From contig NZ_JYIV01000029.1 of the NCBI RefSeq assembly GCF_000956405.1, positions 124,001 to 188,000 on the forward strand: a stretch of 64,000 nucleotides of DNA. The letters are read 5' to 3'. A program made the translations under genes and the position numbers. Below the pieces are notes generated by a model. It saw only the letters and a program-made list of their open reading frames with translations, did not search any database and was not told the DNA's origin. Shown here one piece after another: positions 1-64,000 of the stretch. Position 1 is the stretch's first letter, and every line of letters starts with the position of its first letter. Origin of the DNA: Microbacterium oxydans (GTDB lineage: Bacteria; Actinomycetota; Actinomycetes; Actinomycetales; Microbacteriaceae).

Positions 1-43
1 ATTCCTCGAGCGCTCCGATCTCCACCACCTGATAGCCGCTCAT
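1..43 (-). CDS. 5' end of an unidentified gene (partial)
   Basis: The first 14 codons (MSGYQVVEIGALEE) of a reverse-strand gene that runs off the left edge of the window. Its ATG overlaps the TGA of the upstream PdxH-like gene in an ATGA arrangement, so the two are probably translationally coupled and co-transcribed. Too little is visible to name the product. Confidence 0.55.
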   Translation of the reverse strand, partial: MSGYQVVEIGALEE

Positions 44-663
44 GCGTGCTCTCGCTCCCCGACCGTTGTCTCTGTCCCGGCCGCGGCCCCTGCCACCGTG
101 AGATCCCACGCGGCTTCCGTTCGCCGATACACGATCCGCGTGTGATCACGATCGGCCGCCCCTTGCCAGAACTCGACACGCGTCGGCACGAGCCTCCACA
201 GAGCCCAATCCCCCGGCGCGATGCCTGCCCTGGCCACCGCAGACCGCCCCGCGAGATCGGCTGCGCTCTCGGATTCGCCGGCCTCCTGAACCCGTCCACG
301 TACACGGACGGCTCGCACGAGCGGCTGCCACCAGAAGTTCAGCGCTCCGGCAGGGGCGCTCGCGAGCTGTGACCCTTTGCGAGACGAACGCGCACCGGCG
401 AAGGCCCACCCTCGCTCATCGACGTTCTTGAGGATCAGCGTCCGAGCATCCGGTATGCCATCTCCGTCGACCGTCGCCAGGGTCGCCGCATGGGGTTCGG
501 CGACTCCGACGGCAGCCGCATGTCGGATCCAGTCCAGGAAGAGCGGAACCGGGTCGACGGGGAGTTCAGAGAGGTCGATCGATGGCGCCACACCGGTGAG
601 CGCGGGCTGTGCCCGGAGCCAGCTGCCGGTGTCGGACGAGAGCGATCTGAAGTCGGTCGGCAT
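40..663 (-). CDS. pdxH: pyridoxamine 5'-phosphate oxidase family protein (PdxH-like)
   Basis: A 207-residue FMN-binding split-barrel protein of the PdxH family, which oxidises pyridoxine or pyridoxamine phosphate to PLP with FMN and O2. Family landmarks are an EPHAATLATVDGDG segment near residue 57, a DARTLILKN strand, a SSRKGSQL FMN-phosphate contact and a late VEFWQG motif. The length fits (about 210 expected), but the canonical C-terminal arginine-rich RLxP ending is absent; the last 25 residues are Ala/Thr-rich. It may therefore be a PdxH paralogue with altered substrate. A CATAGT hexamer 7 nt before the ATG would permit a leaderless transcript. It is coupled to the next gene by an ATGA overlap. 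Confidence 0.8.
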   Translation of the reverse strand: MPTDFRSLSSDTGSWLRAQPALTGVAPSIDLSELPVDPVPLFLDWIRHAAAVGVAEPHAATLATVDGDGIPDARTLILKNVDERGWAFAGARSSRKGSQLASAPAGALNFWWQPLVRAVRVRGRVQEAGESESAADLAGRSAVARAGIAPGDWALWRLVPTRVEFWQGAADRDHTRIVYRRTEAAWDLTVAGAAAGTETTVGEREHA

Positions 664-688
664 GTTCTCGACTATGCCATGCGCCCGA

Positions 689-3600
689 TCATTCGGCGTC
701 GGAACGGTTACGACGACGCACGATCACCGCTCCGACCCCGGCGATGAGCAGAAGCAGTCCGAGCAACGCCGCTCCCCACGGGGCTTCTCCACCGGTGGCC
801 GGCAGACTGCCGGTGGAGGGCGAGGACGGTGTCGGAGAAGGCGATGGCGGGCCGGACGCCCACACCGCATAGAGCACCAGGTCGTCGCTCAGACCGGAGA
901 CCGTGAGGCGGTCGAAGGCTGGATCGGCCTCGACCGCGGTCGGCGATGTCGACCAGCCAAGGAAGGTGGTGCCGGTGCCGGCGAATCCGAGGTCTGACGC
1001 TCCGGGGTATGTGACGGACGCCCCTGGTGGTCCATCCCACTCGCTCTCCCCGCGTTCTCCGGCGTTCTCGTGGAAGGTGATCGTGAATCGAGGATCCGGA
1101 TCGGCGTACATCGCGACCAGTGTGAGGTCGGCGCCCGAGAATCGGATCGTGCGCTTGACCTGATACAACCCGTCTCGGGGAACGGGGCTCGTGATGATGC
1201 GGGCGACGGCCATGGAGGGCTTGCTCCACCCGACGAACACCTCGTCGCCGCGAGTCAGGGAGGAGCCGTCGGCGACGATGGCGCTCGAACCGGTGTCGTA
1301 CCTGTCCGGATCGACCGGCACAGTGCCACCAGTGTTCCCCGCCCCGTCGTAGGTGATCGTGAAGGGAGCCCCGATCGGCTGCTGCCAGCGGGCGTAGAGC
1401 ATGAGGTCTGATCCCACGGGGGTATCGAAATCGTACGGGACGAAGTAGCCGGTGTCCGTGCGCTCGTACCAGCCGACGAAGGTCTGGCCGTCCGGCTGCG
1501 GCGGCAACGGATCCGGTGCCGCGACCGTCGCCTGATCCTCGACCGTCTGGGTGAGGTCCGCCAGAGGCGCAGGGGATGACGGATGGTCGAAGAACTCGAC
1601 GGTGTGCGGGTCGGTCAACCACTTCGCATACAGCGCGAGGTTGCTCGCCGGCATCGTCGCGCCCTCGAAGGTGAACGGCACGTTGAAGGCCGAATCGGTG
1701 AACCAGCCGAGGAAGATGTCGCGCCCTCTGGTCGGGTCAGCGGGAGCTGTCGCCTCCAGCGGACTCTCGTACGGGATCGCGCTCACGGGCGGGATCGCGG
1801 TTCCTCCGCCCGTGACGAAGGTGAGGGCATAGGTGTTGCGGCTGTAGAACTGGTACCGATACGCGTCATTCGTGTTCCGGCTGTTGTTGAGTTGATAGAG
1901 GTGCCCCGAGGCCGCGTCCAGCTGGAAGTAGTTGCCGTGCGTGTTGACACCGGTCCCGTAGCCGACGAAGGAGGAGTATCCGTCGATCACGCCGGCGACC
2001 TGACGGTCCCCCACCGACGCCCAGTACCAGGGCGTGCGGTAGGTACCGAAGATCTGATGCCCCGGGTCGATCGCCTGCCGCACCGTGGTCTTGTCGTTGT
2101 TGTAGAGCGTCGCCACGCGCACGGGGTCATTGGGTGTGCCGTCCGGCCCGAGGACCACGTCCGGCGCGTTCTGCGACTGGTCCAGCGACTCCACGAAGTC
2201 GTAGCGCTGCGTCAGGACCTGGGTGCTCGACGCCGCCATCTTGCCGGTCATCGTCGTGGTGCGCGAGCCGAGGTCCACCGAGCCGGCATCGGCTGATGCT
2301 CCGGTGTAGTTCGCCGTGAAGGTCTCCGGGGTGATCTGCTGCGGTCCCCAGCCGCGCAGCACGCAGCTCTGGTTCTGCGTGCCGGCATCGTATGCGGTGA
2401 TCATGCCGGACCCGTCCGACTGCGAGAGCGGAACGGGTGCCACGCCCGCTGTCTGCATGTTGAACCCGATCTTCTCGCGCACCGAGAAAGTGCCCAACAG
2501 CTGTCCTCCGCCGGGGACGGTCGATCGGAAGTAGTCCGTGCCGCTCACATCCATCGTCACGTCGTAGGTGCCCGCCGCGTTGCACGCAGCCGGGACGTTC
2601 AGGGAACTGCCCGGCGCGATGAGCACGAAGTCTGCTCTCCACAACGACCGCGTCAGGTAGACGTTCACCACTGTCGATCCATCACCGCGCACGGAGACAT
2701 CCTGCTGGCTCACCGCGAGATCGGCGAAGGCGAGCGGATCGGGCTGGACGAGCGCGGGATCGAGCTGAGCCCGCACCAGCTCCTGGATGCCGAGGGGGAT
2801 GTCCCCCTTCGTGGTCGGACCTCCGACTGTCGATCCCGCGATCGCGGTGGAGGCGATGTCGTCCAGGAAGGTGTAGGTCGCGGGGTCGGCGAGCTGCGCG
2901 GGACTCAGGGCGCCGTCCGCCGCGCTCCAGTCGGGAGCCGGACTCCCCGCCGGGCTGAAGACCGGGGCCGGGTAGACGTCGGGCACGACATTCGCCTTCT
3001 CCAGCCAGTAGCTGATGTGGTACTCCACGTCCTGGCCGGTCCACCCCGCGTAGAGCGTGGTCGTCGCGGTGATCGGGAACGTCAACGGCACGGAGCGCGC
3101 TTCGTCCGCCCACCACCGGTCGAACTCATAGCCTGTGCGGGTCGGCTCCGGGACGGCGGCCAGATCCGCAGCCGTGAACTCCGTATCCGGTTCGATCACG
3201 AACACGGGATTCACCGCCGTGCCATCGGTGATGAAGGAGACCGCGAAACCGGAGGCGAACTTCGGGATGAGCCGCAGATCGGACGTGACCGGGGCGGAGA
3301 AGTCGTACGGCGCCTGAGTGCCGTCGCCCTGCCGATACCACTGCCCGGTGAAGACCTGGCCGTCGGGGACGTGCACGACGTCCGGAGCGATCTCCCCGAG
3401 TGGCTGCCCGTTCTTCACTTCGTCGGCGTCGATGACCCGGCGTGCGTCGTTCCCGCTCGGTCCCGCCAGGAACTGGACGGTCCAGACGTCGGCGAACCGG
3501 GCGTCGACCACGAGGTCGGCCGTGATGACGGTGGTCTCGAACTCGAACGGCACCTCGACGCCGCCGGACTGCGTCACCCAGCCGTCGAAGATGCCGTCGG

Positions 3601-3856
3601 CCGCGGGAGGCGCGGGCTGGCGGGGCACGAGACCACCGTCCGCGACGTCGACGCGCGAGACCTCGGCGTCGAGCGAGCGGAAGATGACCGTGTGGTAGTT
3701 CCAGATCCCCGGGGTGGAAGGTCCGCCGACCGGAGCGGCCGCGAACGCAGGCAGGGCGACGACCGCGGGAGAGATCAGCGCGATCGCGAGAGCGGCGGCA
3801 GCCGCTCTCAGACGATGTCTCGCGAACCTGATGCCGTCACCTCCCCCGGACGTCAC
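689..3856 (-). CDS. LPxTG-anchored surface protein with InlB B-like repeats
   Basis: A 1055-residue secreted wall-anchored protein. The GTG start opens a signal peptide with a basic RHRLR stretch, a hydrophobic run to about residue 37 and an FAAAP cleavage region. The body holds six or more diverged modules of the InlB B-repeat (Listeria-Bacteroides repeat) type, each with an FxGW core (FDGWVTQ, FDRWWAD, FLGWFTD, FVGWYER, FVGWSKP, FLGWSTS) followed by an LYAxW-like strand. A longer unique region of roughly residues 330-650 separates two groups of modules. The C-terminus has a Pro/Ser/Thr wall linker, an LPATG sortase motif, a hydrophobic segment and an RRRNR tail. It is probably an adhesin or surface-display protein; the ligand cannot be inferred. 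It appears monocistronic. Confidence 0.85.
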   Translation of the reverse strand: MTSGGGDGIRFARHRLRAAAAALAIALISPAVVALPAFAAAPVGGPSTPGIWNYHTVIFRSLDAEVSRVDVADGGLVPRQPAPPAADGIFDGWVTQSGGVEVPFEFETTVITADLVVDARFADVWTVQFLAGPSGNDARRVIDADEVKNGQPLGEIAPDVVHVPDGQVFTGQWYRQGDGTQAPYDFSAPVTSDLRLIPKFASGFAVSFITDGTAVNPVFVIEPDTEFTAADLAAVPEPTRTGYEFDRWWADEARSVPLTFPITATTTLYAGWTGQDVEYHISYWLEKANVVPDVYPAPVFSPAGSPAPDWSAADGALSPAQLADPATYTFLDDIASTAIAGSTVGGPTTKGDIPLGIQELVRAQLDPALVQPDPLAFADLAVSQQDVSVRGDGSTVVNVYLTRSLWRADFVLIAPGSSLNVPAACNAAGTYDVTMDVSGTDYFRSTVPGGGQLLGTFSVREKIGFNMQTAGVAPVPLSQSDGSGMITAYDAGTQNQSCVLRGWGPQQITPETFTANYTGASADAGSVDLGSRTTTMTGKMAASSTQVLTQRYDFVESLDQSQNAPDVVLGPDGTPNDPVRVATLYNNDKTTVRQAIDPGHQIFGTYRTPWYWASVGDRQVAGVIDGYSSFVGYGTGVNTHGNYFQLDAASGHLYQLNNSRNTNDAYRYQFYSRNTYALTFVTGGGTAIPPVSAIPYESPLEATAPADPTRGRDIFLGWFTDSAFNVPFTFEGATMPASNLALYAKWLTDPHTVEFFDHPSSPAPLADLTQTVEDQATVAAPDPLPPQPDGQTFVGWYERTDTGYFVPYDFDTPVGSDLMLYARWQQPIGAPFTITYDGAGNTGGTVPVDPDRYDTGSSAIVADGSSLTRGDEVFVGWSKPSMAVARIITSPVPRDGLYQVKRTIRFSGADLTLVAMYADPDPRFTITFHENAGERGESEWDGPPGASVTYPGASDLGFAGTGTTFLGWSTSPTAVEADPAFDRLTVSGLSDDLVLYAVWASGPPSPSPTPSSPSTGSLPATGGEAPWGAALLGLLLLIAGVGAVIVRRRNRSDAE

Positions 3857-3948
3857 CGCACGAACAGATCGTTACAGTGTGCCACCGGGGCGGGTGGACG
3901 GCTAGAGGCCCTGGTCTTCAGTGGGTGAGGGTGCCTCTGACCCCGACG

Positions 3949-5547
3949 TCAGGCGAGCTCGATGAGGTCCTGGTACTCCTGGCTCCAGATGTCCTCGACA
4001 CCGTCGGGCAGGATCAGCACACGCTCGGGGTTGAGCGACTGCACGGCACCGGGGTCGTGGGACACGAGCACGACAGCACCCTCGTAGTGCGCGAGCGCGC
4101 CGAGGATCTCTTCGCGGGAAGCGGGATCGAGGTTGTTGGTCGGCTCATCGAGCAGCAGCAGGTTCGCCGAAGACACGACGAGCGTCGCGAGCGACAGACG
4201 CGTCTTCTCCCCACCCGACAGCACACCCGCCGGCTTCAGCACGTCGTCGCCCGTGAACAGGAACGACCCGAGCACCTTGCGCGCCTCGGTCTCCGTGATG
4301 TGAGGAGCGGCCGAGACCATGTTCTCGAGCACGGAGCGCTTCACATCGAGGTTCTCGTGCTCCTGGGCGTAGTAGCCGACCTTGAGGCCGTGTCCCGGCT
4401 CGAGCTGCCCCGTGTCGGGCTTGTCGACGCCGGCGAGCATCCGCAGCAGCGTGGTCTTGCCCGCACCATTGAGACCGAGGACGACGACCTTCGAACCGCG
4501 ATCGATGGCCAGGTCGACATCGGTGAAGATCTCGAGCGACCCGTACGACTTCGAGAGGCCCGACGCCATCATCGGAGTCTTGCCGCAGGGCGCCGGCTTC
4601 GGGAAGCGCAGCTTCGCGACCCGGTGTTCCTGGCGCACCTCGTCGAGCCCCGCCAGCAGCTTCTCCGCGCGCGCGATCATCTGATGCGCCGCAGCGGCCT
4701 TCGAGGCCTTCGCACCGAAGCGGGCAGCCTGCAGCTGCAGGGTCGTGGCCTTCTTCTCGGCGTTCGCGCGCTCCTTCTTGCGGCGGTCCTCATCGGCGAC
4801 CCGCTGACGCAGGTAGTTCTTCCAGTTCATGTTGTACGTGTCGATGACCTGACGGTTCGCGTCGAGGTAGAAGACGCGGTTGACCGTCTCCCCGACGAGC
4901 TCGACGTCGTGGCTGATCACGATCAGTCCGCCCTTGTAGCCCTTGAGGAATTCACGCAGCCACACGACGCTGTCGGCGTCGAGGTGGTTCGTCGGCTCGT
5001 CGAGGATCATCGTCTGCGCGTCGGAGAAGAGGATCCGTGCGAGCTCGATGCGGCGACGCTGTCCACCGGAGAGCGTCGACAGCGGCTGATCGAGGATGCG
5101 GTCGGGAAGCGAGAGGTTGTTGGCGATGGACGCCGCCTCCGCCTCCGCCGCATAGCCGCCCTGGGCCTCGAACTGCTCGGTGAGGCGGGCGTAGCGCTTC
5201 ATGGCCTTGTCTGCCACCGCAGGGTCGTCCGATCCCATCGCGAGGGCGGCTTCGGTCATGCCGAGGTTCAGCTGGCCGAGTCCACGAGCATCGAGGATGC
5301 GGGTCCTGGCGAGGTCCTCCGGGTTGCCCGAACGCGGGTCCTGCGGAAGATAGCCGAGTTCGCCGGAGCGGGTGACGCTTCCGCCGGACGGCAGGACATC
5401 GCCCGCGAGCACCTTGGTGAGCGTGGTCTTCCCGGCCCCGTTGCGGCCGACGAGTCCGATCTTGTCTCCGTCGGCGACACGGAACGAGACGTTCTCCATC
5501 AGCAGGCGCGCGCCAACGCGGATCTCGAGGTCGTGCACGGCAAGCAC
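3949..5547 (-). CDS. ABC-F family ATP-binding cassette protein
   Basis: A 532-residue cytosolic protein with two ABC ATPase domains and no membrane segments, the ABC-F architecture of ribosome-associated translation or resistance factors. Domain 1 has Walker A GRNGAGKTT (about residue 34), signature LSGGQ and Walker B MILDEPTNHLD. Domain 2 has Walker A GLNGAGKTT, signature LSGGEKTR and LLLLDEPTNNLD. A charged alpha-helical linker rich in Lys and Arg (RRKKERANAEKK) joins them. The start is a GTG. It is divergent from the DedA gene. Whether it protects against antibiotics or tunes translation cannot be decided from sequence. Confidence 0.9.
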   Translation of the reverse strand: MLAVHDLEIRVGARLLMENVSFRVADGDKIGLVGRNGAGKTTLTKVLAGDVLPSGGSVTRSGELGYLPQDPRSGNPEDLARTRILDARGLGQLNLGMTEAALAMGSDDPAVADKAMKRYARLTEQFEAQGGYAAEAEAASIANNLSLPDRILDQPLSTLSGGQRRRIELARILFSDAQTMILDEPTNHLDADSVVWLREFLKGYKGGLIVISHDVELVGETVNRVFYLDANRQVIDTYNMNWKNYLRQRVADEDRRKKERANAEKKATTLQLQAARFGAKASKAAAAHQMIARAEKLLAGLDEVRQEHRVAKLRFPKPAPCGKTPMMASGLSKSYGSLEIFTDVDLAIDRGSKVVVLGLNGAGKTTLLRMLAGVDKPDTGQLEPGHGLKVGYYAQEHENLDVKRSVLENMVSAAPHITETEARKVLGSFLFTGDDVLKPAGVLSGGEKTRLSLATLVVSSANLLLLDEPTNNLDPASREEILGALAHYEGAVVLVSHDPGAVQSLNPERVLILPDGVEDIWSQEYQDLIELA

Positions 5548-5710
5548 AGCGGACGTCCGTTCTTTCGGGGAGGGTGTTCGGCCGATCGGCCAGCCTCCCA
5601 GTATAAGCCGCGTCGCCGGGAGCTGCGGTCAGCAAGATCAACCCGGAGAGTGAGCACACCGATACTCCGGTGGGATGCCACCTCCCTCGCCCGCCGCATA
5701 ACGTGCCGGA

Positions 5711-6328
5711 GTGGACATCCTCAACGACCTGATCATGCAGGCGATCGCCTCGCCCTGGCTGTACCTGGTGCTGTTCGCCGTCACCATCGTCGACGGCTTC
5801 TTCCCCCCGGTGCCCAGCGAGACCGTGCTCGTGGCCGCAGCCGCCGTCGCCGCCTCGACCGGCGAGGGGAACCTCCTCCTCCTCGGGGCCGTCGCCGCGA
5901 TCGGAGCCGCGATCGGCGACAACGTCGCGTTCCTGATCGGACGAGGACTGGGCACCACCCGCTTCGCATGGATGCGCCGCCCGCGAGTCGCCGCGGCATT
6001 CGCGCATGCCCAACGTGCACTCGATCGACGCAGCGCCACGCTGATCCTCGGCGCCAGGTACATCCCCGTCGGACGAGTGGCGGTCAACATGTCGGCTGGG
6101 GCTCTCGCGTTCCCCTGGCGGCGCTTCCTCCCGCTGAGCCTGATCGCCGGAGTCAGCTGGAGCGTGTTCAGCCTCGCGATCGGTCTGCTCGCCGGGGCGT
6201 GGATCAAGGATCAGCCTCTGCTCAGCGCGGGGCTCGGCATCGTCGTCGCGCTGCTCATCGGTCTGGTGATCGACCGGATCGCCGCCGCCCGCCGCCGCCG
6301 TGCAGCGGCGCCTCAACTGGCAGGATGA
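5711..6328 (+). CDS. DedA family membrane protein
   Basis: A 205-residue polytopic protein of the DedA/SNARE-associated (VTT domain) family, linked in other bacteria to undecaprenyl-phosphate or phospholipid flipping and membrane homeostasis. The sequence shows the family's FFPPVPSE re-entrant motif near residue 30, a GDNVAFLIGRGLG segment and an ARYIPVGRVAVN motif, plus four hydrophobic stretches. A TAACGT hexamer ends exactly 6 nt before the GTG, arguing for a leaderless transcript starting at the GTG. Its TGA lies just before the histidine kinase start, so it may be transcribed with the two-component genes. Confidence 0.85.
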   Translation: MDILNDLIMQAIASPWLYLVLFAVTIVDGFFPPVPSETVLVAAAAVAASTGEGNLLLLGAVAAIGAAIGDNVAFLIGRGLGTTRFAWMRRPRVAAAFAHAQRALDRRSATLILGARYIPVGRVAVNMSAGALAFPWRRFLPLSLIAGVSWSVFSLAIGLLAGAWIKDQPLLSAGLGIVVALLIGLVIDRIAAARRRRAAAPQLAG

Positions 6329-6333
6329 GAGCC

Positions 6334-7611
6334 ATGGCACGCCGTCGCGAGCGTTCACCTCGCCGATCACGCATCAGCCGTCGCACCGCCGCTTTCGTGG
6401 CCCTGTGCGCGGCGCTGGTGGCGCTGTTCACGGTGCTCGTCTCGCTGCAGAGCGTCCTGTATGGCACGCCCGTCCCCCTGTCGTTCATCCTCGGAGCGGC
6501 CCTCTGCGTCTCTCCGCTGCTGGCGATCTCGCACCCGCGATGGGCCGTCGGGCTCTTCACGGCCGGTGCACTCACTCTTCCGCTCACGGTTGTCCCCGAG
6601 CTCGCGATCGAGTCCCCGTGGCCGTGGTCCGTCCCCGCCCTTCTCACGTTCGTCCTGTTCGTCGGCGTCGTCACGTTCCTCCACGGTGCGCGGCTCGGCG
6701 CCTTCGCCCTGATCCTCGGTGCGATCGCCTCGCTCGTCTCACCGCTGCTCCGGCCCGACATGGTGGCTGTGCCGGAATCATCGGCCAGTGCAACGGCCGA
6801 CCTCATCGTGACGACCTCCCTCGCCTCTGCCATGTTCCTGATCGCCTCGCTGGTCGCCGGACGCGTCCGGGTGGCCGCCGAGCTGTCGCGGGAGAAGGAG
6901 CATAGCGCGCTCGAGGAGGCCAGACGTGCGCTCGTCGAAGAGCGCACGAGGATCGCTCGGGAGCTTCACGACGTCGTGGCGCACAGCATGTCGGTGATCC
7001 AGGTGCAGGCGTCGACCGCGAAGTACCGCATCCCCGACCTGGATGACGCGACCTCGGCGGAGTTCGAGGACATCGCAGCGACGGCGCGGACTTCGCTCAC
7101 CGAGATGCGGCGCATGCTCGGTGTGCTCCGCACCGAGGACCAGAGTGCCGAGCTCGCGCCGCAACAGGGCATCGAGGACATCGCCTCCCTGGTCGACAGC
7201 ATCCGCCGCGCCGGTGTCGAGGTCGGACTCGTCCTGGACGGTGGGGATGCCGCCGCGGCAGCGACGCCCGCCGTCCAGATCGCCGCCTTCCGCATCGTCC
7301 AGGAGGCTCTGAGCAATGCCGTCCGTCACGCCCCGGGGGCGCGTATCGCCGTGCGGGTGCGCGCCGAGGACCGATCGATCCGGATCGCGGTGCGCAACAC
7401 CGCGCCGCCCCGCATTCCGGAAGGTCACGGCGGCGGATACGGACTCCGGGGCATGCGGGAGCGCGCCGAGCTCCTGGGTGGGAGCCTCTCCGCCGGCCCG
7501 GCGACCGACGGGGGTTGGGAAGTCGATGCCATCCTCCCGGTCGACACGAGCGATCCATCGTCGCGCGACCTCACGCCATCGCCCACCCCTCTCGATAAGG
7601 AACACTCGTGA
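6334..7611 (+). CDS. NarL-family sensor histidine kinase
   Basis: A 425-residue membrane sensor kinase. Residues about 18-180 hold five or six hydrophobic segments with little extracytoplasmic sequence, so the sensor is membrane-embedded. A coiled linker precedes the HisKA_3 box ARELHDVVAHSMS, with the phospho-acceptor His near residue 212. The HATPase_c domain follows, with an NAVRHA N-box and a GGGYGLRGMRERAE G-box. I chose ATG 6334 because AGGA lies 8 nt upstream; ATG 6325, which overlaps the DedA stop, is the alternative. The reading frame stays open far upstream, but that part is antisense to the ABC-F gene. Its 3' end overlaps the response regulator start by 4 nt (GTGA). Confidence 0.9.
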   Translation: MARRRERSPRRSRISRRTAAFVALCAALVALFTVLVSLQSVLYGTPVPLSFILGAALCVSPLLAISHPRWAVGLFTAGALTLPLTVVPELAIESPWPWSVPALLTFVLFVGVVTFLHGARLGAFALILGAIASLVSPLLRPDMVAVPESSASATADLIVTTSLASAMFLIASLVAGRVRVAAELSREKEHSALEEARRALVEERTRIARELHDVVAHSMSVIQVQASTAKYRIPDLDDATSAEFEDIAATARTSLTEMRRMLGVLRTEDQSAELAPQQGIEDIASLVDSIRRAGVEVGLVLDGGDAAAAATPAVQIAAFRIVQEALSNAVRHAPGARIAVRVRAEDRSIRIAVRNTAPPRIPEGHGGGYGLRGMRERAELLGGSLSAGPATDGGWEVDAILPVDTSDPSSRDLTPSPTPLDKEHS

Positions 7612-8279
7612 CGATCACCGTGCTCATCGCCGATGACCAGGCCATGGTCCGTGCGGGATTCGGGGCACTGCTCGACGCCCATGACGGCATCAGGGTCGCC
7701 GGCCAAGCCGCCAACGGTGCGGAGGCGGTCGCGCTTGCGGCACGACTGGATCCCGATGTGATCCTCATGGACGTGCGGATGCCGGAGATGGACGGCATCG
7801 AAGCAACGCGTCGGATCCTCGGGCCGTCGTATCCGGCGGCGCACGTCCCCCGCATCCTGATGCTCACGACATTCGACATCGACGACTACGTGTACGACGC
7901 GCTCGAGGCCGGTGCCAGCGGTTTCCTGTTGAAGGATGCGCTGCCGGAGGAACTCGTACACGCGGTGCGCGTCGTCGCCGGTGGAGATGCCCTCCTCGCC
8001 CCGAGCGTCACGCGACGAATGATCGAGCAGTTCGCCGGGCGACGACCCCGGACCCCGCGCGCGGCGACGGCGCTCGCCGAACTCACCGACCGCGAACGCG
8101 AAGTGCTCGTGCTCATCGGCCGCGGCCGCTCGAACACCGAGATCGCCGCCGATCTGTTCATCGCGGAGCAGACCGTGAAGACCCATGTCGGCAAGGTGCT
8201 CGCGAAGCTGAACCTCCGCGACCGCGTGCACGCCGTGATCCTGGCCTACGACACCGGGCTCGTCGAGCCGTCGTCCTGA
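7608..8279 (+). CDS. LuxR/NarL-type response regulator
   Basis: A 223-residue cytosolic DNA-binding regulator, partner of the kinase just upstream. The receiver domain has the acidic pair D9-D10, phospho-acceptor Asp55 (in VILMDVRMPEMDG), a Thr switch residue (LMLTTFD) and the conserved Lys (FLLKDA). The C-terminal LuxR helix-turn-helix starts at LTDREREVL (about residue 158) and contains TEIAADLFIAEQTVKTHV. The GTG start overlaps the kinase stop, so the pair is coupled. The acyltransferase gene downstream, preceded by repeat motifs at 8291-8346, is a plausible target. Confidence 0.92.
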   Translation: MTITVLIADDQAMVRAGFGALLDAHDGIRVAGQAANGAEAVALAARLDPDVILMDVRMPEMDGIEATRRILGPSYPAAHVPRILMLTTFDIDDYVYDALEAGASGFLLKDALPEELVHAVRVVAGGDALLAPSVTRRMIEQFAGRRPRTPRAATALAELTDREREVLVLIGRGRSNTEIAADLFIAEQTVKTHVGKVLAKLNLRDRVHAVILAYDTGLVEPSS

Positions 8280-8290
8280 CCCTCCCCGAC

Positions 8291-8346
8291 GATTCACCCC
8301 GTCTGTTCGCCACGTCGACTCACCCCGTCGTAGGGGGTCACGACGG
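8291..8346. promoter_or_regulatory. putative operator region before the acyltransferase gene
   Basis: This 137-bp gap holds two direct copies of GAYTCACCCCGTC (8291-8303 and 8317-8329), 26 bp apart. Overlapping the second copy is a perfect 7-bp inverted repeat, CCGTCGT (8325-8331) and ACGACGG (8340-8346), with an 8-bp spacer. A TAGTCT -10-like hexamer lies further downstream, before the acyltransferase ATG. Binding by the adjacent LuxR-type regulator is inferred from position only. Confidence 0.4.
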
Positions 8347-8416
8347 CACCCGAGGGTGATGCCTCCGCCCACACCGCGTCCCTAGTCTCCTGGAACACCG
8401 CTTCCGAGGAGGACTC

Positions 8417-9742
8417 ATGGCCATCGTCCAGGCACCGCCCGCCGCCGTCGTCACGACAGGACCGCGCACATCCCGCGACACGGGCATCGACTTCCTGCGG
8501 GCGCTCTGCGTGCTCGGCGTCGTGCTGCTGCACGCGATCATGGTGGGTGTCACTGTCGGCGATTCCGGTCCGATCTTCGAGAACGCCAGCGACGGCACCG
8601 CGTGGATCGCTCCGCTGAGCTGGCTTCTGCAGGTGATGCCGCTGTTCTTCGTGATCGGTGGATTCTCCGGGTTCCTCGCCTATCAGCGGATGCGGATGCG
8701 CGGGGAGACGGCGGTCGGATTCGTCGCCGGCCGCGTACACCGGCTGCTGCGGCCTGCAACAGTGACGATCGCGGTCGTGGGTATCGCGCTGGCTCTGCTC
8801 ACGATCTCCGGTGTTCCGGCCGACCTCATCGCGACAGCAGGCTTCCGTTATGGCCAGCCCCTCTGGTTCCTCGGGGTCTTCCTCCTCTGCCAGGCGCTTC
8901 TCCCCCTCTTCGCCGCCGCCCACCAGCGTGCCCCGCTGCGGACGATCAGCGCTCTGGCGGTTGCAGCGATCGCGGTCGATGTCGTGCGAGGCGTCTCCGG
9001 CATCCAGGGCTTGGGCTTCCTGAACCTCCTCTTCGTCTGGATGACCCTCCAGCAGCTCGGCTTCTTCCTCGCCGACGGACGCATCGAGCGCCTCAGCCGA
9101 CGCCTCCGAGCCGCTGCAGGCCTCGCCGCCCTGATCCTGCTCATCGTGGCCTTCGCCGTCGGTGTCTACTCGCCTGATCTCATCGCGAACATCAATCCGC
9201 CCACGGCCGCCCTCCTCCTCGTGGGGGTCGTGCACACGAGTCTGCTGTCCCTGCACCGCGCGCGTCTGGAGCGGTTCAGCCGGCGCTCGCGCGCTGCCGC
9301 CTTCACCGCCTTCGTGACGGCGCGGACGATGACGATCTATCTGTGGCACATGCCCGTGCTGCTGTTCATGGCGGGGTCGACGGCCGTGTTCGCGCTCCTC
9401 TCCGGCACCACGCTCCCGGAGTTGGACAGCGCGGCGTGGTGGGCGGGAAGACCGCTGTGGCTCGCGGTCGCGCTCGCTCTCACAGCCGTCGTCGCCGTCG
9501 CGTTCACACGGTTCGAATCACAGCCCGCACCCGCCTCGCCCGCTTCTCCCGGCCGCATCATCTGCAGTGCACTCAGCGGCCTGGTCGGAATCGTCCTGCT
9601 GCTGGTGCTCGGCACATCCGTCGCCACCGCGCTGATCGCACTCGCGCTGATCGCGGCCTCCCTGCGTCTGGCGTCGCTCCCGGCGCCGCGGTCGGCACGG
9701 CAGCGACAGGCTCCCGGCCCGGCCGCACCCGTTCCCGCCTGA
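8417..9742 (+). CDS. acyltransferase-3 family integral membrane protein
   Basis: A 441-residue polytopic enzyme of the acyltransferase 3 family, which transfers acyl groups to surface glycans, lipids or peptidoglycan-linked sugars. The N-terminal helix carries the family pattern IDFLRALCVLGVVLLHA, including the Arg and the His thought to be catalytic. An FFVIGGFSGFLAY segment, an RVHRLLRP loop and a late TIYLWHMPVLLF helix also fit, and about ten hydrophobic helices are visible. AGGAGG precedes the ATG. The preceding two-component pair may control it. Its stop lies one base from the stop of the convergent bioN gene, with no terminator between them. The substrate is unknown. Confidence 0.8.
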   Translation: MAIVQAPPAAVVTTGPRTSRDTGIDFLRALCVLGVVLLHAIMVGVTVGDSGPIFENASDGTAWIAPLSWLLQVMPLFFVIGGFSGFLAYQRMRMRGETAVGFVAGRVHRLLRPATVTIAVVGIALALLTISGVPADLIATAGFRYGQPLWFLGVFLLCQALLPLFAAAHQRAPLRTISALAVAAIAVDVVRGVSGIQGLGFLNLLFVWMTLQQLGFFLADGRIERLSRRLRAAAGLAALILLIVAFAVGVYSPDLIANINPPTAALLLVGVVHTSLLSLHRARLERFSRRSRAAAFTAFVTARTMTIYLWHMPVLLFMAGSTAVFALLSGTTLPELDSAAWWAGRPLWLAVALALTAVVAVAFTRFESQPAPASPASPGRIICSALSGLVGIVLLLVLGTSVATALIALALIAASLRLASLPAPRSARQRQAPGPAAPVPA

Positions 9743-9743
9743 G

Positions 9744-10337
9744 TCAGCCGAGGCCCCTGGCCGCCAGCGCGTCTCCGACATCATCCGCGTGCCTGAGCGC
9801 GAGCACGAGCAGCGGCACCACCGTGCGGATGCCGAGTCGCGCGTCGCGGGCCAGCTCCGCCTCCCGCACGCGCGCGGCGAATCCTGCGATCACCGGGACG
9901 GTCGTGAGAGTGAGGGAGATCGTCAGTGCCACCTCCTCCGGATCGACGCCGAGCCGTCGCACCGGTCGCAGCAGGTTCTGCAGGACATCGAGCAGTGCCG
10001 ACATCCGGGTGGTCAGAGTGAGCAGACCTGCCAGGAGGAGCACAGCGACCACTCGCCCGGTGCTGATCCACGCGGCCTGGGGCGAGACGAAGATCAGGAG
10101 GGCCGCGGCGAGCACGATCACGATCCAACGCAGGCGCCACATCTCGGCGAGGAGCACACGGAACCCAAGCCCGCTCACGACGTAGAGGCCCGCGACCACG
10201 AGGAGCGCGACGGCGATGCTCACCGCGTCGTGCGGATACAGCGACAGGACGAGGGCCCCGACGGCCAGTAGCCCGAGCTTGAGCGCGGCCGGCGCCCGGT
10301 GCACGATCCCCGTTCCGGGGTGATACAGCGCGATCAT
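9744..10337 (-). CDS. bioN: energy-coupling factor transporter transmembrane protein (BioN type)
   Basis: A 197-residue EcfT-type transmembrane coupling subunit of an ECF importer. It has four or five hydrophobic helices in the first two thirds, then the cytoplasmic coupling helices, with RDARLG and AARGLG standing in for the two Ala-Arg-Gly motifs that contact the ATPase. I chose ATG 10337 because it overlaps the bioM stop (ATGA); a GTG 6 nt upstream is the alternative. The BioQ-type operators upstream of bioM make biotin the likely substrate. No substrate-binding S component (BioY) is present in this window. Confidence 0.8.
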   Translation of the reverse strand: MIALYHPGTGIVHRAPAALKLGLLAVGALVLSLYPHDAVSIAVALLVVAGLYVVSGLGFRVLLAEMWRLRWIVIVLAAALLIFVSPQAAWISTGRVVAVLLLAGLLTLTTRMSALLDVLQNLLRPVRRLGVDPEEVALTISLTLTTVPVIAGFAARVREAELARDARLGIRTVVPLLVLALRHADDVGDALAARGLG

Positions 10338-11032
10338 GCACACGCCTGCTGATACGCAGCGATCACCTGCGACGGCGGACCCGAGGCCACGATCCGTCCG
10401 TCGTCGAAGAGCAGAGCTGTGTCGCAGCGCGAAGCCAGTTCGAGGTCGTGTGTCACGAGCACGACCTGTGCCGGAAGCCCGAGCAGCAGTTCGGCGATGC
10501 GACGGGAGTTGCGCAGATCCAACAGGGTCGTCGGCTCATCGGCGACGACGATGCGTGGATCGGAGATCAGCACCGACGCCAGAGCGAGCATCTGCTTCTG
10601 CCCACCGGACAGCGCGGATGCCGCGACGTCGGCGTGCTCCGCCAACCCGTGCACCTCGAGCGCTTCCTGCACGCGTTCGGCCACTTCGGTCTTCGAGAGT
10701 CCGCGCAGCGACAACGCAAGGTCTTCGGCGGGCGTCGGCATGAGTATCTGCGCGTCCGGATTGGTGAACACGAACCCCACGAGCCTGCGCACCGCGGCGC
10801 GCTCGCGAACGGTGTCGAGCCCGTGGACCGACACCGTGCCGTCTCGAGGAACGATGAGGCCGTTCAGCAGTCGTGCGAATGTCGACTTGCCCGAGCCGTT
10901 GGCCCCGATCACGGCGGTCGTCCCCGCGGTCAGGTCGACGCTGACCTCGCGCAGCACGGTGCGACCATCGAGTTCCACCGACACCCGGTCGAGCGAGATC
11001 GGAGCGAAGCCGACCGGCACGGAACTCGTCAC
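10334..11032 (-). CDS. bioM: energy-coupling factor ABC ATPase (BioM type)
   Basis: A 232-residue ABC ATPase of the ECF A-component group. It has Walker A GANGSGKST (about residue 44), a FTNPDAQI Q-loop, signature ALSGGQKQM, Walker B IVVADEPTTLLD and the switch His in VTHDLE. It would power vitamin (probably biotin) uptake together with BioN. The GTG start has an AGAGGAAA ribosome-binding sequence. Its promoter region is covered by three palindromic operators shared with the divergent regulator gene. The C-terminus overlaps bioN. Confidence 0.87.
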   Translation of the reverse strand: MTSSVPVGFAPISLDRVSVELDGRTVLREVSVDLTAGTTAVIGANGSGKSTFARLLNGLIVPRDGTVSVHGLDTVRERAAVRRLVGFVFTNPDAQILMPTPAEDLALSLRGLSKTEVAERVQEALEVHGLAEHADVAASALSGGQKQMLALASVLISDPRIVVADEPTTLLDLRNSRRIAELLLGLPAQVVLVTHDLELASRCDTALLFDDGRIVASGPPSQVIAAYQQACA

Positions 11033-11055
11033 GACTGTTTCCTCTCGGCATCATC

Positions 11056-11098
11056 TGAACAGTGCTCACCTGAACAGTGTTCACCTGAACGTCGTTCA
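11056..11098. promoter_or_regulatory. three tandem BioQ-type operators in the bioM/bioQ divergent promoter
   Basis: Three 13-bp palindromes of form TGAAC-N3-GTTCA lie at 11056-11068 (TGAACAGTGCTCA, one mismatch), 11071-11083 (TGAACAGTGTTCA, perfect arms) and 11086-11098 (TGAACGTCGTTCA, perfect arms). Centres are exactly 15 bp apart. The form resembles the TGAAC-N3-GTTAC operator described for corynebacterial BioQ. The array ends 1 bp before the bioQ -10 (TATAAT, 11100-11105) and also covers the expected -35 of bioMN, so one bound array could repress both directions. Confidence 0.85.
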
Positions 11099-11099
11099 C

Positions 11100-11105
11100 T
11101 ATAAT
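11100..11105 (+). promoter_or_regulatory. consensus -10 (TATAAT) of bioQ, predicting a leaderless transcript
   Basis: A perfect TATAAT followed by exactly 6 nt and then the ATG at 11112. Transcription would start at the ATG itself, so the bioQ mRNA should lack a 5' leader. The -35 region falls within the operator array. Confidence 0.7.
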
Positions 11106-11111
11106 CGGAGC

Positions 11112-11699
11112 ATGAGTCCCGAGCCCAATCAGGCCGCCAGGCACGACCGCGACAGCGTGGCACGCAAGGCACTCGCCCTGCTCGATGAGGTCGGGCTCGC
11201 CGACCTCTCGATGCGACGTATCGCCGCGGGACTCGACGTGCAGCCGAGCGCGCTCTACTGGCACTTCGCGAACAAGCAGGAGCTGCTCGCCGAGCTCGCC
11301 GACCGGATCACCGCGTCGATCCCTCGCGGCGGAACCGACATCATCGATACGGCGCGCGGCATCCGCGATGCCCTGTTCGCCTATCGCGACGGGGCAGAAC
11401 TCGTCCTCAGCACCTACGCGCTGCAGCTCGGCTCCTCCACCGCGCAGAACGCTCTGGTCGACGCGCTGCGCGCGCAGGGTGCATCGGACGCCGACGATCG
11501 GGGCGCCGCGATCCTGCACTTCGTCCTGGGACACGCAACCCTCGTGCAGCAGCGCATGCACGCCGACAGCCACGGTGCCCTCCCGGCGGACGCGGACGTC
11601 GATGTCACCGCCGGACTCGACCGCGTCTTCGACCTCGGGGTCGGCGCTCTCGCAGGAGCGCTCAGGTCGCCGGAGACTCCGCCGCGTGCCCGAGCCTGA
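11112..11699 (+). CDS. bioQ: TetR-family regulator, BioQ-like biotin repressor
   Basis: A 195-residue TetR-type repressor. The N-terminal helix-turn-helix (about residues 30-52) reads LSMRRIAAGLDVQPSALYWHF, a form typical of BioQ proteins; the C-terminal part is an all-helical ligand or dimer domain. The ATG follows a TATAAT by 6 nt, supporting this start over the longer open frame, which is antisense to bioM. The operators between it and bioM have the BioQ shape, so it probably represses itself and bioMN. Actinobacterial BioQ is generally thought to respond to biotin status indirectly. Its 3' end overlaps the convergent MFS gene by 38 bp. The family call is firm; BioQ identity rests on operator and neighbours. 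Confidence 0.82.
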   Translation: MSPEPNQAARHDRDSVARKALALLDEVGLADLSMRRIAAGLDVQPSALYWHFANKQELLAELADRITASIPRGGTDIIDTARGIRDALFAYRDGAELVLSTYALQLGSSTAQNALVDALRAQGASDADDRGAAILHFVLGHATLVQQRMHADSHGALPADADVDVTAGLDRVFDLGVGALAGALRSPETPPRARA

Positions 11700-13032
11700 G
11701 CCCGGGCACCACAGCCACGACCACGAGGGCGATGCAGAACGCGAAGACCGCGCTGAACGCCCCGGCCTCGCCACCGAGCGTCGCCACTCCGAGACCCGCG
11801 AGGGCGATGGCAACGGCCGATCCGGACGCATCCGAGATCGACAGCGCTGACGAGTTGAACCCCTGGTTGGTCTCGTTGGAGTATGCGAGCGTCAGCACCG
11901 TGAGGCGCGGGTAGAGCAATCCCATGCCTCCGCCCGCGAACGCCCACCCGACGACCACCACGACGGGCGAGACGTCGAACACCGCGGCGAGGAGCACGCA
12001 CACCAGCGCGATCAGCAGCGCACTCAGGCTGATCGCGGTGATGCGGTGGTTGCCCAGACGCTCTCCGAACCGGCCCTGCAGGGCTGAAGCCCCCGCCCAC
12101 GCCAGCGCCGCCAGCATCAGCGCGATACCGGCCCAAGTCGCAGAGAAGTCGAACTTCCTCATGAGCAGGTACGGGATGTAGGCCTCGGCGGCGAAGAACG
12201 CCCCCGCGACGATGCCGCGCATCAGCACGACGCTCGGCAGCCCCGGTCCGGCTCGAAGCGTGCGCGGCGGCAACAGCGGCAGCACAGCGAAGCCGATCGC
12301 CAGCACGGCTCCGATCGCGACGGGCCACCCGATCGACGGCTCCATCTCGGCCGAGAAGCCGACCACGACCGCGAGCACCGCGACGACCACCGCGAGCAGC
12401 AGCCGGACGACCAGAGCCCTGCGATCCTGCGGCTCCCCCTGCCCGAGGTCGACTCCACGGAGGCGGACCGCGATCATGAGGAAGGCCGAAGCCGTGAGCA
12501 CCGCCACGCCGAGGAAGGCCCAGCGCCAGTCAAGGTACTCGGCGACGGCTCCCGCCAGGAAGGGCCCGACCATCGACGGCACGACCCAGGCTGCGGCGAA
12601 GGCGGCGAAGATGCGCCCGTGCAGGTGGGGTGGATACAGCCGCGCGACCACGACATACAGCGCGACCGTCTGTCCGCCCGTCCCGAGCCCCTGCACCAGC
12701 CGGCCGATCAGGAACTGGTGCATCGTGACGGCGAAGCCCGAGATCAGCAGACCGATGATGAAGAGCGACACCGCGACGTACAGAGCACCGCGAGGACCCC
12801 GGGCGTCCGACCACGCCCCGGTCGCGACCATGCCGATCACACTCGTGGCCAGCGTCCCGGCGAAGGCGACGGCGAACAGAGCCTCCCCATCGAGAGCCTC
12901 GCTGACGATGGGCATCACGGTCGTGACGGCGAGAGCCTCGATCGCCGCGAGGAAGATCAGAGCGACCGCTCCGAGGGTCACCCAGATGCGGTGGCGATCC
13001 CAGATCGTCGCGGCGTCGGCCTGGGCGGTCAT
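11662..13032 (-). CDS. MFS transporter
   Basis: A 456-residue major facilitator superfamily permease, with about 14 hydrophobic segments as in drug:H+ antiporters. It has the SDARGPRGALY loop 2-3 motif near residue 75, a GRLVQGLGTGG segment and a WRWAFLG loop characteristic of multidrug efflux members. The ATG at 13032 overlaps the stop of the upstream aminotransferase (ATGA); the frame remains open further upstream, but that is inside the aminotransferase gene. The substrate is unknown; coupling to a MalY/PatB enzyme could suggest export of an amino-acid-related compound. Confidence 0.85.
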   Translation of the reverse strand: MTAQADAATIWDRHRIWVTLGAVALIFLAAIEALAVTTVMPIVSEALDGEALFAVAFAGTLATSVIGMVATGAWSDARGPRGALYVAVSLFIIGLLISGFAVTMHQFLIGRLVQGLGTGGQTVALYVVVARLYPPHLHGRIFAAFAAAWVVPSMVGPFLAGAVAEYLDWRWAFLGVAVLTASAFLMIAVRLRGVDLGQGEPQDRRALVVRLLLAVVVAVLAVVVGFSAEMEPSIGWPVAIGAVLAIGFAVLPLLPPRTLRAGPGLPSVVLMRGIVAGAFFAAEAYIPYLLMRKFDFSATWAGIALMLAALAWAGASALQGRFGERLGNHRITAISLSALLIALVCVLLAAVFDVSPVVVVVGWAFAGGGMGLLYPRLTVLTLAYSNETNQGFNSSALSISDASGSAVAIALAGLGVATLGGEAGAFSAVFAFCIALVVVAVVPGLRLGHAAESPAT

Positions 13033-14183
13033 CGGCCGACGAGCGACGCGATGCGCTCGATGGCCTCGGTGAGGATCTCCGGACTGGTGCCGAAGTTCAA
13101 CCGCACGTGGCCCGCGCCCTCTGCCCCGAAGGCGGGTCCGAAGTGCAGGGCGACCTTGGCATCCTTCAGGATCCGTCTGGCCGGGTTGTCGCCCCACTCC
13201 AATGCCGTGAGGTCGATCCACGCCAGGTAGCCGGCATCAGGGATGCGGTACCGCGCTCCGGGGAGGTGGGCCGCGAGCAGGTCCTCGAGCAGCACCCGGT
13301 TCTCATCGAGAGTGCGCAGCAACCCGTCGAGCCACTCGTCGCTCTCCTCCGAGAACGCGGCGACAGCGGCCAGCAGCCCGAACTGCCCGGTGCGCCATTC
13401 GACCTCGACGGGAAGTCCGCGCACCACGGCGCTCGTCTCGTCATCCGCGGTGACCATGAGGGCGCACTTGAGTCCGGCGAGATTGAACGCCTTGCTCGCA
13501 CTCACGAGTGCGTACCCCACCCGCTGCGCCGCATCGCTCACGGCGAGGAACGGCGTGAATCCGGTGCCCGGCTGCGCGAGCGGGGCGTGGATCTCGTCCG
13601 ACACCACCGCGACGCCGAACTCATCGGCGAGTTCCGCGAGGGCGGCGAGGCTGTCGCGGTCGTGCACCGTCCCTGTGGGGTTGTGCGGGTTGCAGAGCAG
13701 GATGGCCGTCGCACCGTCTTCGAAAGCAGCGCGGATCCCGTCGAGATCCAGCTCCCACCGGGTTCCGGTATCGCGGAGAGGAACCCGTTCCACCTCTGCA
13801 CCGGCTTCTGCGACCAGATCGTAGAAGGGCGGATAGACCGGCGGCGTCACGACCACGCGCTCCCCCGGCTGCGTGACACGGCGCAGGATCTCGACGATCC
13901 CCATGCTCACATCCGCCGTGCTGCGGATCCGCGCCGGATCGGGCTCCCAACCGTAGCGTCGCGACGCGAATCCCGCGAAGGCCACGGCGAGAGGGGTCTT
14001 CGACGCCATGTAGCCGGTGTCGCCGATCTCCACCGCGCGCTGCAGCGTCGCCGTGATGGCGGGAGCGAGCGGGAAGTCCGTCTCGGCGACGAACAGCGGA
14101 AGCACATCCGGCGGGTACTCCCGCCACTTCTCACTCGTCCGCTCGCGGAGCTCGGTCAAGGACAGGGCTCTCACCTGAAGCAT
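13029..14183 (-). CDS. PLP-dependent aminotransferase, MalY/PatB (cystathionine beta-lyase-like)
   Basis: A 384-residue fold-type I PLP enzyme of the MalY/PatB group, whose members cleave the C-S bond of cystathionine or cysteine conjugates. Landmarks are the N-terminal WREYPPDVLPLFVAETDF, the TPPVYPPFYD segment, LLCNPHNPTG for cofactor contact, VVSDEIHAPL, and SASKAFNLAGLK with the Schiff-base Lys. A clear GGGAGAAC ribosome-binding sequence precedes the ATG. It is coupled to the MFS transporter, so one unit may handle a thiol or amino-acid derivative. Aminotransferase rather than lyase activity cannot be excluded. Confidence 0.87.
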   Translation of the reverse strand: MLQVRALSLTELRERTSEKWREYPPDVLPLFVAETDFPLAPAITATLQRAVEIGDTGYMASKTPLAVAFAGFASRRYGWEPDPARIRSTADVSMGIVEILRRVTQPGERVVVTPPVYPPFYDLVAEAGAEVERVPLRDTGTRWELDLDGIRAAFEDGATAILLCNPHNPTGTVHDRDSLAALAELADEFGVAVVSDEIHAPLAQPGTGFTPFLAVSDAAQRVGYALVSASKAFNLAGLKCALMVTADDETSAVVRGLPVEVEWRTGQFGLLAAVAAFSEESDEWLDGLLRTLDENRVLLEDLLAAHLPGARYRIPDAGYLAWIDLTALEWGDNPARRILKDAKVALHFGPAFGAEGAGHVRLNFGTSPEILTEAIERIASLVGR

Positions 14184-14223
14184 TCGTTCTCCCGAATCTC
14201 GCTCCGCATCGGTGCGGAGTCAG

Positions 14224-14253
14224 CGAAGCGGGCGCGTGATCGCGCCCGCTTCG
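14224..14253 (-). terminator. Rho-independent terminator of the SUF operon
   Basis: A perfect 13-bp GC-rich stem (arms 14224-14236 and 14241-14253) with a 4-nt loop, just after the last gene of the operon. It also lies upstream of the aminotransferase gene on the same strand, separating the two units. There is no long U tract. Confidence 0.7.
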
Positions 14254-14273
14254 TCCTGCCTGAGTTCTTGCCG

Positions 14274-14603
14274 TCAGATCGCGAATCCGAGAGCACGCAT
14301 CATGTCGCGCCCGTCGTCGGTGATCCGCTCCGGACCCCACGGTGGCATCCAGACCCAGTTGATCCGGAAGCGGTCGACCACGCTGTCCAGCGCCTGGGCG
14401 GTCTGGTCCTCGAGCACGTCGGTGAGCGGGCAGCCCGCGCTGGTCAGCGTCATGTGGATGACGAGAGCATCGTTCTCGTCATCCCAGGCGAGGTCGTAGA
14501 TGAGGCCGAGGTCGACGACGTTGATCCCGAGCTCGGGGTCCATGACGTCCTTGAGAGCCTCGGTGACCGCGTCGTACTTCTCGTCCGTCAGGGTCGCTGT
14601 CAT
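14274..14603 (-). CDS. SufT-like metal-sulfur cluster assembly factor (MIP18/DUF59)
   Basis: A 109-residue cytosolic protein of the MIP18/DUF59 family, involved in Fe-S cluster maturation or carriage. It has the family's VMDPELGINVVDLGLIYD start, a conserved Cys in TSAGCPLTD and the late WMPPWGPERI motif. It is the last gene of the suf operon, 9 bp after sufC, which supports an Fe-S assembly role. Gene order sufB-sufD-Rieske-sufC-sufT is seen here; sufS and sufU are not in the window. Confidence 0.88.
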   Translation of the reverse strand: MTATLTDEKYDAVTEALKDVMDPELGINVVDLGLIYDLAWDDENDALVIHMTLTSAGCPLTDVLEDQTAQALDSVVDRFRINWVWMPPWGPERITDDGRDMMRALGFAI

Positions 14604-14612
14604 GCGATCAGC

Positions 14613-15383
14613 CTACGCCTCGATGGGGGCTGCAGGGTCGAGGAAACGGTCGTATCCCTCGTTCTCCAGCCGGTCCGCGAGTTCGGGGCCACCCTCTTCG
14701 ACGATCTTGCCCGCGACGACCACGTGCACGTAGTCGGGGCGGATGTAACGGAGGATGCGCGTGTAGTGCGTGATGAGCAGCACGCCGAGGCCCGTGGCCT
14801 CCTTGGCGCGGTTCACGCCCTCGGAGACGATCTTGAGCGCATCGACATCGAGACCGGAGTCGGTCTCGTCGAGCACGGCGAACTTCGGCTTCAGCACCTC
14901 GAGCTGCAGGATCTCGTGGCGCTTCTTCTCACCACCGGAGAAACCCTCGTTGACGTTGCGCTGCGCGAACTTCGGGTCCATGCGCAGGTTCGACATGGCC
15001 TCCTTGACGTCCTTGGTCCAGCCACGGATCGCCGGCGCCTCGCCGTCGAGGGCGGTCTTGGCCGTGCGGAGGAAGTTCGTCACCGTCACACCGGGGATCT
15101 CGACCGGGTACTGCATCGCGAGGAAGAGTCCGGCACGGGCGCGCTCGTCGACGCTCATCTCCAGCACGTCCTGACCATCGAACGTGATGGAACCCGACGT
15201 CACCGTGTACTTGGGGTGACCGGCGATCGTGTACGCCAGCGTCGACTTGCCCGAGCCGTTGGGGCCCATGATCGCGTGGGTCTCACCCGTGTTCATGGTG
15301 AGGTTGATTCCGTTGAGGATCGGGGTGGTTCCCGCCTCGGTCTCGACCGTCACATGCAGGTCGCGGATCTCGAGAACAGACAT
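14613..15383 (-). CDS. sufC: Fe-S cluster assembly ATPase SufC
   Basis: A 256-residue ABC-type ATPase that works with SufB and SufD in the SufBCD scaffold. Walker A GPNGSGKST is at residues 40-48. The SufC-specific signature GFSGGEKKRHEILQL, the VLDETDSGLDVDAL Walker B/D-loop and a YTRILRYIRPD segment are all present. The Met after a GAAG sequence fits the family N-terminus. Only 3 bp separate it from the Rieske ferredoxin gene. Confidence 0.96.
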   Translation of the reverse strand: MSVLEIRDLHVTVETEAGTTPILNGINLTMNTGETHAIMGPNGSGKSTLAYTIAGHPKYTVTSGSITFDGQDVLEMSVDERARAGLFLAMQYPVEIPGVTVTNFLRTAKTALDGEAPAIRGWTKDVKEAMSNLRMDPKFAQRNVNEGFSGGEKKRHEILQLEVLKPKFAVLDETDSGLDVDALKIVSEGVNRAKEATGLGVLLITHYTRILRYIRPDYVHVVVAGKIVEEGGPELADRLENEGYDRFLDPAAPIEA

Positions 15384-15386
15384 TCT

Positions 15387-15713
15387 TCAGACTTCCTTAA
15401 TCACAGTCGGATCGATGAGCACGTCGTCGCCGTCGATCTGGACGACGTAGACCGGTACCGGCTCATACGCGGGGAGATTCTGGGGCTTGCCGGTGAGGAG
15501 CGAGAACGCGGAGCCGTGCGCCCAGCACTCGACGGTGTCCCCTTCCACGAAGCCCTCGGACAGCGAGATGTCGCCGTGGGTGCAGGTGTCGCCGATGGCG
15601 TGGATCACTCCATCGCCGTCCTTGATCACCGTGATAGGTACGCCGCTCGGGTCCACGCGCAGCGGCGTGTCCTGTTCCAGGTCGGAGACGCCGCAGACGC
15701 GCTCGGCGGTCAT
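15387..15713 (-). CDS. Rieske-type ferredoxin of the SUF operon
   Basis: A 108-residue non-heme Rieske ferredoxin. The [2Fe-2S] ligands are visible as CTHGD (Cys44, His46) and CWAHGS (Cys63, His66), and the surrounding GDTCTHGDISLSEG is typical. It probably supplies electrons to, or receives a cluster from, the SUF machinery. It overlaps the sufD stop by 4 nt (ATGA), so it is translationally coupled. In other settings such proteins serve dioxygenases, but no oxygenase gene is nearby. Confidence 0.9.
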   Translation of the reverse strand: MTAERVCGVSDLEQDTPLRVDPSGVPITVIKDGDGVIHAIGDTCTHGDISLSEGFVEGDTVECWAHGSAFSLLTGKPQNLPAYEPVPVYVVQIDGDDVLIDPTVIKEV

Positions 15714-16909
15714 GCGCTCACCTCGGCGAGCTCCGCCTCGATGGCCGCCAGCAACTCGGTCTCGAGGGCGGGGATGCCGAGGCGCTGCACGATGTCGGTG
15801 AGGAATCCGAGCACGACCAGGCGTCGCGCCTCCTCCTCGGTGATACCGCGCGCCTGCAGGTAGAACAGCTGCTCGTCGTCGAAGCGTCCGGTGGCGCTCG
15901 CGTGTCCGGCACCCAGGATGTCGCCGGTCTCGATCTCGAGGTTCGGGATCGAGTCGGCTCGTGCACCCTCGGTCAGCACCAGGTTGCGGTTCGCCTCGTA
16001 GGAGTCGGTGCCGGTGGCGTCCGCGCCGATCAGCACGTCGCCGATCCAGACGCTGTGCGCGCCCTCGCCCTGGAGCGCACCCTTGTAGAGGACATCGCCC
16101 TTCGTGTGCGCACCCTTGTGGTGCAGGTAGACCTGGCTCTCCAGGTGCTGACCGCCGTCGGCGTAGGACAGGCCATAGAGGTACCCCTCCGACCCGGCGC
16201 CCGTGAGCTCGACGCTCGGGTTCACGCGCACGACGCCGCCGCCGAAGCTGATGACGAAGTGCTTCAGGGTGGCGTCTGCCCCGACCGTGGCCTGGTGCGC
16301 GGAGGCGTGCACCGCGTCGTCATCCCAGCGCTGCAGGCTGATGACCGTGAGGCTCGCACCGTCGCGGACGATGATCTCGACGTTCTGCGCGTACTGCGCG
16401 GAACCCGAGTGGTCGAGCACGATGGTCCCCCGCGAGTGCGGCTGCGCCTCGATGAGGATCTGTCCGAACGCACGCTTGTCGGCACTCGTGCCCTTGATCG
16501 GGACGGTGATCGGCTCGTCGAGCTCTGCCTCAGCCGGAAGCTGGATGTGCAGGCCGCGCGGTCCGCGCTTCCACGCCAGAGCGCTGGGGAGGTCCTCGGG
16601 GCGGAAGAACTCCCCGTACGGGCCCTCCTCCGACGGCTCGAGGAACGCCTCGACCGCGTCGAGATCGTAGGTCACGGCATCGTCGTCACCGGGCTCGTCG
16701 GCGAAGAGCCCGCCGAGCTTCGCGACCGGCGTGTGCTTCCAGTTGACCTCGCGCCCGGTCGGGGCTCCGAAGTCGTCCGGGTCGAACGAGTGCGGACGCT
16801 CGGAGCGGGTCTGCACCGGGACGAATCCGGCGTCCGCCACCTGAGCGGCGGGATCGATGTGCGCGTTCGTGTGCTGCGCCTCACTGGGCGCTGTCGTCGA
16901 GGCCGCCAT
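15710..16909 (-). CDS. sufD: Fe-S cluster assembly protein SufD
   Basis: A 399-residue scaffold protein with the C-terminal SufBD right-handed beta-helix. Landmarks are FRPEDLPSALAW-like N-terminal sequence, the QRWDDDAVH core, an IGDVLIGADATGTDSYEANRN stretch split by turns, and the GHASATGRFDDEQLFYLQARGI motif shared with SufB, including the conserved His. The start codon abuts the sufB stop with no gap. It is the paralogous partner of SufB in SufBC2D. Confidence 0.95.
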   Translation of the reverse strand: MAASTTAPSEAQHTNAHIDPAAQVADAGFVPVQTRSERPHSFDPDDFGAPTGREVNWKHTPVAKLGGLFADEPGDDDAVTYDLDAVEAFLEPSEEGPYGEFFRPEDLPSALAWKRGPRGLHIQLPAEAELDEPITVPIKGTSADKRAFGQILIEAQPHSRGTIVLDHSGSAQYAQNVEIIVRDGASLTVISLQRWDDDAVHASAHQATVGADATLKHFVISFGGGVVRVNPSVELTGAGSEGYLYGLSYADGGQHLESQVYLHHKGAHTKGDVLYKGALQGEGAHSVWIGDVLIGADATGTDSYEANRNLVLTEGARADSIPNLEIETGDILGAGHASATGRFDDEQLFYLQARGITEEEARRLVVLGFLTDIVQRLGIPALETELLAAIEAELAEVSA

Positions 16910-18328
16910 TTAGCCGACCGATCCTTCCATGCCCATCTCGATGAGCTTGTTCAGTTCCATGGCGTATTCCATCGGCAGCTCGCGCGCGATCGGCTCGATG
17001 AAGCCGCGCACGATCATCGCCATCGCCTCGTCCTCGGGCATGCCGCGGGACTGCAGGTAGAAGAGCTGCTCCTCGCTGACCTTCGAGACCGTGGCCTCGT
17101 GACCCAGCTGGACGTCGTCGACGCGGATGTCGATCGCCGGGTACGTGTCGGAGCGCGACTTGGTGTCCACGAGCAGCGCGTCGCACCGGACCGTGTTCGC
17201 GGAGTGGTGGGCAGCGGCGTCGACACGGACCTCGCCGCGGTAGCCGGCACGGCCACCGCCACGGGCGATCGACTTCGAGACGATCGACGACTGCGTGTAC
17301 GGCGCCATGTGGATCATCTTCGCGCCGGCGTCCTGGTGCTGACCGGGACCGGCGAAAGCGACGGACAGGGTCTCGCCCTTGGCGTGCTCGCCCATCAGGT
17401 AGATCGACGGGTACTTCATCGTCACCTTGGAGCCGATGTTGCCGTCGACCCACTCCATGGTCGCGCCCTCGTAGGCCACGGCCCGCTTGGTGACCAGGTT
17501 GTAGACGTTGTTCGACCAGTTCTGGATCGTCGTGTAGCGCACGCGGGCGTTCTTCTTGACGATGATCTCGACGACGGCCGAGTGCAGGGAGTCCGACTTG
17601 TAGATCGGAGCCGTGCAGCCTTCGATGTAGTGGACGTAGCTGTCCTCGTCGGCGATGATCAGGGTCCGCTCGAACTGGCCCATGTTCTCGGTGTTGATGC
17701 GGAAGTAGGCCTGCAGCGGGATCTCGACGTGCACGCCCTTGGGGACGTAGACGAACGAGCCGCCCGACCAGACGGCGGTGTTCAGCGCGGCGAACTTGTT
17801 GTCACCGGCGGGGATGACCGTGCCGAAGTACTCCTCGAAGAACTCGGGGTGCTCGCGCAGCGCGGTGTCGGTGTCCATGAAGATGACGCCCTGCTGCTCC
17901 AGGTCCTCACGGATCTGGTGGTACACGACCTCGGACTCGTACTGCGCGGCGACGCCGGCGACCAGGCGCTGACGCTCGGCCTCGGGGATGCCGAGACGCT
18001 CGTAGGTCTCGCGGATCTCCTCCGGGAGGTCTTCCCAGCTCTGCGCCTGCTTCTCGGTGGAGCGGACGAAGTACTTGATGTTGTCGAAGTCGATGTCGCT
18101 GAGGTCGGCGCCCCACGTCGGCATCGGCTTGCGCCCGAAGAGCTGGTAGCCCTTGAGACGGGTCTTCAGCATCCATTCCGGCTCGTTCTTGAGGGCCGAG
18201 ATACCGCGGACCACTTCCTCCGAGATACCGCGTTTCGCGACGGCACCCGCAGCATCCTCATCGTGCCAGCCGAATTCGTACACCCCCAGACCGTCAAGCT
18301 CCGGGCGGTCGATCAGCACATCCGACAT
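16910..18328 (-). CDS. sufB: Fe-S cluster assembly protein SufB
   Basis: A 472-residue core scaffold of the SUF system and first gene of the operon. It shows the usual SufB features: [16 protein letters not shown] near residue 40, [20 protein letters not shown] split over two strands, [14 protein letters not shown] with a conserved Cys, and the C-terminal [22 protein letters not shown]. No SufR-type ArsR regulator gene lies upstream as in many actinobacteria; ctaA is divergent instead. The 233 bp between them should hold both promoters, but no clear operator was seen. Confidence 0.96.
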
Positions 18329-18561
18329 CCAACACTCTCCTCACAGGTCCCAAACGGTGTCATCCGCCCCGACACACCTGATCCCCGTCGAGTCTGCGGG
18401 AGCGGGTGCCGTTGGTGGGCCCTCATCACCGGCGCTTCCATCGCGCCTAAACTGTTGACGATGCTTCAGCGCTGTCAGCGCTCATCGCAACAATCCGATT
18501 CTACAGGTTCCGCCTGACGGACGGGCCATGCCCGCCGCGTCCCGTGCGGTCCGGAGGACTT
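18329..18561. other. sufB/ctaA divergent intergenic region
   Basis: This 233-bp gap must carry the promoters of the SUF operon (minus) and ctaA (plus). A TTGACG hexamer and the short direct repeat AGCGCT-GTC-AGCGCT are visible near its middle. I could not identify a convincing pair of -35/-10 elements or a known iron or redox operator. Confidence 0.4.
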
Positions 18562-19668
18562 ATGCCCGAGACGTTGATCCCCGCCACCTCGACGACGCGA
18601 GGGACCGTCCCTCGCTCCGCGTCCTGGGGGCGTGCGTTGACCGTCTTCGCGTGGTTGTCGTTCCTCAGCGAGACGATCATCATCGGCACAGGTGGGGCCG
18701 TGCGCCTCACGGGCTCGGGCCTCGGCTGCTCGGACTGGCCGCTGTGCACCCCGGACTCGCTGGTCCCGATCCTCGAGGTGCAGGGCATCCACGGCATCAT
18801 CGAGTTCGGCAACCGCCTCATGACCGGGGTGGTCGGCATCATCGCCCTCGTCGTGGTGCTGCTGGTGCTGCACCTGTTCACCGGGAGGCGCGGTCTCGTC
18901 ACCTCGCTCTGGTTCGCGTTGGGCGGGATCGTCGCAGCCGTCGCCGCGTTCGCCATCGCCGCTCCCCTGCATTTCCCGGCCTCGCCGATCGCCCTCGGCG
19001 TGCTGCTGATCGCCGTCATCGCGGCGGCCGTCCGTTCCGTGCGCACGACTCCCGCCAGACGGGACCTCGTCCTCCTCGCATGGCTCGTGCTGATCGGAGT
19101 GGTGGCGCAGGCCCTCGTCGGCGGCATCACGGTCCTCACCGGACTCAACCCGTTCATCGTCGGGTTCCACTACACCTCGTCGCTGCTCCTCGTCTGCATC
19201 ACCGCGGCCTTCCTGGTGCGCCTCAGGACGCCCGAGGGACCCAGGGAGCGCGCCGTGCCCACGTGGTTCGCGGCGGTGACGCACGTGACGGGCCTCGCAC
19301 TGGCCGTCACGATCGTCTTCGGGGTGCTCACGACGGGATCGGGACCGCACTCCGGAGACGCCGACGTGCTGCGCCACGGCTTCGACGCGACCGTCCTCGC
19401 CCATGTGCACTCCTGGCCCGGCTACATCCTCGCCGCCCTGGTCGTCTTCCTGACGGTCGCCGCCTGGGTGCAGCGTCTGGAACCCCGCCGCTGGCTGCTC
19501 GTGCTCGTGTTCGCGATCCTCGTGCAGGTCGGTGTCGGGGTGTGGCAGGCCCGGGAGGGGCTCCCCCCGCTGCTCGTCGGGATCCACATGGTGCTGGCAT
19601 CCCTCTCGGCCGCCACCTACACGGTGGTCGTGCTGCATCTGAAGCGCACTGTCGCCGTCGAGGACTGA
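18562..19668 (+). CDS. ctaA: heme A synthase CtaA/Cox15
   Basis: A 368-residue integral membrane enzyme that oxidises the C8 methyl of heme O to give heme A for aa3-type oxidases. Eight hydrophobic helices are visible. The four His ligands typical of the family appear in QGIHGIIEFGNR, GFHYTSSL, LAHVHSWPGY and LVGIHMVLA, and the TGSGLGCSDWPLC motif has the extracytoplasmic Cys pair. ATG 18562 was chosen for its strong GGAGG, rather than an earlier in-frame start. Heme O supply comes from CtaB, encoded convergently just downstream. Confidence 0.94.
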   Translation: MPETLIPATSTTRGTVPRSASWGRALTVFAWLSFLSETIIIGTGGAVRLTGSGLGCSDWPLCTPDSLVPILEVQGIHGIIEFGNRLMTGVVGIIALVVVLLVLHLFTGRRGLVTSLWFALGGIVAAVAAFAIAAPLHFPASPIALGVLLIAVIAAAVRSVRTTPARRDLVLLAWLVLIGVVAQALVGGITVLTGLNPFIVGFHYTSSLLLVCITAAFLVRLRTPEGPRERAVPTWFAAVTHVTGLALAVTIVFGVLTTGSGPHSGDADVLRHGFDATVLAHVHSWPGYILAALVVFLTVAAWVQRLEPRRWLLVLVFAILVQVGVGVWQAREGLPPLLVGIHMVLASLSAATYTVVVLHLKRTVAVED

Positions 19669-19735
19669 TCGCCACACAGTTCACTCATAGCTTCCACATC
19701 GCGGGCTCATCACCGTATCCGCAAGAGTGGGCGTC

Positions 19736-20221
19736 ATGAACAAGTCACTCACACGAAGCATCGGCTTCTGGCTGCTGCTGATCGTCTCCCTCGCCACGAC
19801 AGCCGTCGGTGCCTGGCTGATCTCCGGTCAGATCGCCACGATGACGACCACGCTGCTCGATGGCACCGCCACCGGCGTCGAGGTCTACGTCGGCCAGTCT
19901 CTCGTCGTCGTGGGTGCCGGGGTGCTCGCCGCCGGAATCGTCGGCATCCTGCTCACGCTCGGTCTCGTCGCCGCCCGCGCACTCGTTCCGGCGCCCGCCA
20001 CCGCGGTCGTCGAAGCGATCGATTGGACCGCCGCTCCCGAGCAGACGCACGCGCCTGTCGCGGACTCGGACGCTCCCCTCGCCACGACGGCGAGCGACAC
20101 CTCCCCCGCCGTCGTCACCGCGACGGACGCCACAGCTGACTCCGACGATGCGGCGGCCGCGGTCACGCACGACGGGGCACGCGCGGACGACGCCGACGAA
20201 TCGCCGTCGATCACCCGCTGA
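19736..20221 (+). CDS. hypothetical membrane protein
   Basis: A 161-residue protein without a recognised family. Residues about 8-30 and 55-80 form two membrane helices (FWLLLIVSLATTAVGAWLI and a Val/Leu/Ala/Gly-rich second one). The C-terminal half is a low-complexity Ala/Thr/Asp-rich acidic tail. I favour the internal ATG at 19736 over a GTG 9 nt earlier. It sits between ctaA and the terminator it shares with ctaB; a link to oxidase biogenesis is only positional. Confidence 0.65.
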   Translation: MNKSLTRSIGFWLLLIVSLATTAVGAWLISGQIATMTTTLLDGTATGVEVYVGQSLVVVGAGVLAAGIVGILLTLGLVAARALVPAPATAVVEAIDWTAAPEQTHAPVADSDAPLATTASDTSPAVVTATDATADSDDAAAAVTHDGARADDADESPSITR

Positions 20222-20254
20222 CCCGCTTCAGCTCAGGCTGATCGCCGGTACAAC

Positions 20255-20298
20255 ACGACGGAGCGGCGCCGAGGAAATCCTCGGCGCCGCTCCGTCGT
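20255..20298. terminator. bidirectional terminator between the ctaA side and ctaB
   Basis: A perfect 21-bp stem (20255-20275 and 20278-20298) with only 2 nt between the arms, placed between two convergent genes. Its symmetry lets it serve both strands. Confidence 0.9.
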
Positions 20299-20311
20299 CT
20301 TGCGGTTCCGG

Positions 20312-21217
20312 TCAGAACGGAAGCAGCGGGTCGACCGCGACCGCCACGAAGATCAGCGTCAGATACGTGATGGAGGCGTGGAACACGCGCATCGGACGCG
20401 GCTCGGTCCCGTGCACGGCACGGTTGTAGAGGCGGTGCGACTCATAGATGAACCATCCGCCGAACACCGCAGCGGAGACCGTGTACACGAGCCCCATTCC
20501 CGCGATCGGCACCAGGAGGAGCGAGCAGGCGACCGTGGCCCACGCGTAGAGGATCACCTGCAGACCGACCTGGGAGGCGTTGCGCGTGACACCGAGCATG
20601 GGCACGTCGACGTCTTCGTAGTCGTCCTTGTACTTCATCGACAGCGGCCAGTAGTGCGGCGGCGTCCAGAGGAAGACCAGGAGGAAGAGGATGAAGGCCG
20701 GCCAGTCGAGCGAACCCGTGACGGCGGACCAGCCGATCAGCACCGGGAAGCAGCCCGCGATGCCACCCCAGATGATGTTCTGCTCTGTGCGGCGCTTGAG
20801 GATCATCGTGTAGATCACGACGTAGAAGAAGATGGCGGTCGCCGACAGCGCAGCGGTGAGCCAGTTAGTCGTGAGCAGGAGCCACACCGTGGAAGCGATC
20901 GCCAGCGTCCAGGAGAAGATCAGCGCGCCGCGGGGACTGACCTCGCCCGTGACGAGCGGACGGTTCTCGGTGCGGTGCATGTGCGCATCGATGTCGCGAT
21001 CGAGGTACATGTTGAAGGATGCGGCGGAACCAGCGCTCAGCGAGCCGCCGATGACGGTGGCCAGCACGAGCCACAGGTTCGGCATGCCTCCTTGGGCCAG
21101 GAACATCACCGGCACGGTCGACACGAGCAGAAGCTCGAGGACACGCGGCTTGGTCAGGGTGACGTAGGCCTTCACCGTGCGACCGATGGACGACTTCCTC
21201 ACGGTCTGATCAGACAT
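20312..21217 (-). CDS. ctaB: protoheme IX farnesyltransferase (heme O synthase) CtaB
   Basis: A 301-residue UbiA-type prenyltransferase that adds a farnesyl group to protoheme to give heme O. The first Asp-rich site is [15 protein letters not shown] and the second lies around [11 protein letters not shown]. The [15 protein letters not shown] start and seven or more helices match CtaB. The ATG at 21217 gives the expected length; the longer upstream frame has no support. The gene is divergent from transketolase, as in other actinobacteria. Confidence 0.95.
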
Positions 21218-21429
21218 CGTCGAGATCTCGATCGCCTCCTCCGCACGTGTGACCGGACAACCTCTCCAGTGTATGACACGGGATGACGTGTTCCGGCTCG
21301 CGGGCCCGCGTAGCGCGAGGCACGTCACCGCTATGCTGAAACCACTCGCGCGCCCGGCGATGTGCACCTCACCGTGATGATGCGGGACTGCCAGGGAATA
21401 CGGGCGCCCTCGAAACTGTCGGAAAGGGC
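21218..21429. promoter_or_regulatory. ctaB/tkt divergent promoter region
   Basis: For tkt, a TATGCT hexamer at 21332-21337 is the best -10 candidate and would give a leader of about 86 nt before the GGAAAGGGC-ATG. For ctaB, a TACACT hexamer on the minus strand is the candidate -10. The -35 elements are poor on both sides. Confidence 0.35.
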
Positions 21430-23547
21430 ATGAACGTGTCGGAATTGCAGTGGGATGAGATCGATCGACGCGCGGTGGACACCGCACGAATCCTGGCGGC
21501 CGATGCCGTCGAGAAGGTCGGTAACGGTCACCCCGGCACGGCGATGAGCCTCGCTCCGGCCGCCTATCTCCTCTACCAGCGTGTGCTGCGCCATGACCCG
21601 ACCGACGTCGACTGGCTCGGACGCGACCGGTTCATCCTCTCCGCCGGTCACTCGTCGCTCACCCAATACGTCGAGCTGTACCTCGGCGGCTTCGGTCTCG
21701 AGCTCGACGACCTCAAGGCCCTCCGTACCTGGGGCTCCCTCACCCCCGGCCACCCCGAGTACGGCCACACCAAGGGCGTCGAGATCACCACCGGTCCTCT
21801 CGGGCAGGGTCTGGCCTCCGCCGTGGGCTTCGCCTACGCCGCCCGGTACGAGCGCGGCCTCTTCGACCCCGAGGCAGCGGAGGGAACGAGCCCGTTCGAC
21901 CACTTCGTGTACGTGATCGCCGGCGACGGCGACCTGCAGGAGGGCGTGACCAGCGAGGCCTCCTCGCTCGCGGGACACCAGCAGCTCGGCAACCTGATCG
22001 CGATCTACGACTCCAACCAGATCTCCATCGAAGACGACACGAACGTCGCTTTCACCGAGGACGTCGCCGCGCGCTACGAGGCCTACGGCTGGCAGGTACA
22101 GGTCGTCGACTGGAAGAAGTCCGGCGAGTACGTCGAGGACGTCGCCGAGCTCTACGCGGCGATCGAGGCTGCGAAGGGCGAGACGTCGAAGCCCTCGCTG
22201 ATCATCCTCAAGACGATCATCGGCTGGCCGTCGCCCGGCAAGCAGAACTCCGGGAAGATCCACGGATCCGCCCTCGGTGCGGATGAGCTCGCCGCGACCA
22301 AGAAGGTCCTCGGCTTCGATCCCGAGGAGCACTTCGCGGTCGCGGACGACGTGATCGAGCACACTCGCGGACTCGCCGCCCGTGCGGCCGAGGTGCGTGC
22401 GTCCTGGCAGGAGTCCTTCGACGCATGGGCTGCAGCGAACCCGGAGAAGAAGGCTCTTCTCGACCGTCTCGAGGCACACGAGCTCCCCGCCGACATCACC
22501 AGCGCGCTCCCCGTGTTCGAGGCAGGCAAGGAGGTCTCGACCCGCGCCGCGTCCGGTCAGGTCATCAACGCCCTCGCCGCAGAGCTCCCCGAGCTGTGGG
22601 GCGGTTCGGCGGACCTCGCCGAGTCGAACCTCACCACGATCAAGGACGCCCCGTCGTTCATCCCGGCCGAGTGGTCGACGCACGAGTGGTCGGGCAACCC
22701 CTACGGTCGTGTGCTGCACTTCGGCATCCGCGAGCACGCCATGGGCGCCATCGTCAACGGCATCGTGCTGCACGGCCCCACTCGCGCGTTCGGCGGAACC
22801 TTCCTCATCTTCAGCGACTACATGCGTCCGCCCGTTCGTCTGGCAGCGCTCATGAACGTGCCCAGCATCTTCGTCTGGACCCACGACTCGGTCGCACTCG
22901 GTGAGGACGGCCCCACCCACCAGCCGATCGAGCAGCTCGCCACTCTTCGTGCGATCCCGAACTTCACGGTCGTGCGCCCGGCTGACGCGAACGAGACCGC
23001 TGCGACCTGGTTGGAGATCCTCCGTCGTCACGAGGGCCCGGCCGGTATCGCGCTGACCCGACAGAACATCCCGGTGTTCGAGCGCGGCGACGGCGCGGCC
23101 TCCGGCGACACGTTCGCCTCCGCGGACAACGCTGCCAAGGGCGCCTACGTCCTGGCAGAGGCTCCGAACGGCACCCCCGACGTCATCATCGTCGCCACGG
23201 GCTCCGAGGTGCAGTTGGCGGTCAACGCCCGCGAGGCCCTCGCCGCCGAAGGCGTGAACGTGCGCGTGGTGTCCGCTCCGTCGCTGGAGTGGTTCGACGA
23301 GCAGGACGCCGAGTACCGCGAGAGCGTGCTCCCGGCAGCCATCACCGCCCGCGTGTCCGTCGAGGCGGGCTCCGTGCTCAGCTGGCGCGGCATCGTGGGC
23401 GACCGCGGCCGCTCGGTCGGCATCGACCACTTCGGCGCCTCCGCCGACTACAAGACCCTCTTCGAGAAGTTCGGCATCACCACCGAGGCCGTCATCGCGG
23501 CCGCCCGCGAGACCATCGCGGCAAACAGCACCAAGGAGAACGCATGA
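21430..23547 (+). CDS. tkt: transketolase
   Basis: A 705-residue thiamin-diphosphate enzyme of the non-oxidative pentose phosphate pathway. The N-terminal domain has [17 protein letters not shown], the cofactor motif GDGDLQEG followed by [12 protein letters not shown], and the [16 protein letters not shown] loop. The pyrimidine domain has [24 protein letters not shown] and [20 protein letters not shown]. Length is standard. It has a good AAAGG ribosome-binding sequence. It is first in a six-gene operon; the tal ATG overlaps its stop (ATGA). Confidence 0.97.
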
Positions 23548-24656
23548 GCACCCCCACCGCACAGCTCGCCGCCGCCGGCGTCAGCATCTGGCTCGATGAC
23601 CTCTCCCGCACCCGCATCTCCTCGGGCAACCTCGCCGAGCTGATCTCTTCGCGCAACGTCGTCGGGGTCACCACGAACCCGACGATCTTCGCCAACGCGA
23701 TCACCGACAAGAACGACACGTCCTACGACGCGCAGGTCACCGAGCTCGCAGCCTCCGGTGCGACCGCCGAGGAGGCGGTCTTCGCCGCCACCACGCAGGA
23801 TGTCGCCGCAGCACTCGACGTGTTCCGCCCCGTCTGGGAGGCCTCCGACCACGTCGACGGCCGTGTCTCGATCGAGGTCTCCCCCGACCTCGCTCACGAC
23901 ACCGCCGGTACCGTTGCGCAGGCGAAGGAGCTGTGGGCCAAGATCGACCGCCCCAACCTCCTCGTCAAGATCCCCGCGACGAAGGCGGGGCTCCCGGCCA
24001 TCGCCGAGGCGATCGGCGCCGGCATCAGTGTCAACGTCACGCTGATCTTCAGCCTCGAGCGCTACGCCGAGGTCATCGAGGCGTACCTGACCGGCCTCGA
24101 GACCGCGAAGGCTGCGGGCATCGACCTGTCGACGATCCACTCGGTCGCGTCGTTCTTCGTGTCGCGCGTCGACACCGAGACCGACAAGCGCCTCACCGCG
24201 ATCGGCACTCCCGAGGCGGAAGCCCTCAAGAGCAAGGCCGGTCTCGCCAACGCCCGCCTCGCCTATGAGCTGTTCGAGAAGACGTTCGCCGGCGACCGCG
24301 CCACGGCGCTGATCGAGGCGGGGGCGAACCTGCAGCGACCGCTGTGGGCGTCGACCGGGGTCAAGGACCCGGCACTTCCCGACACCCTCTACGTCACCGA
24401 GCTCGTCGCCCAGGGTGTCGTCAACACCATGCCCGAGAAGACGCTCGATGCCACCTTCGACCACGGTGTCATCACCGGTGACACCATCACCGGCGGCTAC
24501 GAGGACGCACGCGCCGTCTTCGCGGGAATCAGCGAACTCGGCATCGACTTCACCGATGTGACCCAGGTGCTCGAGGACGAGGGGGTCGCGAAGTTCATCG
24601 ATTCCTGGCACGACCTGCTCACGCAGGTCACCGAGGCACTGGAGTCGCAGCGATGA
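23544..24656 (+). CDS. tal: transaldolase
   Basis: A 370-residue class I aldolase that moves dihydroxyacetone units between sugar phosphates. It has [13 protein letters not shown] near residue 40, the active-site Lys in [22 protein letters not shown] and a [13 protein letters not shown] segment. It is of the longer actinobacterial type. The ATG overlaps the tkt stop and its own stop overlaps the pgi start, both by 4 nt. The frame is open upstream, but that is inside tkt. Confidence 0.96.
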
Positions 24657-26260
24657 CCTTCTCGATCCACACGTCGGGTGCCGCGCGCGCCGCGATCGAC
24701 GAGACGGTCCCCGCCCTCGTCCACGACCTCGTCGCCTCCCGCATCACCAGTGGCGACGCAACCCTCTGGGGCCCCGCGGCGGAAGCCGAGGCCTCCGTCC
24801 GACTCGGCTGGGTGGAGGCCGTATCGGTCTCGCGTCCGCTCGTCGCCGAGATCGTCGCTCTGCGCGCCGATCTCAACGCCAAGGGTGTCACCCGGGTCGT
24901 GCTGGCAGGCATGGGCGGTTCCTCGCTCGCGCCCGAGGTGATCGCGCAGACGGCGGGCGTGCCGCTGACGATCCTGGACTCGACCGCTCCCGGCCAGGTG
25001 CTCGCCGCCCTCGACGAAGGGCTCGCGGACACGGTGCTGGTCGTGTCGTCGAAGTCGGGCTCGACCGTCGAGACCGACTCCCAGCGCCGCACCTTCGAAG
25101 CCGCGTTCCGCGATCTCGGCATCGACCCCGTCGAGCGCATCGTGGTCGTCACCGATCCCGGTTCGCCGCTCGACGCGTCCGCCCGCGAGGCAGGATACCG
25201 CGTCTTCAACGCGGATCCGAACGTCGGCGGACGCTACTCGGCTCTCACCGCTTTCGGCCTGGTGCCCTCCGGGCTCGCCGGTGTCGACATCGACGAGCTG
25301 CTCAACGAAGCGGAGGCCTCGCTGCTCGAGGTCGCCGTCGACTCGGCCGAGAACCCCGCCCTTCGCCTGGGCGCGGCGATCGCGGCCACCACCCCGCGAC
25401 GCGACAAGCTCGGACTGATCACCGACGGCACGCACATCAAGGGCCTGCCCGACTGGATCGAGCAGCTCATCGCGGAGTCGACCGGCAAGGAGGGCACCGG
25501 GATCCTCCCCGTGGTCCTGCTCCCCGTCTCCCCCGAGCTCGACCCCGTGCCGGCCGACCTGCAGATCGTGCGGCTGGTCGACGACGCCAACGAGTTCCAT
25601 CTCCACGAGCGTCATGAGGGCGAGATCCTCGTCAGCGGGACACTGGGCGCCCAGCTCATCGTCTGGGAGTACGCGACCGCGATCGCCGGACACCTGCTGC
25701 ACATCAACCCGTTCGATCAGCCCGACGTGGAGTCGGCCAAGGTCGCCGCCCGAGGTCTGCTCGATGCACGCCCCGAGCCCACGGCGCCGGCGTTCGTCGA
25801 GAACGGCGTGGAGGTCCGGGTCTCCGACCCCGCCCTCGCCGCGTCTGGCACGGTCGAAGGCGTGCTGGACGCGCTCTGGGCCCAGCTCCCCGCCGACGGC
25901 TACGTGTCCATCCAGGCCTACGTCAACCGTCTCGAGGTCCCGCAGCTCCAGGGCCTGCGTGAACTCGTCGCCGCAGACTCCGGACGCCCGACCACGTTCG
26001 GGTGGGGACCCCGCTTCCTGCACTCGACAGGGCAGTATCACAAGGGCGGCCCCGCCCAGGGCGTCTTCGTGCAGATCCTGGAGCGCACCGAGGTCGACCT
26101 GGAGATCCCGGACCGCCCCTTCACCTTCGGGCAGCTCATCCAAGCGCAGGCCGCGGGTGACGCAGCCGTGCTCGCCGAGCACGGACGTCCCGTCGTCACG
26201 CTGACGATCACCGAGTCCTCGGACGACGTGCTCGCCCTCTTCGAAGCCGCACAGAAGTAA
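24653..26260 (+). CDS. pgi: glucose-6-phosphate isomerase
   Basis: A 535-residue SIS-domain isomerase interconverting glucose-6-P and fructose-6-P. Sugar-phosphate contacts appear as [11 protein letters not shown] and [11 protein letters not shown], and [13 protein letters not shown] is the late active-site loop. The sequence resembles the isomerase half of bifunctional transaldolase/phosphoglucose isomerase proteins more than the common E. coli type. It overlaps tal by 4 nt. Its position links glycolysis and the pentose pathway within one operon. Confidence 0.9.
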
Positions 26261-26281
26261 CAGCAGGAGAATCCCCCACCG

Positions 26282-27832
26282 ATGTCTGTTCCCATCTCGC
26301 GCGGGCACAACCCGCTGCGTGACCCCGATGACCGCCGTCTCAACAGGATCGCGGGGCCCAGCGCCCTCGTGATCTTCGGCGTCACCGGAGACCTCTCACG
26401 CAAGAAGCTGATGCCCGCGGTCTACGACCTCGCCAACCGCGGTCTGCTCCCTCCCGGGTTCGCCCTGGTGGGTTTCGCCCGACGCGACTGGGAGGACCAG
26501 GACTTCGCCCAGGTCGTCTACGACGCCGTGAAGGAGCATGCACGCACGCCGTTCCGCGAGGAGACGTGGACCCAGCTGCTGCAGGGCATCCGCTTCGTCT
26601 CGGGTGAGTTCGACAACCCGGACTCCTTCCGCAAGCTGCGCGACACCATCGAGAAGCTCGACGTCGAACGGGGGACGATGGGCAACCACGCGTTCTACCT
26701 GTCGATCCCGCCGAAGGACTTCCCGCTGGTCGCGAAGCAGCTCAAGGAGTCCGGTCTCGTCGGCGAGAACAGCGACGACGACGAGCGCTGGCGTCGCGTC
26801 GTGATCGAGAAGCCCTTCGGACACGACCTCGAGTCCGCACGGGCACTGAACGCCGCTCTCGAGGTGGCCTTCCCTGCCGACTCGATCTTCCGCATCGACC
26901 ACTACCTCGGCAAGGAGACGGTCCAGAACATCCTGGCCCTGCGCTTCGCCAACGAGCTGTACGAGCCGATCTGGAACCGCAACTACGTCGACCACGTGCA
27001 GATCACGATGGCCGAGGACATCGGCGTCGGCGGGCGTGCCGGCTACTACGACGGCATCGGCGCGGCACGCGACGTGATCCAGAACCACCTGCTGCAGCTG
27101 TTGGCTCTGACCGCGATGGAAGAGCCGATCAGCCTGTCAGCGGAGCACCTGCGCGCGGAGAAGGAGAAGGTCCTCGCGGCCGTGCACGTGCCGGACGACC
27201 TTTCCCTCGCGACCGCCCGCGGTCAGTACGCGGGCGGATGGCAGGGCGGCGAGAAGGTCACCGGCTTCCTGGAAGAGGAGGGGATGAACCCCGAGTCGAC
27301 CACGGAGACGTACGCTGCGATCAAGCTCGAGATCGACACGCGCCGCTGGGCGGACGTGCCCTTCTACCTGCGCACGGGAAAGCGCCTCGGACGCCGTGTG
27401 ACAGAGATCGCCGTGGTCTTCAAGCGCGCTCCTCAGCATCTCTTCGGCCGCGGCAACGCCTCCGAGCTCGGCCAGAACGCACTCGTCATCCGCGTCCAGC
27501 CGGATGAGGGCGTCACGATCCGCTTCGGATCGAAGGTGCCGGGCAGCGGCTCCAACGTCCGCGACGTGACGATGGACTTCGGCTACGGCCACGCCTTCAC
27601 CGAGGCGAGCCCCGAGGCCTACGAACGCCTGATCCTCGACGTCCTCCTGGGCGACCCGCCGCTGTTCCCCCGGCACGAGGAGGTCGAGCTCTCCTGGAAG
27701 ATCCTCGACCCGGTGGAGAAGTACTGGGCGGCCGAAGGCGGCCCCGTGGAGCAGTATGCGCCCGGCTCGTGGGGTCCGGCATCCGCCGACGACCTGCTGG
27801 CCCGCGATGGACGAGTCTGGAGACGCCCGTGA
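26282..27832 (+). CDS. zwf: glucose-6-phosphate 1-dehydrogenase
   Basis: A 516-residue enzyme that oxidises glucose-6-P to 6-phosphogluconolactone, producing NADPH. The Rossmann motif is GVTGDLSRKKLMP (about residue 36), and the catalytic signature RIDHYLGKETVQN contains the Asp-His pair and Lys. The EKPFGHDL and WADVPFYLRTGKRL motifs are also present. AGGAG lies before the ATG, 21 bp after pgi. The stop overlaps the opcA GTG (GTGA). Confidence 0.97.
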   Translation: MSVPISRGHNPLRDPDDRRLNRIAGPSALVIFGVTGDLSRKKLMPAVYDLANRGLLPPGFALVGFARRDWEDQDFAQVVYDAVKEHARTPFREETWTQLLQGIRFVSGEFDNPDSFRKLRDTIEKLDVERGTMGNHAFYLSIPPKDFPLVAKQLKESGLVGENSDDDERWRRVVIEKPFGHDLESARALNAALEVAFPADSIFRIDHYLGKETVQNILALRFANELYEPIWNRNYVDHVQITMAEDIGVGGRAGYYDGIGAARDVIQNHLLQLLALTAMEEPISLSAEHLRAEKEKVLAAVHVPDDLSLATARGQYAGGWQGGEKVTGFLEEEGMNPESTTETYAAIKLEIDTRRWADVPFYLRTGKRLGRRVTEIAVVFKRAPQHLFGRGNASELGQNALVIRVQPDEGVTIRFGSKVPGSGSNVRDVTMDFGYGHAFTEASPEAYERLILDVLLGDPPLFPRHEEVELSWKILDPVEKYWAAEGGPVEQYAPGSWGPASADDLLARDGRVWRRP

Positions 27833-28764
27833 TCATCGACCTTCCCGACACGACCGTCAGCCAGGTCGCGAAGCAGCTGGTCAAGGTGCGCGAAGAGGGC
27901 GGAGCCGTCGCACTCGGGCGCGTGCTCACCCTCGTGATCGCCGCCCGCAACGGCGTGGCCGAGGCCGCGATCGATGCTGCGAACGACGCCTCGCGAGAGC
28001 ACCCGATGCGCGTGATCGTGATCACGACCGGTGAGGGCGACTCGCGGCTCGACGCGCAGATCCGCGTCGGCGGAGACGCCGGTGCGAGCGAGGTCGTCGT
28101 CCTCCGCGCCTTCGGAGACGCCGCCAGCAATGAGGAGAGCCTGATCACGGGCCTGCTGCTGCCCGACGCTCCGGTGGTCGCCTGGTGGCCCGAGTCCGCG
28201 CCTGCCGCCCCTGCGCAGTCCCCGCTCGGCAAGATCGCTCAGCGCCGGATCACCGATGCTGCGACGGCGAACGATGTCCGCGACCGGCTCGCCCTTCTCG
28301 GTGAGACCCACGCCCCCGGCGACACCGACCTGGCGTGGACGCGACTGACCCACTGGCGCGAGCAGCTCGCCGCCGTGCTCGACCAGCCGCCGTACGAGCC
28401 GATCACCGGCGTCGAGGTGCGCGGAGCTTCGGCCTCGCCCTCCACCGCCCTGCTGGCCGCCTGGCTGCAGATGGCCCTCGACGTGCCCGTGCAGTGGTCG
28501 TACGAAGACCCCGACCGCTGGGCGGAGGGCATCAAGTCGGTGCGCCTGACGCGCGAGTCCGGAGACATCCTCCTGGAGCGTCCGACGCCGGGAGTCGCCG
28601 TGCTCACGCAGCCCGGGCAGCCGAACCACGACCTGCACCTCCCCCGCCGCACGCTTCGCGAGTGCCTCGCAGAGGAGCTGCGTCGGCTCGATCCCGACGT
28701 CCTGTACGGTCGAGTGATCACCGAGGGCTGGGAGAAGCTGGGTCCGCCCGAGACTGGAGAGTGA
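27829..28764 (+). CDS. opcA: glucose-6-phosphate dehydrogenase assembly protein OpcA
   Basis: A 311-residue OpcA, the actinobacterial and cyanobacterial partner needed for full G6PDH activity or assembly. It begins VIIDLPDTTVSQVAKQL, has VVAWWPESAPA in the middle and TRLTHWREQLAAVLDQPPY plus a KSVRLTRESGD strand later. The GTG at 27829 overlaps the zwf stop; an upstream ATG in the same frame lies inside zwf and is unlikely. The tight zwf-opcA pairing is a hallmark of this phylum. Confidence 0.94.
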   Translation: MIIDLPDTTVSQVAKQLVKVREEGGAVALGRVLTLVIAARNGVAEAAIDAANDASREHPMRVIVITTGEGDSRLDAQIRVGGDAGASEVVVLRAFGDAASNEESLITGLLLPDAPVVAWWPESAPAAPAQSPLGKIAQRRITDAATANDVRDRLALLGETHAPGDTDLAWTRLTHWREQLAAVLDQPPYEPITGVEVRGASASPSTALLAAWLQMALDVPVQWSYEDPDRWAEGIKSVRLTRESGDILLERPTPGVAVLTQPGQPNHDLHLPRRTLRECLAEELRRLDPDVLYGRVITEGWEKLGPPETGE

Positions 28765-28769
28765 CGTCG

Positions 28770-29549
28770 ATGACGACATCGTCCGCAGAGAAGCGGGTGG
28801 TGGTGGAAGCCACCCCCGCTGCCCTCGCCACCCGCGTGGCCGACCGATTCCTGACGCGGGTGCGAGCACGCACACGCAACGGTCGCATCGCGCACATCGC
28901 CCTCACGGGAGGATCGATGGGTGGAGCAGTGCTGCGTGCCGCTGCCGAACACCCGCGAGTGGGCGACATCGACTGGTCGCTCGTGCACTTCTGGTGGGGG
29001 GATGAGCGTTTCGTCCCGCGCGACGATGCCGACCGCAACTCACTGCAGTCGCGTCAGGCTCTGCTCGACCACATCCCGGTGCCCGCGGAGAACGTGCACG
29101 AGGTCGCCGGCCCCGAGAGCGGACTGACCCTCGACGAGGCCGCGGCAGCATACGCCGACGAGCTCGCACGGTTCCGCAGCGAGGAACACGCCTGGCCCTC
29201 GTTCGCCGTGTGCTTCCTCGGTGTCGGCCCCGACGGTCACATCGCCTCTCTCTTCCCTGATCGCGAAGAGGTCACGGTGACGCACGCCGCTGTGCTCGCC
29301 GTGCGCGACTCCCCGAAGCCGCCGCCGGAGCGCGTCACCCTGACCCGCCCAGTGCTCAATTCGTCGAAGCGCGTGTGGCTCGTGCTGACCGGCGCGGACA
29401 AGGCCTCGGCCCTGGGACTCGCTCTCGCGGGCGCCAGCTACACGAGTGTCCCCGCCGCCGGTGCGAAGGGCCGCAAGCGCACGGTGTTCTTCGTGGACGA
29501 CGCTGCCGCCTCCGAGGTCTCCGTCGACCTGATCGACCAGGCCTACTGA
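28770..29549 (+). CDS. pgl: 6-phosphogluconolactonase
   Basis: A 259-residue DevB-type lactonase that hydrolyses 6-phosphogluconolactone. It has ALTGGSMGG near residue 43, VHFWWGDERFVP with the conserved DER, the catalytic region LGVGPDGHIASLFP and a late TGADKASALG. GGAGAG is 9 nt before ATG 28770; the frame is open upstream inside opcA but lacks family sequence. It completes the oxidative branch encoded by zwf-opcA-pgl. No clear terminator follows; the DMT transporter gene is convergent. Confidence 0.95.
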   Translation: MTTSSAEKRVVVEATPAALATRVADRFLTRVRARTRNGRIAHIALTGGSMGGAVLRAAAEHPRVGDIDWSLVHFWWGDERFVPRDDADRNSLQSRQALLDHIPVPAENVHEVAGPESGLTLDEAAAAYADELARFRSEEHAWPSFAVCFLGVGPDGHIASLFPDREEVTVTHAAVLAVRDSPKPPPERVTLTRPVLNSSKRVWLVLTGADKASALGLALAGASYTSVPAAGAKGRKRTVFFVDDAAASEVSVDLIDQAY

Positions 29550-29591
29550 ATCCAGCGAGAACGGACCGAGGTCCCGGAGGATCCCGGTGGA

Positions 29592-30686
29592 TCAGGGGCG
29601 CTCAGGCGACCCGTCGCGCCGGGATGCCGTGCCGGGGCCGGCCGACCCGTCGCTGCGCTCCGGAGCGTCCGTCGCCGACGGCGAGGTCGTCGCGTCCCCC
29701 GCTCCGGTCGGTGTGCTGCCGCGCGGGATCCCGAGGTCCTGGCTGTCGCTCAGTACCTGAGGATGGTATCGAGCGAGTCCGACGACGCCCCACACGGCGA
29801 TCCCGCCGGCCACGGCGAAGATCACGAGCACCCACCACGGTGCGGCGGCGGCCTCGCCGAGCACGACCATTCCGATGAGCACCGCGACGAGGGGGTCGAC
29901 CACGGTGAGGCCCGCAATCACGAGATCGGGAGGGCCGGAGCTGTAGGCGGTCTGCACGAAGTACGCGCCGACGGCTGCTGCCGAGACGAGAGCGAGCACG
30001 CAGATGGCCGTGATCCACTCGAACTGGCCGGCCTCGATGCGCTTGATGACGACCTTGGCGAGGGTCGCGACGAACCCGTAGAGGATACCGGCGCCGATCA
30101 CGTAGAACAGCGCACGCATCCGGCGACGGAGGATCAGCCAGCACGCTCCGAGGACGATGATGACGGCGAGCAGAAGCGCCAGGATGGTGAAGAGCTCGCG
30201 GTCGGTCACCTCTTGCTCGGTCGCGTAGATCGCAGCGAAGAAGACGAAGAGGAAGATGCCGCCGACGCAGCAGACGATGGCGGTCAACGACTGTCGTGTG
30301 GGCGAGTGGCCGGAGATCCTTGCGTTGAGCAGCGTCGTGATCACGAGCGCGATCGCTCCGAGCGGCTGGACCACGATCAGCGGTGCCTGCACGAGAGCGG
30401 CGAGCTGACAGATGACGGCGAGGCCGAGCATGAGCGTGCCGATCAGCCACGACGGCCGAGTCAGGAGACGCTTGAGCTGGTCGAAGCTCAAGCCCGAGGC
30501 ACCGGTGGCTCCGCTGAGCCGTTCGACCTTCTCGACGCCGCGGTGCTGATACTGGGCACCGAGCGACATGAACACGGCGCCGGCGAGGGCGAGAGGGATG
30601 CCGAGCAACAGACCGGGGTTCTGGAACGCACCGACGAGCTGATCACCGACGTCCTCGACCGCATTCATCCACACCCCAGCATTCAC
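29592..30686 (-). CDS. DMT superfamily transporter
   Basis: A 364-residue membrane protein of the drug/metabolite transporter superfamily. It has nine or ten hydrophobic helices, with an EamA-like second half (PPDLVIAGLTVVDPLVAVLIG) and a low-complexity Ser/Thr/Pro/Gly cytoplasmic tail of about 45 residues. The GTG start is supported by TAGTGT exactly 6 nt upstream, predicting a leaderless mRNA; an in-frame ATG six codons later is the alternative. Substrate unknown. It is divergent from def with only 43 bp between the start codons. Confidence 0.82.
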   Translation of the reverse strand: MNAGVWMNAVEDVGDQLVGAFQNPGLLLGIPLALAGAVFMSLGAQYQHRGVEKVERLSGATGASGLSFDQLKRLLTRPSWLIGTLMLGLAVICQLAALVQAPLIVVQPLGAIALVITTLLNARISGHSPTRQSLTAIVCCVGGIFLFVFFAAIYATEQEVTDRELFTILALLLAVIIVLGACWLILRRRMRALFYVIGAGILYGFVATLAKVVIKRIEAGQFEWITAICVLALVSAAAVGAYFVQTAYSSGPPDLVIAGLTVVDPLVAVLIGMVVLGEAAAAPWWVLVIFAVAGGIAVWGVVGLARYHPQVLSDSQDLGIPRGSTPTGAGDATTSPSATDAPERSDGSAGPGTASRRDGSPERP

Positions 30687-30692
30687 AGTACG

Positions 30693-30723
30693 ACACTACC
30701 TGGCGAGCACCGCCGACTAGGGT
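30693..30723. promoter_or_regulatory. interleaved divergent promoters of the DMT transporter and def
   Basis: The minus-strand -10 (TAGTGT, 30693-30698) lies 6 nt from the transporter GTG, and the plus-strand -10 (TAGGGT, 30718-30723) lies 6 nt from the def GTG. With standard spacing, each promoter's -35 position falls on the other's -10, so RNA polymerase probably cannot occupy both at once. Confidence 0.55.
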
Positions 30724-30729
30724 TGTGAC

Positions 30730-31296
30730 GTGGCTGTACTTCCGATTCGCATCATGGGCGATCCCGTCCTGCACTCCCCCGCATCCCCCGTCGACGAGAT
30801 CACGGACGACATCCGCAGGCTCGTCGCGGACATGTTCGAGACGATGGACACGGCACCGGGAGTGGGTCTGGCTGCCCCACAGGTCGGCGTTCCGCTTCGG
30901 ATCTACACCTACGCATACGTCGATGACGACGACCAGCCCTGGCGTGGCGTGCTCATCAATCCGGTGCTGTGGATGGTGCCGCTCGAGCCCGGCGACCCGG
31001 ACCCGGATCTCGAGTCCGAGGGGTGCCTGTCGTTCCCGGGCGAGCGGTTCCCCCTCCGTCGCTCCGATCGCGTGCACGTGACGGCGACGGACCTCGACGG
31101 ACACCCGGTCTCGATCGACGTGGACGGGTGGCGTGCCCGTATCATGCAGCACGAGTTCGACCACCTCGACGGCATCCTCTACGTCGACCGCCTCTCGGAC
31201 AGCGACTGGAAGACCGCACAGAAGATCGCCAAGAAGCGCGGCTGGGGCCGACCCGGTGCGAGCTGGATGCCGGGCGTCGACGACCTCGAGGGGTGA
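30730..31296 (+). CDS. def: peptide deformylase
   Basis: A 188-residue metalloenzyme that removes the N-formyl group from nascent proteins. The three family motifs are intact: GVGLAAPQVG (about residues 44-53), EGCLSFPGE with metal ligand Cys99, and HEFDHLDG with ligands His141 and His145 and catalytic Glu142. The GTG start has no ribosome-binding sequence but has a TAGGGT hexamer 6 nt upstream, fitting a leaderless mRNA. Confidence 0.96.
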   Translation: MAVLPIRIMGDPVLHSPASPVDEITDDIRRLVADMFETMDTAPGVGLAAPQVGVPLRIYTYAYVDDDDQPWRGVLINPVLWMVPLEPGDPDPDLESEGCLSFPGERFPLRRSDRVHVTATDLDGHPVSIDVDGWRARIMQHEFDHLDGILYVDRLSDSDWKTAQKIAKKRGWGRPGASWMPGVDDLEG

Positions 31297-31416
31297 GTCG
31301 CTCCCAGCCGAACCACAGCCCCCTCCGAGTTGCAACATAGACTCGGCGGCCGCTAACGTAATCGCGGCGGGGGCTTTCATCGTGCCTCCTCAACACGCTT
31401 CGGAGGGGAAGAAAAC
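31297..31416 (+). promoter_or_regulatory. intergenic region with a folded element and promoter for the lipoprotein gene
   Basis: Bases 31317-31375 can fold into a three-way junction: AGCCCCC/GGGGGCT closing stem (31317-31323 with 31369-31375), CCGAGT/ACTCGG (31325-31330 with 31341-31346) and GCCGC/GCGGC (31349-31353 with 31364-31368), followed by TTTC. It could end def transcription. A TTGCAA (31330-31335) and TAACGT (31354-31359) pair with 18-bp spacing also looks like a promoter for the next gene, which has an AGGGGAAG ribosome-binding sequence. Confidence 0.4.
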
Positions 31417-31932
31417 ATGATGAAGATGCGTACGCGACGTGTTCTGGTGCTCGCGGGATCCGTAGTGGCGCTGTCCGTCGCCCTGAGCGGCTGCAGCGCA
31501 ATCAACAGCATCCTCGGCAGCGGCTCCGGCGACGCCAACCGCGACGAGGAGAGCGGCCAGGTCACGGAGAGCGCGAACGTCAACGTGTTCTCGGTCAAGC
31601 TCGGCGACTGCATGCTCGACGGCGGTACCGGCTCCCTCACCAACGCCGACATCCTCCCGTGCAGCGAACCGCACGACCAGGAGGTGTACTACGAGATCAC
31701 CATGCCCGATGGCGAGTTCTCCGACGCCGACATCGACGCCGCGACCCAGGAGTGCATCGGCGACGCCTACACCTCGTTCGTCGGTGTCGCCTACGACGAC
31801 TCCGAGCTCGCCGTCACGACGCTCGTTCCCACCAAGGACTCCTGGGAGCAGAACAACGACCGCGTGATCCAGTGCATCATCGTGGACCCGGCAGCACAGA
31901 CCACCGGTTCACTCGCGGGAGCCGCGCGCTGA
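31417..31932 (+). CDS. lipoprotein with a septum-formation-like domain
   Basis: A 171-residue predicted lipoprotein. A basic N-terminus (MKMRTRR), a hydrophobic h-region and the lipobox LSGC place the lipidated Cys at residue 26. After a Gly/Ser/Asp linker comes a domain beginning VFSVKLGDCML and containing LPCSEPHDQEVYYE and a late QCIIVDP. This pattern of paired Cys and an acidic PHDxE matches the Septum_form domain common in actinobacterial exported proteins. A clear terminator follows. Exact role unknown. Confidence 0.8.
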   Translation: MMKMRTRRVLVLAGSVVALSVALSGCSAINSILGSGSGDANRDEESGQVTESANVNVFSVKLGDCMLDGGTGSLTNADILPCSEPHDQEVYYEITMPDGEFSDADIDAATQECIGDAYTSFVGVAYDDSELAVTTLVPTKDSWEQNNDRVIQCIIVDPAAQTTGSLAGAAR

Positions 31933-31947
31933 TCGACAGCCGTTGAG

Positions 31948-31978
31948 AAGGGCCTCGCCATCCGGCGGGGCCCTTCTT
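31948..31978 (+). terminator. Rho-independent terminator after the lipoprotein gene
   Basis: A 12-bp stem (31948-31959 with 31964-31975, one G-U pair) with an ATCC loop, followed by CTTC. It also lies at the end of the convergent PucR-type gene. Confidence 0.8.
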
Positions 31979-31992
31979 CGTGCCGGCGACCC

Positions 31993-33411
31993 TCACTCGT
32001 CCGAGGCGCGCAATGCGAGCCAGGCCGCCACTCGGTCATCAGGGTCTGTCATGGACAGCCCGATCAGATCCTCGATGCGTCTGATCCGCGCGGCAAGGGT
32101 CTGCCTATGGATTCGCAGGCGCGTCGCACTCTCGCCCCAGGCACTGTTCGTGGCGAGGAAGACGCGCAGCGTCTCGATCAGCTCCGAGTGCTGGTCACCG
32201 CCCCTCAACGGGTCCAGGAGCCGTCCGATGCGCTGGGTCTGATCCGCGCCCAGCTGCCCGAGCACGAAGGACACCGTCGGGATCGATTCGTACCGGACGA
32301 CGCGCTCTCCGCCCGCTCGCGCCGTCTCGCATGCCTGGCGGGCTTCGTCGACGCTGCGGGCGAGCGAGTCGGTCGTGGTCGGCCGGCCGAGTCCGAGGTA
32401 GAGCGTCGAGGCGAAGGTCTGCACGCGGTGCGCGATCTCCTGCGCGTGCTCCTCCCGCATGACACCGCGGATCAGCCCCCGTTGAGCAGCGAAGACGTGC
32501 TCAGCCCCGAGCTCGTCGAGCCACAGCGCGAGCAGATGCTCCGTGTCGACGCCGCTGGTGCGCGAGACGAGGGCGAATCCCATGAGGCTTCTCTCGTGCA
32601 CACCCCAGCGCCGGAGAAGCCGCGTCGCCGCCTCTCCTCCCTCGAGCACGGTCTCCAACATCATCGATCGTCCGAGGCGTTCGAGGTGGCTGCTGTCACG
32701 GGTGCGCATCAGCAGGTCGAGCAGAGCCGCGGCCTGGGAGCTGAGCTCCCTTCCACGCCCTGAGCTGTCGTTGCGCGGCGCTGTCACCAGCTGCGCGGTG
32801 ATGTCCTGGCCAGGGCCGACCGGGTGCACCTGCAGCGCGCGATGGCGCACCCTGACGGGACGGCCGACCGCCACGGCGATCGCGTCGTCGATGTGCAGAC
32901 TTCCCGCGCCGGCCGTCGTGATGACTTCGCCGTGTCGATCCAGCAGCACCGCCCAACCGTCGATCCGGTGAGCGAGCTCCGCGATGACGCCGGTCACCCC
33001 GCTCCGTCGCGCGGCGAGGGTGAGCACTCGCATCGCCGAGGTGATCGCCCTGGCTTCGGCTGCCTGGTCGACGGCGAGCAGAGCGGTCAGCGTCGGCGTC
33101 AGGAGGTCGTGAGCGACACCCGCGGCCACGATCGCGGTGATGCCGGCATCGTCCAGTGCCCGGCGCGCTGTGGGCATGTCCGCAGCCGTGACCACGACCA
33201 CGTCCTGGAGCGATGCGAGCCGCTCCGGGTCGTCGACGAGTTCGCCGAGCTGCCCCTCGTCGACGACGACCAGGGTGGTGAAGAGGAGCTCGGTGGGAGC
33301 GCTGAAGGAGTCGAAGACGACGACGGAGTTCACGTGCCGCGAGCTGGGCACCGCGCCGTCCAGAAGCCGTCCCCGGAGGTATCGCGCCACGGAGGCGACA
33401 TCACGAGCCAC
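31993..33411 (-). CDS. PucR-family transcriptional regulator
   Basis: A 472-residue cytosolic regulator. It has an N-terminal PucR-type sensing region, a middle GGDEF-like CdaR domain (around GFALVSRTSG to LYLGLGRPTTT), and a C-terminal PucR helix-turn-helix with LRVFLATNSAWGESATRLRIHRQTLAARIRRIEDL split over two helices. I placed the start at GTG 33411 because TATGAT lies exactly 6 nt upstream; a GTG at 33453 would add 14 residues and put the 27-bp palindrome inside the coding region. PucR-type regulators often activate amine, purine or amino-acid catabolism, so the divergent dehydrogenase and permease are likely targets. Confidence 0.82.
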   Translation of the reverse strand: MARDVASVARYLRGRLLDGAVPSSRHVNSVVVFDSFSAPTELLFTTLVVVDEGQLGELVDDPERLASLQDVVVVTAADMPTARRALDDAGITAIVAAGVAHDLLTPTLTALLAVDQAAEARAITSAMRVLTLAARRSGVTGVIAELAHRIDGWAVLLDRHGEVITTAGAGSLHIDDAIAVAVGRPVRVRHRALQVHPVGPGQDITAQLVTAPRNDSSGRGRELSSQAAALLDLLMRTRDSSHLERLGRSMMLETVLEGGEAATRLLRRWGVHERSLMGFALVSRTSGVDTEHLLALWLDELGAEHVFAAQRGLIRGVMREEHAQEIAHRVQTFASTLYLGLGRPTTTDSLARSVDEARQACETARAGGERVVRYESIPTVSFVLGQLGADQTQRIGRLLDPLRGGDQHSELIETLRVFLATNSAWGESATRLRIHRQTLAARIRRIEDLIGLSMTDPDDRVAAWLALRASDE

Positions 33412-33412
33412 T

Positions 33413-33439
33413 CGTCGATCATACAAAGTGTGATCGACG
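33413..33439. promoter_or_regulatory. 27-bp palindromic operator candidate for the PucR regulator
   Basis: Perfect 9-bp arms CGTCGATCA (33413-33421) and TGATCGACG (33431-33439) with a 9-bp spacer that itself continues the symmetry at two of three inner pairs. The predicted minus-strand -10 (TATGAT, 33418-33423) of the regulator lies within it, and it is 86 bp upstream of the dehydrogenase ATG. Autoregulation plus control of the divergent genes is the natural reading. Confidence 0.6.
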
Positions 33440-33524
33440 GACACCCAATCCACACATTCGTCGAATGCCGCCGGAGTCTCGGTCTCCTAGCATCGTCGGC
33501 ATCCCCTCTTACCCGAAGGATGTC

Positions 33525-34622
33525 ATGAAAGCTGTTGTCTTCCGCGATCCGCAGTCTCCGATCGAGTTCGTCGATGTCGACCTCGCTCCGCCCCGCGCCG
33601 GTGAAGTGCGGGTGCGCATCGCCGCTGCGGGGGTGTGCCACTCCGATCTGCACGTCAAACGCGGAGAGTGGGATGCTGCCGCTCCCCTGGTGATGGGGCA
33701 CGAGGGCTCCGGCGTCGTCACCGAACTCGGCGAGGGCGTCACGACCCTCGCCGTCGGCGACCACGTGGTCTTGAGCTGGGTACCGCCGTGCGGCGAGTGC
33801 CGCTACTGCCGCGCCGGCCACGAGGCCCGCTGTCAGAAGGTCGCCACGGTGGTCGCTCCGTTGGGCGTGCTCTTCGACGGCACATCGCGCCTGAGCCGCA
33901 ACGGCGAGCAGCTTCACCACTACCTCGGCGTCTCCTCGTTCGCCGAGGAGGTCGTCGTTCCCGCGTCCGGTGCGGTCAAGGTCCGCGACGACGCCCCGCT
34001 CGATGTCGTCGCGGTCGTCGGATGCGCCGTCGCCACCGGTGTCGGCGCCGTTCTCAACACGGCCGCCGTCGAACCAGGATCGACCGTCGTCGTGATCGGC
34101 TGCGGAGGCGTCGGCCTCAATGTGGTCCAGGGAGCACGGCTCGCCGGAGCCGAGCGCATCGTCGCGATCGACGTGCGCCCGGAGAAGACGCAGATGGCGC
34201 TGCAGTTCGGCGCCACCGACCGCATCGACGCCTCCCAGGGCGACGCGGTGGCACAGCTGCGCGAGCTCATCCCGGACGGTGTCGACTACGCGTTCGACGC
34301 GATCGGCCGTACGTCCACCACCGAGCAGTCGATCCAGATGCTCGGCCTCGGCGGCGCGGCCGTCATCGTCGGACTTCCTCCCACGGGCGCCCGCGCGTCG
34401 TTCGAGCCCCTCGTGCTCGCCGAGGCCGACCAGCGCATCCTCGGCTCGAACTACGGCTCGGTCCGCCCTTCCATCGATGTTCCGGCCCTCGTGGACCGCT
34501 ACATGGACGGACAGCTCAAGATCGACCCGCTCATCTCGGGACGCCGCCCTCTGTCCGAGGCCGCCGCCGCGCTCGATGACCTCGAGACCGGCTCCGCTCT
34601 GCGCACCCTCCTCATCCCCTGA
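33525..34622 (+). CDS. zinc-dependent alcohol dehydrogenase (MDR superfamily)
   Basis: A 365-residue NAD(P)-dependent dehydrogenase. Catalytic zinc ligands appear as Cys38 (VCHSDLH) and His59-Glu60 (GHEGSGVV). The four Cys of the structural zinc are in CGECRYCRAGHEARC (residues 89, 92, 95, 103), and GCGGVGLN near residue 187 binds the cofactor. The layout resembles class III-like bacterial ADHs. GAAGGA precedes ATG 33525. It is followed by an APC permease and faces a PucR regulator, suggesting use of an imported amino alcohol or amine-derived alcohol. Confidence 0.9.
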   Translation: MKAVVFRDPQSPIEFVDVDLAPPRAGEVRVRIAAAGVCHSDLHVKRGEWDAAAPLVMGHEGSGVVTELGEGVTTLAVGDHVVLSWVPPCGECRYCRAGHEARCQKVATVVAPLGVLFDGTSRLSRNGEQLHHYLGVSSFAEEVVVPASGAVKVRDDAPLDVVAVVGCAVATGVGAVLNTAAVEPGSTVVVIGCGGVGLNVVQGARLAGAERIVAIDVRPEKTQMALQFGATDRIDASQGDAVAQLRELIPDGVDYAFDAIGRTSTTEQSIQMLGLGGAAVIVGLPPTGARASFEPLVLAEADQRILGSNYGSVRPSIDVPALVDRYMDGQLKIDPLISGRRPLSEAAAALDDLETGSALRTLLIP

Positions 34623-34666
34623 CCACTCGCCATCCCCTCCCCCTGAAACCCGAATCCAGGAGAACC

Positions 34667-36103
34667 ATGTCAGACACCGTCGTCGCCCCGCCTGGCGCGC
34701 CCAGGGATGCCGGTCTTCGCACCGGCGTCATGAGCGGGCCCGAACTCGCCGCCCAGGCCATCGCCAACATCGCCCCCAGTGCCGTCATCGCCTTCACGGC
34801 GGCCGCTATCTTCCTCGGTGCGGGCAACGGCACCATCTACGCCTTCACCCTCGCCACGATCGTGATCCTGTGCGTCGGCTACTGCGTGGTGGTGTTCGCC
34901 CGCAAGCACGCCTCCGCCGGTTCGCTCTACACCTACGTGTCGAAGGGCCTCGGTCCGTTCGGTGCATTCCTCGCCGGGGTGACCCTGCTGATCGGCTGCT
35001 TCGGCATCGCGGCGGCCTCCCTCAGCGGTTCGGTCAGCTACATGGGTCAGTTCCTGAGCATGCTCGGCCTCCCCGCCCAGGGACTCGGCTGGGACATCGG
35101 CCTCGCGATCGTGCTCGGCGGCCTGGCCACACTGTTCACCATCCGCGGCATCCGCCTGTCCGCACGAGTGTCGCTCGTCCTCGAGCTCGTGTCCGTCGGC
35201 ATCATCCTGGTGCTTCTGATCGCCGCGCTCGTCTGGGCCGGTCCCGCCGCCTGGGACCCCGCTCAGGTGCTCGCGACCGGTTCGTCGTTCCAGGGCATCG
35301 CCTCCGGAATGGTGCTCGGCATCCTCGGTTTCGTCGGATTCTCGTCCGCCGACGCGCTCGGCCGCGAGGCCAAGGAGCCGTATAAGGCCATTCCCCGAGC
35401 GATCATGTGGAGCGCCCTCGGTGTCGGCGTGCTCTACGTCTTCGCCGCCTACACGCAGATCACGGTGCTCGGCGACGATCTCGCCACCGCGTCCAGCCCG
35501 CTGGAGAGCATGTCGGCTCTGATCGGGATGCCCGGCTGGTTCGCCGCCGTGCTCACGTTCGGCGTCTCCGCATCGTTCTTCGCCGTCGTCGTCGCACCCC
35601 TCAACGTGATCGGCCGCATCGTCTACGTGATGGGCAAGGAGGGCGTCGTCGCCGAACGATTCGGACGCACGCACGAGGAGCATCTGACCCCCCACCGCGT
35701 CCTGATCATCGCCGGCTCTGCGGCCGTCGCGGTCGACATCGTGCTGTTGCTCTCGGGCGCGGCGACCGGCGAGATCCTCGTCTGGGTGAACACCTGGGGC
35801 ACGTACGGCTACATGGTGGCGTACGCGCTCGTCGCGATCGCCTGCGTGGTCTACACGCAGCGGGCGAAGATGCGCAACGGCCTGGTGAAGGTGTGCGCGA
35901 CCGTCGCGGTCGGCACCATGGGCTACGTCTTCTTCGCGAACGTGTGGCCGGTGCCGGCGTTCCCGTACAACGTGATCCCCTACGTATTCCTCGTGACGGT
36001 GGCCCTGGCGCTCACCCGGTACGCCTACCTGGCACGACGTCGCCCTGACGTCATCGCCCGCATCGGCAACACCGAGACGAGCGCGATGGAGGGCGTCGGC
36101 TGA
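34667..36103 (+). CDS. APC family amino acid/amine permease
   Basis: A 478-residue secondary transporter of the amino acid-polyamine-organocation superfamily with about 12 hydrophobic helices. Family features include the helix 1 region NIAPSAVIAFTAAAIFLGAGNG, a KHASAGSLYTYVSKGLG loop and FVGFSSADALGREAKEPYKAIPRAI in the middle loop. CAGGAG precedes the ATG, 44 bp after the dehydrogenase, so the two form an operon ending at a strong terminator. The substrate is probably an amine, amino acid or amino alcohol. Confidence 0.88.
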   Translation: MSDTVVAPPGAPRDAGLRTGVMSGPELAAQAIANIAPSAVIAFTAAAIFLGAGNGTIYAFTLATIVILCVGYCVVVFARKHASAGSLYTYVSKGLGPFGAFLAGVTLLIGCFGIAAASLSGSVSYMGQFLSMLGLPAQGLGWDIGLAIVLGGLATLFTIRGIRLSARVSLVLELVSVGIILVLLIAALVWAGPAAWDPAQVLATGSSFQGIASGMVLGILGFVGFSSADALGREAKEPYKAIPRAIMWSALGVGVLYVFAAYTQITVLGDDLATASSPLESMSALIGMPGWFAAVLTFGVSASFFAVVVAPLNVIGRIVYVMGKEGVVAERFGRTHEEHLTPHRVLIIAGSAAVAVDIVLLLSGAATGEILVWVNTWGTYGYMVAYALVAIACVVYTQRAKMRNGLVKVCATVAVGTMGYVFFANVWPVPAFPYNVIPYVFLVTVALALTRYAYLARRRPDVIARIGNTETSAMEGVG

Positions 36104-36114
36104 ACCGATGTCGC

Positions 36115-36156
36115 CGACAGAAGGAGCCCCTCCATCGGGAGGGGCTCCTTCTGTCG
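36115..36156 (+). terminator. strong Rho-independent terminator after the APC permease
   Basis: A perfect 19-bp stem (36115-36133 with 36138-36156) and a 4-nt loop directly after the permease stop. Confidence 0.9.
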
Positions 36157-36192
36157 ATTCGGCATTCGACACGATCTGTCAGCGCAACGGAG

Positions 36193-36232
36193 AACGAGAA
36201 AAGCCCCCTCCGTGGAGGGGGCTTTTCTCGTT
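36193..36232 (-). terminator. terminator downstream of tRNA-Asn
   Basis: A perfect 19-bp stem (36193-36211 with 36214-36232) with a 2-nt loop. Read on the minus strand it starts at the last base of the tRNA CCA end. It could also stop read-through from the permease side. Confidence 0.85.
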
Positions 36233-36307
36233 GGCTCCCCGGCTTGGACTCGAACCAAGAACCTGCCGGTTAACAGCCGGCTGCTCTGCCAATTGAGCTA
36301 CCGAGGA
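36232..36307 (-). tRNA. tRNA-Asn (GTT)
   Basis: A complete cloverleaf on the minus strand: acceptor TCCTCGG pairing with CCGGGGA, D arm AGCTCAATTGGCAGAGCA, anticodon loop CTGTTAA (anticodon GTT), T arm ending GGTTCGAGTCC, discriminator G and an encoded CCA. It is followed at once by a strong terminator. Confidence 0.97.
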
Positions 36308-36404
36308 ATGTGCACCGCTGAGCGGGCAACTCGACAAGCTTAGCAAACTCCCGGAGGTGTTCACGACACGAGAGCGCCGTTCCGGGTTGCCGGGCGTGTC
36401 GGGG

Positions 36405-37178
36405 TCAGTGCCGCGAATCCGATTCCGCGTTCGGCACCCAGAGCAGATCCTTGCCGACCCCGCGCGCGACGACGTGTCCGCTGCGGAGCATGAGCGTCTC
36501 GGCGTTCAACTCGCGGATGAAATCGGCATCGTTGGTCACGAGAAGGGCAGCCATCGACTGCTCTTTGCGCCGACGGGTGATCGCGTCGAAGACGACCGGT
36601 CGCACCTCGAGGTCGAGGTTCGCGAGCACCTCGTCCGCCATGAGAACCTTCGGCTCGAGCACGAACGACCGGGCGATGGCCACACGCTGGCGCATGCCGG
36701 CGCTGAGTTCGTAGGGGAACTTCGTCGCCGTGCCCAACGGCAGGTGCAACTCGTCGAGCAGCATGGCCACGCGGATCGACAGGGCCTTGGTGTTCACCCG
36801 TCGCTCGCGGATGAGGATCGGCTCCGCGATCACCTCGTTCACGGTGAGGCGTGGTGGCAGGTCGGCCCCGGCACCCTGCGGCACGAAGCCGGTGCGATAG
36901 GTGAGGATGCGGTGCTTGCGTCCAGGACGACGAACATCGACGCCGCAGACCTGCGCCCTGCCTCCTACGACCTTCACCGAGGGATCGGTGGAACCCGCGA
37001 GGGCTGCGACCAGTGTTGACTTGCCCGAACCGGTGGGACCGGCGACGCAGATGAGCCCGCCGGGAGCGAGCGAGAAGGTGACGCCGTCGACGGCGCGCGT
37101 CGGCATCCCGTGGCCGATGCGATCGATCACCAGATCGGAGCAATCGATCGCGTTCGTTGATTCGGGCCTGCGGGACAT
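36405..37178 (-). CDS. orphan ABC transporter ATP-binding protein
   Basis: A 257-residue ABC ATPase. Walker A GPTGSGKST lies near residue 47, a GFVPQGAG Q-loop follows, the signature is the degenerate ELSAGMRQRVAIARS, and Walker B reads VLMADEVLANLDLE. The closest resemblance is to oligopeptide/nickel-type ATPases. There is no permease or binding-protein gene beside it; it lies between tRNA-Asn and dnaG. The Glu-Val in place of the usual Glu-Pro after Walker B is slightly unusual. Transport role uncertain. Confidence 0.8.
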   Translation of the reverse strand: MSRRPESTNAIDCSDLVIDRIGHGMPTRAVDGVTFSLAPGGLICVAGPTGSGKSTLVAALAGSTDPSVKVVGGRAQVCGVDVRRPGRKHRILTYRTGFVPQGAGADLPPRLTVNEVIAEPILIRERRVNTKALSIRVAMLLDELHLPLGTATKFPYELSAGMRQRVAIARSFVLEPKVLMADEVLANLDLEVRPVVFDAITRRRKEQSMAALLVTNDADFIRELNAETLMLRSGHVVARGVGKDLLWVPNAESDSRH

Positions 37179-37214
37179 GACTCCATACTGCCGCCTGCGG
37201 GATGCCGCTCGGCG

Positions 37215-39074
37215 TTACGACTCGGTGAAGCGCTGACGCTCTGCGTCGATATCACGCAGGCGCATCCGCAGTGCACGACCGCCGTCGGAGTCGGCGGGCA
37301 CCCGCTGCACCGCGCCGAGGAGCTCCTGCTTCTCGTGCTCGAGCTGCCGGAGCACGAGCCGCCGCGCGAGGTCGGCCACGGTGGCGACAGCGCGCTCCTC
37401 CGTGCGCTCCGGGAAAGGGGTCATCAGCAGCTCCCCCGCGAGAGAACGGTATGGCTCCCGGACGCTGTTGACGGCTTCGGTCACCCAGCCTGCCCTGGTG
37501 CGGTCGGGAGCGGCGGCCACGGCTTCACGGACCGCGTCCAGACCGGGAGTGCGGAACGGGGCCTCGAGCGCCCTGTTGAGAAGACCCTGATCGACCTGGT
37601 GCCCGTACTGGAGGGCGCCCATGAGCGCATCGCGCTCGACGGCGACGTCGGGGCTGCGCGGCAGACTCGCCAACGTGACCGGAGCGACGACGGGCGCGCC
37701 GGTCGTCGAATCGATCTGCGGAGTCTCCCGTCGCGCCTGCTGCGGCGCCGAACCGCCTCGCGCTGCACGCTCGACCTCGCTGCGCACCTCGGTGGGGTCC
37801 ATGCCGAGCCGGCGGGCCAGCACACGCTCGTATCCCGGGCGCAGAAGCTGGTCCCGGATCTCGGCCACGATCGGAGCCGCCGCGCGCAGAGCGCCGACCC
37901 GCCCCTCGACGGTGGAGAGGTCGAAGCCGCCGAGCTTGCGATCGATCGCGAACTCGAACATCGGCTGCTTGGTGTCCATCAGCCCACGAACGGCGGCGTC
38001 TCCGCGCTGGAGGCGCAGATCGCACGGGTCGAGGCCGTCGGGCGCGACGGCGACGAACGTCTGCGCGTTGAACCGATCGTCTTCCGTGAAGGCGCGCAGC
38101 GCAGCCTTCTGACCGGCCTCGTCACCGTCGAAGGTGAAGACCACCTCGCCTGACGCGTTGTCATCGCCCATCACGCGGCGCAGCACCTTGATGTGCTCGG
38201 TGCCGAACGCCGTTCCACAGGTCGCGATCGCCGTCGTGAGGCCGGCGAGATGGCAGGCCATCACGTCGGTGTAGCCCTCGACGACGACGACTCGGCGAGG
38301 ATCACCTCTGGCGATGTCGCGCTTGGCGAGGTCGAGTCCGTAGAGCACCTGCGCCTTCTTGTAAATCGGCGTCTCCGGGGTGTTCAGATACTTCGGTCCC
38401 TGGTCGTCGTCGAACAGCTTGCGTGCACCGAAGCCGATCGTCTGCCCCGACACGTCCCTGATCGGCCACACCAGACGCCCGCGGAATCGGTCGTAGACGC
38501 CGCGCTGTCCCGTGGAGACGAGGCCGGCGTTGCTGAGCTCCTCGCGGGTGAACCCCTGCGCGGTGAGCGCCTTGAGCATGCCGTCCCAGCCGCGCGGAGC
38601 GAAGCCGACTCCGAAGTGCGCGGCAGCACCTGCGTCGAACCCGCGCTCCCCGAGGAAACGGCGTCCTGCCTCAGCGTCCGGGGTGAGCAGCTGTGCGCGG
38701 AAGAACTCCGCGGCCGCCGTGTTGGCCGCGTACAGGCGACTGCGCCCGCTCGTCTCGGGGGCGGCTCCGCCGTCCTCGTAGTGCAACGTGTACCCGATGC
38801 GGCCGGCGAGACGCTCGACCGCTTCCGTGAAGCTGACGTGGTCCATCTCCCGCAGGAAGGAGTACACGTCCCCAGATTCGCCGCAGCCGAAGCAGTGGTA
38901 GTACCCCACCTGCTGCCGCACATGGAAACTCGGGCTCTTCTCGTCGTGGAAAGGGCACAGCCCCTTGAGAGACCCGACCCCGGCCGGCTTCAGCGCCACG
39001 CGCTCACCGATGATGTCGGCGATGTTCGTCCGCGCCTTCACTTCGTCGACATCGGCCTGACGGATCCGCGGCAT
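37215..39074 (-). CDS. dnaG: DNA primase DnaG
   Basis: A 619-residue primase that makes RNA primers for replication. The N-terminal CHC2 zinc ribbon is intact (Cys40, His43, Cys61, Cys64 in GLCPFHDEK and [12 protein letters not shown]). The TOPRIM core has [11 protein letters not shown] and [16 protein letters not shown]. The C-terminal helicase-binding region is Arg/Glu-rich. Its ATG overlaps the dgt stop by one base (TGATG), giving a dusB-dgt-dnaG operon. Confidence 0.97.
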
Positions 39075-40480
39075 CAGTGCGCTCTTTCAGCGACCGGCAC
39101 GCGCTCGGTGTGCGGCCGCGCTCCTGGCCGGGCGTGACGGGGCGTCCAGATGCCCACCTCTGCCGGATCGATCTCGCCGACGAGACGGTTGTGCCAGTCG
39201 ATCGCACTCTGGTCCGTGAGGCTCGCGATCTGATCCACCACGACCCTGGCACGCTCCGCGTCGCTCTCCGCCGCGATGAAGTCGGCGGCGAACGCGGGCT
39301 CGAGCACATCGGAGCCGGCGGACCACAGCGCATCGGTCGACCAGAGCGCGTCGGCCAGCCGCTTGAGCACTCGCCGCTGCTCCTTGTACACGCCCTTGCG
39401 CGCCTCGATCGTGACTATCGCCTGGCCCATGATGCCCTTCAACACGGCGATCTCGACCTCGATCACGCGCGGGACGATGACGTGGGCGTTGTAGCGAACC
39501 AGAGCCTTGGCACCATACGCCTCCCTCGTGGCGGAGACCGAGGCACGGGCGAAGCGTCCGATCAGGTCACTCGTGAGGTTCTTGAGGCGCGCGAGAGCCT
39601 GGCGCGAGCGGTCGAACGACGAGAGCCACATCGGCTGCGATGCGAGACGGTAGAGCGCATCGGCGAGCTCGTCCCGCGTGAAGTCATACCCGACCCACTG
39701 CTGGATACGCCCGACGAGCGCGTCGTGCTGAGCGGGGTCGGCGAGCTGGGCGACGTCGACGTAGCCGTTGACGATCGCGTCCTCGAAGTCGTGGACCGAG
39801 TAGGCGATATCGTCCGAAAGGTCCATGATCTCGGCCTCGATGCACCGGAGCCGCCCGGGGGCACCCTCTCGCATCCAGCGGAACACCGCCTCGTCCTCCG
39901 GGTACACGCCGAATTTCAGACGTCCGCCGGGATCGGGGATGGGACTGTCGACCGTCCAGGGGTACTTGCACGTCGCGTCGAGGCTCGCACGGGTCAGGTT
40001 CAGGCCCACCGAACGGTCCTGGTCGTCGAGGACCTTCGCCTCGAGCCGAGACAGGATACGCAGCGACTGGGCGTTCCCCTCGAACCCGCCGATCGGCTCT
40101 GCCCACTCGTTCAATGCCCGCTCGCCGTTGTGTCCGAACGGAGGATGCCCCAGGTCGTGACTCAGGCACGCCGTGTCGACGACGTCAGCCGACACGTCGA
40201 GAGCGACCGCGAGCTCTCGCCCGACCTGAGCGACCTCGAGCGAATGCGTCAAGCGGTTGCGTGCGAAGTCCGCGGTGCTGGCAGGGCTGAGCACCTGCGT
40301 CTTGGCGGCGAGTCGGCGCAGCGCAGCCGAGTGCAGGACCCGGGCGCGATCGCGAGCGAAATCGTTGCGCTCCGAACGATGGGTCTCGGCGAAGAAGCGT
40401 TCGGCGTCCCGTGCGTCGTAGCCGTCGGCGCGCAGGCCGCCCTGGGGGTCAACCGCCACTGTTCTCGATCTCCGCTCCAC
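39074..40480 (-). CDS. dgt: deoxyguanosinetriphosphate triphosphohydrolase-like HD protein
   Basis: A 468-residue HD-domain phosphohydrolase that converts dNTPs to nucleosides and triphosphate. HD motif residues are in NRLTHSLEVAQVGREL and CLSHDLGHPPFGHNGE; the lower-site motif is LSDDIAYSVHDFED. It lies between dusB and dnaG, a common actinobacterial arrangement. The ATG at 40480 overlaps the dusB end by 32 nt; a GTG seven codons later would reduce the overlap and is equally possible. Confidence 0.93.
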   Translation of the reverse strand: MERRSRTVAVDPQGGLRADGYDARDAERFFAETHRSERNDFARDRARVLHSAALRRLAAKTQVLSPASTADFARNRLTHSLEVAQVGRELAVALDVSADVVDTACLSHDLGHPPFGHNGERALNEWAEPIGGFEGNAQSLRILSRLEAKVLDDQDRSVGLNLTRASLDATCKYPWTVDSPIPDPGGRLKFGVYPEDEAVFRWMREGAPGRLRCIEAEIMDLSDDIAYSVHDFEDAIVNGYVDVAQLADPAQHDALVGRIQQWVGYDFTRDELADALYRLASQPMWLSSFDRSRQALARLKNLTSDLIGRFARASVSATREAYGAKALVRYNAHVIVPRVIEVEIAVLKGIMGQAIVTIEARKGVYKEQRRVLKRLADALWSTDALWSAGSDVLEPAFAADFIAAESDAERARVVVDQIASLTDQSAIDWHNRLVGEIDPAEVGIWTPRHARPGARPHTERVPVAERAH

Positions 40481-41603
40481 GCATCATCTCGGAAGTATCG
40501 GACGCGATCTCCCTCGACTCCAACCACTTGTCCGGCAGGGCCGTGCGCTTCGGGTGCCCTGCCCGCCCGCGCTGCCCCTCGGCATCCGCACCAGGATAGG
40601 GCGCGGTGTGATCGAGGCGTCCGAGCAGGTCGTCGATCTCGGCGAGGCTCGAGGCCGTGGCCAATCCGGTGCGGATGTCGCCCCCGACGGGGTAGCCCTT
40701 GAAGTACCAGGACACGTGCTTGCGGATGTCTCGGCACCCTCGGTCCTCGTCCTCGAAGAACTCGACCAGCAGCTCGGCATGACGACGGAAGGCGTTCGCG
40801 ACGAAACCGAGCGTCGCATCGACGGTCTTGCCCTCTCCACCGAAGGCCGTCGCCAGCTCGCCGAACAGCCACGGGCGCCCCAGGCATCCGCGACCGACCA
40901 CGACGCCGTCGCAATCGGTCTGCGCCATCATCCGCACCGCGTCGTCGGCGGACCAGATATCGCCGTTTCCCAGCACCGGGATGCTCGTGACAGCCTGCTT
41001 CAGTTCCCCGATCGCGTTCCAGTCCGCGAACCCCGAGTAGTACTCTCCGGCAGTCCTGGCGTGCAGCGCCACGGCGGCGGCCCCGGCGTCTTCGGCCGCA
41101 CGCCCTGCGTCGAGGAACGTGAGGTGATCCTTGTCGATGCCTTTACGCATCTTCACCGTGAGCGGGATGTCGCCGGCGGCCTTGACGGCCTGATCCACGA
41201 TGTCGGCGAACAGCTTCGACTTCCACGGCAGCGCCGCTCCCCCGCCGCGGCGCGTGACCTTCGGCACCGGGCATCCGAAGTTCAGGTCGATGTGGTCGGC
41301 GTGATCCTCGGCGACGATGATCCGCACGGCCTCGGCGATGGTCTTCGGGTCGACACCGTAGAGCTGGATGGACCGCGGTGTCTCGGACTCGTGGTGCCGG
41401 ATGAGCCGCATGGTGGTCTCGTTGCGTTCGACCAGCGCGCGCGAGGTGATCATCTCGCTGACGTAGAGACCGGCGCCGTACTCGCGACAGAGACGCCGGA
41501 AGGCGGTGTTGGTGATCCCCGCCATGGGTGCGAGGACGACCGGCACGTCGAGATCGATCGGGCCGATGCGAAGGGGGCGGGCGGGTGCGGTGGCGAGAGT
41601 CAT
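40449..41603 (-). CDS. dusB: tRNA-dihydrouridine synthase DusB
   Basis: A 384-residue FMN enzyme that reduces uridines in the tRNA D loop. It shows PVVLAPMAGITNTAFRRLC at the FMN site, the catalytic Cys in NFGCPVPKVTRRGGGAAL, KMRKGID, HARTAGEYYSG and GNGDIWSADDA. AGAGGA precedes the ATG. It is the first gene of dusB-dgt-dnaG. Two Gly residues in the RRGGGA loop match the DusB subgroup. Confidence 0.94.
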   Translation of the reverse strand: MTLATAPARPLRIGPIDLDVPVVLAPMAGITNTAFRRLCREYGAGLYVSEMITSRALVERNETTMRLIRHHESETPRSIQLYGVDPKTIAEAVRIIVAEDHADHIDLNFGCPVPKVTRRGGGAALPWKSKLFADIVDQAVKAAGDIPLTVKMRKGIDKDHLTFLDAGRAAEDAGAAAVALHARTAGEYYSGFADWNAIGELKQAVTSIPVLGNGDIWSADDAVRMMAQTDCDGVVVGRGCLGRPWLFGELATAFGGEGKTVDATLGFVANAFRRHAELLVEFFEDEDRGCRDIRKHVSWYFKGYPVGGDIRTGLATASSLAEIDDLLGRLDHTAPYPGADAEGQRGRAGHPKRTALPDKWLESREIASDTSEMMRGAEIENSGG

Positions 41604-41662
41604 GTCCTCTTCATTCTCCCAGACGCGGAGCCCGGAGGGATGCGGCGATCTAAGCTGTGCAT

Positions 41663-42157
41663 ATGACCGAATCCTCGCTCCGTACGATCCCGTTCACCGA
41701 CGCGAAGGGCGAGGAGAAGACGCTCGACGATCTCGGCGCCGACGTGGTTCTCGTCGTCAACGTCGCGTCCAAGTGCGGGCTGACCCCGCAGTACGAGCAG
41801 CTGGAGGAGCTGCAGCGTCTGTACGGCGACCGCGGGTTCACCGTCGTCGGCTTCCCGTGCAACCAGTTCTTCGGTCAGGAGCCCGGCTCGGTCGACGACA
41901 TCCTCGAGTTCTGCTCGACGACCTACGGCGTGACCTTCCCCGTCAACGACAAGGTCAAGGTGAACGGCAAGAACGCCGCCGAGCTCTACAAGGCCCTCAA
42001 GGAGACGCCCGACGCGGGCGGTAAAGCCGGACGCGTGGAGTGGAACTTCGAGAAGTTCCTCGTGCTGCCGGACGGGGACGTCCTGCGCTTCCGTCCGAAG
42101 CAGAAGCCGGACGCCCCCGAGATCGTCAACGCGATCGAAGCGGCACTGACCCGCTAG
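41663..42157 (+). CDS. glutathione peroxidase family protein
   Basis: A 164-residue thioredoxin-fold peroxidase. The peroxidatic Cys38 lies in NVASKCGLTPQY, Gln in FPCNQFFGQEPGS and Trp-Asn in EWNFEKF complete the catalytic tetrad. It has Cys, not selenocysteine. As actinobacteria of this group lack glutathione, thioredoxin or mycothiol is the likely reductant. ATG 41663 follows TAAGCT by 6 nt, predicting a leaderless mRNA and favouring it over the GTG two codons earlier. Confidence 0.93.
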   Translation: MTESSLRTIPFTDAKGEEKTLDDLGADVVLVVNVASKCGLTPQYEQLEELQRLYGDRGFTVVGFPCNQFFGQEPGSVDDILEFCSTTYGVTFPVNDKVKVNGKNAAELYKALKETPDAGGKAGRVEWNFEKFLVLPDGDVLRFRPKQKPDAPEIVNAIEAALTR

Positions 42158-42592
42158 GCCCGTATCTCAGCTCGGCGGGCGCTGCTCGCGGCTCTAGCGT
42201 GGGCTGGTCAGCGCCTCATCGACCCCCGGCAGCTACCGCTCCCTCCCGGTTTGTCTCCCTGTCAATGGCCGCCCAGCGCTTTAGGGCCGTCCTCGTGCGG
42301 GGGGCGACGCGTCGTGATCGAAGCCGACGGCGCCGCGGAACGCGTCGCCCCCCAGTACCTGACGCCTCGACGAGGTGTCGATGAGGCGCTTCCGTAGCTG
42401 TCGAGTGCCGTCTCTCAACACGCGGCCAGCGGACCACGACCAGGGAACCTCCGACGGTCGACCGAATCCCTACCGCACTCTACGCAATGCGCTGAGGACC
42501 AGTAGCTCTCGGCAACCCTCGCACCTGTCCCACGACATAATTGCAGATCTGTATCCGAGATGGATGTCGTATGCGGCCACTATCTTCCTCGC
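42158..42592. other. 435-bp non-coding region with nested inverted repeats
   Basis: No convincing gene is seen on either strand; short open frames here are Arg-rich and lack ribosome-binding sequences. It contains two nested perfect inverted repeats (see next entry). It lies at the left side of a patch whose composition differs from its surroundings. The last 12 bases hold a TATCTT -10-like hexamer (42581-42586) ahead of a 34-codon ORF. Confidence 0.6.
42210..42390. repeat. nested perfect inverted repeats (14-bp outer, 14-bp inner)
   Basis: Outer arms AGCGCCTCATCGAC (42210-42223) and its complement (42377-42390) bracket inner arms GGGGGGCGACGCGT (42299-42312) and its complement (42340-42353), with a 27-nt inner loop. 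A transcript could form a long stem-loop with a hairpin at its tip. No flanking target duplication was seen. It could be a structured RNA, the terminator of the peroxidase gene or a relic of a small mobile element. Confidence 0.7.
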
Positions 42593-42697
42593 ATGGACGT
42601 TCTGCTCTGGATCGGCTGGTTCTGCACCCTCGTGGTTCTATTCTTCATGGTCGTCATCAGCCTGTTCGGCTCACTGGCCTTGAAAGCACCCAACTAG
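42593..42697 (+). CDS. 34-residue single-span membrane peptide
   Basis: A short ORF (MDVLLWIGWFCTLVV..., ending ALKAPN) that is almost entirely one membrane helix (about residues 5-28) with a short polar end. TATCTT ends 6 nt before its ATG, the leaderless pattern seen elsewhere in this window. Its stop precedes the TTG start of the large membrane protein by 12 nt, so the two could be coupled. Function unknown; it might be a small partner subunit, a leader peptide or a toxin-like peptide. Confidence 0.45.
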   Translation: MDVLLWIGWFCTLVVLFFMVVISLFGSLALKAPN

Positions 42698-42709
42698 GAT
42701 TTAGAGTTC

Positions 42710-44083
42710 TTGGCGCTCGCTTACCACGACTGGACCAGACGTCGGCTCGACGACCGGAAACTATCGACGTCCGAGGAGCTGCACCTGCGGCGGTACATCG
42801 GGCAGAAGCAGGTGGCGGAAGAACCGGACCTTGAAGAACGAGCGCGAATAGTACGAACCATCACCGTGCTCATCGGAGCCGACGACCACGACGCTCTCCA
42901 GGCGCAGCTCGACACGCGGAGCGAGGAGTTACTCATGACGGCACTCACCGATGTCTTCAAGTCGGTCGAGAACATTTCCAATCTCAACGTAGCGAGCCGG
43001 GTGTGGGTCCTTCGTCGTCGGGCCGCCTTGTCAGTTGTGCTCTGGCACGGTCTGAAGTGGTTCCTCCCTCGATGTTTCAGGCAGGTCGCGAGGGTGATCG
43101 AACGCTACATGGCCGCAGCAACCATCCTGGGAATCGCAGGTGGACTACTCGTGTGGGGATTCAGCCGCGACCTCGGAGAGTCAAAGGAAGGCGGAATCGC
43201 ATGGGTGAACTTCGTCGGCGTCGTCGTGACCGTGGGCACCGTCGTCGCTCTGGTTCTTGCTGTGGGCCGACAGTTCTGGCAGGTCGCCGTCGCTGCAATC
43301 GGCCCAGCTCGCACGTGGACGAAAAAGGGCATCCTAAGCGCCACGCTTCTCTTCGGGTTCGCGGCCGGAATGATCACCCTGGTCAGGACCGGAGCGTGGG
43401 AGCAGTGGCAACGCGATGCAGGCAAGTTCCTCACAGAAGTGCTGACTGATACTCACGTGGGCGACTGGGTCGGGAAGATTCTCCTCGTCGCCGTGATCAT
43501 CTTCATGATCTATCGCGCTCTTCGGTGGGCACGAGCAAAGAGCATCAAGGTGAGTGACCGCATCACTGCTGTAGGTGTCGCAATCGCATTCACCACGACG
43601 GGCGCACTGCTTATCCTCTTCATCTTCGATGCCCCGAAAGAGGTCGCGCTGCCCATGCTCTACGCCACCGGGCATGTGATCGCCTTCTTAGGCTTGCTGA
43701 ACGCGATCTTCAGTGTTGTCGGCTGGATCGGAAAGTACACAGCGCTTCGCCAATCGGGCATCGAGATACGACGAGGCTGGTTCCGATGGTGGATTCTGTG
43801 GACATGGTTCAGCATTGCGATTGTACTGTCCGCCCTCGCCTCCATTCCGCCGCTTGCGTACCCAGCGTTGAACGATACGCCGTACTACTTGCCTTTCACT
43901 GCCGTAGCCACGCTCGCGACACTGACCCTCTTCCTATCCTTCTGGCCCGGCGTATTCACCGTGGCCCGCTTCGTCATTCGCGTGAACGACGCATACGCGC
44001 GACACGAGTTCGAACTAGGAAAGGCTCAACTGGGCGCAGCCATGAGTGCCGCCGCTACCGATAACCGGCCGGAGATGAGGTAG
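42710..44083 (+). CDS. polytopic membrane protein of unknown function
   Basis: A 457-residue protein I cannot assign. Residues 1-130 are soluble and charged (RRLDDRKLSTSEELHLRR, an LDTRSEELLMTAL helix). About eight membrane helices follow (roughly 134-151, 165-186, 207-225, 252-270, 285-306, 314-340, 359-379 and 397-420), then a short cytoplasmic tail. The first in-frame start after a stop is TTG 42710, with AGGA 10 nt upstream. Third codon positions contain more A/T (ATA, GTA, CGA, CTA codons) than neighbouring genes, suggesting horizontal acquisition. Confidence 0.75.
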   Translation: MALAYHDWTRRRLDDRKLSTSEELHLRRYIGQKQVAEEPDLEERARIVRTITVLIGADDHDALQAQLDTRSEELLMTALTDVFKSVENISNLNVASRVWVLRRRAALSVVLWHGLKWFLPRCFRQVARVIERYMAAATILGIAGGLLVWGFSRDLGESKEGGIAWVNFVGVVVTVGTVVALVLAVGRQFWQVAVAAIGPARTWTKKGILSATLLFGFAAGMITLVRTGAWEQWQRDAGKFLTEVLTDTHVGDWVGKILLVAVIIFMIYRALRWARAKSIKVSDRITAVGVAIAFTTTGALLILFIFDAPKEVALPMLYATGHVIAFLGLLNAIFSVVGWIGKYTALRQSGIEIRRGWFRWWILWTWFSIAIVLSALASIPPLAYPALNDTPYYLPFTAVATLATLTLFLSFWPGVFTVARFVIRVNDAYARHEFELGKAQLGAAMSAAATDNRPEMR

Positions 44084-44214
44084 GTCAAGTTCGTTGCAGT
44101 GCCCCTTAGAGGACCGCACTGGGCCGAAGCGAATCGGTGAGGTCGCCCCAAGCTCTGGGCCGTTGAGCCCATGCCCGCGTTTTCGCTCCGGCGGTGCGCG
44201 CCACCGCGCGCCTC

Positions 44215-44258
44215 GTTCACCTGGCGGTCGTTCCCCCGTCATCGCGCGCCCCTAGTCT
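44215..44258 (+). promoter_or_regulatory. possible PHO box and -10 before the phosphoesterase gene
   Basis: Three adjacent 11-bp units, GTTCACCTGGC, GGTCGTTCCCC and CGTCATCGCGC (44215-44247), share a TC at the same position, and the first fits the streptomycete PhoP direct-repeat consensus at 10 of 11 positions; the other two are weaker. A TAGTCT -10 (44253-44258) follows, so the repeats cover the -35 region as expected for PhoP activation. Confidence 0.4.
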
Positions 44259-44298
44259 CGCCGCGGCGAACATCGCCCGAAGACGAAGGAGACCACGC

Positions 44299-45492
44299 AT
44301 GCCCGACCGACTCCCGATCAGCCGCCGCACCATCCTGACCGCGGGAGCCCTGGGCGCTCTCGGCACCGCTCTCCCCCTCGGCGCCGCCGCCTCCGCGGAT
44401 GTCCCGGCGTCACCCGCGGGAGCTGGTGCCGCGCGCGGCCTGCGGTTCCGAGCCGACGGCACCTTCAAGGTGGTGCAGTTCAACGACACGCAGGATGACG
44501 AGCTCACCGACCGCCGGACCGTGGAGCTGATGGAGAAGGTGCTCGACCAGGAGAAGCCGGACTTCGCGGTCATCAACGGCGACGTGATCACGGGCGGCTG
44601 CGAGACCCGCTTGGCCGTGAAGCAGGCGATCAACAACGTCGTCATGCCGATGGAGTCCCGCCGCATCCCGTGGGCGGTCACGTACGGCAACCACGACGAG
44701 GACTCGCTGCCGCAGTCGGGGGTAGACGAGGCGGGGATGCTGAAGATCTACCGCTCCTACGAGCACAACGTGAACGCCGAGGACACCCGCGGCGTGACGG
44801 GCACGAGCAACACGATCGTCACGATCGGGTCCTCGGCAAAGAAGAACCGCGAGGCGTTCGCGCTGTGGCTGATGGATTCCGGTCGCTACGCGCCCGACGC
44901 GCTCGCCGGCCAGGACTTCTCGGGCTACCCGGCATGGGACTGGCTGCGGATGGACCAGGTCGCCTGGTACCGCGAGCAGTCGCAGCGTCTGGAGCAGCGC
45001 CGCGGCCGCAAGGTGCCCGGCTTGATGTTCCTGCACATCGCACTGTGGGAGCACCGCTTCATGTGGTGGGGCGGCGTGGATACGCGCAGCGAGGCCGATG
45101 CCGCGCGCGGCCGTGCCCGCCACAGGATCATCGGAGAGCGCAACGAGGAGGAATGCCCCGGTCCGTTCAACTCGGGGATGTTCAACGCGATCCTCGAGCG
45201 CGGCGATGTGAAGGGCGTGTTCGTCGGACACGACCACATCAACGACTACGTCGGCGACTACTACGGCGTCCAGCTCGGCTACGCCCCCGGCACCGGCTTT
45301 GGCGCGTACGGCCTCGCCGGCGCGGAGCGCAATCGCATGCGCGGCGGACGCGTCTTCGAGCTGACGGAAGCCGGCGACGACGTGGCGATGGCGACGCGCG
45401 TGGTCTATGCGCGCGACCTGGGGATGGATCTCACCGCGAACGACCAGCCCATGGAGCCGGTGCCGCTCGGCCCGCGACAGCAGCGGGTCTGA
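44299..45492 (+). CDS. Tat-exported calcineurin-like metallophosphoesterase
   Basis: A 397-residue secreted phosphoesterase. The N-terminus has a twin-arginine signal (SRRTILTAG) and an Ala-rich h-region ending near ASADVPAS. The dinuclear metal motifs are all visible: QFNDTQDD, INGDVITGG, TYGNHDEDS, LHIALWEH and VGHDH. This is the layout of the Dcr2/PhoD-like group of phosphatases. GAAGGAG precedes ATG 44299. A possible PHO box upstream suggests induction by phosphate starvation. A terminator follows. Confidence 0.88.
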   Translation: MPDRLPISRRTILTAGALGALGTALPLGAAASADVPASPAGAGAARGLRFRADGTFKVVQFNDTQDDELTDRRTVELMEKVLDQEKPDFAVINGDVITGGCETRLAVKQAINNVVMPMESRRIPWAVTYGNHDEDSLPQSGVDEAGMLKIYRSYEHNVNAEDTRGVTGTSNTIVTIGSSAKKNREAFALWLMDSGRYAPDALAGQDFSGYPAWDWLRMDQVAWYREQSQRLEQRRGRKVPGLMFLHIALWEHRFMWWGGVDTRSEADAARGRARHRIIGERNEEECPGPFNSGMFNAILERGDVKGVFVGHDHINDYVGDYYGVQLGYAPGTGFGAYGLAGAERNRMRGGRVFELTEAGDDVAMATRVVYARDLGMDLTANDQPMEPVPLGPRQQRV

Positions 45493-45506
45493 GCCGACGC
45501 ACAGAG

Positions 45507-45536
45507 ACGGCGGGAACCCGATCGGGTTCCCGCCGT
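45507..45536. terminator. bidirectional terminator between the phosphoesterase and DsbA-like genes
   Basis: A perfect 14-bp stem (45507-45520 with 45523-45536) between convergent genes. Confidence 0.88.
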
Positions 45537-45554
45537 GCGTCCTGTCAGGTCGAC

Positions 45555-46256
45555 TCAGGCCTCGACAGACTCGACCGGCTCATTCCGCTTGGCCCAGAGG
45601 TCGCGGAGCACGTTCTCGAAGGCCGCAGGCGGCTGCGCGCCGCTGATGCCGTACTGGCCGTCGACGACGAAGAACGGCACGCCCTGGATGCCGTAGGCAC
45701 GGGCCTGCGCCTGGTCCTGTCGAACGGCGGGCAGGTACTGCTCGCTCTCGAGCGCTGCGCGAGCACGATCCGCGTCCAGGCCGACCTCGACAGCCAGCTC
45801 GACCAGATCGTCGATACGGCCGACGTGCTTGCCTTCGGTGAAGTAGGCGGACATGAGCCGCTCTTCCATCTCGTGCTGCAGCCCCTCGGCCTTGGCGAAG
45901 TGCAGCAGCTCGTGCGCCTTCACCGTGTTCGTGTGCTGCAGCAGATCGAAGCGGTACTCGAGGCCGGCGTTCGCCGCCACGCCCGTCACGTTCGAGAGCA
46001 TCTGCTCGACCTGCTCGCGCGGCATGCCCTTGTGTCCGGCGAGGAAGTCGATCTCATCACCGTCGAAGTCGACGGGAGTATCGGGCGAGAGCTCGAACGA
46101 GTGGAAGGTGATGTTGACCTGCGGTGCGTCCTCATCAGCCGCGACCGCTTCGAGACCCTTCTCGAGATTGCGCTTGCCGATGTAGCACCAGGGGCAGGCG
46201 ATGTCGGACCAGATGTCGATGGAGATGGGTTCAGTCACACTGTCATGCAACCGCAT
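45555..46256 (-). CDS. DsbA/FrnE-like thiol oxidoreductase
   Basis: A 233-residue cytosolic thioredoxin-fold protein with an inserted helical domain, of the FrnE-type DsbA group. The redox motif CPWC lies in SDIACPWCYIGKRNLEKG, and the cis-Pro loop is GIQGVPFFVV. No signal peptide. The ATG at 46256 has GAAGG 6 nt upstream, so I prefer it to a GTG six codons later. It is divergent from the P-loop kinase gene. It probably acts in disulfide handling or stress response; no partner is nearby. Confidence 0.9.
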   Translation of the reverse strand: MRLHDSVTEPISIDIWSDIACPWCYIGKRNLEKGLEAVAADEDAPQVNITFHSFELSPDTPVDFDGDEIDFLAGHKGMPREQVEQMLSNVTGVAANAGLEYRFDLLQHTNTVKAHELLHFAKAEGLQHEMEERLMSAYFTEGKHVGRIDDLVELAVEVGLDADRARAALESEQYLPAVRQDQAQARAYGIQGVPFFVVDGQYGISGAQPPAAFENVLRDLWAKRNEPVESVEA

Positions 46257-46307
46257 GCACCTTCGGGCTATTCCGAACCCGATCCGAGCCGCGGATAGGA
46301 TTCTCGG

Positions 46308-46919
46308 ATGCTCTCCGCCGACGACCCGCTGCCTTCCGTCCCCGAGCGCGTGCTCGTCGCCGGCGTCTCAGGGTCCGGCAAGACCACGCTCGCCCGACGG
46401 CTGGCCTGCCTGTGGAACCTGCGCCATGTGGAGATCGACGGCCTGTTCCACGGCCCCGAGTGGACGCCGCGCCCCGAGTTCCTCGACGACGTGCGGGCCT
46501 TTGCTGCGGAGGAGCACTGGATCACCGAGTGGCAGTACACCAGCAAGGGAACAGACGACATCCTCCCCCCGCGCGCACAGCTCGCGATCTGGCTCGACTA
46601 TCCGTACCGCGTGGTGCGAGGCCGCCTGATCCGGCGCACGCTGGCTCGAGGCGTGCTGCGACTCGAACTCTGGAACGGCAACCGTGAGAAGGGGCCGTGG
46701 AGCATGCTCAGCCGCGACCCGGAGGAGAACATCCTCGCCTGGCAGGCGGCGACACGTCACAAGTGGACGGAGCGCTTCCCCGCGTTGCAGGAGCGCTTCC
46801 CGCACCTCACGATCGTCCGTCTCCGTCATCCGCGGGAGACGAGACGGTGGCTGCGGGCTCAGGCAGAGGCGTCGGGAACGTCGATCGCACCGCCGAAGCG
46901 ACGGTCCCTCGACAGATAG
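46308..46919 (+). CDS. P-loop NTPase, adenylate kinase/topology-modulation-like
   Basis: A 203-residue P-loop protein resembling small nucleoside-kinase-like 'DNA topology modulation' (FlaR-type) proteins. It has Walker [10 protein letters not shown] near residue 19, [16 protein letters not shown], and a [21 protein letters not shown] segment similar to the lid and Arg region of these kinases. TAGGAT ends 6 nt before the ATG, predicting a leaderless mRNA. Its last 61 bp overlap the 3' end of the convergent uppS gene. Substrate unknown. Confidence 0.82.
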
Positions 46920-47662
46920 ACCTCGATCGCCCGCCACAGCTCCTCCCGCGAGAAGTCCGGCCACAGAGTATCGAGGAAGACCATCTCGGCGTAGGCGGAC
47001 TGCCACAGCAGGAAGTTCGAGGTGCGCTGTTCACCCGAGCTGCGCAGGAACAGATCGACGTCCGGCATCTCGGGCACGTACAGATGACGGCGGATCATCT
47101 TCTCGGTGATCGCCTTGGGCTTCACCCGCCCTGCTGCGACGTCGTCGGCGATCGCCCGCATCGCATCCACGAGTTCGACCCTGCCGCCGTAGTTGACGCA
47201 CATCGTGAGTGTGAGCACGTCGTTGTCGCGGGTCAGTCGCTCAGCGTGCTGCAGCTCCTTGATGACGCTGCCCCACAGGCGCGGCTTGCGTCCCGCCCAG
47301 CGGATGCGCACACCCCATTCGTTGAGCTGATCGCGACGGCGGTGCAGGACGTCGCGGTTGTAACCCATCAGGAAACGGACCTCTTCCGGGGAACGCGCCC
47401 AGTTCTCGGTCGAGAAGGCGTACACCGAGAGGTGCTTGACCCCCGCCTGGATCGCGCCGGCGACCACATCGAGCAGGACCTCCTCCCCCGCCTTGTGCCC
47501 TTCGATGCGGTTGAGTCCCCGGCGGTTCGCCCACCGGCCGTTGCCGTCCATGACGATCGCCACGTGCTCGGGCACGGCCCGGAACGCGGGCGGGTACGCA
47601 CCCGTCCAATCCAGAGGTCGATAGGGGACGGCGTCCTTATGCGTGTAGGGCTTCGGGCTCAC
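46859..47662 (-). CDS. uppS: isoprenyl transferase (undecaprenyl diphosphate synthase type)
   Basis: A 267-residue cis-prenyltransferase that makes the polyprenyl diphosphate carrier for wall synthesis. It has [15 protein letters not shown] with the catalytic Asp, [16 protein letters not shown] and [15 protein letters not shown]. The GTG at 47662 has AGGAG upstream and overlaps the recO stop (GTGA). The frame is open further upstream, but that is within recO. Chain length (Z,E-mixed or Z) cannot be told from the sequence alone. Confidence 0.95.
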
Positions 47663-48402
47663 CGTGCTCCTTCTGAAGTGATGTCTGACACGTGGGAGAG
47701 AGAGCGGATGCCGCGCTCCAGGTGCCATTGGGCGTAGGCGGAGACGAGCCCCGAGGCTGCGGCGGTGTCGGCGTGCGAGGCGGCATCGATCACGTCCCAC
47801 TCCCCCGAGATGAGCGAACGGAGCAATGCCAGAGTCTTCTCCGCGACGCGCGGGCTTCCTGCCGGGGCGCAGTTCTGGCACACGAGTCCACCCAGCTGAG
47901 CGACGAACCGCGAATGCGGACCGGGCGTGCCGCAGCGGGCGCACTCGTCGAGCGAGGGGGCCCATCCCGACAGCGACATCACCCGCAGCAGGTACGAGTC
48001 GAGGATGCTCCGTGCGACATGCTCTCCGCGTGAGAGCGCACGCAGTCCACCGACGAGCAGCAGGTACTGGTCGGGCGTCGCCTCCGCGTCGCTCAGACGG
48101 TCCGCCGTCTCCACCATCGCGTTCGCCGCGGTGAAACGGTCGTAGTGCGCGGCGATGTCGGTGCCGTACGAGCCGAGGGACTCCGCCTGCTGCACGATGT
48201 CGAGCGAGCGACCCTGGTAGAGCTGCACGTCGGCGACCATGAAGGGCTCGAGTCTGGCCCCGAACTTCGACGACGTCCGCCGCACGCCCTTCGCGACCGC
48301 TCGCACCTTGCCGTGGCGCCGAGAGAGCATCGTGACGATGCGATCCGCCTCACCGAGTTTGTGGGTGCGCAGGATCACCGCTTCGTCTCGATAGGTGGGC
48401 AC
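47659..48402 (-). CDS. recO: DNA repair protein RecO
   Basis: A 247-residue RecFOR-pathway recombination mediator. It begins [21 protein letters not shown] with the OB-fold, and has [16 protein letters not shown] and a C-terminal zinc site CARCG...CQNC. GTG 48402 gives the normal length; the longer frame upstream is antisense to the TRIC gene and low in family sequence. It is coupled to uppS, as in other actinobacteria, and divergent from the channel gene with 34 bp between. Confidence 0.94.
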
Positions 48403-48436
48403 CCTTCGATTATCCTCCGTGCGCGAGAATGAACGG

Positions 48437-49129
48437 GTGACCGAACCGCTCTTCATCATTCCGCTCTGGGCGGACCTGCTCGGTGTCGGCCTCGGCGGGG
48501 TCCAGGGTGCGATGTTCGCATCGGGTTTCCAGGGCCAGCGGCGGCTCGACTGGCTCGGGGTGGCCATCATCGGCATCATGATCGGGATGGGCGGCGGTCT
48601 GATCCGCGACATCCTGCTCGGCCAGACTCCCGCGACTCTCCAGAATCAGTGGTATCTGGTCACTGCGGCGGGCGCCGCGCTTCTGGGCATGCTGCTCGCC
48701 GGGCTCTTCACCCGTCTGAACACCGCCATCGTGGTGCTCGACGCCGTGGTGATCGGCATGTTCGGCGCCTTCGGAACGAGCAAGGCCCTCGCCTTCGGGA
48801 TTCCCGAGGTGCCGGCGGTCTTCATCGGCGTGTGCGCTGCGGTCGGAGGAAGCGTGCTCCGCGACATGCTGATGGGCCTGCCGACCGCGATCATGCACGT
48901 GGGCTCGCTGTACGCCGTGGCGGCCGGCGCGGGGTGCACGTTCATCGTGATCGCCGTCGCGGTGGGCATGCCCATTCCCCTCGCGGCGGTCATCGGCATC
49001 GTCGTGACCGCCGTGATCCGCATCCTCGCGGTCACGTTCGACGTCTCGCTCCCGGAGCAGCGCCGTCTCTACCGCCGTAAGGTCGCCGCCGAGACCGGCG
49101 CCATCGCGATCGTCAAGCCCCAGGACTGA
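48437..49129 (+). CDS. TRIC-type cation channel family protein (YadS/UPF0126)
   Basis: A 230-residue membrane protein made of two homologous UPF0126 units of three helices each. The repeat signature is [17 protein letters not shown] in the first unit and [17 protein letters not shown] in the second. Bacterial homologues of TRIC channels conduct monovalent cations. The GTG at 48437 is preferred over an earlier frame that would overlap recO. A long inverted repeat follows before leuA. Confidence 0.88.
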
Positions 49130-49191
49130 CTTCGAATCGCGCGAATGGTTCCATCCGGTGGCCGGATACGACCAATCGCGCGATTCGAAAG
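49130..49191. terminator. long inverted repeat between TRIC and leuA, bidirectional terminator
   Basis: Arms 49130-49158 and 49162-49191 pair with a few internal mismatches around a 3-nt loop. Each arm contains a 10-bp-scale palindromic segment AATCGCGCGA. It lies between the convergent TRIC and leuA genes. Confidence 0.75.
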
Positions 49192-49195
49192 AGGA

Positions 49196-51019
<1,824 letters not shown>

Positions 51020-51036
<17 letters not shown>

Positions 51037-51067
51037 AGCTAAGAAGAAGCAGACCGCCGAAAGGCAT
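51020..51067 (-). CDS. leuL: leucine-rich leader peptide of leuA
   Basis: A 15-residue ORF, MPFGGLLLLSCRDES, with four consecutive Leu codons (one CTG, three CTT; CTT is rare in this GC-rich genome). TAGCAT (51074-51079, minus strand) ends 6 nt before its ATG, so the mRNA is probably leaderless. The stop codon lies just upstream of the hairpin loop. It is the expected sensor of charged tRNA-Leu for leuA. Confidence 0.8.
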
Positions 51068-51073
51068 GTGGTC

Positions 51074-51079
51074 ATGCTA
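51074..51079 (-). promoter_or_regulatory. -10 element of the leuL-leuA transcript
   Basis: TAGCAT on the minus strand, 6 nt before the leader peptide ATG. The -35 region has no good consensus. Confidence 0.5.
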
Positions 51080-51143
51080 GCAGGGTTGCCGGCGCGGTTC
51101 GGACGGGGGTGAGACGTTTCCTGCACCGTCGACACTCGTCGAT

Positions 51144-51791
51144 ATGAGCACATCACCGCGTCGCCTGACCATCGCCGTCGCCTCCGCCCTCGGACTCATC
51201 TTCCTCAGCGCATGCACCTCCGGTCCCGGGAGCTCCGCGGCTCCGACGAGCACGTCCACCCCGTCCGGGCAGGCACTCGAAGACGTCCGACCTGCTCTCC
51301 CGGAAGGGCGCTTCATCGGCGTGGGCACGGTTCTCGACGTGGCGGGCGAGGTGCAGCTGTGCCTGGGAGCGATCATGGAGTCGTACCCACCCCAGTGCAG
51401 CGGCGTACCTCTCGATGACTGGTCCTGGGACGGAGTCGATGGCAGCGAGTCCAGCGGAGAGACGACCTGGGGCGCCTACGCCGTCTACGCGACATACGAC
51501 GGTGAACGGCTCACCAACACCGATCCGCCGATCATGCTCGCGCTCTTCGACCCGATCGCACCGGAGGATCCGACGAACGGCGTCGACGGCACGACGCCGG
51601 CCGACGAACTCACCCGGATCCAGGACGACATCTCCGCCCGTCTCGGCGACGAGGCGCTCACGGTGCATACGGACCGCGGCTACGTCTGGGTCGGCGTCGT
51701 GTGGGACGACGGGACCATCCAGAAAGCAGCGGACGCGGAGTACGGCGACGACGTGGTGCTCGTGACCTCGGCGCTCCGGGAGATCGACTGA
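51144..51791 (+). CDS. predicted lipoprotein of unknown function
   Basis: A 215-residue protein with a short basic N-terminus, hydrophobic h-region and lipobox FLSAC (Cys24), then a Ser/Thr/Pro-rich tether. The mature domain contains two Cys (VQLCLGA and PPQCSGVPL), a DDWSWDGVDG segment and a late YVWVGVVWDDG strand. I do not recognise the family. It is read away from leuA and its stop lies one base from that of the convergent oxidoreductase gene. Confidence 0.75.
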   Translation: MSTSPRRLTIAVASALGLIFLSACTSGPGSSAAPTSTSTPSGQALEDVRPALPEGRFIGVGTVLDVAGEVQLCLGAIMESYPPQCSGVPLDDWSWDGVDGSESSGETTWGAYAVYATYDGERLTNTDPPIMLALFDPIAPEDPTNGVDGTTPADELTRIQDDISARLGDEALTVHTDRGYVWVGVVWDDGTIQKAADAEYGDDVVLVTSALREID

Positions 51792-51792
51792 C

Positions 51793-52746
51793 CTAAGGGA
51801 TCAGGGCGAGCTTGCCGCCGGGGTGGCCTGTCGCGAGCAGCCGATGGGCCGCGCGCGCCTCGGAAAGCGGAAAGGTGCGAGCCACGGGAACGACGAGATC
51901 GCCGTTCTGCGCCAAAGCGATCAGCTCGCTGCGGACCTCATCCCGGAAACGTGCGCTCTCTGGCATCGATCCGGCGATGGCGAGGATGCCATCGGTCCTC
52001 GCCCGGTCAGCCGCGGCGATGGTCACGATCCGTCGACGGTCGCCGACCAGTTCGAGCGATGCGTCCACCGCTTCGCCCGTCCCCACCGCGTCCAACGCCG
52101 CGGCGATCGGCCCGACCGCCAGAGCGCGCACACGCGTCGCGAGTCCCAGACCGTAGTGCACGGGGAGGCCGCCGAATCGTCGCACCTCGTCGAACCGGGA
52201 CTCGCTCGCTGTTCCGACGACCCGTATGCCACGGAGCCGTGCTTGCTGGAGCACGCTCACGCCGACGGCCCCCGAGGCCCCGTGCAGCAGGATCGTCTCC
52301 CCCGGTGCCGCACCGGTGACGGCGAGCATCTCCGCCGCCGTCGTGCCCACGAGGAGCAGGTTCGCCGCCTCCGGATGCGTGAGTGTCGACGGCTTCGCGA
52401 ACACCTTCTCGGCCGGGACGGTGACCTCGGTCGCATAGCCTCCTCGCACGCGGAAGGCGATGACCTCGTCGCCGACGTCGACGGCGCCCGAACCGATCCG
52501 AGTATCCGGGCCGATGGCCGAGATCTCTCCCGAGACCTCGTACCCGATCGGCACCGGCAGCTCCATGTCCGGACGGACAGCAGCGACATGTTTCGCATCG
52601 GCGGGGTTCACTCCGGCGGCGAAGACGCGGATGCTGACCTTCCCCTGCTCCGGAGCGGGCACGTCGTGATCGACGAACTGCCAGTGGTCGGGCGAGCCCC
52701 AGCTCGTGGCGACCCACTGCCGTGCTCGAGAGACAGCCTCCGACAT
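51793..52746 (-). CDS. NADP-dependent quinone oxidoreductase-like MDR protein
   Basis: A 317-residue zinc-free MDR-superfamily reductase. It has AAGVNPADAKHVAA, GYEVSGEISAIG, the GDEVIAFRVRGGYAT loop and the cofactor motif HGASGAVGVSVLQQAR; the catalytic zinc ligands of true ADHs are missing. ATG 52746 is the family-like start. Only 13 bp follow the stop of the I36-like gene, so it may be the last member of the sigma-factor operon. Substrate unknown. Confidence 0.85.
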   Translation of the reverse strand: MSEAVSRARQWVATSWGSPDHWQFVDHDVPAPEQGKVSIRVFAAGVNPADAKHVAAVRPDMELPVPIGYEVSGEISAIGPDTRIGSGAVDVGDEVIAFRVRGGYATEVTVPAEKVFAKPSTLTHPEAANLLLVGTTAAEMLAVTGAAPGETILLHGASGAVGVSVLQQARLRGIRVVGTASESRFDEVRRFGGLPVHYGLGLATRVRALAVGPIAAALDAVGTGEAVDASLELVGDRRRIVTIAAADRARTDGILAIAGSMPESARFRDEVRSELIALAQNGDLVVPVARTFPLSEARAAHRLLATGHPGGKLALIP

Positions 52747-52759
52747 CGCCGAGCCCTGC

Positions 52760-53233
52760 TCAGAGGAAGCAGCGGAGGTTGTCGACCGGGCCTGCGAGGT
52801 TCGCCCAGCTCCCCGCGTTGACCGTGGCGACAACGGTGCTGCTGTTTCGGGCCTGCACATAGCCGGATCCCCGCGCATCGGCGACCGACTTCGCGATGAA
52901 CGTGGAGGGGATCGTGTTCACGCTGCACACGCTGAACGTCAACCTGTTGCCGCCGAGCGACGAGGCGCTGTAGGCGCAGAAGCGATCGGTCGCACAGCTC
53001 CCGACCGAAAGCGCCGACCGGAGCGAGACCGTACCGATCGTGAGTTCCATGCCGAGCGCCGGCCACACCGCATTCGTCGAATCGATGATCACACCGCCGG
53101 GCACTTCCTCGAGCATCGCGATGATCTCGGGAGCGACCGCGTCATCGCCTTCGGCTGCCGCCTGCGCGGGTGCCGCACCGAGAAGGAACATCACGCTCAG
53201 CAGCGTCACCGCGACGATACTCTTCCATCTCAT
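52760..53233 (-). CDS. secreted peptidase inhibitor I36-like protein
   Basis: A 157-residue exported protein. A signal peptide with MRWKSIVAVTLLSVMFLLG ends near APAQA. The mature part has a C-terminal domain with four Cys in a CATDRFCAYS / FSVCSVN / LRCFL pattern and an SSLGGNRL turn. This resembles the small beta-gamma-crystallin-like peptidase inhibitor family I36 seen in actinobacteria. The ATG overlaps the stop of the CU044_5270-like gene (ATGA). It may be an output of the ECF sigma factor. Confidence 0.7.
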   Translation of the reverse strand: MRWKSIVAVTLLSVMFLLGAAPAQAAAEGDDAVAPEIIAMLEEVPGGVIIDSTNAVWPALGMELTIGTVSLRSALSVGSCATDRFCAYSASSLGGNRLTFSVCSVNTIPSTFIAKSVADARGSGYVQARNSSTVVATVNAGSWANLAGPVDNLRCFL

Positions 53234-54210
53234 CGGATCTCCTCCTCGTCGAGGTCCCACATCTGATACGAGATGATCGAGCCGGCGGCGAACACGTCGT
53301 CTGCGATCAGGACGGTGCGTTCGACGCCGACGATCCTGCCGGTGTCGCGGGAGACCAGGATCAGATCGCTCGCTGCACCGTCCGGGGACACGACCCTGAT
53401 GCCGTTCACGTCCCGACCCAGACGGTCCTTCGTCATCCCGAGGGCTTCCCCGCCCTGCGCCTCCTCGAAGAGGGAGAGCAGCTCGCGGTGCTGCGCGTTC
53501 GTGAGCGTCCATTGATCCAGGACAGAGGTGAAAGCCACTTCGACGTCGTACGCCGTCGGGTTCTCCGGCATGCCGAAGGCCCGGAGGATCGCGATCATGT
53601 CCTGACGCGTCTCGCCCGGCACTTCGGTCCACGGGGTGTAGAAATCGCCCGGGGCCATCACGAGGTCGGTGACGACCTCCCCGCTGCTGGTCACCTCGGC
53701 GGCGTTGCTCGCCACCGCGTCCTCCGGATCGTAGGGCACGCCGGCGACGATCGTCATCCGACCGGACCCGTCCGGTTCCCACGTGAGCGTGGAGAGCTGC
53801 GGGACGACCTTGCTGACCTTCGCCTCGACCTCGACCGAGAACCCCCAGAAGGCGGTCCGAACAGCGCGCTCCGGCGTGGCAGGACCGGAAGCCGCGGCGA
53901 GACTCGCGTCGGCATCGTCGACCACCTGCGCGACCGTGCTCGAACCTTCGAAGTCGAGAGGCGACGGCATCCCGGCCACCGCCGCACCCTGCGGCGCGAG
54001 GACGGCGAAGGCCAGCGCCGTGGACGCCGCCACGGCGGTGAGACCGGTTGCCCAGCCGAGGGTACGCCTACGGCGACGCTTCGGCGCGACGTCCGTGCGG
54101 AGGATGCGATCCCTGGTCGCGAGAGCCCTGGCATCGGGCGCCGCCTCACGCGGCGTCGGTGCGGGATCGGCGTCGATCAGCATCCGTTCGAGTACGGCGT
54201 CGTCAATCAT
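53230..54210 (-). CDS. CU044_5270-like membrane protein, candidate anti-sigma factor
   Basis: A 326-residue protein with a cytoplasmic N-terminus of about 48 residues, an RRRRR stop, one membrane helix (about 50-72) and a large outside domain. The pattern and position match the CU044_5270 family often encoded beside actinobacterial ECF sigma factors. The outer domain includes TAFWGFSVEVEAKVSK and DRLGRDVNGIRV. It overlaps the sigma gene by 8 nt and the I36-like gene by 4 nt. That it sequesters the sigma factor is inferred from topology. Confidence 0.75.
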   Translation of the reverse strand: MIDDAVLERMLIDADPAPTPREAAPDARALATRDRILRTDVAPKRRRRRTLGWATGLTAVAASTALAFAVLAPQGAAVAGMPSPLDFEGSSTVAQVVDDADASLAAASGPATPERAVRTAFWGFSVEVEAKVSKVVPQLSTLTWEPDGSGRMTIVAGVPYDPEDAVASNAAEVTSSGEVVTDLVMAPGDFYTPWTEVPGETRQDMIAILRAFGMPENPTAYDVEVAFTSVLDQWTLTNAQHRELLSLFEEAQGGEALGMTKDRLGRDVNGIRVVSPDGAASDLILVSRDTGRIVGVERTVLIADDVFAAGSIISYQMWDLDEEEIR

Positions 54211-54730
54211 CACCCGTTATCAGCCCCTCCAGACCCAGCTCCGCACGCAGGCGTTCCCGCGCACGTCCCAGCGACTTCCGCACCCGGAACTCGGAAGTGC
54301 GCGACAACTCCGCGATCTCCCCCACCGTGAGTCCGTCCCAGTACGTGAGCATGATGATACGCCGTTGGCGCGGAGTGAGGACAGCCAAAGCCCGCATGAC
54401 CGCCACTCTGCCGGCCTGATCGGGTTCACACTCGTCGCCGGATACTCCGAGATGCACGGCGTCGAACACGCCGTGCGGTGCGGACGTACGACCGGAGCGG
54501 GCGCGCAGTCGTCGATCCGCCTCGCGCAGAAGCCAGACCCGACTCGGGGGGCGGGCAGGGCGCAGCTTCGTCCAGGCGAGCAGGAAGACCTCCGAGACGA
54601 TCTCGGTGACTTCCCCCTCCATGCCGACGACACCCTCGATGTGGTGTCGCACTGCAGCCCAGTGTTCATCGAATACACGACTGAAGACCTCGTCACGCAG
54701 CGGATTCGGGTCTTCGCTGCGGCCGATCAT
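54203..54730 (-). CDS. ECF RNA polymerase sigma factor
   Basis: A 175-residue extracytoplasmic-function sigma factor. The sigma-2 region covers about residues 15-62 (VFDEHWAAVRHHI, SEVFLLAWTKL). The sigma-4 helix-turn-helix covers about 116-165 (LTPRQRRIIMLTYWDGLTVGEIAELSRTSEFRVRKSL, split across helices). It is the first gene of a four-gene unit and starts 54 bp after era on the same strand. No clear self-type promoter was identified. Confidence 0.88.
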   Translation of the reverse strand: MIGRSEDPNPLRDEVFSRVFDEHWAAVRHHIEGVVGMEGEVTEIVSEVFLLAWTKLRPARPPSRVWLLREADRRLRARSGRTSAPHGVFDAVHLGVSGDECEPDQAGRVAVMRALAVLTPRQRRIIMLTYWDGLTVGEIAELSRTSEFRVRKSLGRARERLRAELGLEGLITGDD

Positions 54731-54784
54731 GTCGTCGGGGTCGGCGGTCTTCCCGCCGCCATCGACGTGGTGCCGGATGTCATC

Positions 54785-55681
54785 TCAGAACCCGAGTCGG
54801 CCGAGCTGCTTCGGGTCGCGCTGCCATTCCTTCGCGACCTTGACGTGCAGCCCGAGGAAGACCCGCGTTCCCAGCAGCTCCTCGATGCCCGCACGCGCTC
54901 GTGCGCCCACCTCGCTGAGCCGCTTGCCCTTGTGCCCGATGATGATCGCCTTCTGGCTATCGCGTTCCACGACGATCGATGCGTGCACGTCGGTGAGGTC
55001 GGTTCCCTCTCTCGGCGCGATGTCGTCGATGACGACGGCTATCGAGTGCGGGAGCTCGTCGCGCACGCCCTCGAGAGCGGCCTCGCGGATCATCTCGGCG
55101 ATCCGGTCTTCCTGCGTCTCATCGGTCGTGATCCCTTCCGGGTACAGCGCGGGGCCCTTCGGCATCAGCGTCAGGATCTCGTCCGACAGCACATCGAGCT
55201 GTTCACGGGTCAGCGCGGAGAGCGGGATGACCGCGGCCCAGTCCTCGCGCAGCGAGTCGACCTCCATCAGACGTTCCGTGACCTCGTCGCGGCCGGCAGC
55301 GTCCATCTTCGTCACGATCGCGATCTTCTTCGCCCGCGGATAGCCGTCGAGCGAGGCCGCGATCCGCCTGTCCCCCGGTCCGACCTTCTCGTTCGCGGGA
55401 ACGCAGAAGCCGATGACGTCCACGTCACCGAGCACCTGCTCCACGAGGTCGTTCAGCCGCTCGCCGAGCAGCGTGCGCGGCTTGTGGATGCCGGGGGTGT
55501 CGACGATGACGAGCTGCCCCTCCGGGCGATTGACGATGCCGCGGATCGCCCGACGCGTTGTCTGCGGCTTCTCGCTCGTGATCGCGATCTTCTCGCCGAC
55601 GAGGGCGTTCGTGAGCGTCGACTTCCCGACATTGGGGCGGCCGACGAAGGTCACGAAACCGCTTCGGGTGTCGTCAGTCAT
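54785..55681 (-). CDS. era: GTPase Era
   Basis: A 298-residue GTPase needed for 30S ribosome assembly. G1 GRPNVGKST (about residue 14), G2 with TTRRAIRG, G3 DTPGIHKP, G4 TKMD and a C-terminal KH domain with KAIIIGHKGKRLSEVG are all present. ATG 55681 overlaps the corC-like stop by 8 nt. It ends the conserved hrcA-to-era string. Confidence 0.96.
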   Translation of the reverse strand: MTDDTRSGFVTFVGRPNVGKSTLTNALVGEKIAITSEKPQTTRRAIRGIVNRPEGQLVIVDTPGIHKPRTLLGERLNDLVEQVLGDVDVIGFCVPANEKVGPGDRRIAASLDGYPRAKKIAIVTKMDAAGRDEVTERLMEVDSLREDWAAVIPLSALTREQLDVLSDEILTLMPKGPALYPEGITTDETQEDRIAEMIREAALEGVRDELPHSIAVVIDDIAPREGTDLTDVHASIVVERDSQKAIIIGHKGKRLSEVGARARAGIEELLGTRVFLGLHVKVAKEWQRDPKQLGRLGF

Positions 55682-56969
55682 CGTCTCGATCTCCTTCATC
55701 CTGCGAAGCGTCGGGTTCCCCCGCCGCACGTTCCACGAACACCGTCGCGATTCCTCGCCCGCGCCCCCTCGACGCGCCACCGGTGAGCACCAGACCCTCC
55801 ACGGTCGCGGTCGCACCGGGTTGCGGAACCTGTCCCAGCGCCTTTCCGAGCAGACCGCCGATCGAGTCCACATCCTCGTCCTCGAGCTCGAGGCCGAACA
55901 GATCGCCGACATCCTCGAGCGACAGGCGAGCACTCACCCGGTACCGTCCGTGACCGAGGTCGACGAACTCCGCCGATACCTGATCGTACTCGTCGGAGAT
56001 CTCGCCGACGAGCTCCTCGATGAGGTCCTCGAGGGTCACGAGACCCGAGATCCCCCCGTGCTCATCGATCACCAGACAGACATGCACGGCGTCGCGCTTC
56101 ATCTGCTGCAGGAGGGTCTCCGCTCGCATCGACTCGGGGACGAAGGTCGCCGGCCTCGCGATCGGACGGATCGACGCCGCGCGCCACGCGCTGTCGTCGC
56201 GGTAGGCGAACTGCACGAGATCCTTGAGGTACAGCACTCCCACGACATCGTCGGCCTCGTCGTCGACGACGGGCATCCGGGAGACACCACGATTGAGGAA
56301 GAGCGACATCGCCTCATCGGTGGTCGCCGTGGCATCGACCGTCACCATCTCGGTGCGCGGCACCATCACGGCGCGCACGAACTGATCGGTGAAATCGAAG
56401 ACGGAGTGGATGAGGTCGCGGTCGTCCTCCTCGATGAGATCGTTCGACGCCGCCTCGTCGACCATGCTGAGCAGCTGATCCTCACTGGTGAACGAGCTGC
56501 GACCTGTTCCGGGGGTGACCCGGTTTCCGAGCACGACAAGACCTTGCGCGAGAGGGCCGAGGATGATGCGGAGGCCGCGCACGATCGACGCGGTACCGCG
56601 GATCATGCCCTCGGCGTGCTGACGTCCGAACGACCGCGGGCTGGCTCCCACGAGCACGAAGGTGATCGCCGTCATGAGCACGGCGGCAGCGAGCATCGCC
56701 CACCAGTTGTTCTCGATCAGGATCGTGAAGGCGACCGTCACGAGCACGGCGGCGGTGACCTCCGCGAGGACGCGGATGAACGCCACCGCGTTCACGTGGG
56801 CATCGAGGTCGGCGGCGATGCGCTCCAAGGCCCTGGCTCTGCGTCCCTCCGTCGCCATGTCGGCGAGTCCGGCACGCGAGGTGACGCCGTATGCCGCGTC
56901 GATCGCGGCCATGAGACCACCGAAGGCCACAAGCAGCACGGCGGCGATCAGGAGGAGGACAGCAGTCAT
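55674..56969 (-). CDS. CNNM/CorC-type hemolysin-family membrane protein
   Basis: A 431-residue protein with an N-terminal DUF21 (CNNM) membrane domain of three or four helices, a CBS pair (around VMVPRTEMVTVDA to VGVLYLKDLV, and VHVCLVIDEHGGISGLVTLEDLIEE) and a C-terminal CorC_HlyC domain. Homologues handle Mg2+ or Co2+ export. It overlaps ybeY by 4 nt and era by 8 nt. The C-terminal tail is acidic. Confidence 0.92.
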   Translation of the reverse strand: MTAVLLLIAAVLLVAFGGLMAAIDAAYGVTSRAGLADMATEGRRARALERIAADLDAHVNAVAFIRVLAEVTAAVLVTVAFTILIENNWWAMLAAAVLMTAITFVLVGASPRSFGRQHAEGMIRGTASIVRGLRIILGPLAQGLVVLGNRVTPGTGRSSFTSEDQLLSMVDEAASNDLIEEDDRDLIHSVFDFTDQFVRAVMVPRTEMVTVDATATTDEAMSLFLNRGVSRMPVVDDEADDVVGVLYLKDLVQFAYRDDSAWRAASIRPIARPATFVPESMRAETLLQQMKRDAVHVCLVIDEHGGISGLVTLEDLIEELVGEISDEYDQVSAEFVDLGHGRYRVSARLSLEDVGDLFGLELEDEDVDSIGGLLGKALGQVPQPGATATVEGLVLTGGASRGRGRGIATVFVERAAGEPDASQDEGDRDDD

Positions 56970-57424
56970 CGTCGGCGTTCAGCAGCCGCGAAACCCTGGA
57001 TCAGCTCCTTCTGCAGCCCGAACATCTCACGCTCCTCGTCGGGCTCGGCGTGGTCGAAGCCGAGGAGGTGCAGCAGACCGTGTGTCGTGAGCAGGATGAG
57101 CTCGTCCATCAGCGTGTGTCCCGCCGCCTGCGCCTGAGTCTCGGCCACCTGCGGGCAGAGCACGATGTCGCCGAGCAGGCCAGGGGCCGTCGGGCGGTCC
57201 TCGGTGCCGGGGCGCAGTTCATCCATCGGGAAGCTGAGCACGTCCGTGGGGCCGGGCTCGTCCATCCACTGCACGTGGAGCGCCTCCATCGCGCCTTCGT
57301 CGACCAGGACGATGGCCACCTCGGCATCTGGGCTGACGTGCAGCTGCGCGAGGTTGAAGTCGGTCAGTCGCTGCAGCACGGTCTCGTCGACATCGATGGC
57401 CGACTCGTTGTTGATCTCGATCAT
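56966..57424 (-). CDS. ybeY: rRNA maturation endoribonuclease YbeY
   Basis: A 152-residue metalloprotein active in 16S 3'-end maturation and ribosome quality control. The zinc motif HGLLHLLGFDH (H-x3-H-x5-H) is intact, and TDVLSFPMDEL and LLGDIVLCP are also typical. The ATG overlaps the phoH stop (ATGA). Confidence 0.95.
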   Translation of the reverse strand: MIEINNESAIDVDETVLQRLTDFNLAQLHVSPDAEVAIVLVDEGAMEALHVQWMDEPGPTDVLSFPMDELRPGTEDRPTAPGLLGDIVLCPQVAETQAQAAGHTLMDELILLTTHGLLHLLGFDHAEPDEEREMFGLQKELIQGFAAAERRR

Positions 57425-58533
57425 GAGAGTCCTCGTTTCGGGGCGCGATCACGCGGTCCTGGTCGTTGTGCTCCCCGGCGTTCGGCACGGTTGGCGAACT
57501 CTGCCGCCTGCTCGCGCTCGAATCGCTGCGCGGTGCGCTTCTCGTCGTACTCGCTGTATGCGTCGACGATGCGTCCGACCAGCGAGTGCCGCACGACGTC
57601 GTCGCTGGTGAGCCGGGAGAAGTGGATGTCGTCGATGCCGTCGAGCACGCGGGTGACGAGACGGAGTCCCGACGATCCCTGCGGGAGGTCGACTTGCGTG
57701 ATGTCGCCGGTCACGACCATCCGCGTGCCGAACCCGAGGCGCGTGAGGAACATCTTCATCTGCTCCGGCGTGGTGTTCTGGGCTTCGTCGAGGACGACGA
57801 ACGAGTCGTTCAGGGTGCGCCCGCGCATGTACGCGAGGGGTGCCACCTCGATCGTTCCGGTCGCCATCAGACGCGGAACGATCTCCGGGTCCATCATCTC
57901 GTTGAGCGCGTCGTACAGCGGGCGAAGGTACGGATCGATCTTGTCGGTGAGGGTGCCGGGGAGGAAACCGAGCCGCTCCCCTGCTTCGACCGCGGGACGC
58001 GTGAGGATGATCCGGGTGACCTCCTTGCGTTGGAGTGCCTGCACCGCCTTCGCCATCGCAAGGTAGGTCTTGCCGGTTCCTGCGGGACCGATGCCGAACA
58101 CGATCGTGTTCTCCTCGATCGCGTCCACATACTCCTTCTGCCCCGGAGTCTTCGGACGGATGACCTTGCCGCGCGTGGACAGGATCGCCTCTCCCAGCAC
58201 CTCGCTGGGGCGGGGTCCGCCTTCCTGCCGCAGCATGCGTGCGGAACTGGACACGTCGCTCGGGGCCAGATCCTGCCCCGCCTTCGTCATGGCGAGCAGT
58301 TCCTCGACCAGCGCCTTCGCATTCGCGACCGCCTCTGCGCTGCCGCTGAGCGTGATCTCGTTGCCCCGGACGAGCACCTGCACGTCGCGGTGTTCGCGCT
58401 CCAGCATGCGCAGCAGCCGGTCCTGCGGGCCGAGCAGCTGCACCATCGCGACGCCGTCCGCGTAGATCTTCTCGACCGCCTCGGGAGGCTGGCCGCCCAG
58501 GCTGCGCTCCCGGGGTTCGTGATTCTCAGGCAC
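57421..58533 (-). CDS. PhoH-family P-loop protein
   Basis: A 370-residue PhoH/PhoL-type ATPase often linked to RNA metabolism. A KH-like N-terminal region (LVRGNEITLSGSAEAV) is followed by the P-loop GPAGTGKTYLAMA near residue 152, the RPAVEAGERLGFLPG motif and Walker B FVVLDEAQNTTPEQMK. The last 35 residues are basic and disordered. It overlaps the HIT gene by 8 nt. Confidence 0.94.
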   Translation of the reverse strand: MPENHEPRERSLGGQPPEAVEKIYADGVAMVQLLGPQDRLLRMLEREHRDVQVLVRGNEITLSGSAEAVANAKALVEELLAMTKAGQDLAPSDVSSSARMLRQEGGPRPSEVLGEAILSTRGKVIRPKTPGQKEYVDAIEENTIVFGIGPAGTGKTYLAMAKAVQALQRKEVTRIILTRPAVEAGERLGFLPGTLTDKIDPYLRPLYDALNEMMDPEIVPRLMATGTIEVAPLAYMRGRTLNDSFVVLDEAQNTTPEQMKMFLTRLGFGTRMVVTGDITQVDLPQGSSGLRLVTRVLDGIDDIHFSRLTSDDVVRHSLVGRIVDAYSEYDEKRTAQRFEREQAAEFANRAERRGAQRPGPRDRAPKRGLS

Positions 58534-58876
58534 CGACGCTCTTCTCGGTCAATCCGCCGGCCAGCACGTGTGCGTGGACGTGGAAAACGGTCTGTCCGGC
58601 GTTCGCGCCGGTGTTGAAGACTAGACGGAAGTCGCCATCGTCCGTGTGCTCCGCCGCGAGTTCTCCCGCGAAGGCGATCATCTCGGCGAGCAGAGAGGGA
58701 TCCCCGGCCGCGACCTCGACGACGTCCCGGTACTCTGCGGACTTCGGTACCACGAGCAGGTGCACGGGCGCCTGCGGGGCGATGTCGCGCAGCGCGAACA
58801 GCCGGTCGGTCTCGCCGATGATCTCGGCAGGGATCTCCCCGTTCAGAATGCGCGTGAAGATCGAGGGTTCCGTCAT
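58526..58876 (-). CDS. HIT-family nucleotide-binding protein
   Basis: A 116-residue histidine-triad protein of the HINT type, acting on AMP-linked or phosphoramidate nucleotides. It begins with the SIFTRILNGEIPAEII motif and has HLLVVPK, and the triad HVHAHV near the C-terminus. It lies between rsmE and phoH in the conserved string. Confidence 0.94.
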   Translation of the reverse strand: MTEPSIFTRILNGEIPAEIIGETDRLFALRDIAPQAPVHLLVVPKSAEYRDVVEVAAGDPSLLAEMIAFAGELAAEHTDDGDFRLVFNTGANAGQTVFHVHAHVLAGGLTEKSVGA

Positions 58877-58942
58877 GCCGTCAAGTCTACTGACCGCAGC
58901 GTGACGGCGAGCTTGAGGCAGTCGCGTGGCGGTCAGGCGCGG

Positions 58943-59671
58943 TCACCATCGGCCGAGTGCCACCGACAGCACGGCGATCGCGGCCGGCCCTGCCGTCGAC
59001 GTCCGGAGGACCGTCTCACCGAGGAGCACGCGCTCGGCTCCCGCCTCCGTCAGACGACGCAGCTCCTCGTCCGAGATCCCGCCCTCCGGTCCCACTACGA
59101 GCACCAGGTCGCGGCCGTCCGGCTCGATCTCCGACAGTCGCACCGGTGCCGTCGGGTCGAGAAGCAGCACTCGCTGCGAACCCGCTCGTTCCGCCAGCTG
59201 GGCGGTCGTGACCGGTGCGGCCACCGAGGGAAGCCACGCGCGGTGCGCTTGCTTGGCCGCCTCACGCACGATGGTCGCCCAGCGCTCGCGACCCTTCACG
59301 GCCTTGGGACCCTCCCAGCGGGAAACACTCCGACTGGCCTGCCAGGGGACGATCTCGTCGACGCCGAGTTCGCACGCAGCCTGCACAGCGAGCTCGTCGC
59401 GGTCCCCCTTCGCGAGCGCCTGCACCAAGACGACCCGTGGCGTCGGTGCGGGGTGCTCGGTGCGCTCCGCGACACGGACCTCCACACGAGCAGGAGACAC
59501 CTCCTCGGCCACCCCGCTCAGCCACACCCCTGCGCCATCTCCGACGGTGACAGCCTCTCCGACGCGAAGGCGACGGACGACGGCCGCGTGCTTGGCCTCG
59601 GCTCCGGTCAACGACACCAGATCGTCGACTCGGGCATCCGTCGAGGACTCGACGAGGAAGTGCAGCGCCAT
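58943..59671 (-). CDS. rsmE: 16S rRNA (uracil-1498-N3)-methyltransferase RsmE
   Basis: A 242-residue SPOUT methyltransferase. It has an N-terminal PUA-like part (HAAVVRRLRVGEAVTVGDG), ALAKGDRDELAVQAACELGV, and the knotted SAM site with LVVGPEGGISDEEL and LGETVLRTSTA. The ATG at 59671 lies two bases after the dnaJ stop; the long upstream frame is antisense-like sequence within dnaJ. Confidence 0.95.
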   Translation of the reverse strand: MALHFLVESSTDARVDDLVSLTGAEAKHAAVVRRLRVGEAVTVGDGAGVWLSGVAEEVSPARVEVRVAERTEHPAPTPRVVLVQALAKGDRDELAVQAACELGVDEIVPWQASRSVSRWEGPKAVKGRERWATIVREAAKQAHRAWLPSVAAPVTTAQLAERAGSQRVLLLDPTAPVRLSEIEPDGRDLVLVVGPEGGISDEELRRLTEAGAERVLLGETVLRTSTAGPAAIAVLSVALGRW

Positions 59672-59673
59672 GA

Positions 59674-60789
59674 TCAGTGGTTGCGGAAGCGGTCGCGGAG
59701 CTTCGAGAAGAGTCCCTGCTGGAACTGCGCCAGCTGAGGCTCCGGCGACTTCGCCTTCTTCGCGAAGTCCTCGATCAGCGCTCGCTGCGCCGAGTCCAGT
59801 CGGGTCGGAGTCAGCACTTGCACGCCGACCCGCAGATCGCCGCGCTGGGTGCCGCGGAGCGGGGTGATGCCCCGGCCCTTGATCGTGAGCACATCGCCGG
59901 ACTGCACACCGGGACGGATCTCGAGATCGACCTCGCCGTCGAGTGCCTGGATCTTGGTCTCGGTACCGAGGATCGCGTCGGTCATCGACACCTCGAGCGT
60001 GGCGAGCAGGTCGTCTCCCTCGCGGCTGAACGCCGCATGCGGGTTGACGGTCACCTCGACGTAGAGGTCGCCGTTCGGTCCGCCCGCCTTGCCGACCTCG
60101 CCGGAACCGGGAAGCTGCAGGCGGAGCCCCGTCTCGACACCGGCGGGGATGTCGAGCGAGACAGTGCGACGCGAGCGCACGCGTCCCTGTCCGCCACACG
60201 TGCCACAGGGGTACGGGATGGTCGTGCCGTATCCCTCGCAGGTGCCGCAGGGCTGAGACGTGACGACGTTGCCGAGCAGGCTGCGCACCTGGCGCTGCAC
60301 GTGGCCGGAACCACCGCAGATGTCGCAGGTGACGGGCGACGTGCCCTCCTGACAGCACGAACCCTGACACGTCTCGCACAGCACCGCGGTGTCGACCTCG
60401 ATGTCACGATGCGCCCCGAACACCACGTCGCCGAGGTCGAGCGTGACCCGGACCAGGGCATCCTGGCCCCGCTCCCGACGCGAGCGCGGGCGCGCACCGC
60501 GTCCTCCACCCTGCGAAGCCCCGAAGAACGTCTCGAAGATGTCGCCGAAACCGCCGAAGCCGCCGAAGTTCCCCGCGGCGCCGTCCCCGCCGCCCATGTC
60601 GTAACGGCGGCGTGACTCGTCGTCGCTGAGCACGTCGTACGCGTGCGTGACGAGCTTGAACTTCTCCGCGGCGTCCTCCCCCGGATTCACATCCGGGTGC
60701 AGCTGCCGTGCGAGGCGTCGATACGCCTTCTTGATCTCATCGGTGGAAGCGTCTCGGGACACCCCGAGAACCTCATAGTGGTCCGCCAC
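59674..60789 (-). CDS. dnaJ: chaperone DnaJ
   Basis: A 371-residue Hsp40. The J domain has [14 protein letters not shown] with the HPD tripeptide, followed by a Gly/Phe-rich linker ([10 protein letters not shown]). The zinc domain has four CxxC units: [24 protein letters not shown] and CGTCGGQG. The first is atypical because a second Cys replaces its last Gly. The C-terminal substrate domain is complete. It lies next to hrcA and so is the DnaJ2-type copy, likely under CIRCE/HrcA control. Confidence 0.96.
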
Positions 60790-60825
60790 AATCGCCTTTC
60801 TGCGTGTGTTCTCGTGGCGACCGCG

Positions 60826-61857
60826 TCAGCGGCCGGCCTCGTCTTCGTCGAGCATCCGCGACAGGTAGCGGGCCACGGCCCGTGCTGCGGCGAGATTGCT
60901 CGGGTAGTCCATGCGCGTCGGCCCCATCACGCCGACTCGTGCCGTCCCACTGGGCGCGGCGTAGTTGCTGGCCACGATCGACGCCTCGGCGAGCCCGAAG
61001 GGGGCGTTCTCGGTGCCGATGCTGGCCGCGAGGCCGTGCTCGTCGGGAACCATCTCGCTCATCAGGCGCAGCAGGGTCACCTGTTCCTCGATGGCCTCGA
61101 GCAGCGGGTGGATGCTGCCGCGGAAGTCCTGTTCCCGACGCGCGAGGGTCGCCGCGCCTGCCATCACCAGACGTTCCTGACGGAAGCCGCCGAGCTCGTC
61201 CAGGACGACGCCGGCGAGGGTGCGCAGCACCGCTTCCTGAGGCTTCTCCTCTGCAGCGAGCAGTGTCTGCAGGCGATCCGATGCCTCGCCGATGCCCTGC
61301 CCTGTGATCAAGGAGGACAGGCGGGCACGCAACACGGCGAGATCCGACTCGTCGATGATCTCCGGCAGGACGGCGATCCGCTGCGAGACGCCACCGGCAT
61401 CGGTCACGAGGACGATCAGCAGCCGGTTCGGCGAGAGCGCGACCAGCTCGATATGCGTCACGTGCGCCCGCGCGAACGACGGGTACTGCGCGAGCGCGAC
61501 CTGACCGGTCAGCTGTGTCAGCACCCGCACCGTGCGCACCATCAGGTCGTCGAGATCGGACGGTTCGCCCAGGAACGATTCGATCGCCGAGCGCTGTGCG
61601 GAGGAGAGCGGCCGCAGCTGTGCGAGATGATTCACGAACACGCGGTAGCCCTTGTCTGTGGGAACCCGCCCCGACGAGGTGTGCGGCGCCGTGATCAGCT
61701 CTTCGTCCTCGAGCAGCGCCATGTCGTTCCGGATCGTCGCGGCCGAGACGCCGAAGGAATGCCTGTCGACGATGGATCGGCTGCCGACGGGCTCGTGGGT
61801 CTCGACGTAGTCCTGCACGATCGCGCGGAGCACCTGCAGCCCTCGCTCTGTGACCAT
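60826..61857 (-). CDS. hrcA: heat-inducible transcription repressor HrcA
   Basis: A 343-residue repressor of class I heat-shock genes. The N-terminal winged helix includes SRSIVDRHSFGVSAATIRNDMALLE split over the recognition helix, then HTSSGRVPTDKGYRVFV. GGAAGGGAAGGG lies before the ATG. A CIRCE operator sits 16 bp upstream. It is followed by dnaJ. Confidence 0.96.
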   Translation of the reverse strand: MVTERGLQVLRAIVQDYVETHEPVGSRSIVDRHSFGVSAATIRNDMALLEDEELITAPHTSSGRVPTDKGYRVFVNHLAQLRPLSSAQRSAIESFLGEPSDLDDLMVRTVRVLTQLTGQVALAQYPSFARAHVTHIELVALSPNRLLIVLVTDAGGVSQRIAVLPEIIDESDLAVLRARLSSLITGQGIGEASDRLQTLLAAEEKPQEAVLRTLAGVVLDELGGFRQERLVMAGAATLARREQDFRGSIHPLLEAIEEQVTLLRLMSEMVPDEHGLAASIGTENAPFGLAEASIVASNYAAPSGTARVGVMGPTRMDYPSNLAAARAVARYLSRMLDEDEAGR

Positions 61858-61873
61858 CGCCCTTCCCTTCCGC

Positions 61874-61904
61874 TGGCACTCGGACGTTCAGAGTGCCAAT
61901 CCTA
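61874..61904 (-). promoter_or_regulatory. CIRCE operator and -10 of hrcA-dnaJ
   Basis: Arms TGGCACTC (61874-61881) and GAGTGCCA (61891-61898) with a 9-bp spacer match the CIRCE consensus GCACTC-N9-GAGTGC. A TAGGAT -10 (61899-61904, minus strand) adjoins it, so HrcA bound here would overlap the transcription start. Confidence 0.92.
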
Positions 61905-61960
61905 CCCCGTGCAGCTCCGGGTTCTCCGTACCGTGGGCCGACGACTCTAGGATGACGCTC

Positions 61961-63379
61961 ATGACCTCCTCCCCTCAGGCCACCCTGTCGAGCGGCATCG
62001 TGCGTGGCGCCGAGGAGGCCGGGATCGTCCACTTCCTCGGCATCCCCTACGCCCTTGCCCCGTTCGGCGAGAACAGGTTCCGCGAGCCGCAACACGTCCC
62101 AGCCTGGGCTGGCGTGCGCGATGCGGTGCGGTTCGGCCCCACGCCGCCCCAGCTCCCCTACACGGGTGCCATCGGCGCGTTGCTGGGCTCGGTGCGGATC
62201 GACGGAGACGACATCCTCACGGCCAACGTCTGGGCTCCCTCCGATGCATCAGGGGCCCCTGTGCTGCTCTGGATCCACGGCGGCGCGCTCGAACGCGGCA
62301 CCGCAGCGCTTCCGCTGTACGACGGCACGGTCTTCGCACGGGCGGGAATCGTCTTCGTGTCGATCAACTACCGGCTCGGCTCCGAAGGATTCTCCGTCCT
62401 GGAGGGTGCTCCGCGGAATCTCGGGCTGCGCGATGCCGCCGCGGCCCTCGAATGGGTGCACCGTGAGGTCGCCGCTTTCGGCGGGGATCCGACCCGGATC
62501 ACGACCATGGGCGAGTCCGCCGGCGGCGCGATCGTCGCCGCGCTCCTCGCTCGGGACGACTCCCGCGCGCTGATCAGCCGCGCCATCATCGAGTCGGGGC
62601 CGCTGCAGGCGCAGACTCCGAAGAAGGCCGGGCGTGTGACGACTCGCCTCGCGAAGCTACTCGGGGTCCGGGCCGACCGCGAGTCGTTCGCCGCTCTGAC
62701 GCCCGAGCAACTGCTGGACGCACGGAAGGCTCAATCCGCGGGATCGTCTCCCCTCGGCGGTGCACCGGGGTTCCAGTTCGCGATCGACCCCGAGAGCCTC
62801 CCCCGGTCACCGCACGAGGTGCTCCGCGAGATCGACACGCCGATGCTCATCGGGAGCAACACCGACGAGTATCGGCTCTGGTTCCCGCCGGAGGTGCTGG
62901 CAGGCATCGGGGAGCTCAAGCTGCAGGCCGCACGGCTGCTCTCACGCATCCCTCGACGCGCGGTGGCCGCCTATCGGTCCGAATTCCCCGAGGCCGGGGC
63001 CGGGGAGCTCTTGGGACAGCTCATCACCGACGTGATGCTGCGTGCGCCGCTGAGCCGGGTGGCTGCCGCACGCCCGGACACGAGGCACGTCTACGAGTTC
63101 GCCTGGCCCAGCCCGGTCCGCGATCTGCGGGCGGCCCATGCGCTCGAGCTCGGGTTCGTGTTCGATCGCCTCGACGACGACGAGGCCGCGCGTCTGGCCG
63201 GTCCAGATGCTCCGCATGATCTCGCGGCCGAGATGAACGCCGCGTGGGCCGGATTCGTCACGTCGGGAGATCCGGGCTGGCCTGCCTATGGGCCTGATCG
63301 CCTGACGCGCCTGTTCGACGCGTCGAGTGCGACGGTGCCGCAGCGACGCACGGCCGGGATGGACCTGCTCCCCGGCTGA
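61961..63379 (+). CDS. type B carboxylesterase
   Basis: A 472-residue alpha/beta-hydrolase of the carboxylesterase/p-nitrobenzyl esterase family. The oxyanion region is LLWIHGGALERG, the nucleophile elbow is TMGESAGGAIV, and FLGIPYALAPFGENRFREP and EDF-type early motifs fit; the acidic and His residues lie in the second half (SNTDEYRLW, HALELGFVF). TAGGAT ends 7 nt before ATG 61961, a leaderless pattern that excludes the ATG at 61952. No signal peptide. Substrate unknown. Confidence 0.87.
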   Translation: MTSSPQATLSSGIVRGAEEAGIVHFLGIPYALAPFGENRFREPQHVPAWAGVRDAVRFGPTPPQLPYTGAIGALLGSVRIDGDDILTANVWAPSDASGAPVLLWIHGGALERGTAALPLYDGTVFARAGIVFVSINYRLGSEGFSVLEGAPRNLGLRDAAAALEWVHREVAAFGGDPTRITTMGESAGGAIVAALLARDDSRALISRAIIESGPLQAQTPKKAGRVTTRLAKLLGVRADRESFAALTPEQLLDARKAQSAGSSPLGGAPGFQFAIDPESLPRSPHEVLREIDTPMLIGSNTDEYRLWFPPEVLAGIGELKLQAARLLSRIPRRAVAAYRSEFPEAGAGELLGQLITDVMLRAPLSRVAAARPDTRHVYEFAWPSPVRDLRAAHALELGFVFDRLDDDEAARLAGPDAPHDLAAEMNAAWAGFVTSGDPGWPAYGPDRLTRLFDASSATVPQRRTAGMDLLPG

Positions 63380-63401
63380 GAGAGCGCTCGGCCGATGAGC
63401 G

Positions 63402-64000
63402 TCAGCCGGTCAGTTCGCGAACGACGGCGTCGGCGAGCAGGCGCCCGCGCAGCGTCAATTGCACACGTCCCTGGATCGCCGCGAGCGGGTCGACGAGACC
63501 GTCGGCGATGAGACCGGCGACCCTGCTCCTGTTCGCACTGGGCACATCGTCGATCGCGATCCCCTCACGGATGCGGCTGAGCAGCAGGATCCGCTCGAGC
63601 GTGCGCGACTCGTCGTCCGGACGCTCCGTTCCGGCGGCCGGCGACTCGGATGCCGCAAGGCGCTGGGCGTAGGCCGCTGGATGCTTCACGTTCCACCAAC
63701 GCAGCCCGGCGACGTGGCTGTGCGCTCCAGGACCGAAGCCCCACCAGTCGTTCCCCCGCCAGTACGCGAGGTTGTGTCGGGATCGGCGATCGGGCGTGCG
63801 TGCCCAGTTGCTCACCTCGTACCAGTCGAAGCCACCCGCAGCGAGGCGGGAGTCGGCGAGCTCGTACATGTCGGCCTGGAGATCGTCATCGGGGGTGGGC
63901 ACCTCGCCGCGGCGGATCTGACGCGCGAGCTTCGTCCCGTCTTCGATGATGAGCGCGTAGGCCGAGATGTGATCCGGCTCGAGGGCGAGGGCGGCATCGA
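63402..64000 (-). CDS. hemW: HemW-like radical SAM protein (3' part only)
   Basis: The C-terminal 199 codons of HemW (formerly HemN-like), a radical SAM heme chaperone; the N-terminal CxxxCxxC cluster lies beyond the window. Visible sequence includes DHISAYALIIEDGTKLAR, the YEVSNWARTPDRRSRHNLAYWRGNDWWGFGPGAHS region split over two turns, and the HemN C-terminal winged helix. It is the neighbour of hrcA in many actinobacteria; here a carboxylesterase has been placed between them. Confidence 0.93.
   Translation of the reverse strand, partial: DAALALEPDHISAYALIIEDGTKLARQIRRGEVPTPDDDLQADMYELADSRLAAGGFDWYEVSNWARTPDRRSRHNLAYWRGNDWWGFGPGAHSHVAGLRWWNVKHPAAYAQRLAASESPAAGTERPDDESRTLERILLLSRIREGIAIDDVPSANRSRVAGLIADGLVDPLAAIQGRVQLTLRGRLLADAVVRELTG

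Follow-up and report, generated by a model that had tools for sequence, protein, structure and literature searches.

The biotin uptake genes bioM and bioN of Microbacterium oxydans were located in a stretch of 64,000 nucleotides (the window, G000:C29:124001-188000, from a genome of 3.69 Mb), where they face a putative bioQ gene. The locus is very probably the autoregulated bioQ-bioMN half of a two-locus BioQ regulon, in a Microbacterium without bioB. Both the regulator and the importer are of known kinds; the interesting part is the presence of a biotin-regulated enzyme pair in biotin auxotrophs.

The BioQ regulon of Corynebacterium glutamicum, with its bioYMN operon, was reportedly described by Brune et al. 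in 2012. The predicted site TGAAC-N3-GTTCA, the TetR-type BioQ, the ECF biotin importer and the biotin auxotrophy of that species (PMC3398298) would be common to it and M. oxydans. In C. glutamicum, however, bioY, bioM and bioN share a single operon, with bioQ away from the bio genes (PMC3398298), whereas here bioQ faces bioMN, bioY is elsewhere, the boxes are in tandem and no BioB was found. The M. smegmatis BioQ controls the synthesis genes bioFD and bioB, as given in PMC9302846, while the boxes of M. oxydans stand at uptake genes and at a ligase-ketosynthase pair.

Regulator, importer genes and operator array

The features of the locus in the window were as follows.

9744..10343, minus strand: bioN, ECF T component (CbiQ family), 199 aa, Pfam CbiQ
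10334..11032, minus strand: bioM, ECF-type ABC ATPase, 232 aa, GTG start, best NCBIfam match TIGR04520
11056..11068, no strand: predicted BioQ-type operator 1, TGAACAGTGCTCA, one mismatch
11071..11083, no strand: predicted BioQ-type operator 2, TGAACAGTGTTCA, exact
11086..11098, no strand: predicted BioQ-type operator 3, TGAACGTCGTTCA, exact
11098..11103, minus strand: putative bioM -10, TATAGT, overlapping the bioQ -10, read from the sequence
11100..11105, plus strand: predicted bioQ -10 hexamer TATAAT, same layout in relatives
11112..11699, plus strand: bioQ, TetR-family repressor, 195 aa, predicted leaderless, Pfam TetR_N

BioQ contained a TetR-family HTH domain (PF00440, TetR_N, 46.7 bits, cut-off 24). 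Its nearest solved structures were 5xs9, 5yej and 5yek (E about 1e-26), deposited as TetR family regulators and presumably BioQ of Mycobacterium smegmatis; 24 of the 31 residues of the HTH segment were identical to 5xs9/5yej. Boxes of the form TGAAC-N3-GTTCA (motif as in PMC3398298) were present at bio genes and at bioQ itself. A convergent MFS transporter gene (minus strand, stop 11662) overlaps the 3' end of bioQ by 38 bases, 11662-11699.

The best NCBIfam match of bioM, TIGR04520, reached 177 bits, under the cut-off of 315, and a Shine-Dalgarno-like GAGGAAAC was seen upstream of it at 11037-11044 on the minus strand. bioN, which overlaps bioM by 10 bases, matched Pfam CbiQ with 36.4 bits (cut-off 25) and gave zero matches in the NCBIfam search, so the biotin role assigned to both genes rests on their neighbourhood. 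With BioY, described below, A, T and S components (ABC ATPase, CbiQ-family protein and BioY) were all encoded in the genome.

Three TGAAC-N3-GTTCA palindromes at exact 15-bp steps had been noted between bioM and bioQ; the spacing was right, but one of the boxes carries a mismatch and just the other two match the motif fully. The TATAAT and the start codon of bioQ do abut the array when the positions are rechecked, with the hexamer at 11100-11105, one base past operator 3, and the ATG at 11112, exactly 6 nt past the hexamer. Matches with at most one mismatch numbered 4 in the window against 0.68 expected, and 4 were reached in 1 of 100 shuffles. Over the 3.69 Mb of the genome, exact TGAAC-N3-GTTCA occurred 4 times and the reversed control pattern 0 times, and these four boxes formed two arrays, each with a 15-bp step. 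When one mismatch was allowed, 48 sites were found in the whole genome against 7 for the control, an excess that may reflect base composition.

From the position of the putative bioM -10, the array would cover the point where bioM transcription starts and the bases downstream of it, and the boxes, filling the shared intergenic region, are predicted to be operators common to bioQ and bioMN. One BioQ-type TetR dimer would sit on each 13-bp box, and the 15-bp stack would occupy the stretch immediately before the bioQ -10 together with the bioM start region on the opposite strand. A single array could in this way switch off both directions, bioQ and bioM. Beside both arrays of the genome (window 11098-11105 and L005:8462-8469), each strand carries a -10-like hexamer, the two overlapping and almost symmetric, which suggests bidirectional promoters that one array could shut.

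Predicted leaderless start of bioQ

The original prediction of a leaderless bioQ gained support from comparison with relatives. Among 101 distinct bioQ loci beside exact boxes, pooled from several fetches with near-identical strains included and therefore not independent, 85 had a TAnnnT hexamer ending 6 nt (68 loci) or 7 nt (17 loci) before an in-frame ATG or GTG of bioQ, and the layout was missing in 16. In 69 of these 85 loci a single base lay between the hexamer and the last box, for which as many as two mismatches were accepted. All ten bioQ-bioMN loci inspected from the split group described below showed the same order: box, one base, TATA(A/G)T, six bases, ATG. A second -10 on the opposite strand, overlapping the first, can be drawn, and the array would then cover the start region of bioM or bioY. 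Having no room for a leader or Shine-Dalgarno, bioQ would be translated from or beside the first transcribed base. A comparable case is C. glutamicum bioY, whose transcript begins at the first base of the start codon (PMC3398298), though the leaderless gene is bioY there and is predicted to be bioQ here.

Second locus with bioY and separation of the genes

It had also been noted that bioY was missing near bioMN, so that it must be elsewhere or BioMN must serve several S components. The absence was confirmed, since bioMN lies on contig C29 and bioY was found on contig C17:

C17:23896-24318, minus strand: bioY, the only BioY gene found (PF02632, 119 bits)

bioY is thus encoded elsewhere, and the idea of several S components was not needed. 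In the genome search for sites and bioY, the second exact array was seen to precede bioY; this gene has a perfect operator pair with a 15-bp step, placed directly before its start (L005:8433-8460), so the motif is present at a biotin gene outside the window. On the opposite side of the pair, an AMP-forming acyl ligase is encoded together with a FabF-like ketosynthase in an operon-like arrangement. The regulon seen in this genome consisted of two divergent promoter regions with five boxes, three at bioQ-bioMN and two at bioY-ligase-ketosynthase. The BioMNY genes are split, and their union in one operon is common, not required.

Biotin shortage, through some signal, would lift repression, and BioM and BioN would be made along with BioY and assemble as an ordinary BioMNY importer. 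We infer binding, repression, transcription starts and importer assembly from sequence comparison. PMC4554459 states that there was no direct evidence of biotin metabolites in BioR or BioQ binding.

In the same genus, the genomes G106 and G164 had bioQ facing a joint bioY-bioM-bioN. Ten genomes were split and carried boxes at each of the two loci: the window's genome, G200, G203, G237, G227, G382, G256, G345, G405 and G448. A bioQ tree built from 37 chosen rows put nine of the ten split rows, the window included, in one group (support 95/94) and the tenth, G203, in the surrounding group of 13 (100/99) with three joint rows. The simplest reading of this tree is a single separation event, the split arrangement being derived within one Microbacterium clade. 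A separated bioY with its own operator array means that the vitamin regulon stays coherent after the transporter operon breaks.

Two other explanations of the locus bear on this result. That the TetR protein is a drug-type repressor merely flanking bioMN, and not BioQ, is most improbable: its top NCBIfam match was the tetracycline repressor model PRK13756 (81.9 bits, cut-off 265) and an MFS gene lies downstream of it, but a like protein adjoins the same boxes and bioY in 28 of the 30 listed family loci, and the other array of the genome sits at bioY. BioMN could also be a shared energising module for several S components including BioY, with the separation reflecting this sharing, as bioMN has no S component alongside in the split clade. 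We consider this very unlikely, because bioMN sits behind biotin-type boxes, the sister arrangement is bioYMN and bioY retains the same kind of boxes; control of bioY by the same operators would explain its absence near bioMN without any sharing. The two-locus BioQ regulon was preferred over both.

Ligase and ketosynthase opposite bioY

The ligase of the window's genome scored 153 bits against the YhfT profile, the best in the genome (next 108), whereas the ligases of G311 and G386 scored 564 and 571 bits. That it is simply YhfT was ruled out by this difference from true members, and by its profile score the enzyme is a distinct subfamily, not the YhfT-like family found in bioY-bioMN operons. 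The ketosynthase had the triad of FabF-type enzymes (KAS II) at C166, H307 and H344 of the 415-residue query; the Cys-His-His triad was whole in 25 of 28 aligned copies, with the positions not fully covered in the other 3.

Close copies of the ligase were present in 12 of 366 genus genomes. All 12 had an exact BioQ box upstream followed by a TAnnnT hexamer, all 12 had the ketosynthase, and the ligase faced bioY in 9 of them. In G271 one separate box belongs to the ligase pair, and bioQ faces a joint bioYMN. Six split genomes without the ligase at the bioY locus had CAnnnT in place of the hexamer.

With a more broadly defined ligase (E 1e-60), 29 genus genomes were positive and an exact BioQ box was in the flank in only 9 of these, which ruled out that ligase and ketosynthase are always biotin-linked. 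The wider loci of 13 of the 20 box-less genomes were searched and 0 of 13 had an exact box. The basic chemistry of the pair may accordingly not concern biotin. Near the ligase-ketosynthase genes, 12 of these 13 loci (L098-L107, L109-L111) contained an acyl-CoA-dehydrogenase/monooxygenase-like gene of one cluster. A mutual exclusion of this ligase and the YhfS-like thiolase was also considered and is weak, as the lists of 29 and 30 genomes share 0 genomes where chance alone predicts an overlap of about 3 of 295.

Predicted ACG start of the ligase gene

At the expected start of the ligase gene, ACG was found in 12 of the 12 BioQ-linked genomes (L005:8540, which is G000:C17:24540; L070-L076; L254-L257). 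GGAG or AGAG lay shortly upstream of it in 11 of 12 by script, and in the twelfth, L257, by eye. Five of the 12 genes had no in-frame ATG, GTG or TTG across the following 46 codons. In the other ligase copies the same aligned codon was ATG, GTG or TTG in 20 of 21, and the exceptional copy, L090, had ATG one codon later. Differences per site among nine ligase copies were 0.179, 0.136 and 0.351 at codon positions 1, 2 and 3, so the reading frame is under selection. In the remaining 7 of 12 a start codon occurs 5-6 codons downstream of the ACG (ATG in L069-L072 and L075, GTG in L076 and L257), and this is a possible alternative start in those genes; in the window's genome it is the ATG five codons on. 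Translation from ACG is therefore predicted, and its occurrence in 12 of 12 BioQ-linked genomes offers a checkable case of non-standard translation initiation.

Ligase-thiolase genes linked to the importer in relatives

In relatives, bioY was followed by an AMP ligase gene and a thiolase gene in 15 of the 20 larger loci inspected, and bioM and bioN came next in 13; most of the 20 were picked for a visible ligase, so 15 of 20 is no frequency. Gene positions were taken from tblastn, since a simple GC-based gene caller gave some wrong frames. For L060 (ligase and thiolase) and L059 (thiolase) the best NCBIfam matches were PRK07638 and PRK06690, below the cut-offs, and a shorter reading of the L053 ligase had PRK07824 as best and PRK07638 as second, also below the cut-offs. 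PRK07638 and PRK06690 are presumably the families of B. subtilis YhfT and YhfS.

A thiolase-alignment scan of genome contigs covered 84,980 species, and the best 80 of 505 loci (L118-L197) were used, with thiolases selected by similarity and two conserved peptides. All 80 were actinobacteria by name, and their flanks contained the ligase in 79, bioY in 73, bioN in 71, bioM in 68 and bioQ in 40. Compared with human ACAT2, the Asn of the NEAF motif was replaced by Val in 80 of 80, and the C-terminal Cys by Ala (43) or Ser (31) in all 74 readable sequences, while the nucleophilic Cys was kept in 79 of 79 readable ones. The thiolase of this set lacks both acetyl-CoA-activating residues. In G311 the ligase-thiolase genes stand behind their own operator pair, away from the locus where its bioQ faces bioYMN, so the pair can belong to the regulon by itself. 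A YhfS-like thiolase was present in 30 of 295 genus genomes, while a search of the window's genome at E 1e-80 gave none.

A comparable pair is yhfS-yhfT, a putative acyl ligase and thiolase-type gene repressed by biotin through BirA. PMC6391492, PMC7235819 and PMC11089781 describe control of these genes by S. aureus BirA, with putative functions; in PMC11089781 the control is extended to B. subtilis and the genes are associated with bioY. Unlike yhfS-yhfT, the actinobacterial pair often lies between bioY and bioMN and bioQ adjoins it in 40 of the best 80 of 505 loci. The ligase of the window's genome belongs to a distinct subfamily and is paired with a FabF-like ketosynthase. No description of a BioQ operon with ligase and thiolase was recognised in a literature search of listings and abstract openings, with the main BioQ papers outside it. 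By gene order and boxes, a ligase and a condensing enzyme appear to be tied to biotin-type control in many actinobacteria, and yhfT/yhfS-type genes become testable through this link.

Biotin auxotrophy and possible role of the enzyme pair

Nothing in the window's genome reached the BioB cut-off of 225 bits (highest score 39.8 bits); as the genome is 94.5% complete, the absence of bioB is likely, not certain. BioB was also not found in close relatives at 99-100% completeness, nor in the other 11 genomes with a BioQ-linked ligase and 6 further split genomes. The host is thus apparently unable to make biotin. In the first tested set overall, BioB was present in 2 of 26 (G198, G070). Of 34 YhfS-bearing genomes, all of this family, only two had it, G397 and G232; these tests gave 0 of 7 and 2 of 27 positives and included 20 of the 30 YhfS genomes of the genus. 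In most organisms tested, then, the enzymes cannot be part of the usual de novo route to biotin. A role of the ligase pair in pimelate or biotin synthesis was rejected for the window's genome, where no BioB was found, and the general lack of bioB in the tested family argues against pimelate synthesis there.

Two uses of the pair can be proposed. Ligase and condensing enzyme might salvage imported biotin with a shortened side chain, for example bisnorbiotin, so that auxotrophs regain biotin without BioB; this is speculative and on the whole unlikely. The ligase would activate the free acid, and the second enzyme, a ketosynthase here and a residue-altered thiolase in relatives, would add two carbons by malonyl-dependent condensation. 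Loss of the Asn and the Cys in the thiolases, with the nucleophilic Cys and His kept, fits a KAS-like reaction, and a true KAS in the corresponding place in the window's genome fits the same reading of the thiolases. As a further step, the conserved ACG start would keep the ligase of this clade scarce.

A doubtful but quite possible alternative is that ligase and ketosynthase, or altered thiolase, use no biotin compounds as substrates and supply lipids when the biotin-dependent acetyl-CoA carboxylase fails, scavenged fatty acids being activated and elongated by the pair. Lipid supply is in line with the resemblance of the enzymes to acyl-CoA ligases and FabF, and with the 20 of 29 ligase-positive genus genomes in which a related pair has no BioQ box; the tight linkage of the genes to the importer in relatives speaks against it. 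So does the fact that the malonyl units needed by the ketosynthase themselves come by way of a biotin-dependent enzyme.

Spacing of the operators

A pair of boxes at a 15-bp step, with at most one mismatch, was found in 46 of 199 family genomes and in 152 of 295 genus genomes, and such a pair was seen in 25 of 85 sampled genera. In the 30 listed tandem loci of the family, which include the bioY locus of the window's genome, a 3-kb stretch contained a bioY-like gene in 29 and a bioQ-like gene in 28. Exact-box pairs with a gap of 0-30 bp, counted by hand, numbered 45 in 40 family genomes; their steps were 15 bp (35 pairs), 14 bp (6), 24 bp (1), 33 bp (2) and 34 bp (1), and 0 of 45 were at 25-26 bp. 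The 15-bp spacing is thus highly conserved.

Successive sites had been described as facing opposite sides of the helix, which was taken to suggest cooperative occupancy. The geometry is roughly so, but not exactly, since at 10.5 bp per turn a step of 15 bp makes 1.43 turns, about 154 degrees. In the 14-bp arrays the angle is about 120 degrees, so touching of adjacent dimers may count for more than the helix face. It may be, though this is less likely than not, that the tandem boxes are non-cooperative and the array merely raises the local number of sites, with the fixed step due to close packing of dimers or to an old duplication of a 15-bp unit. The 14-bp step, not opposite, in 6 of 45 pairs and the lack of pairs at 25-26 bp agree with this, as do the linkers, which were CC or GG in 38 of 49 recounted exact pairs, as for a duplicated unit. 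However, the N3 centres differed in 47 of the 49 pairs, so the arrays are not fresh copies, and despite these differing centres the 15-bp pair was found across those 25 sampled genera. The locus is clean material for testing the effect of a fixed 15-bp tandem array.

Three exact pairs had boxes 33-34 bp apart (G020:C12:199592-199638, G161:C9:20341-20386 and G133:C1:302202-302247), possibly a different operator geometry with promoter sequence in between.
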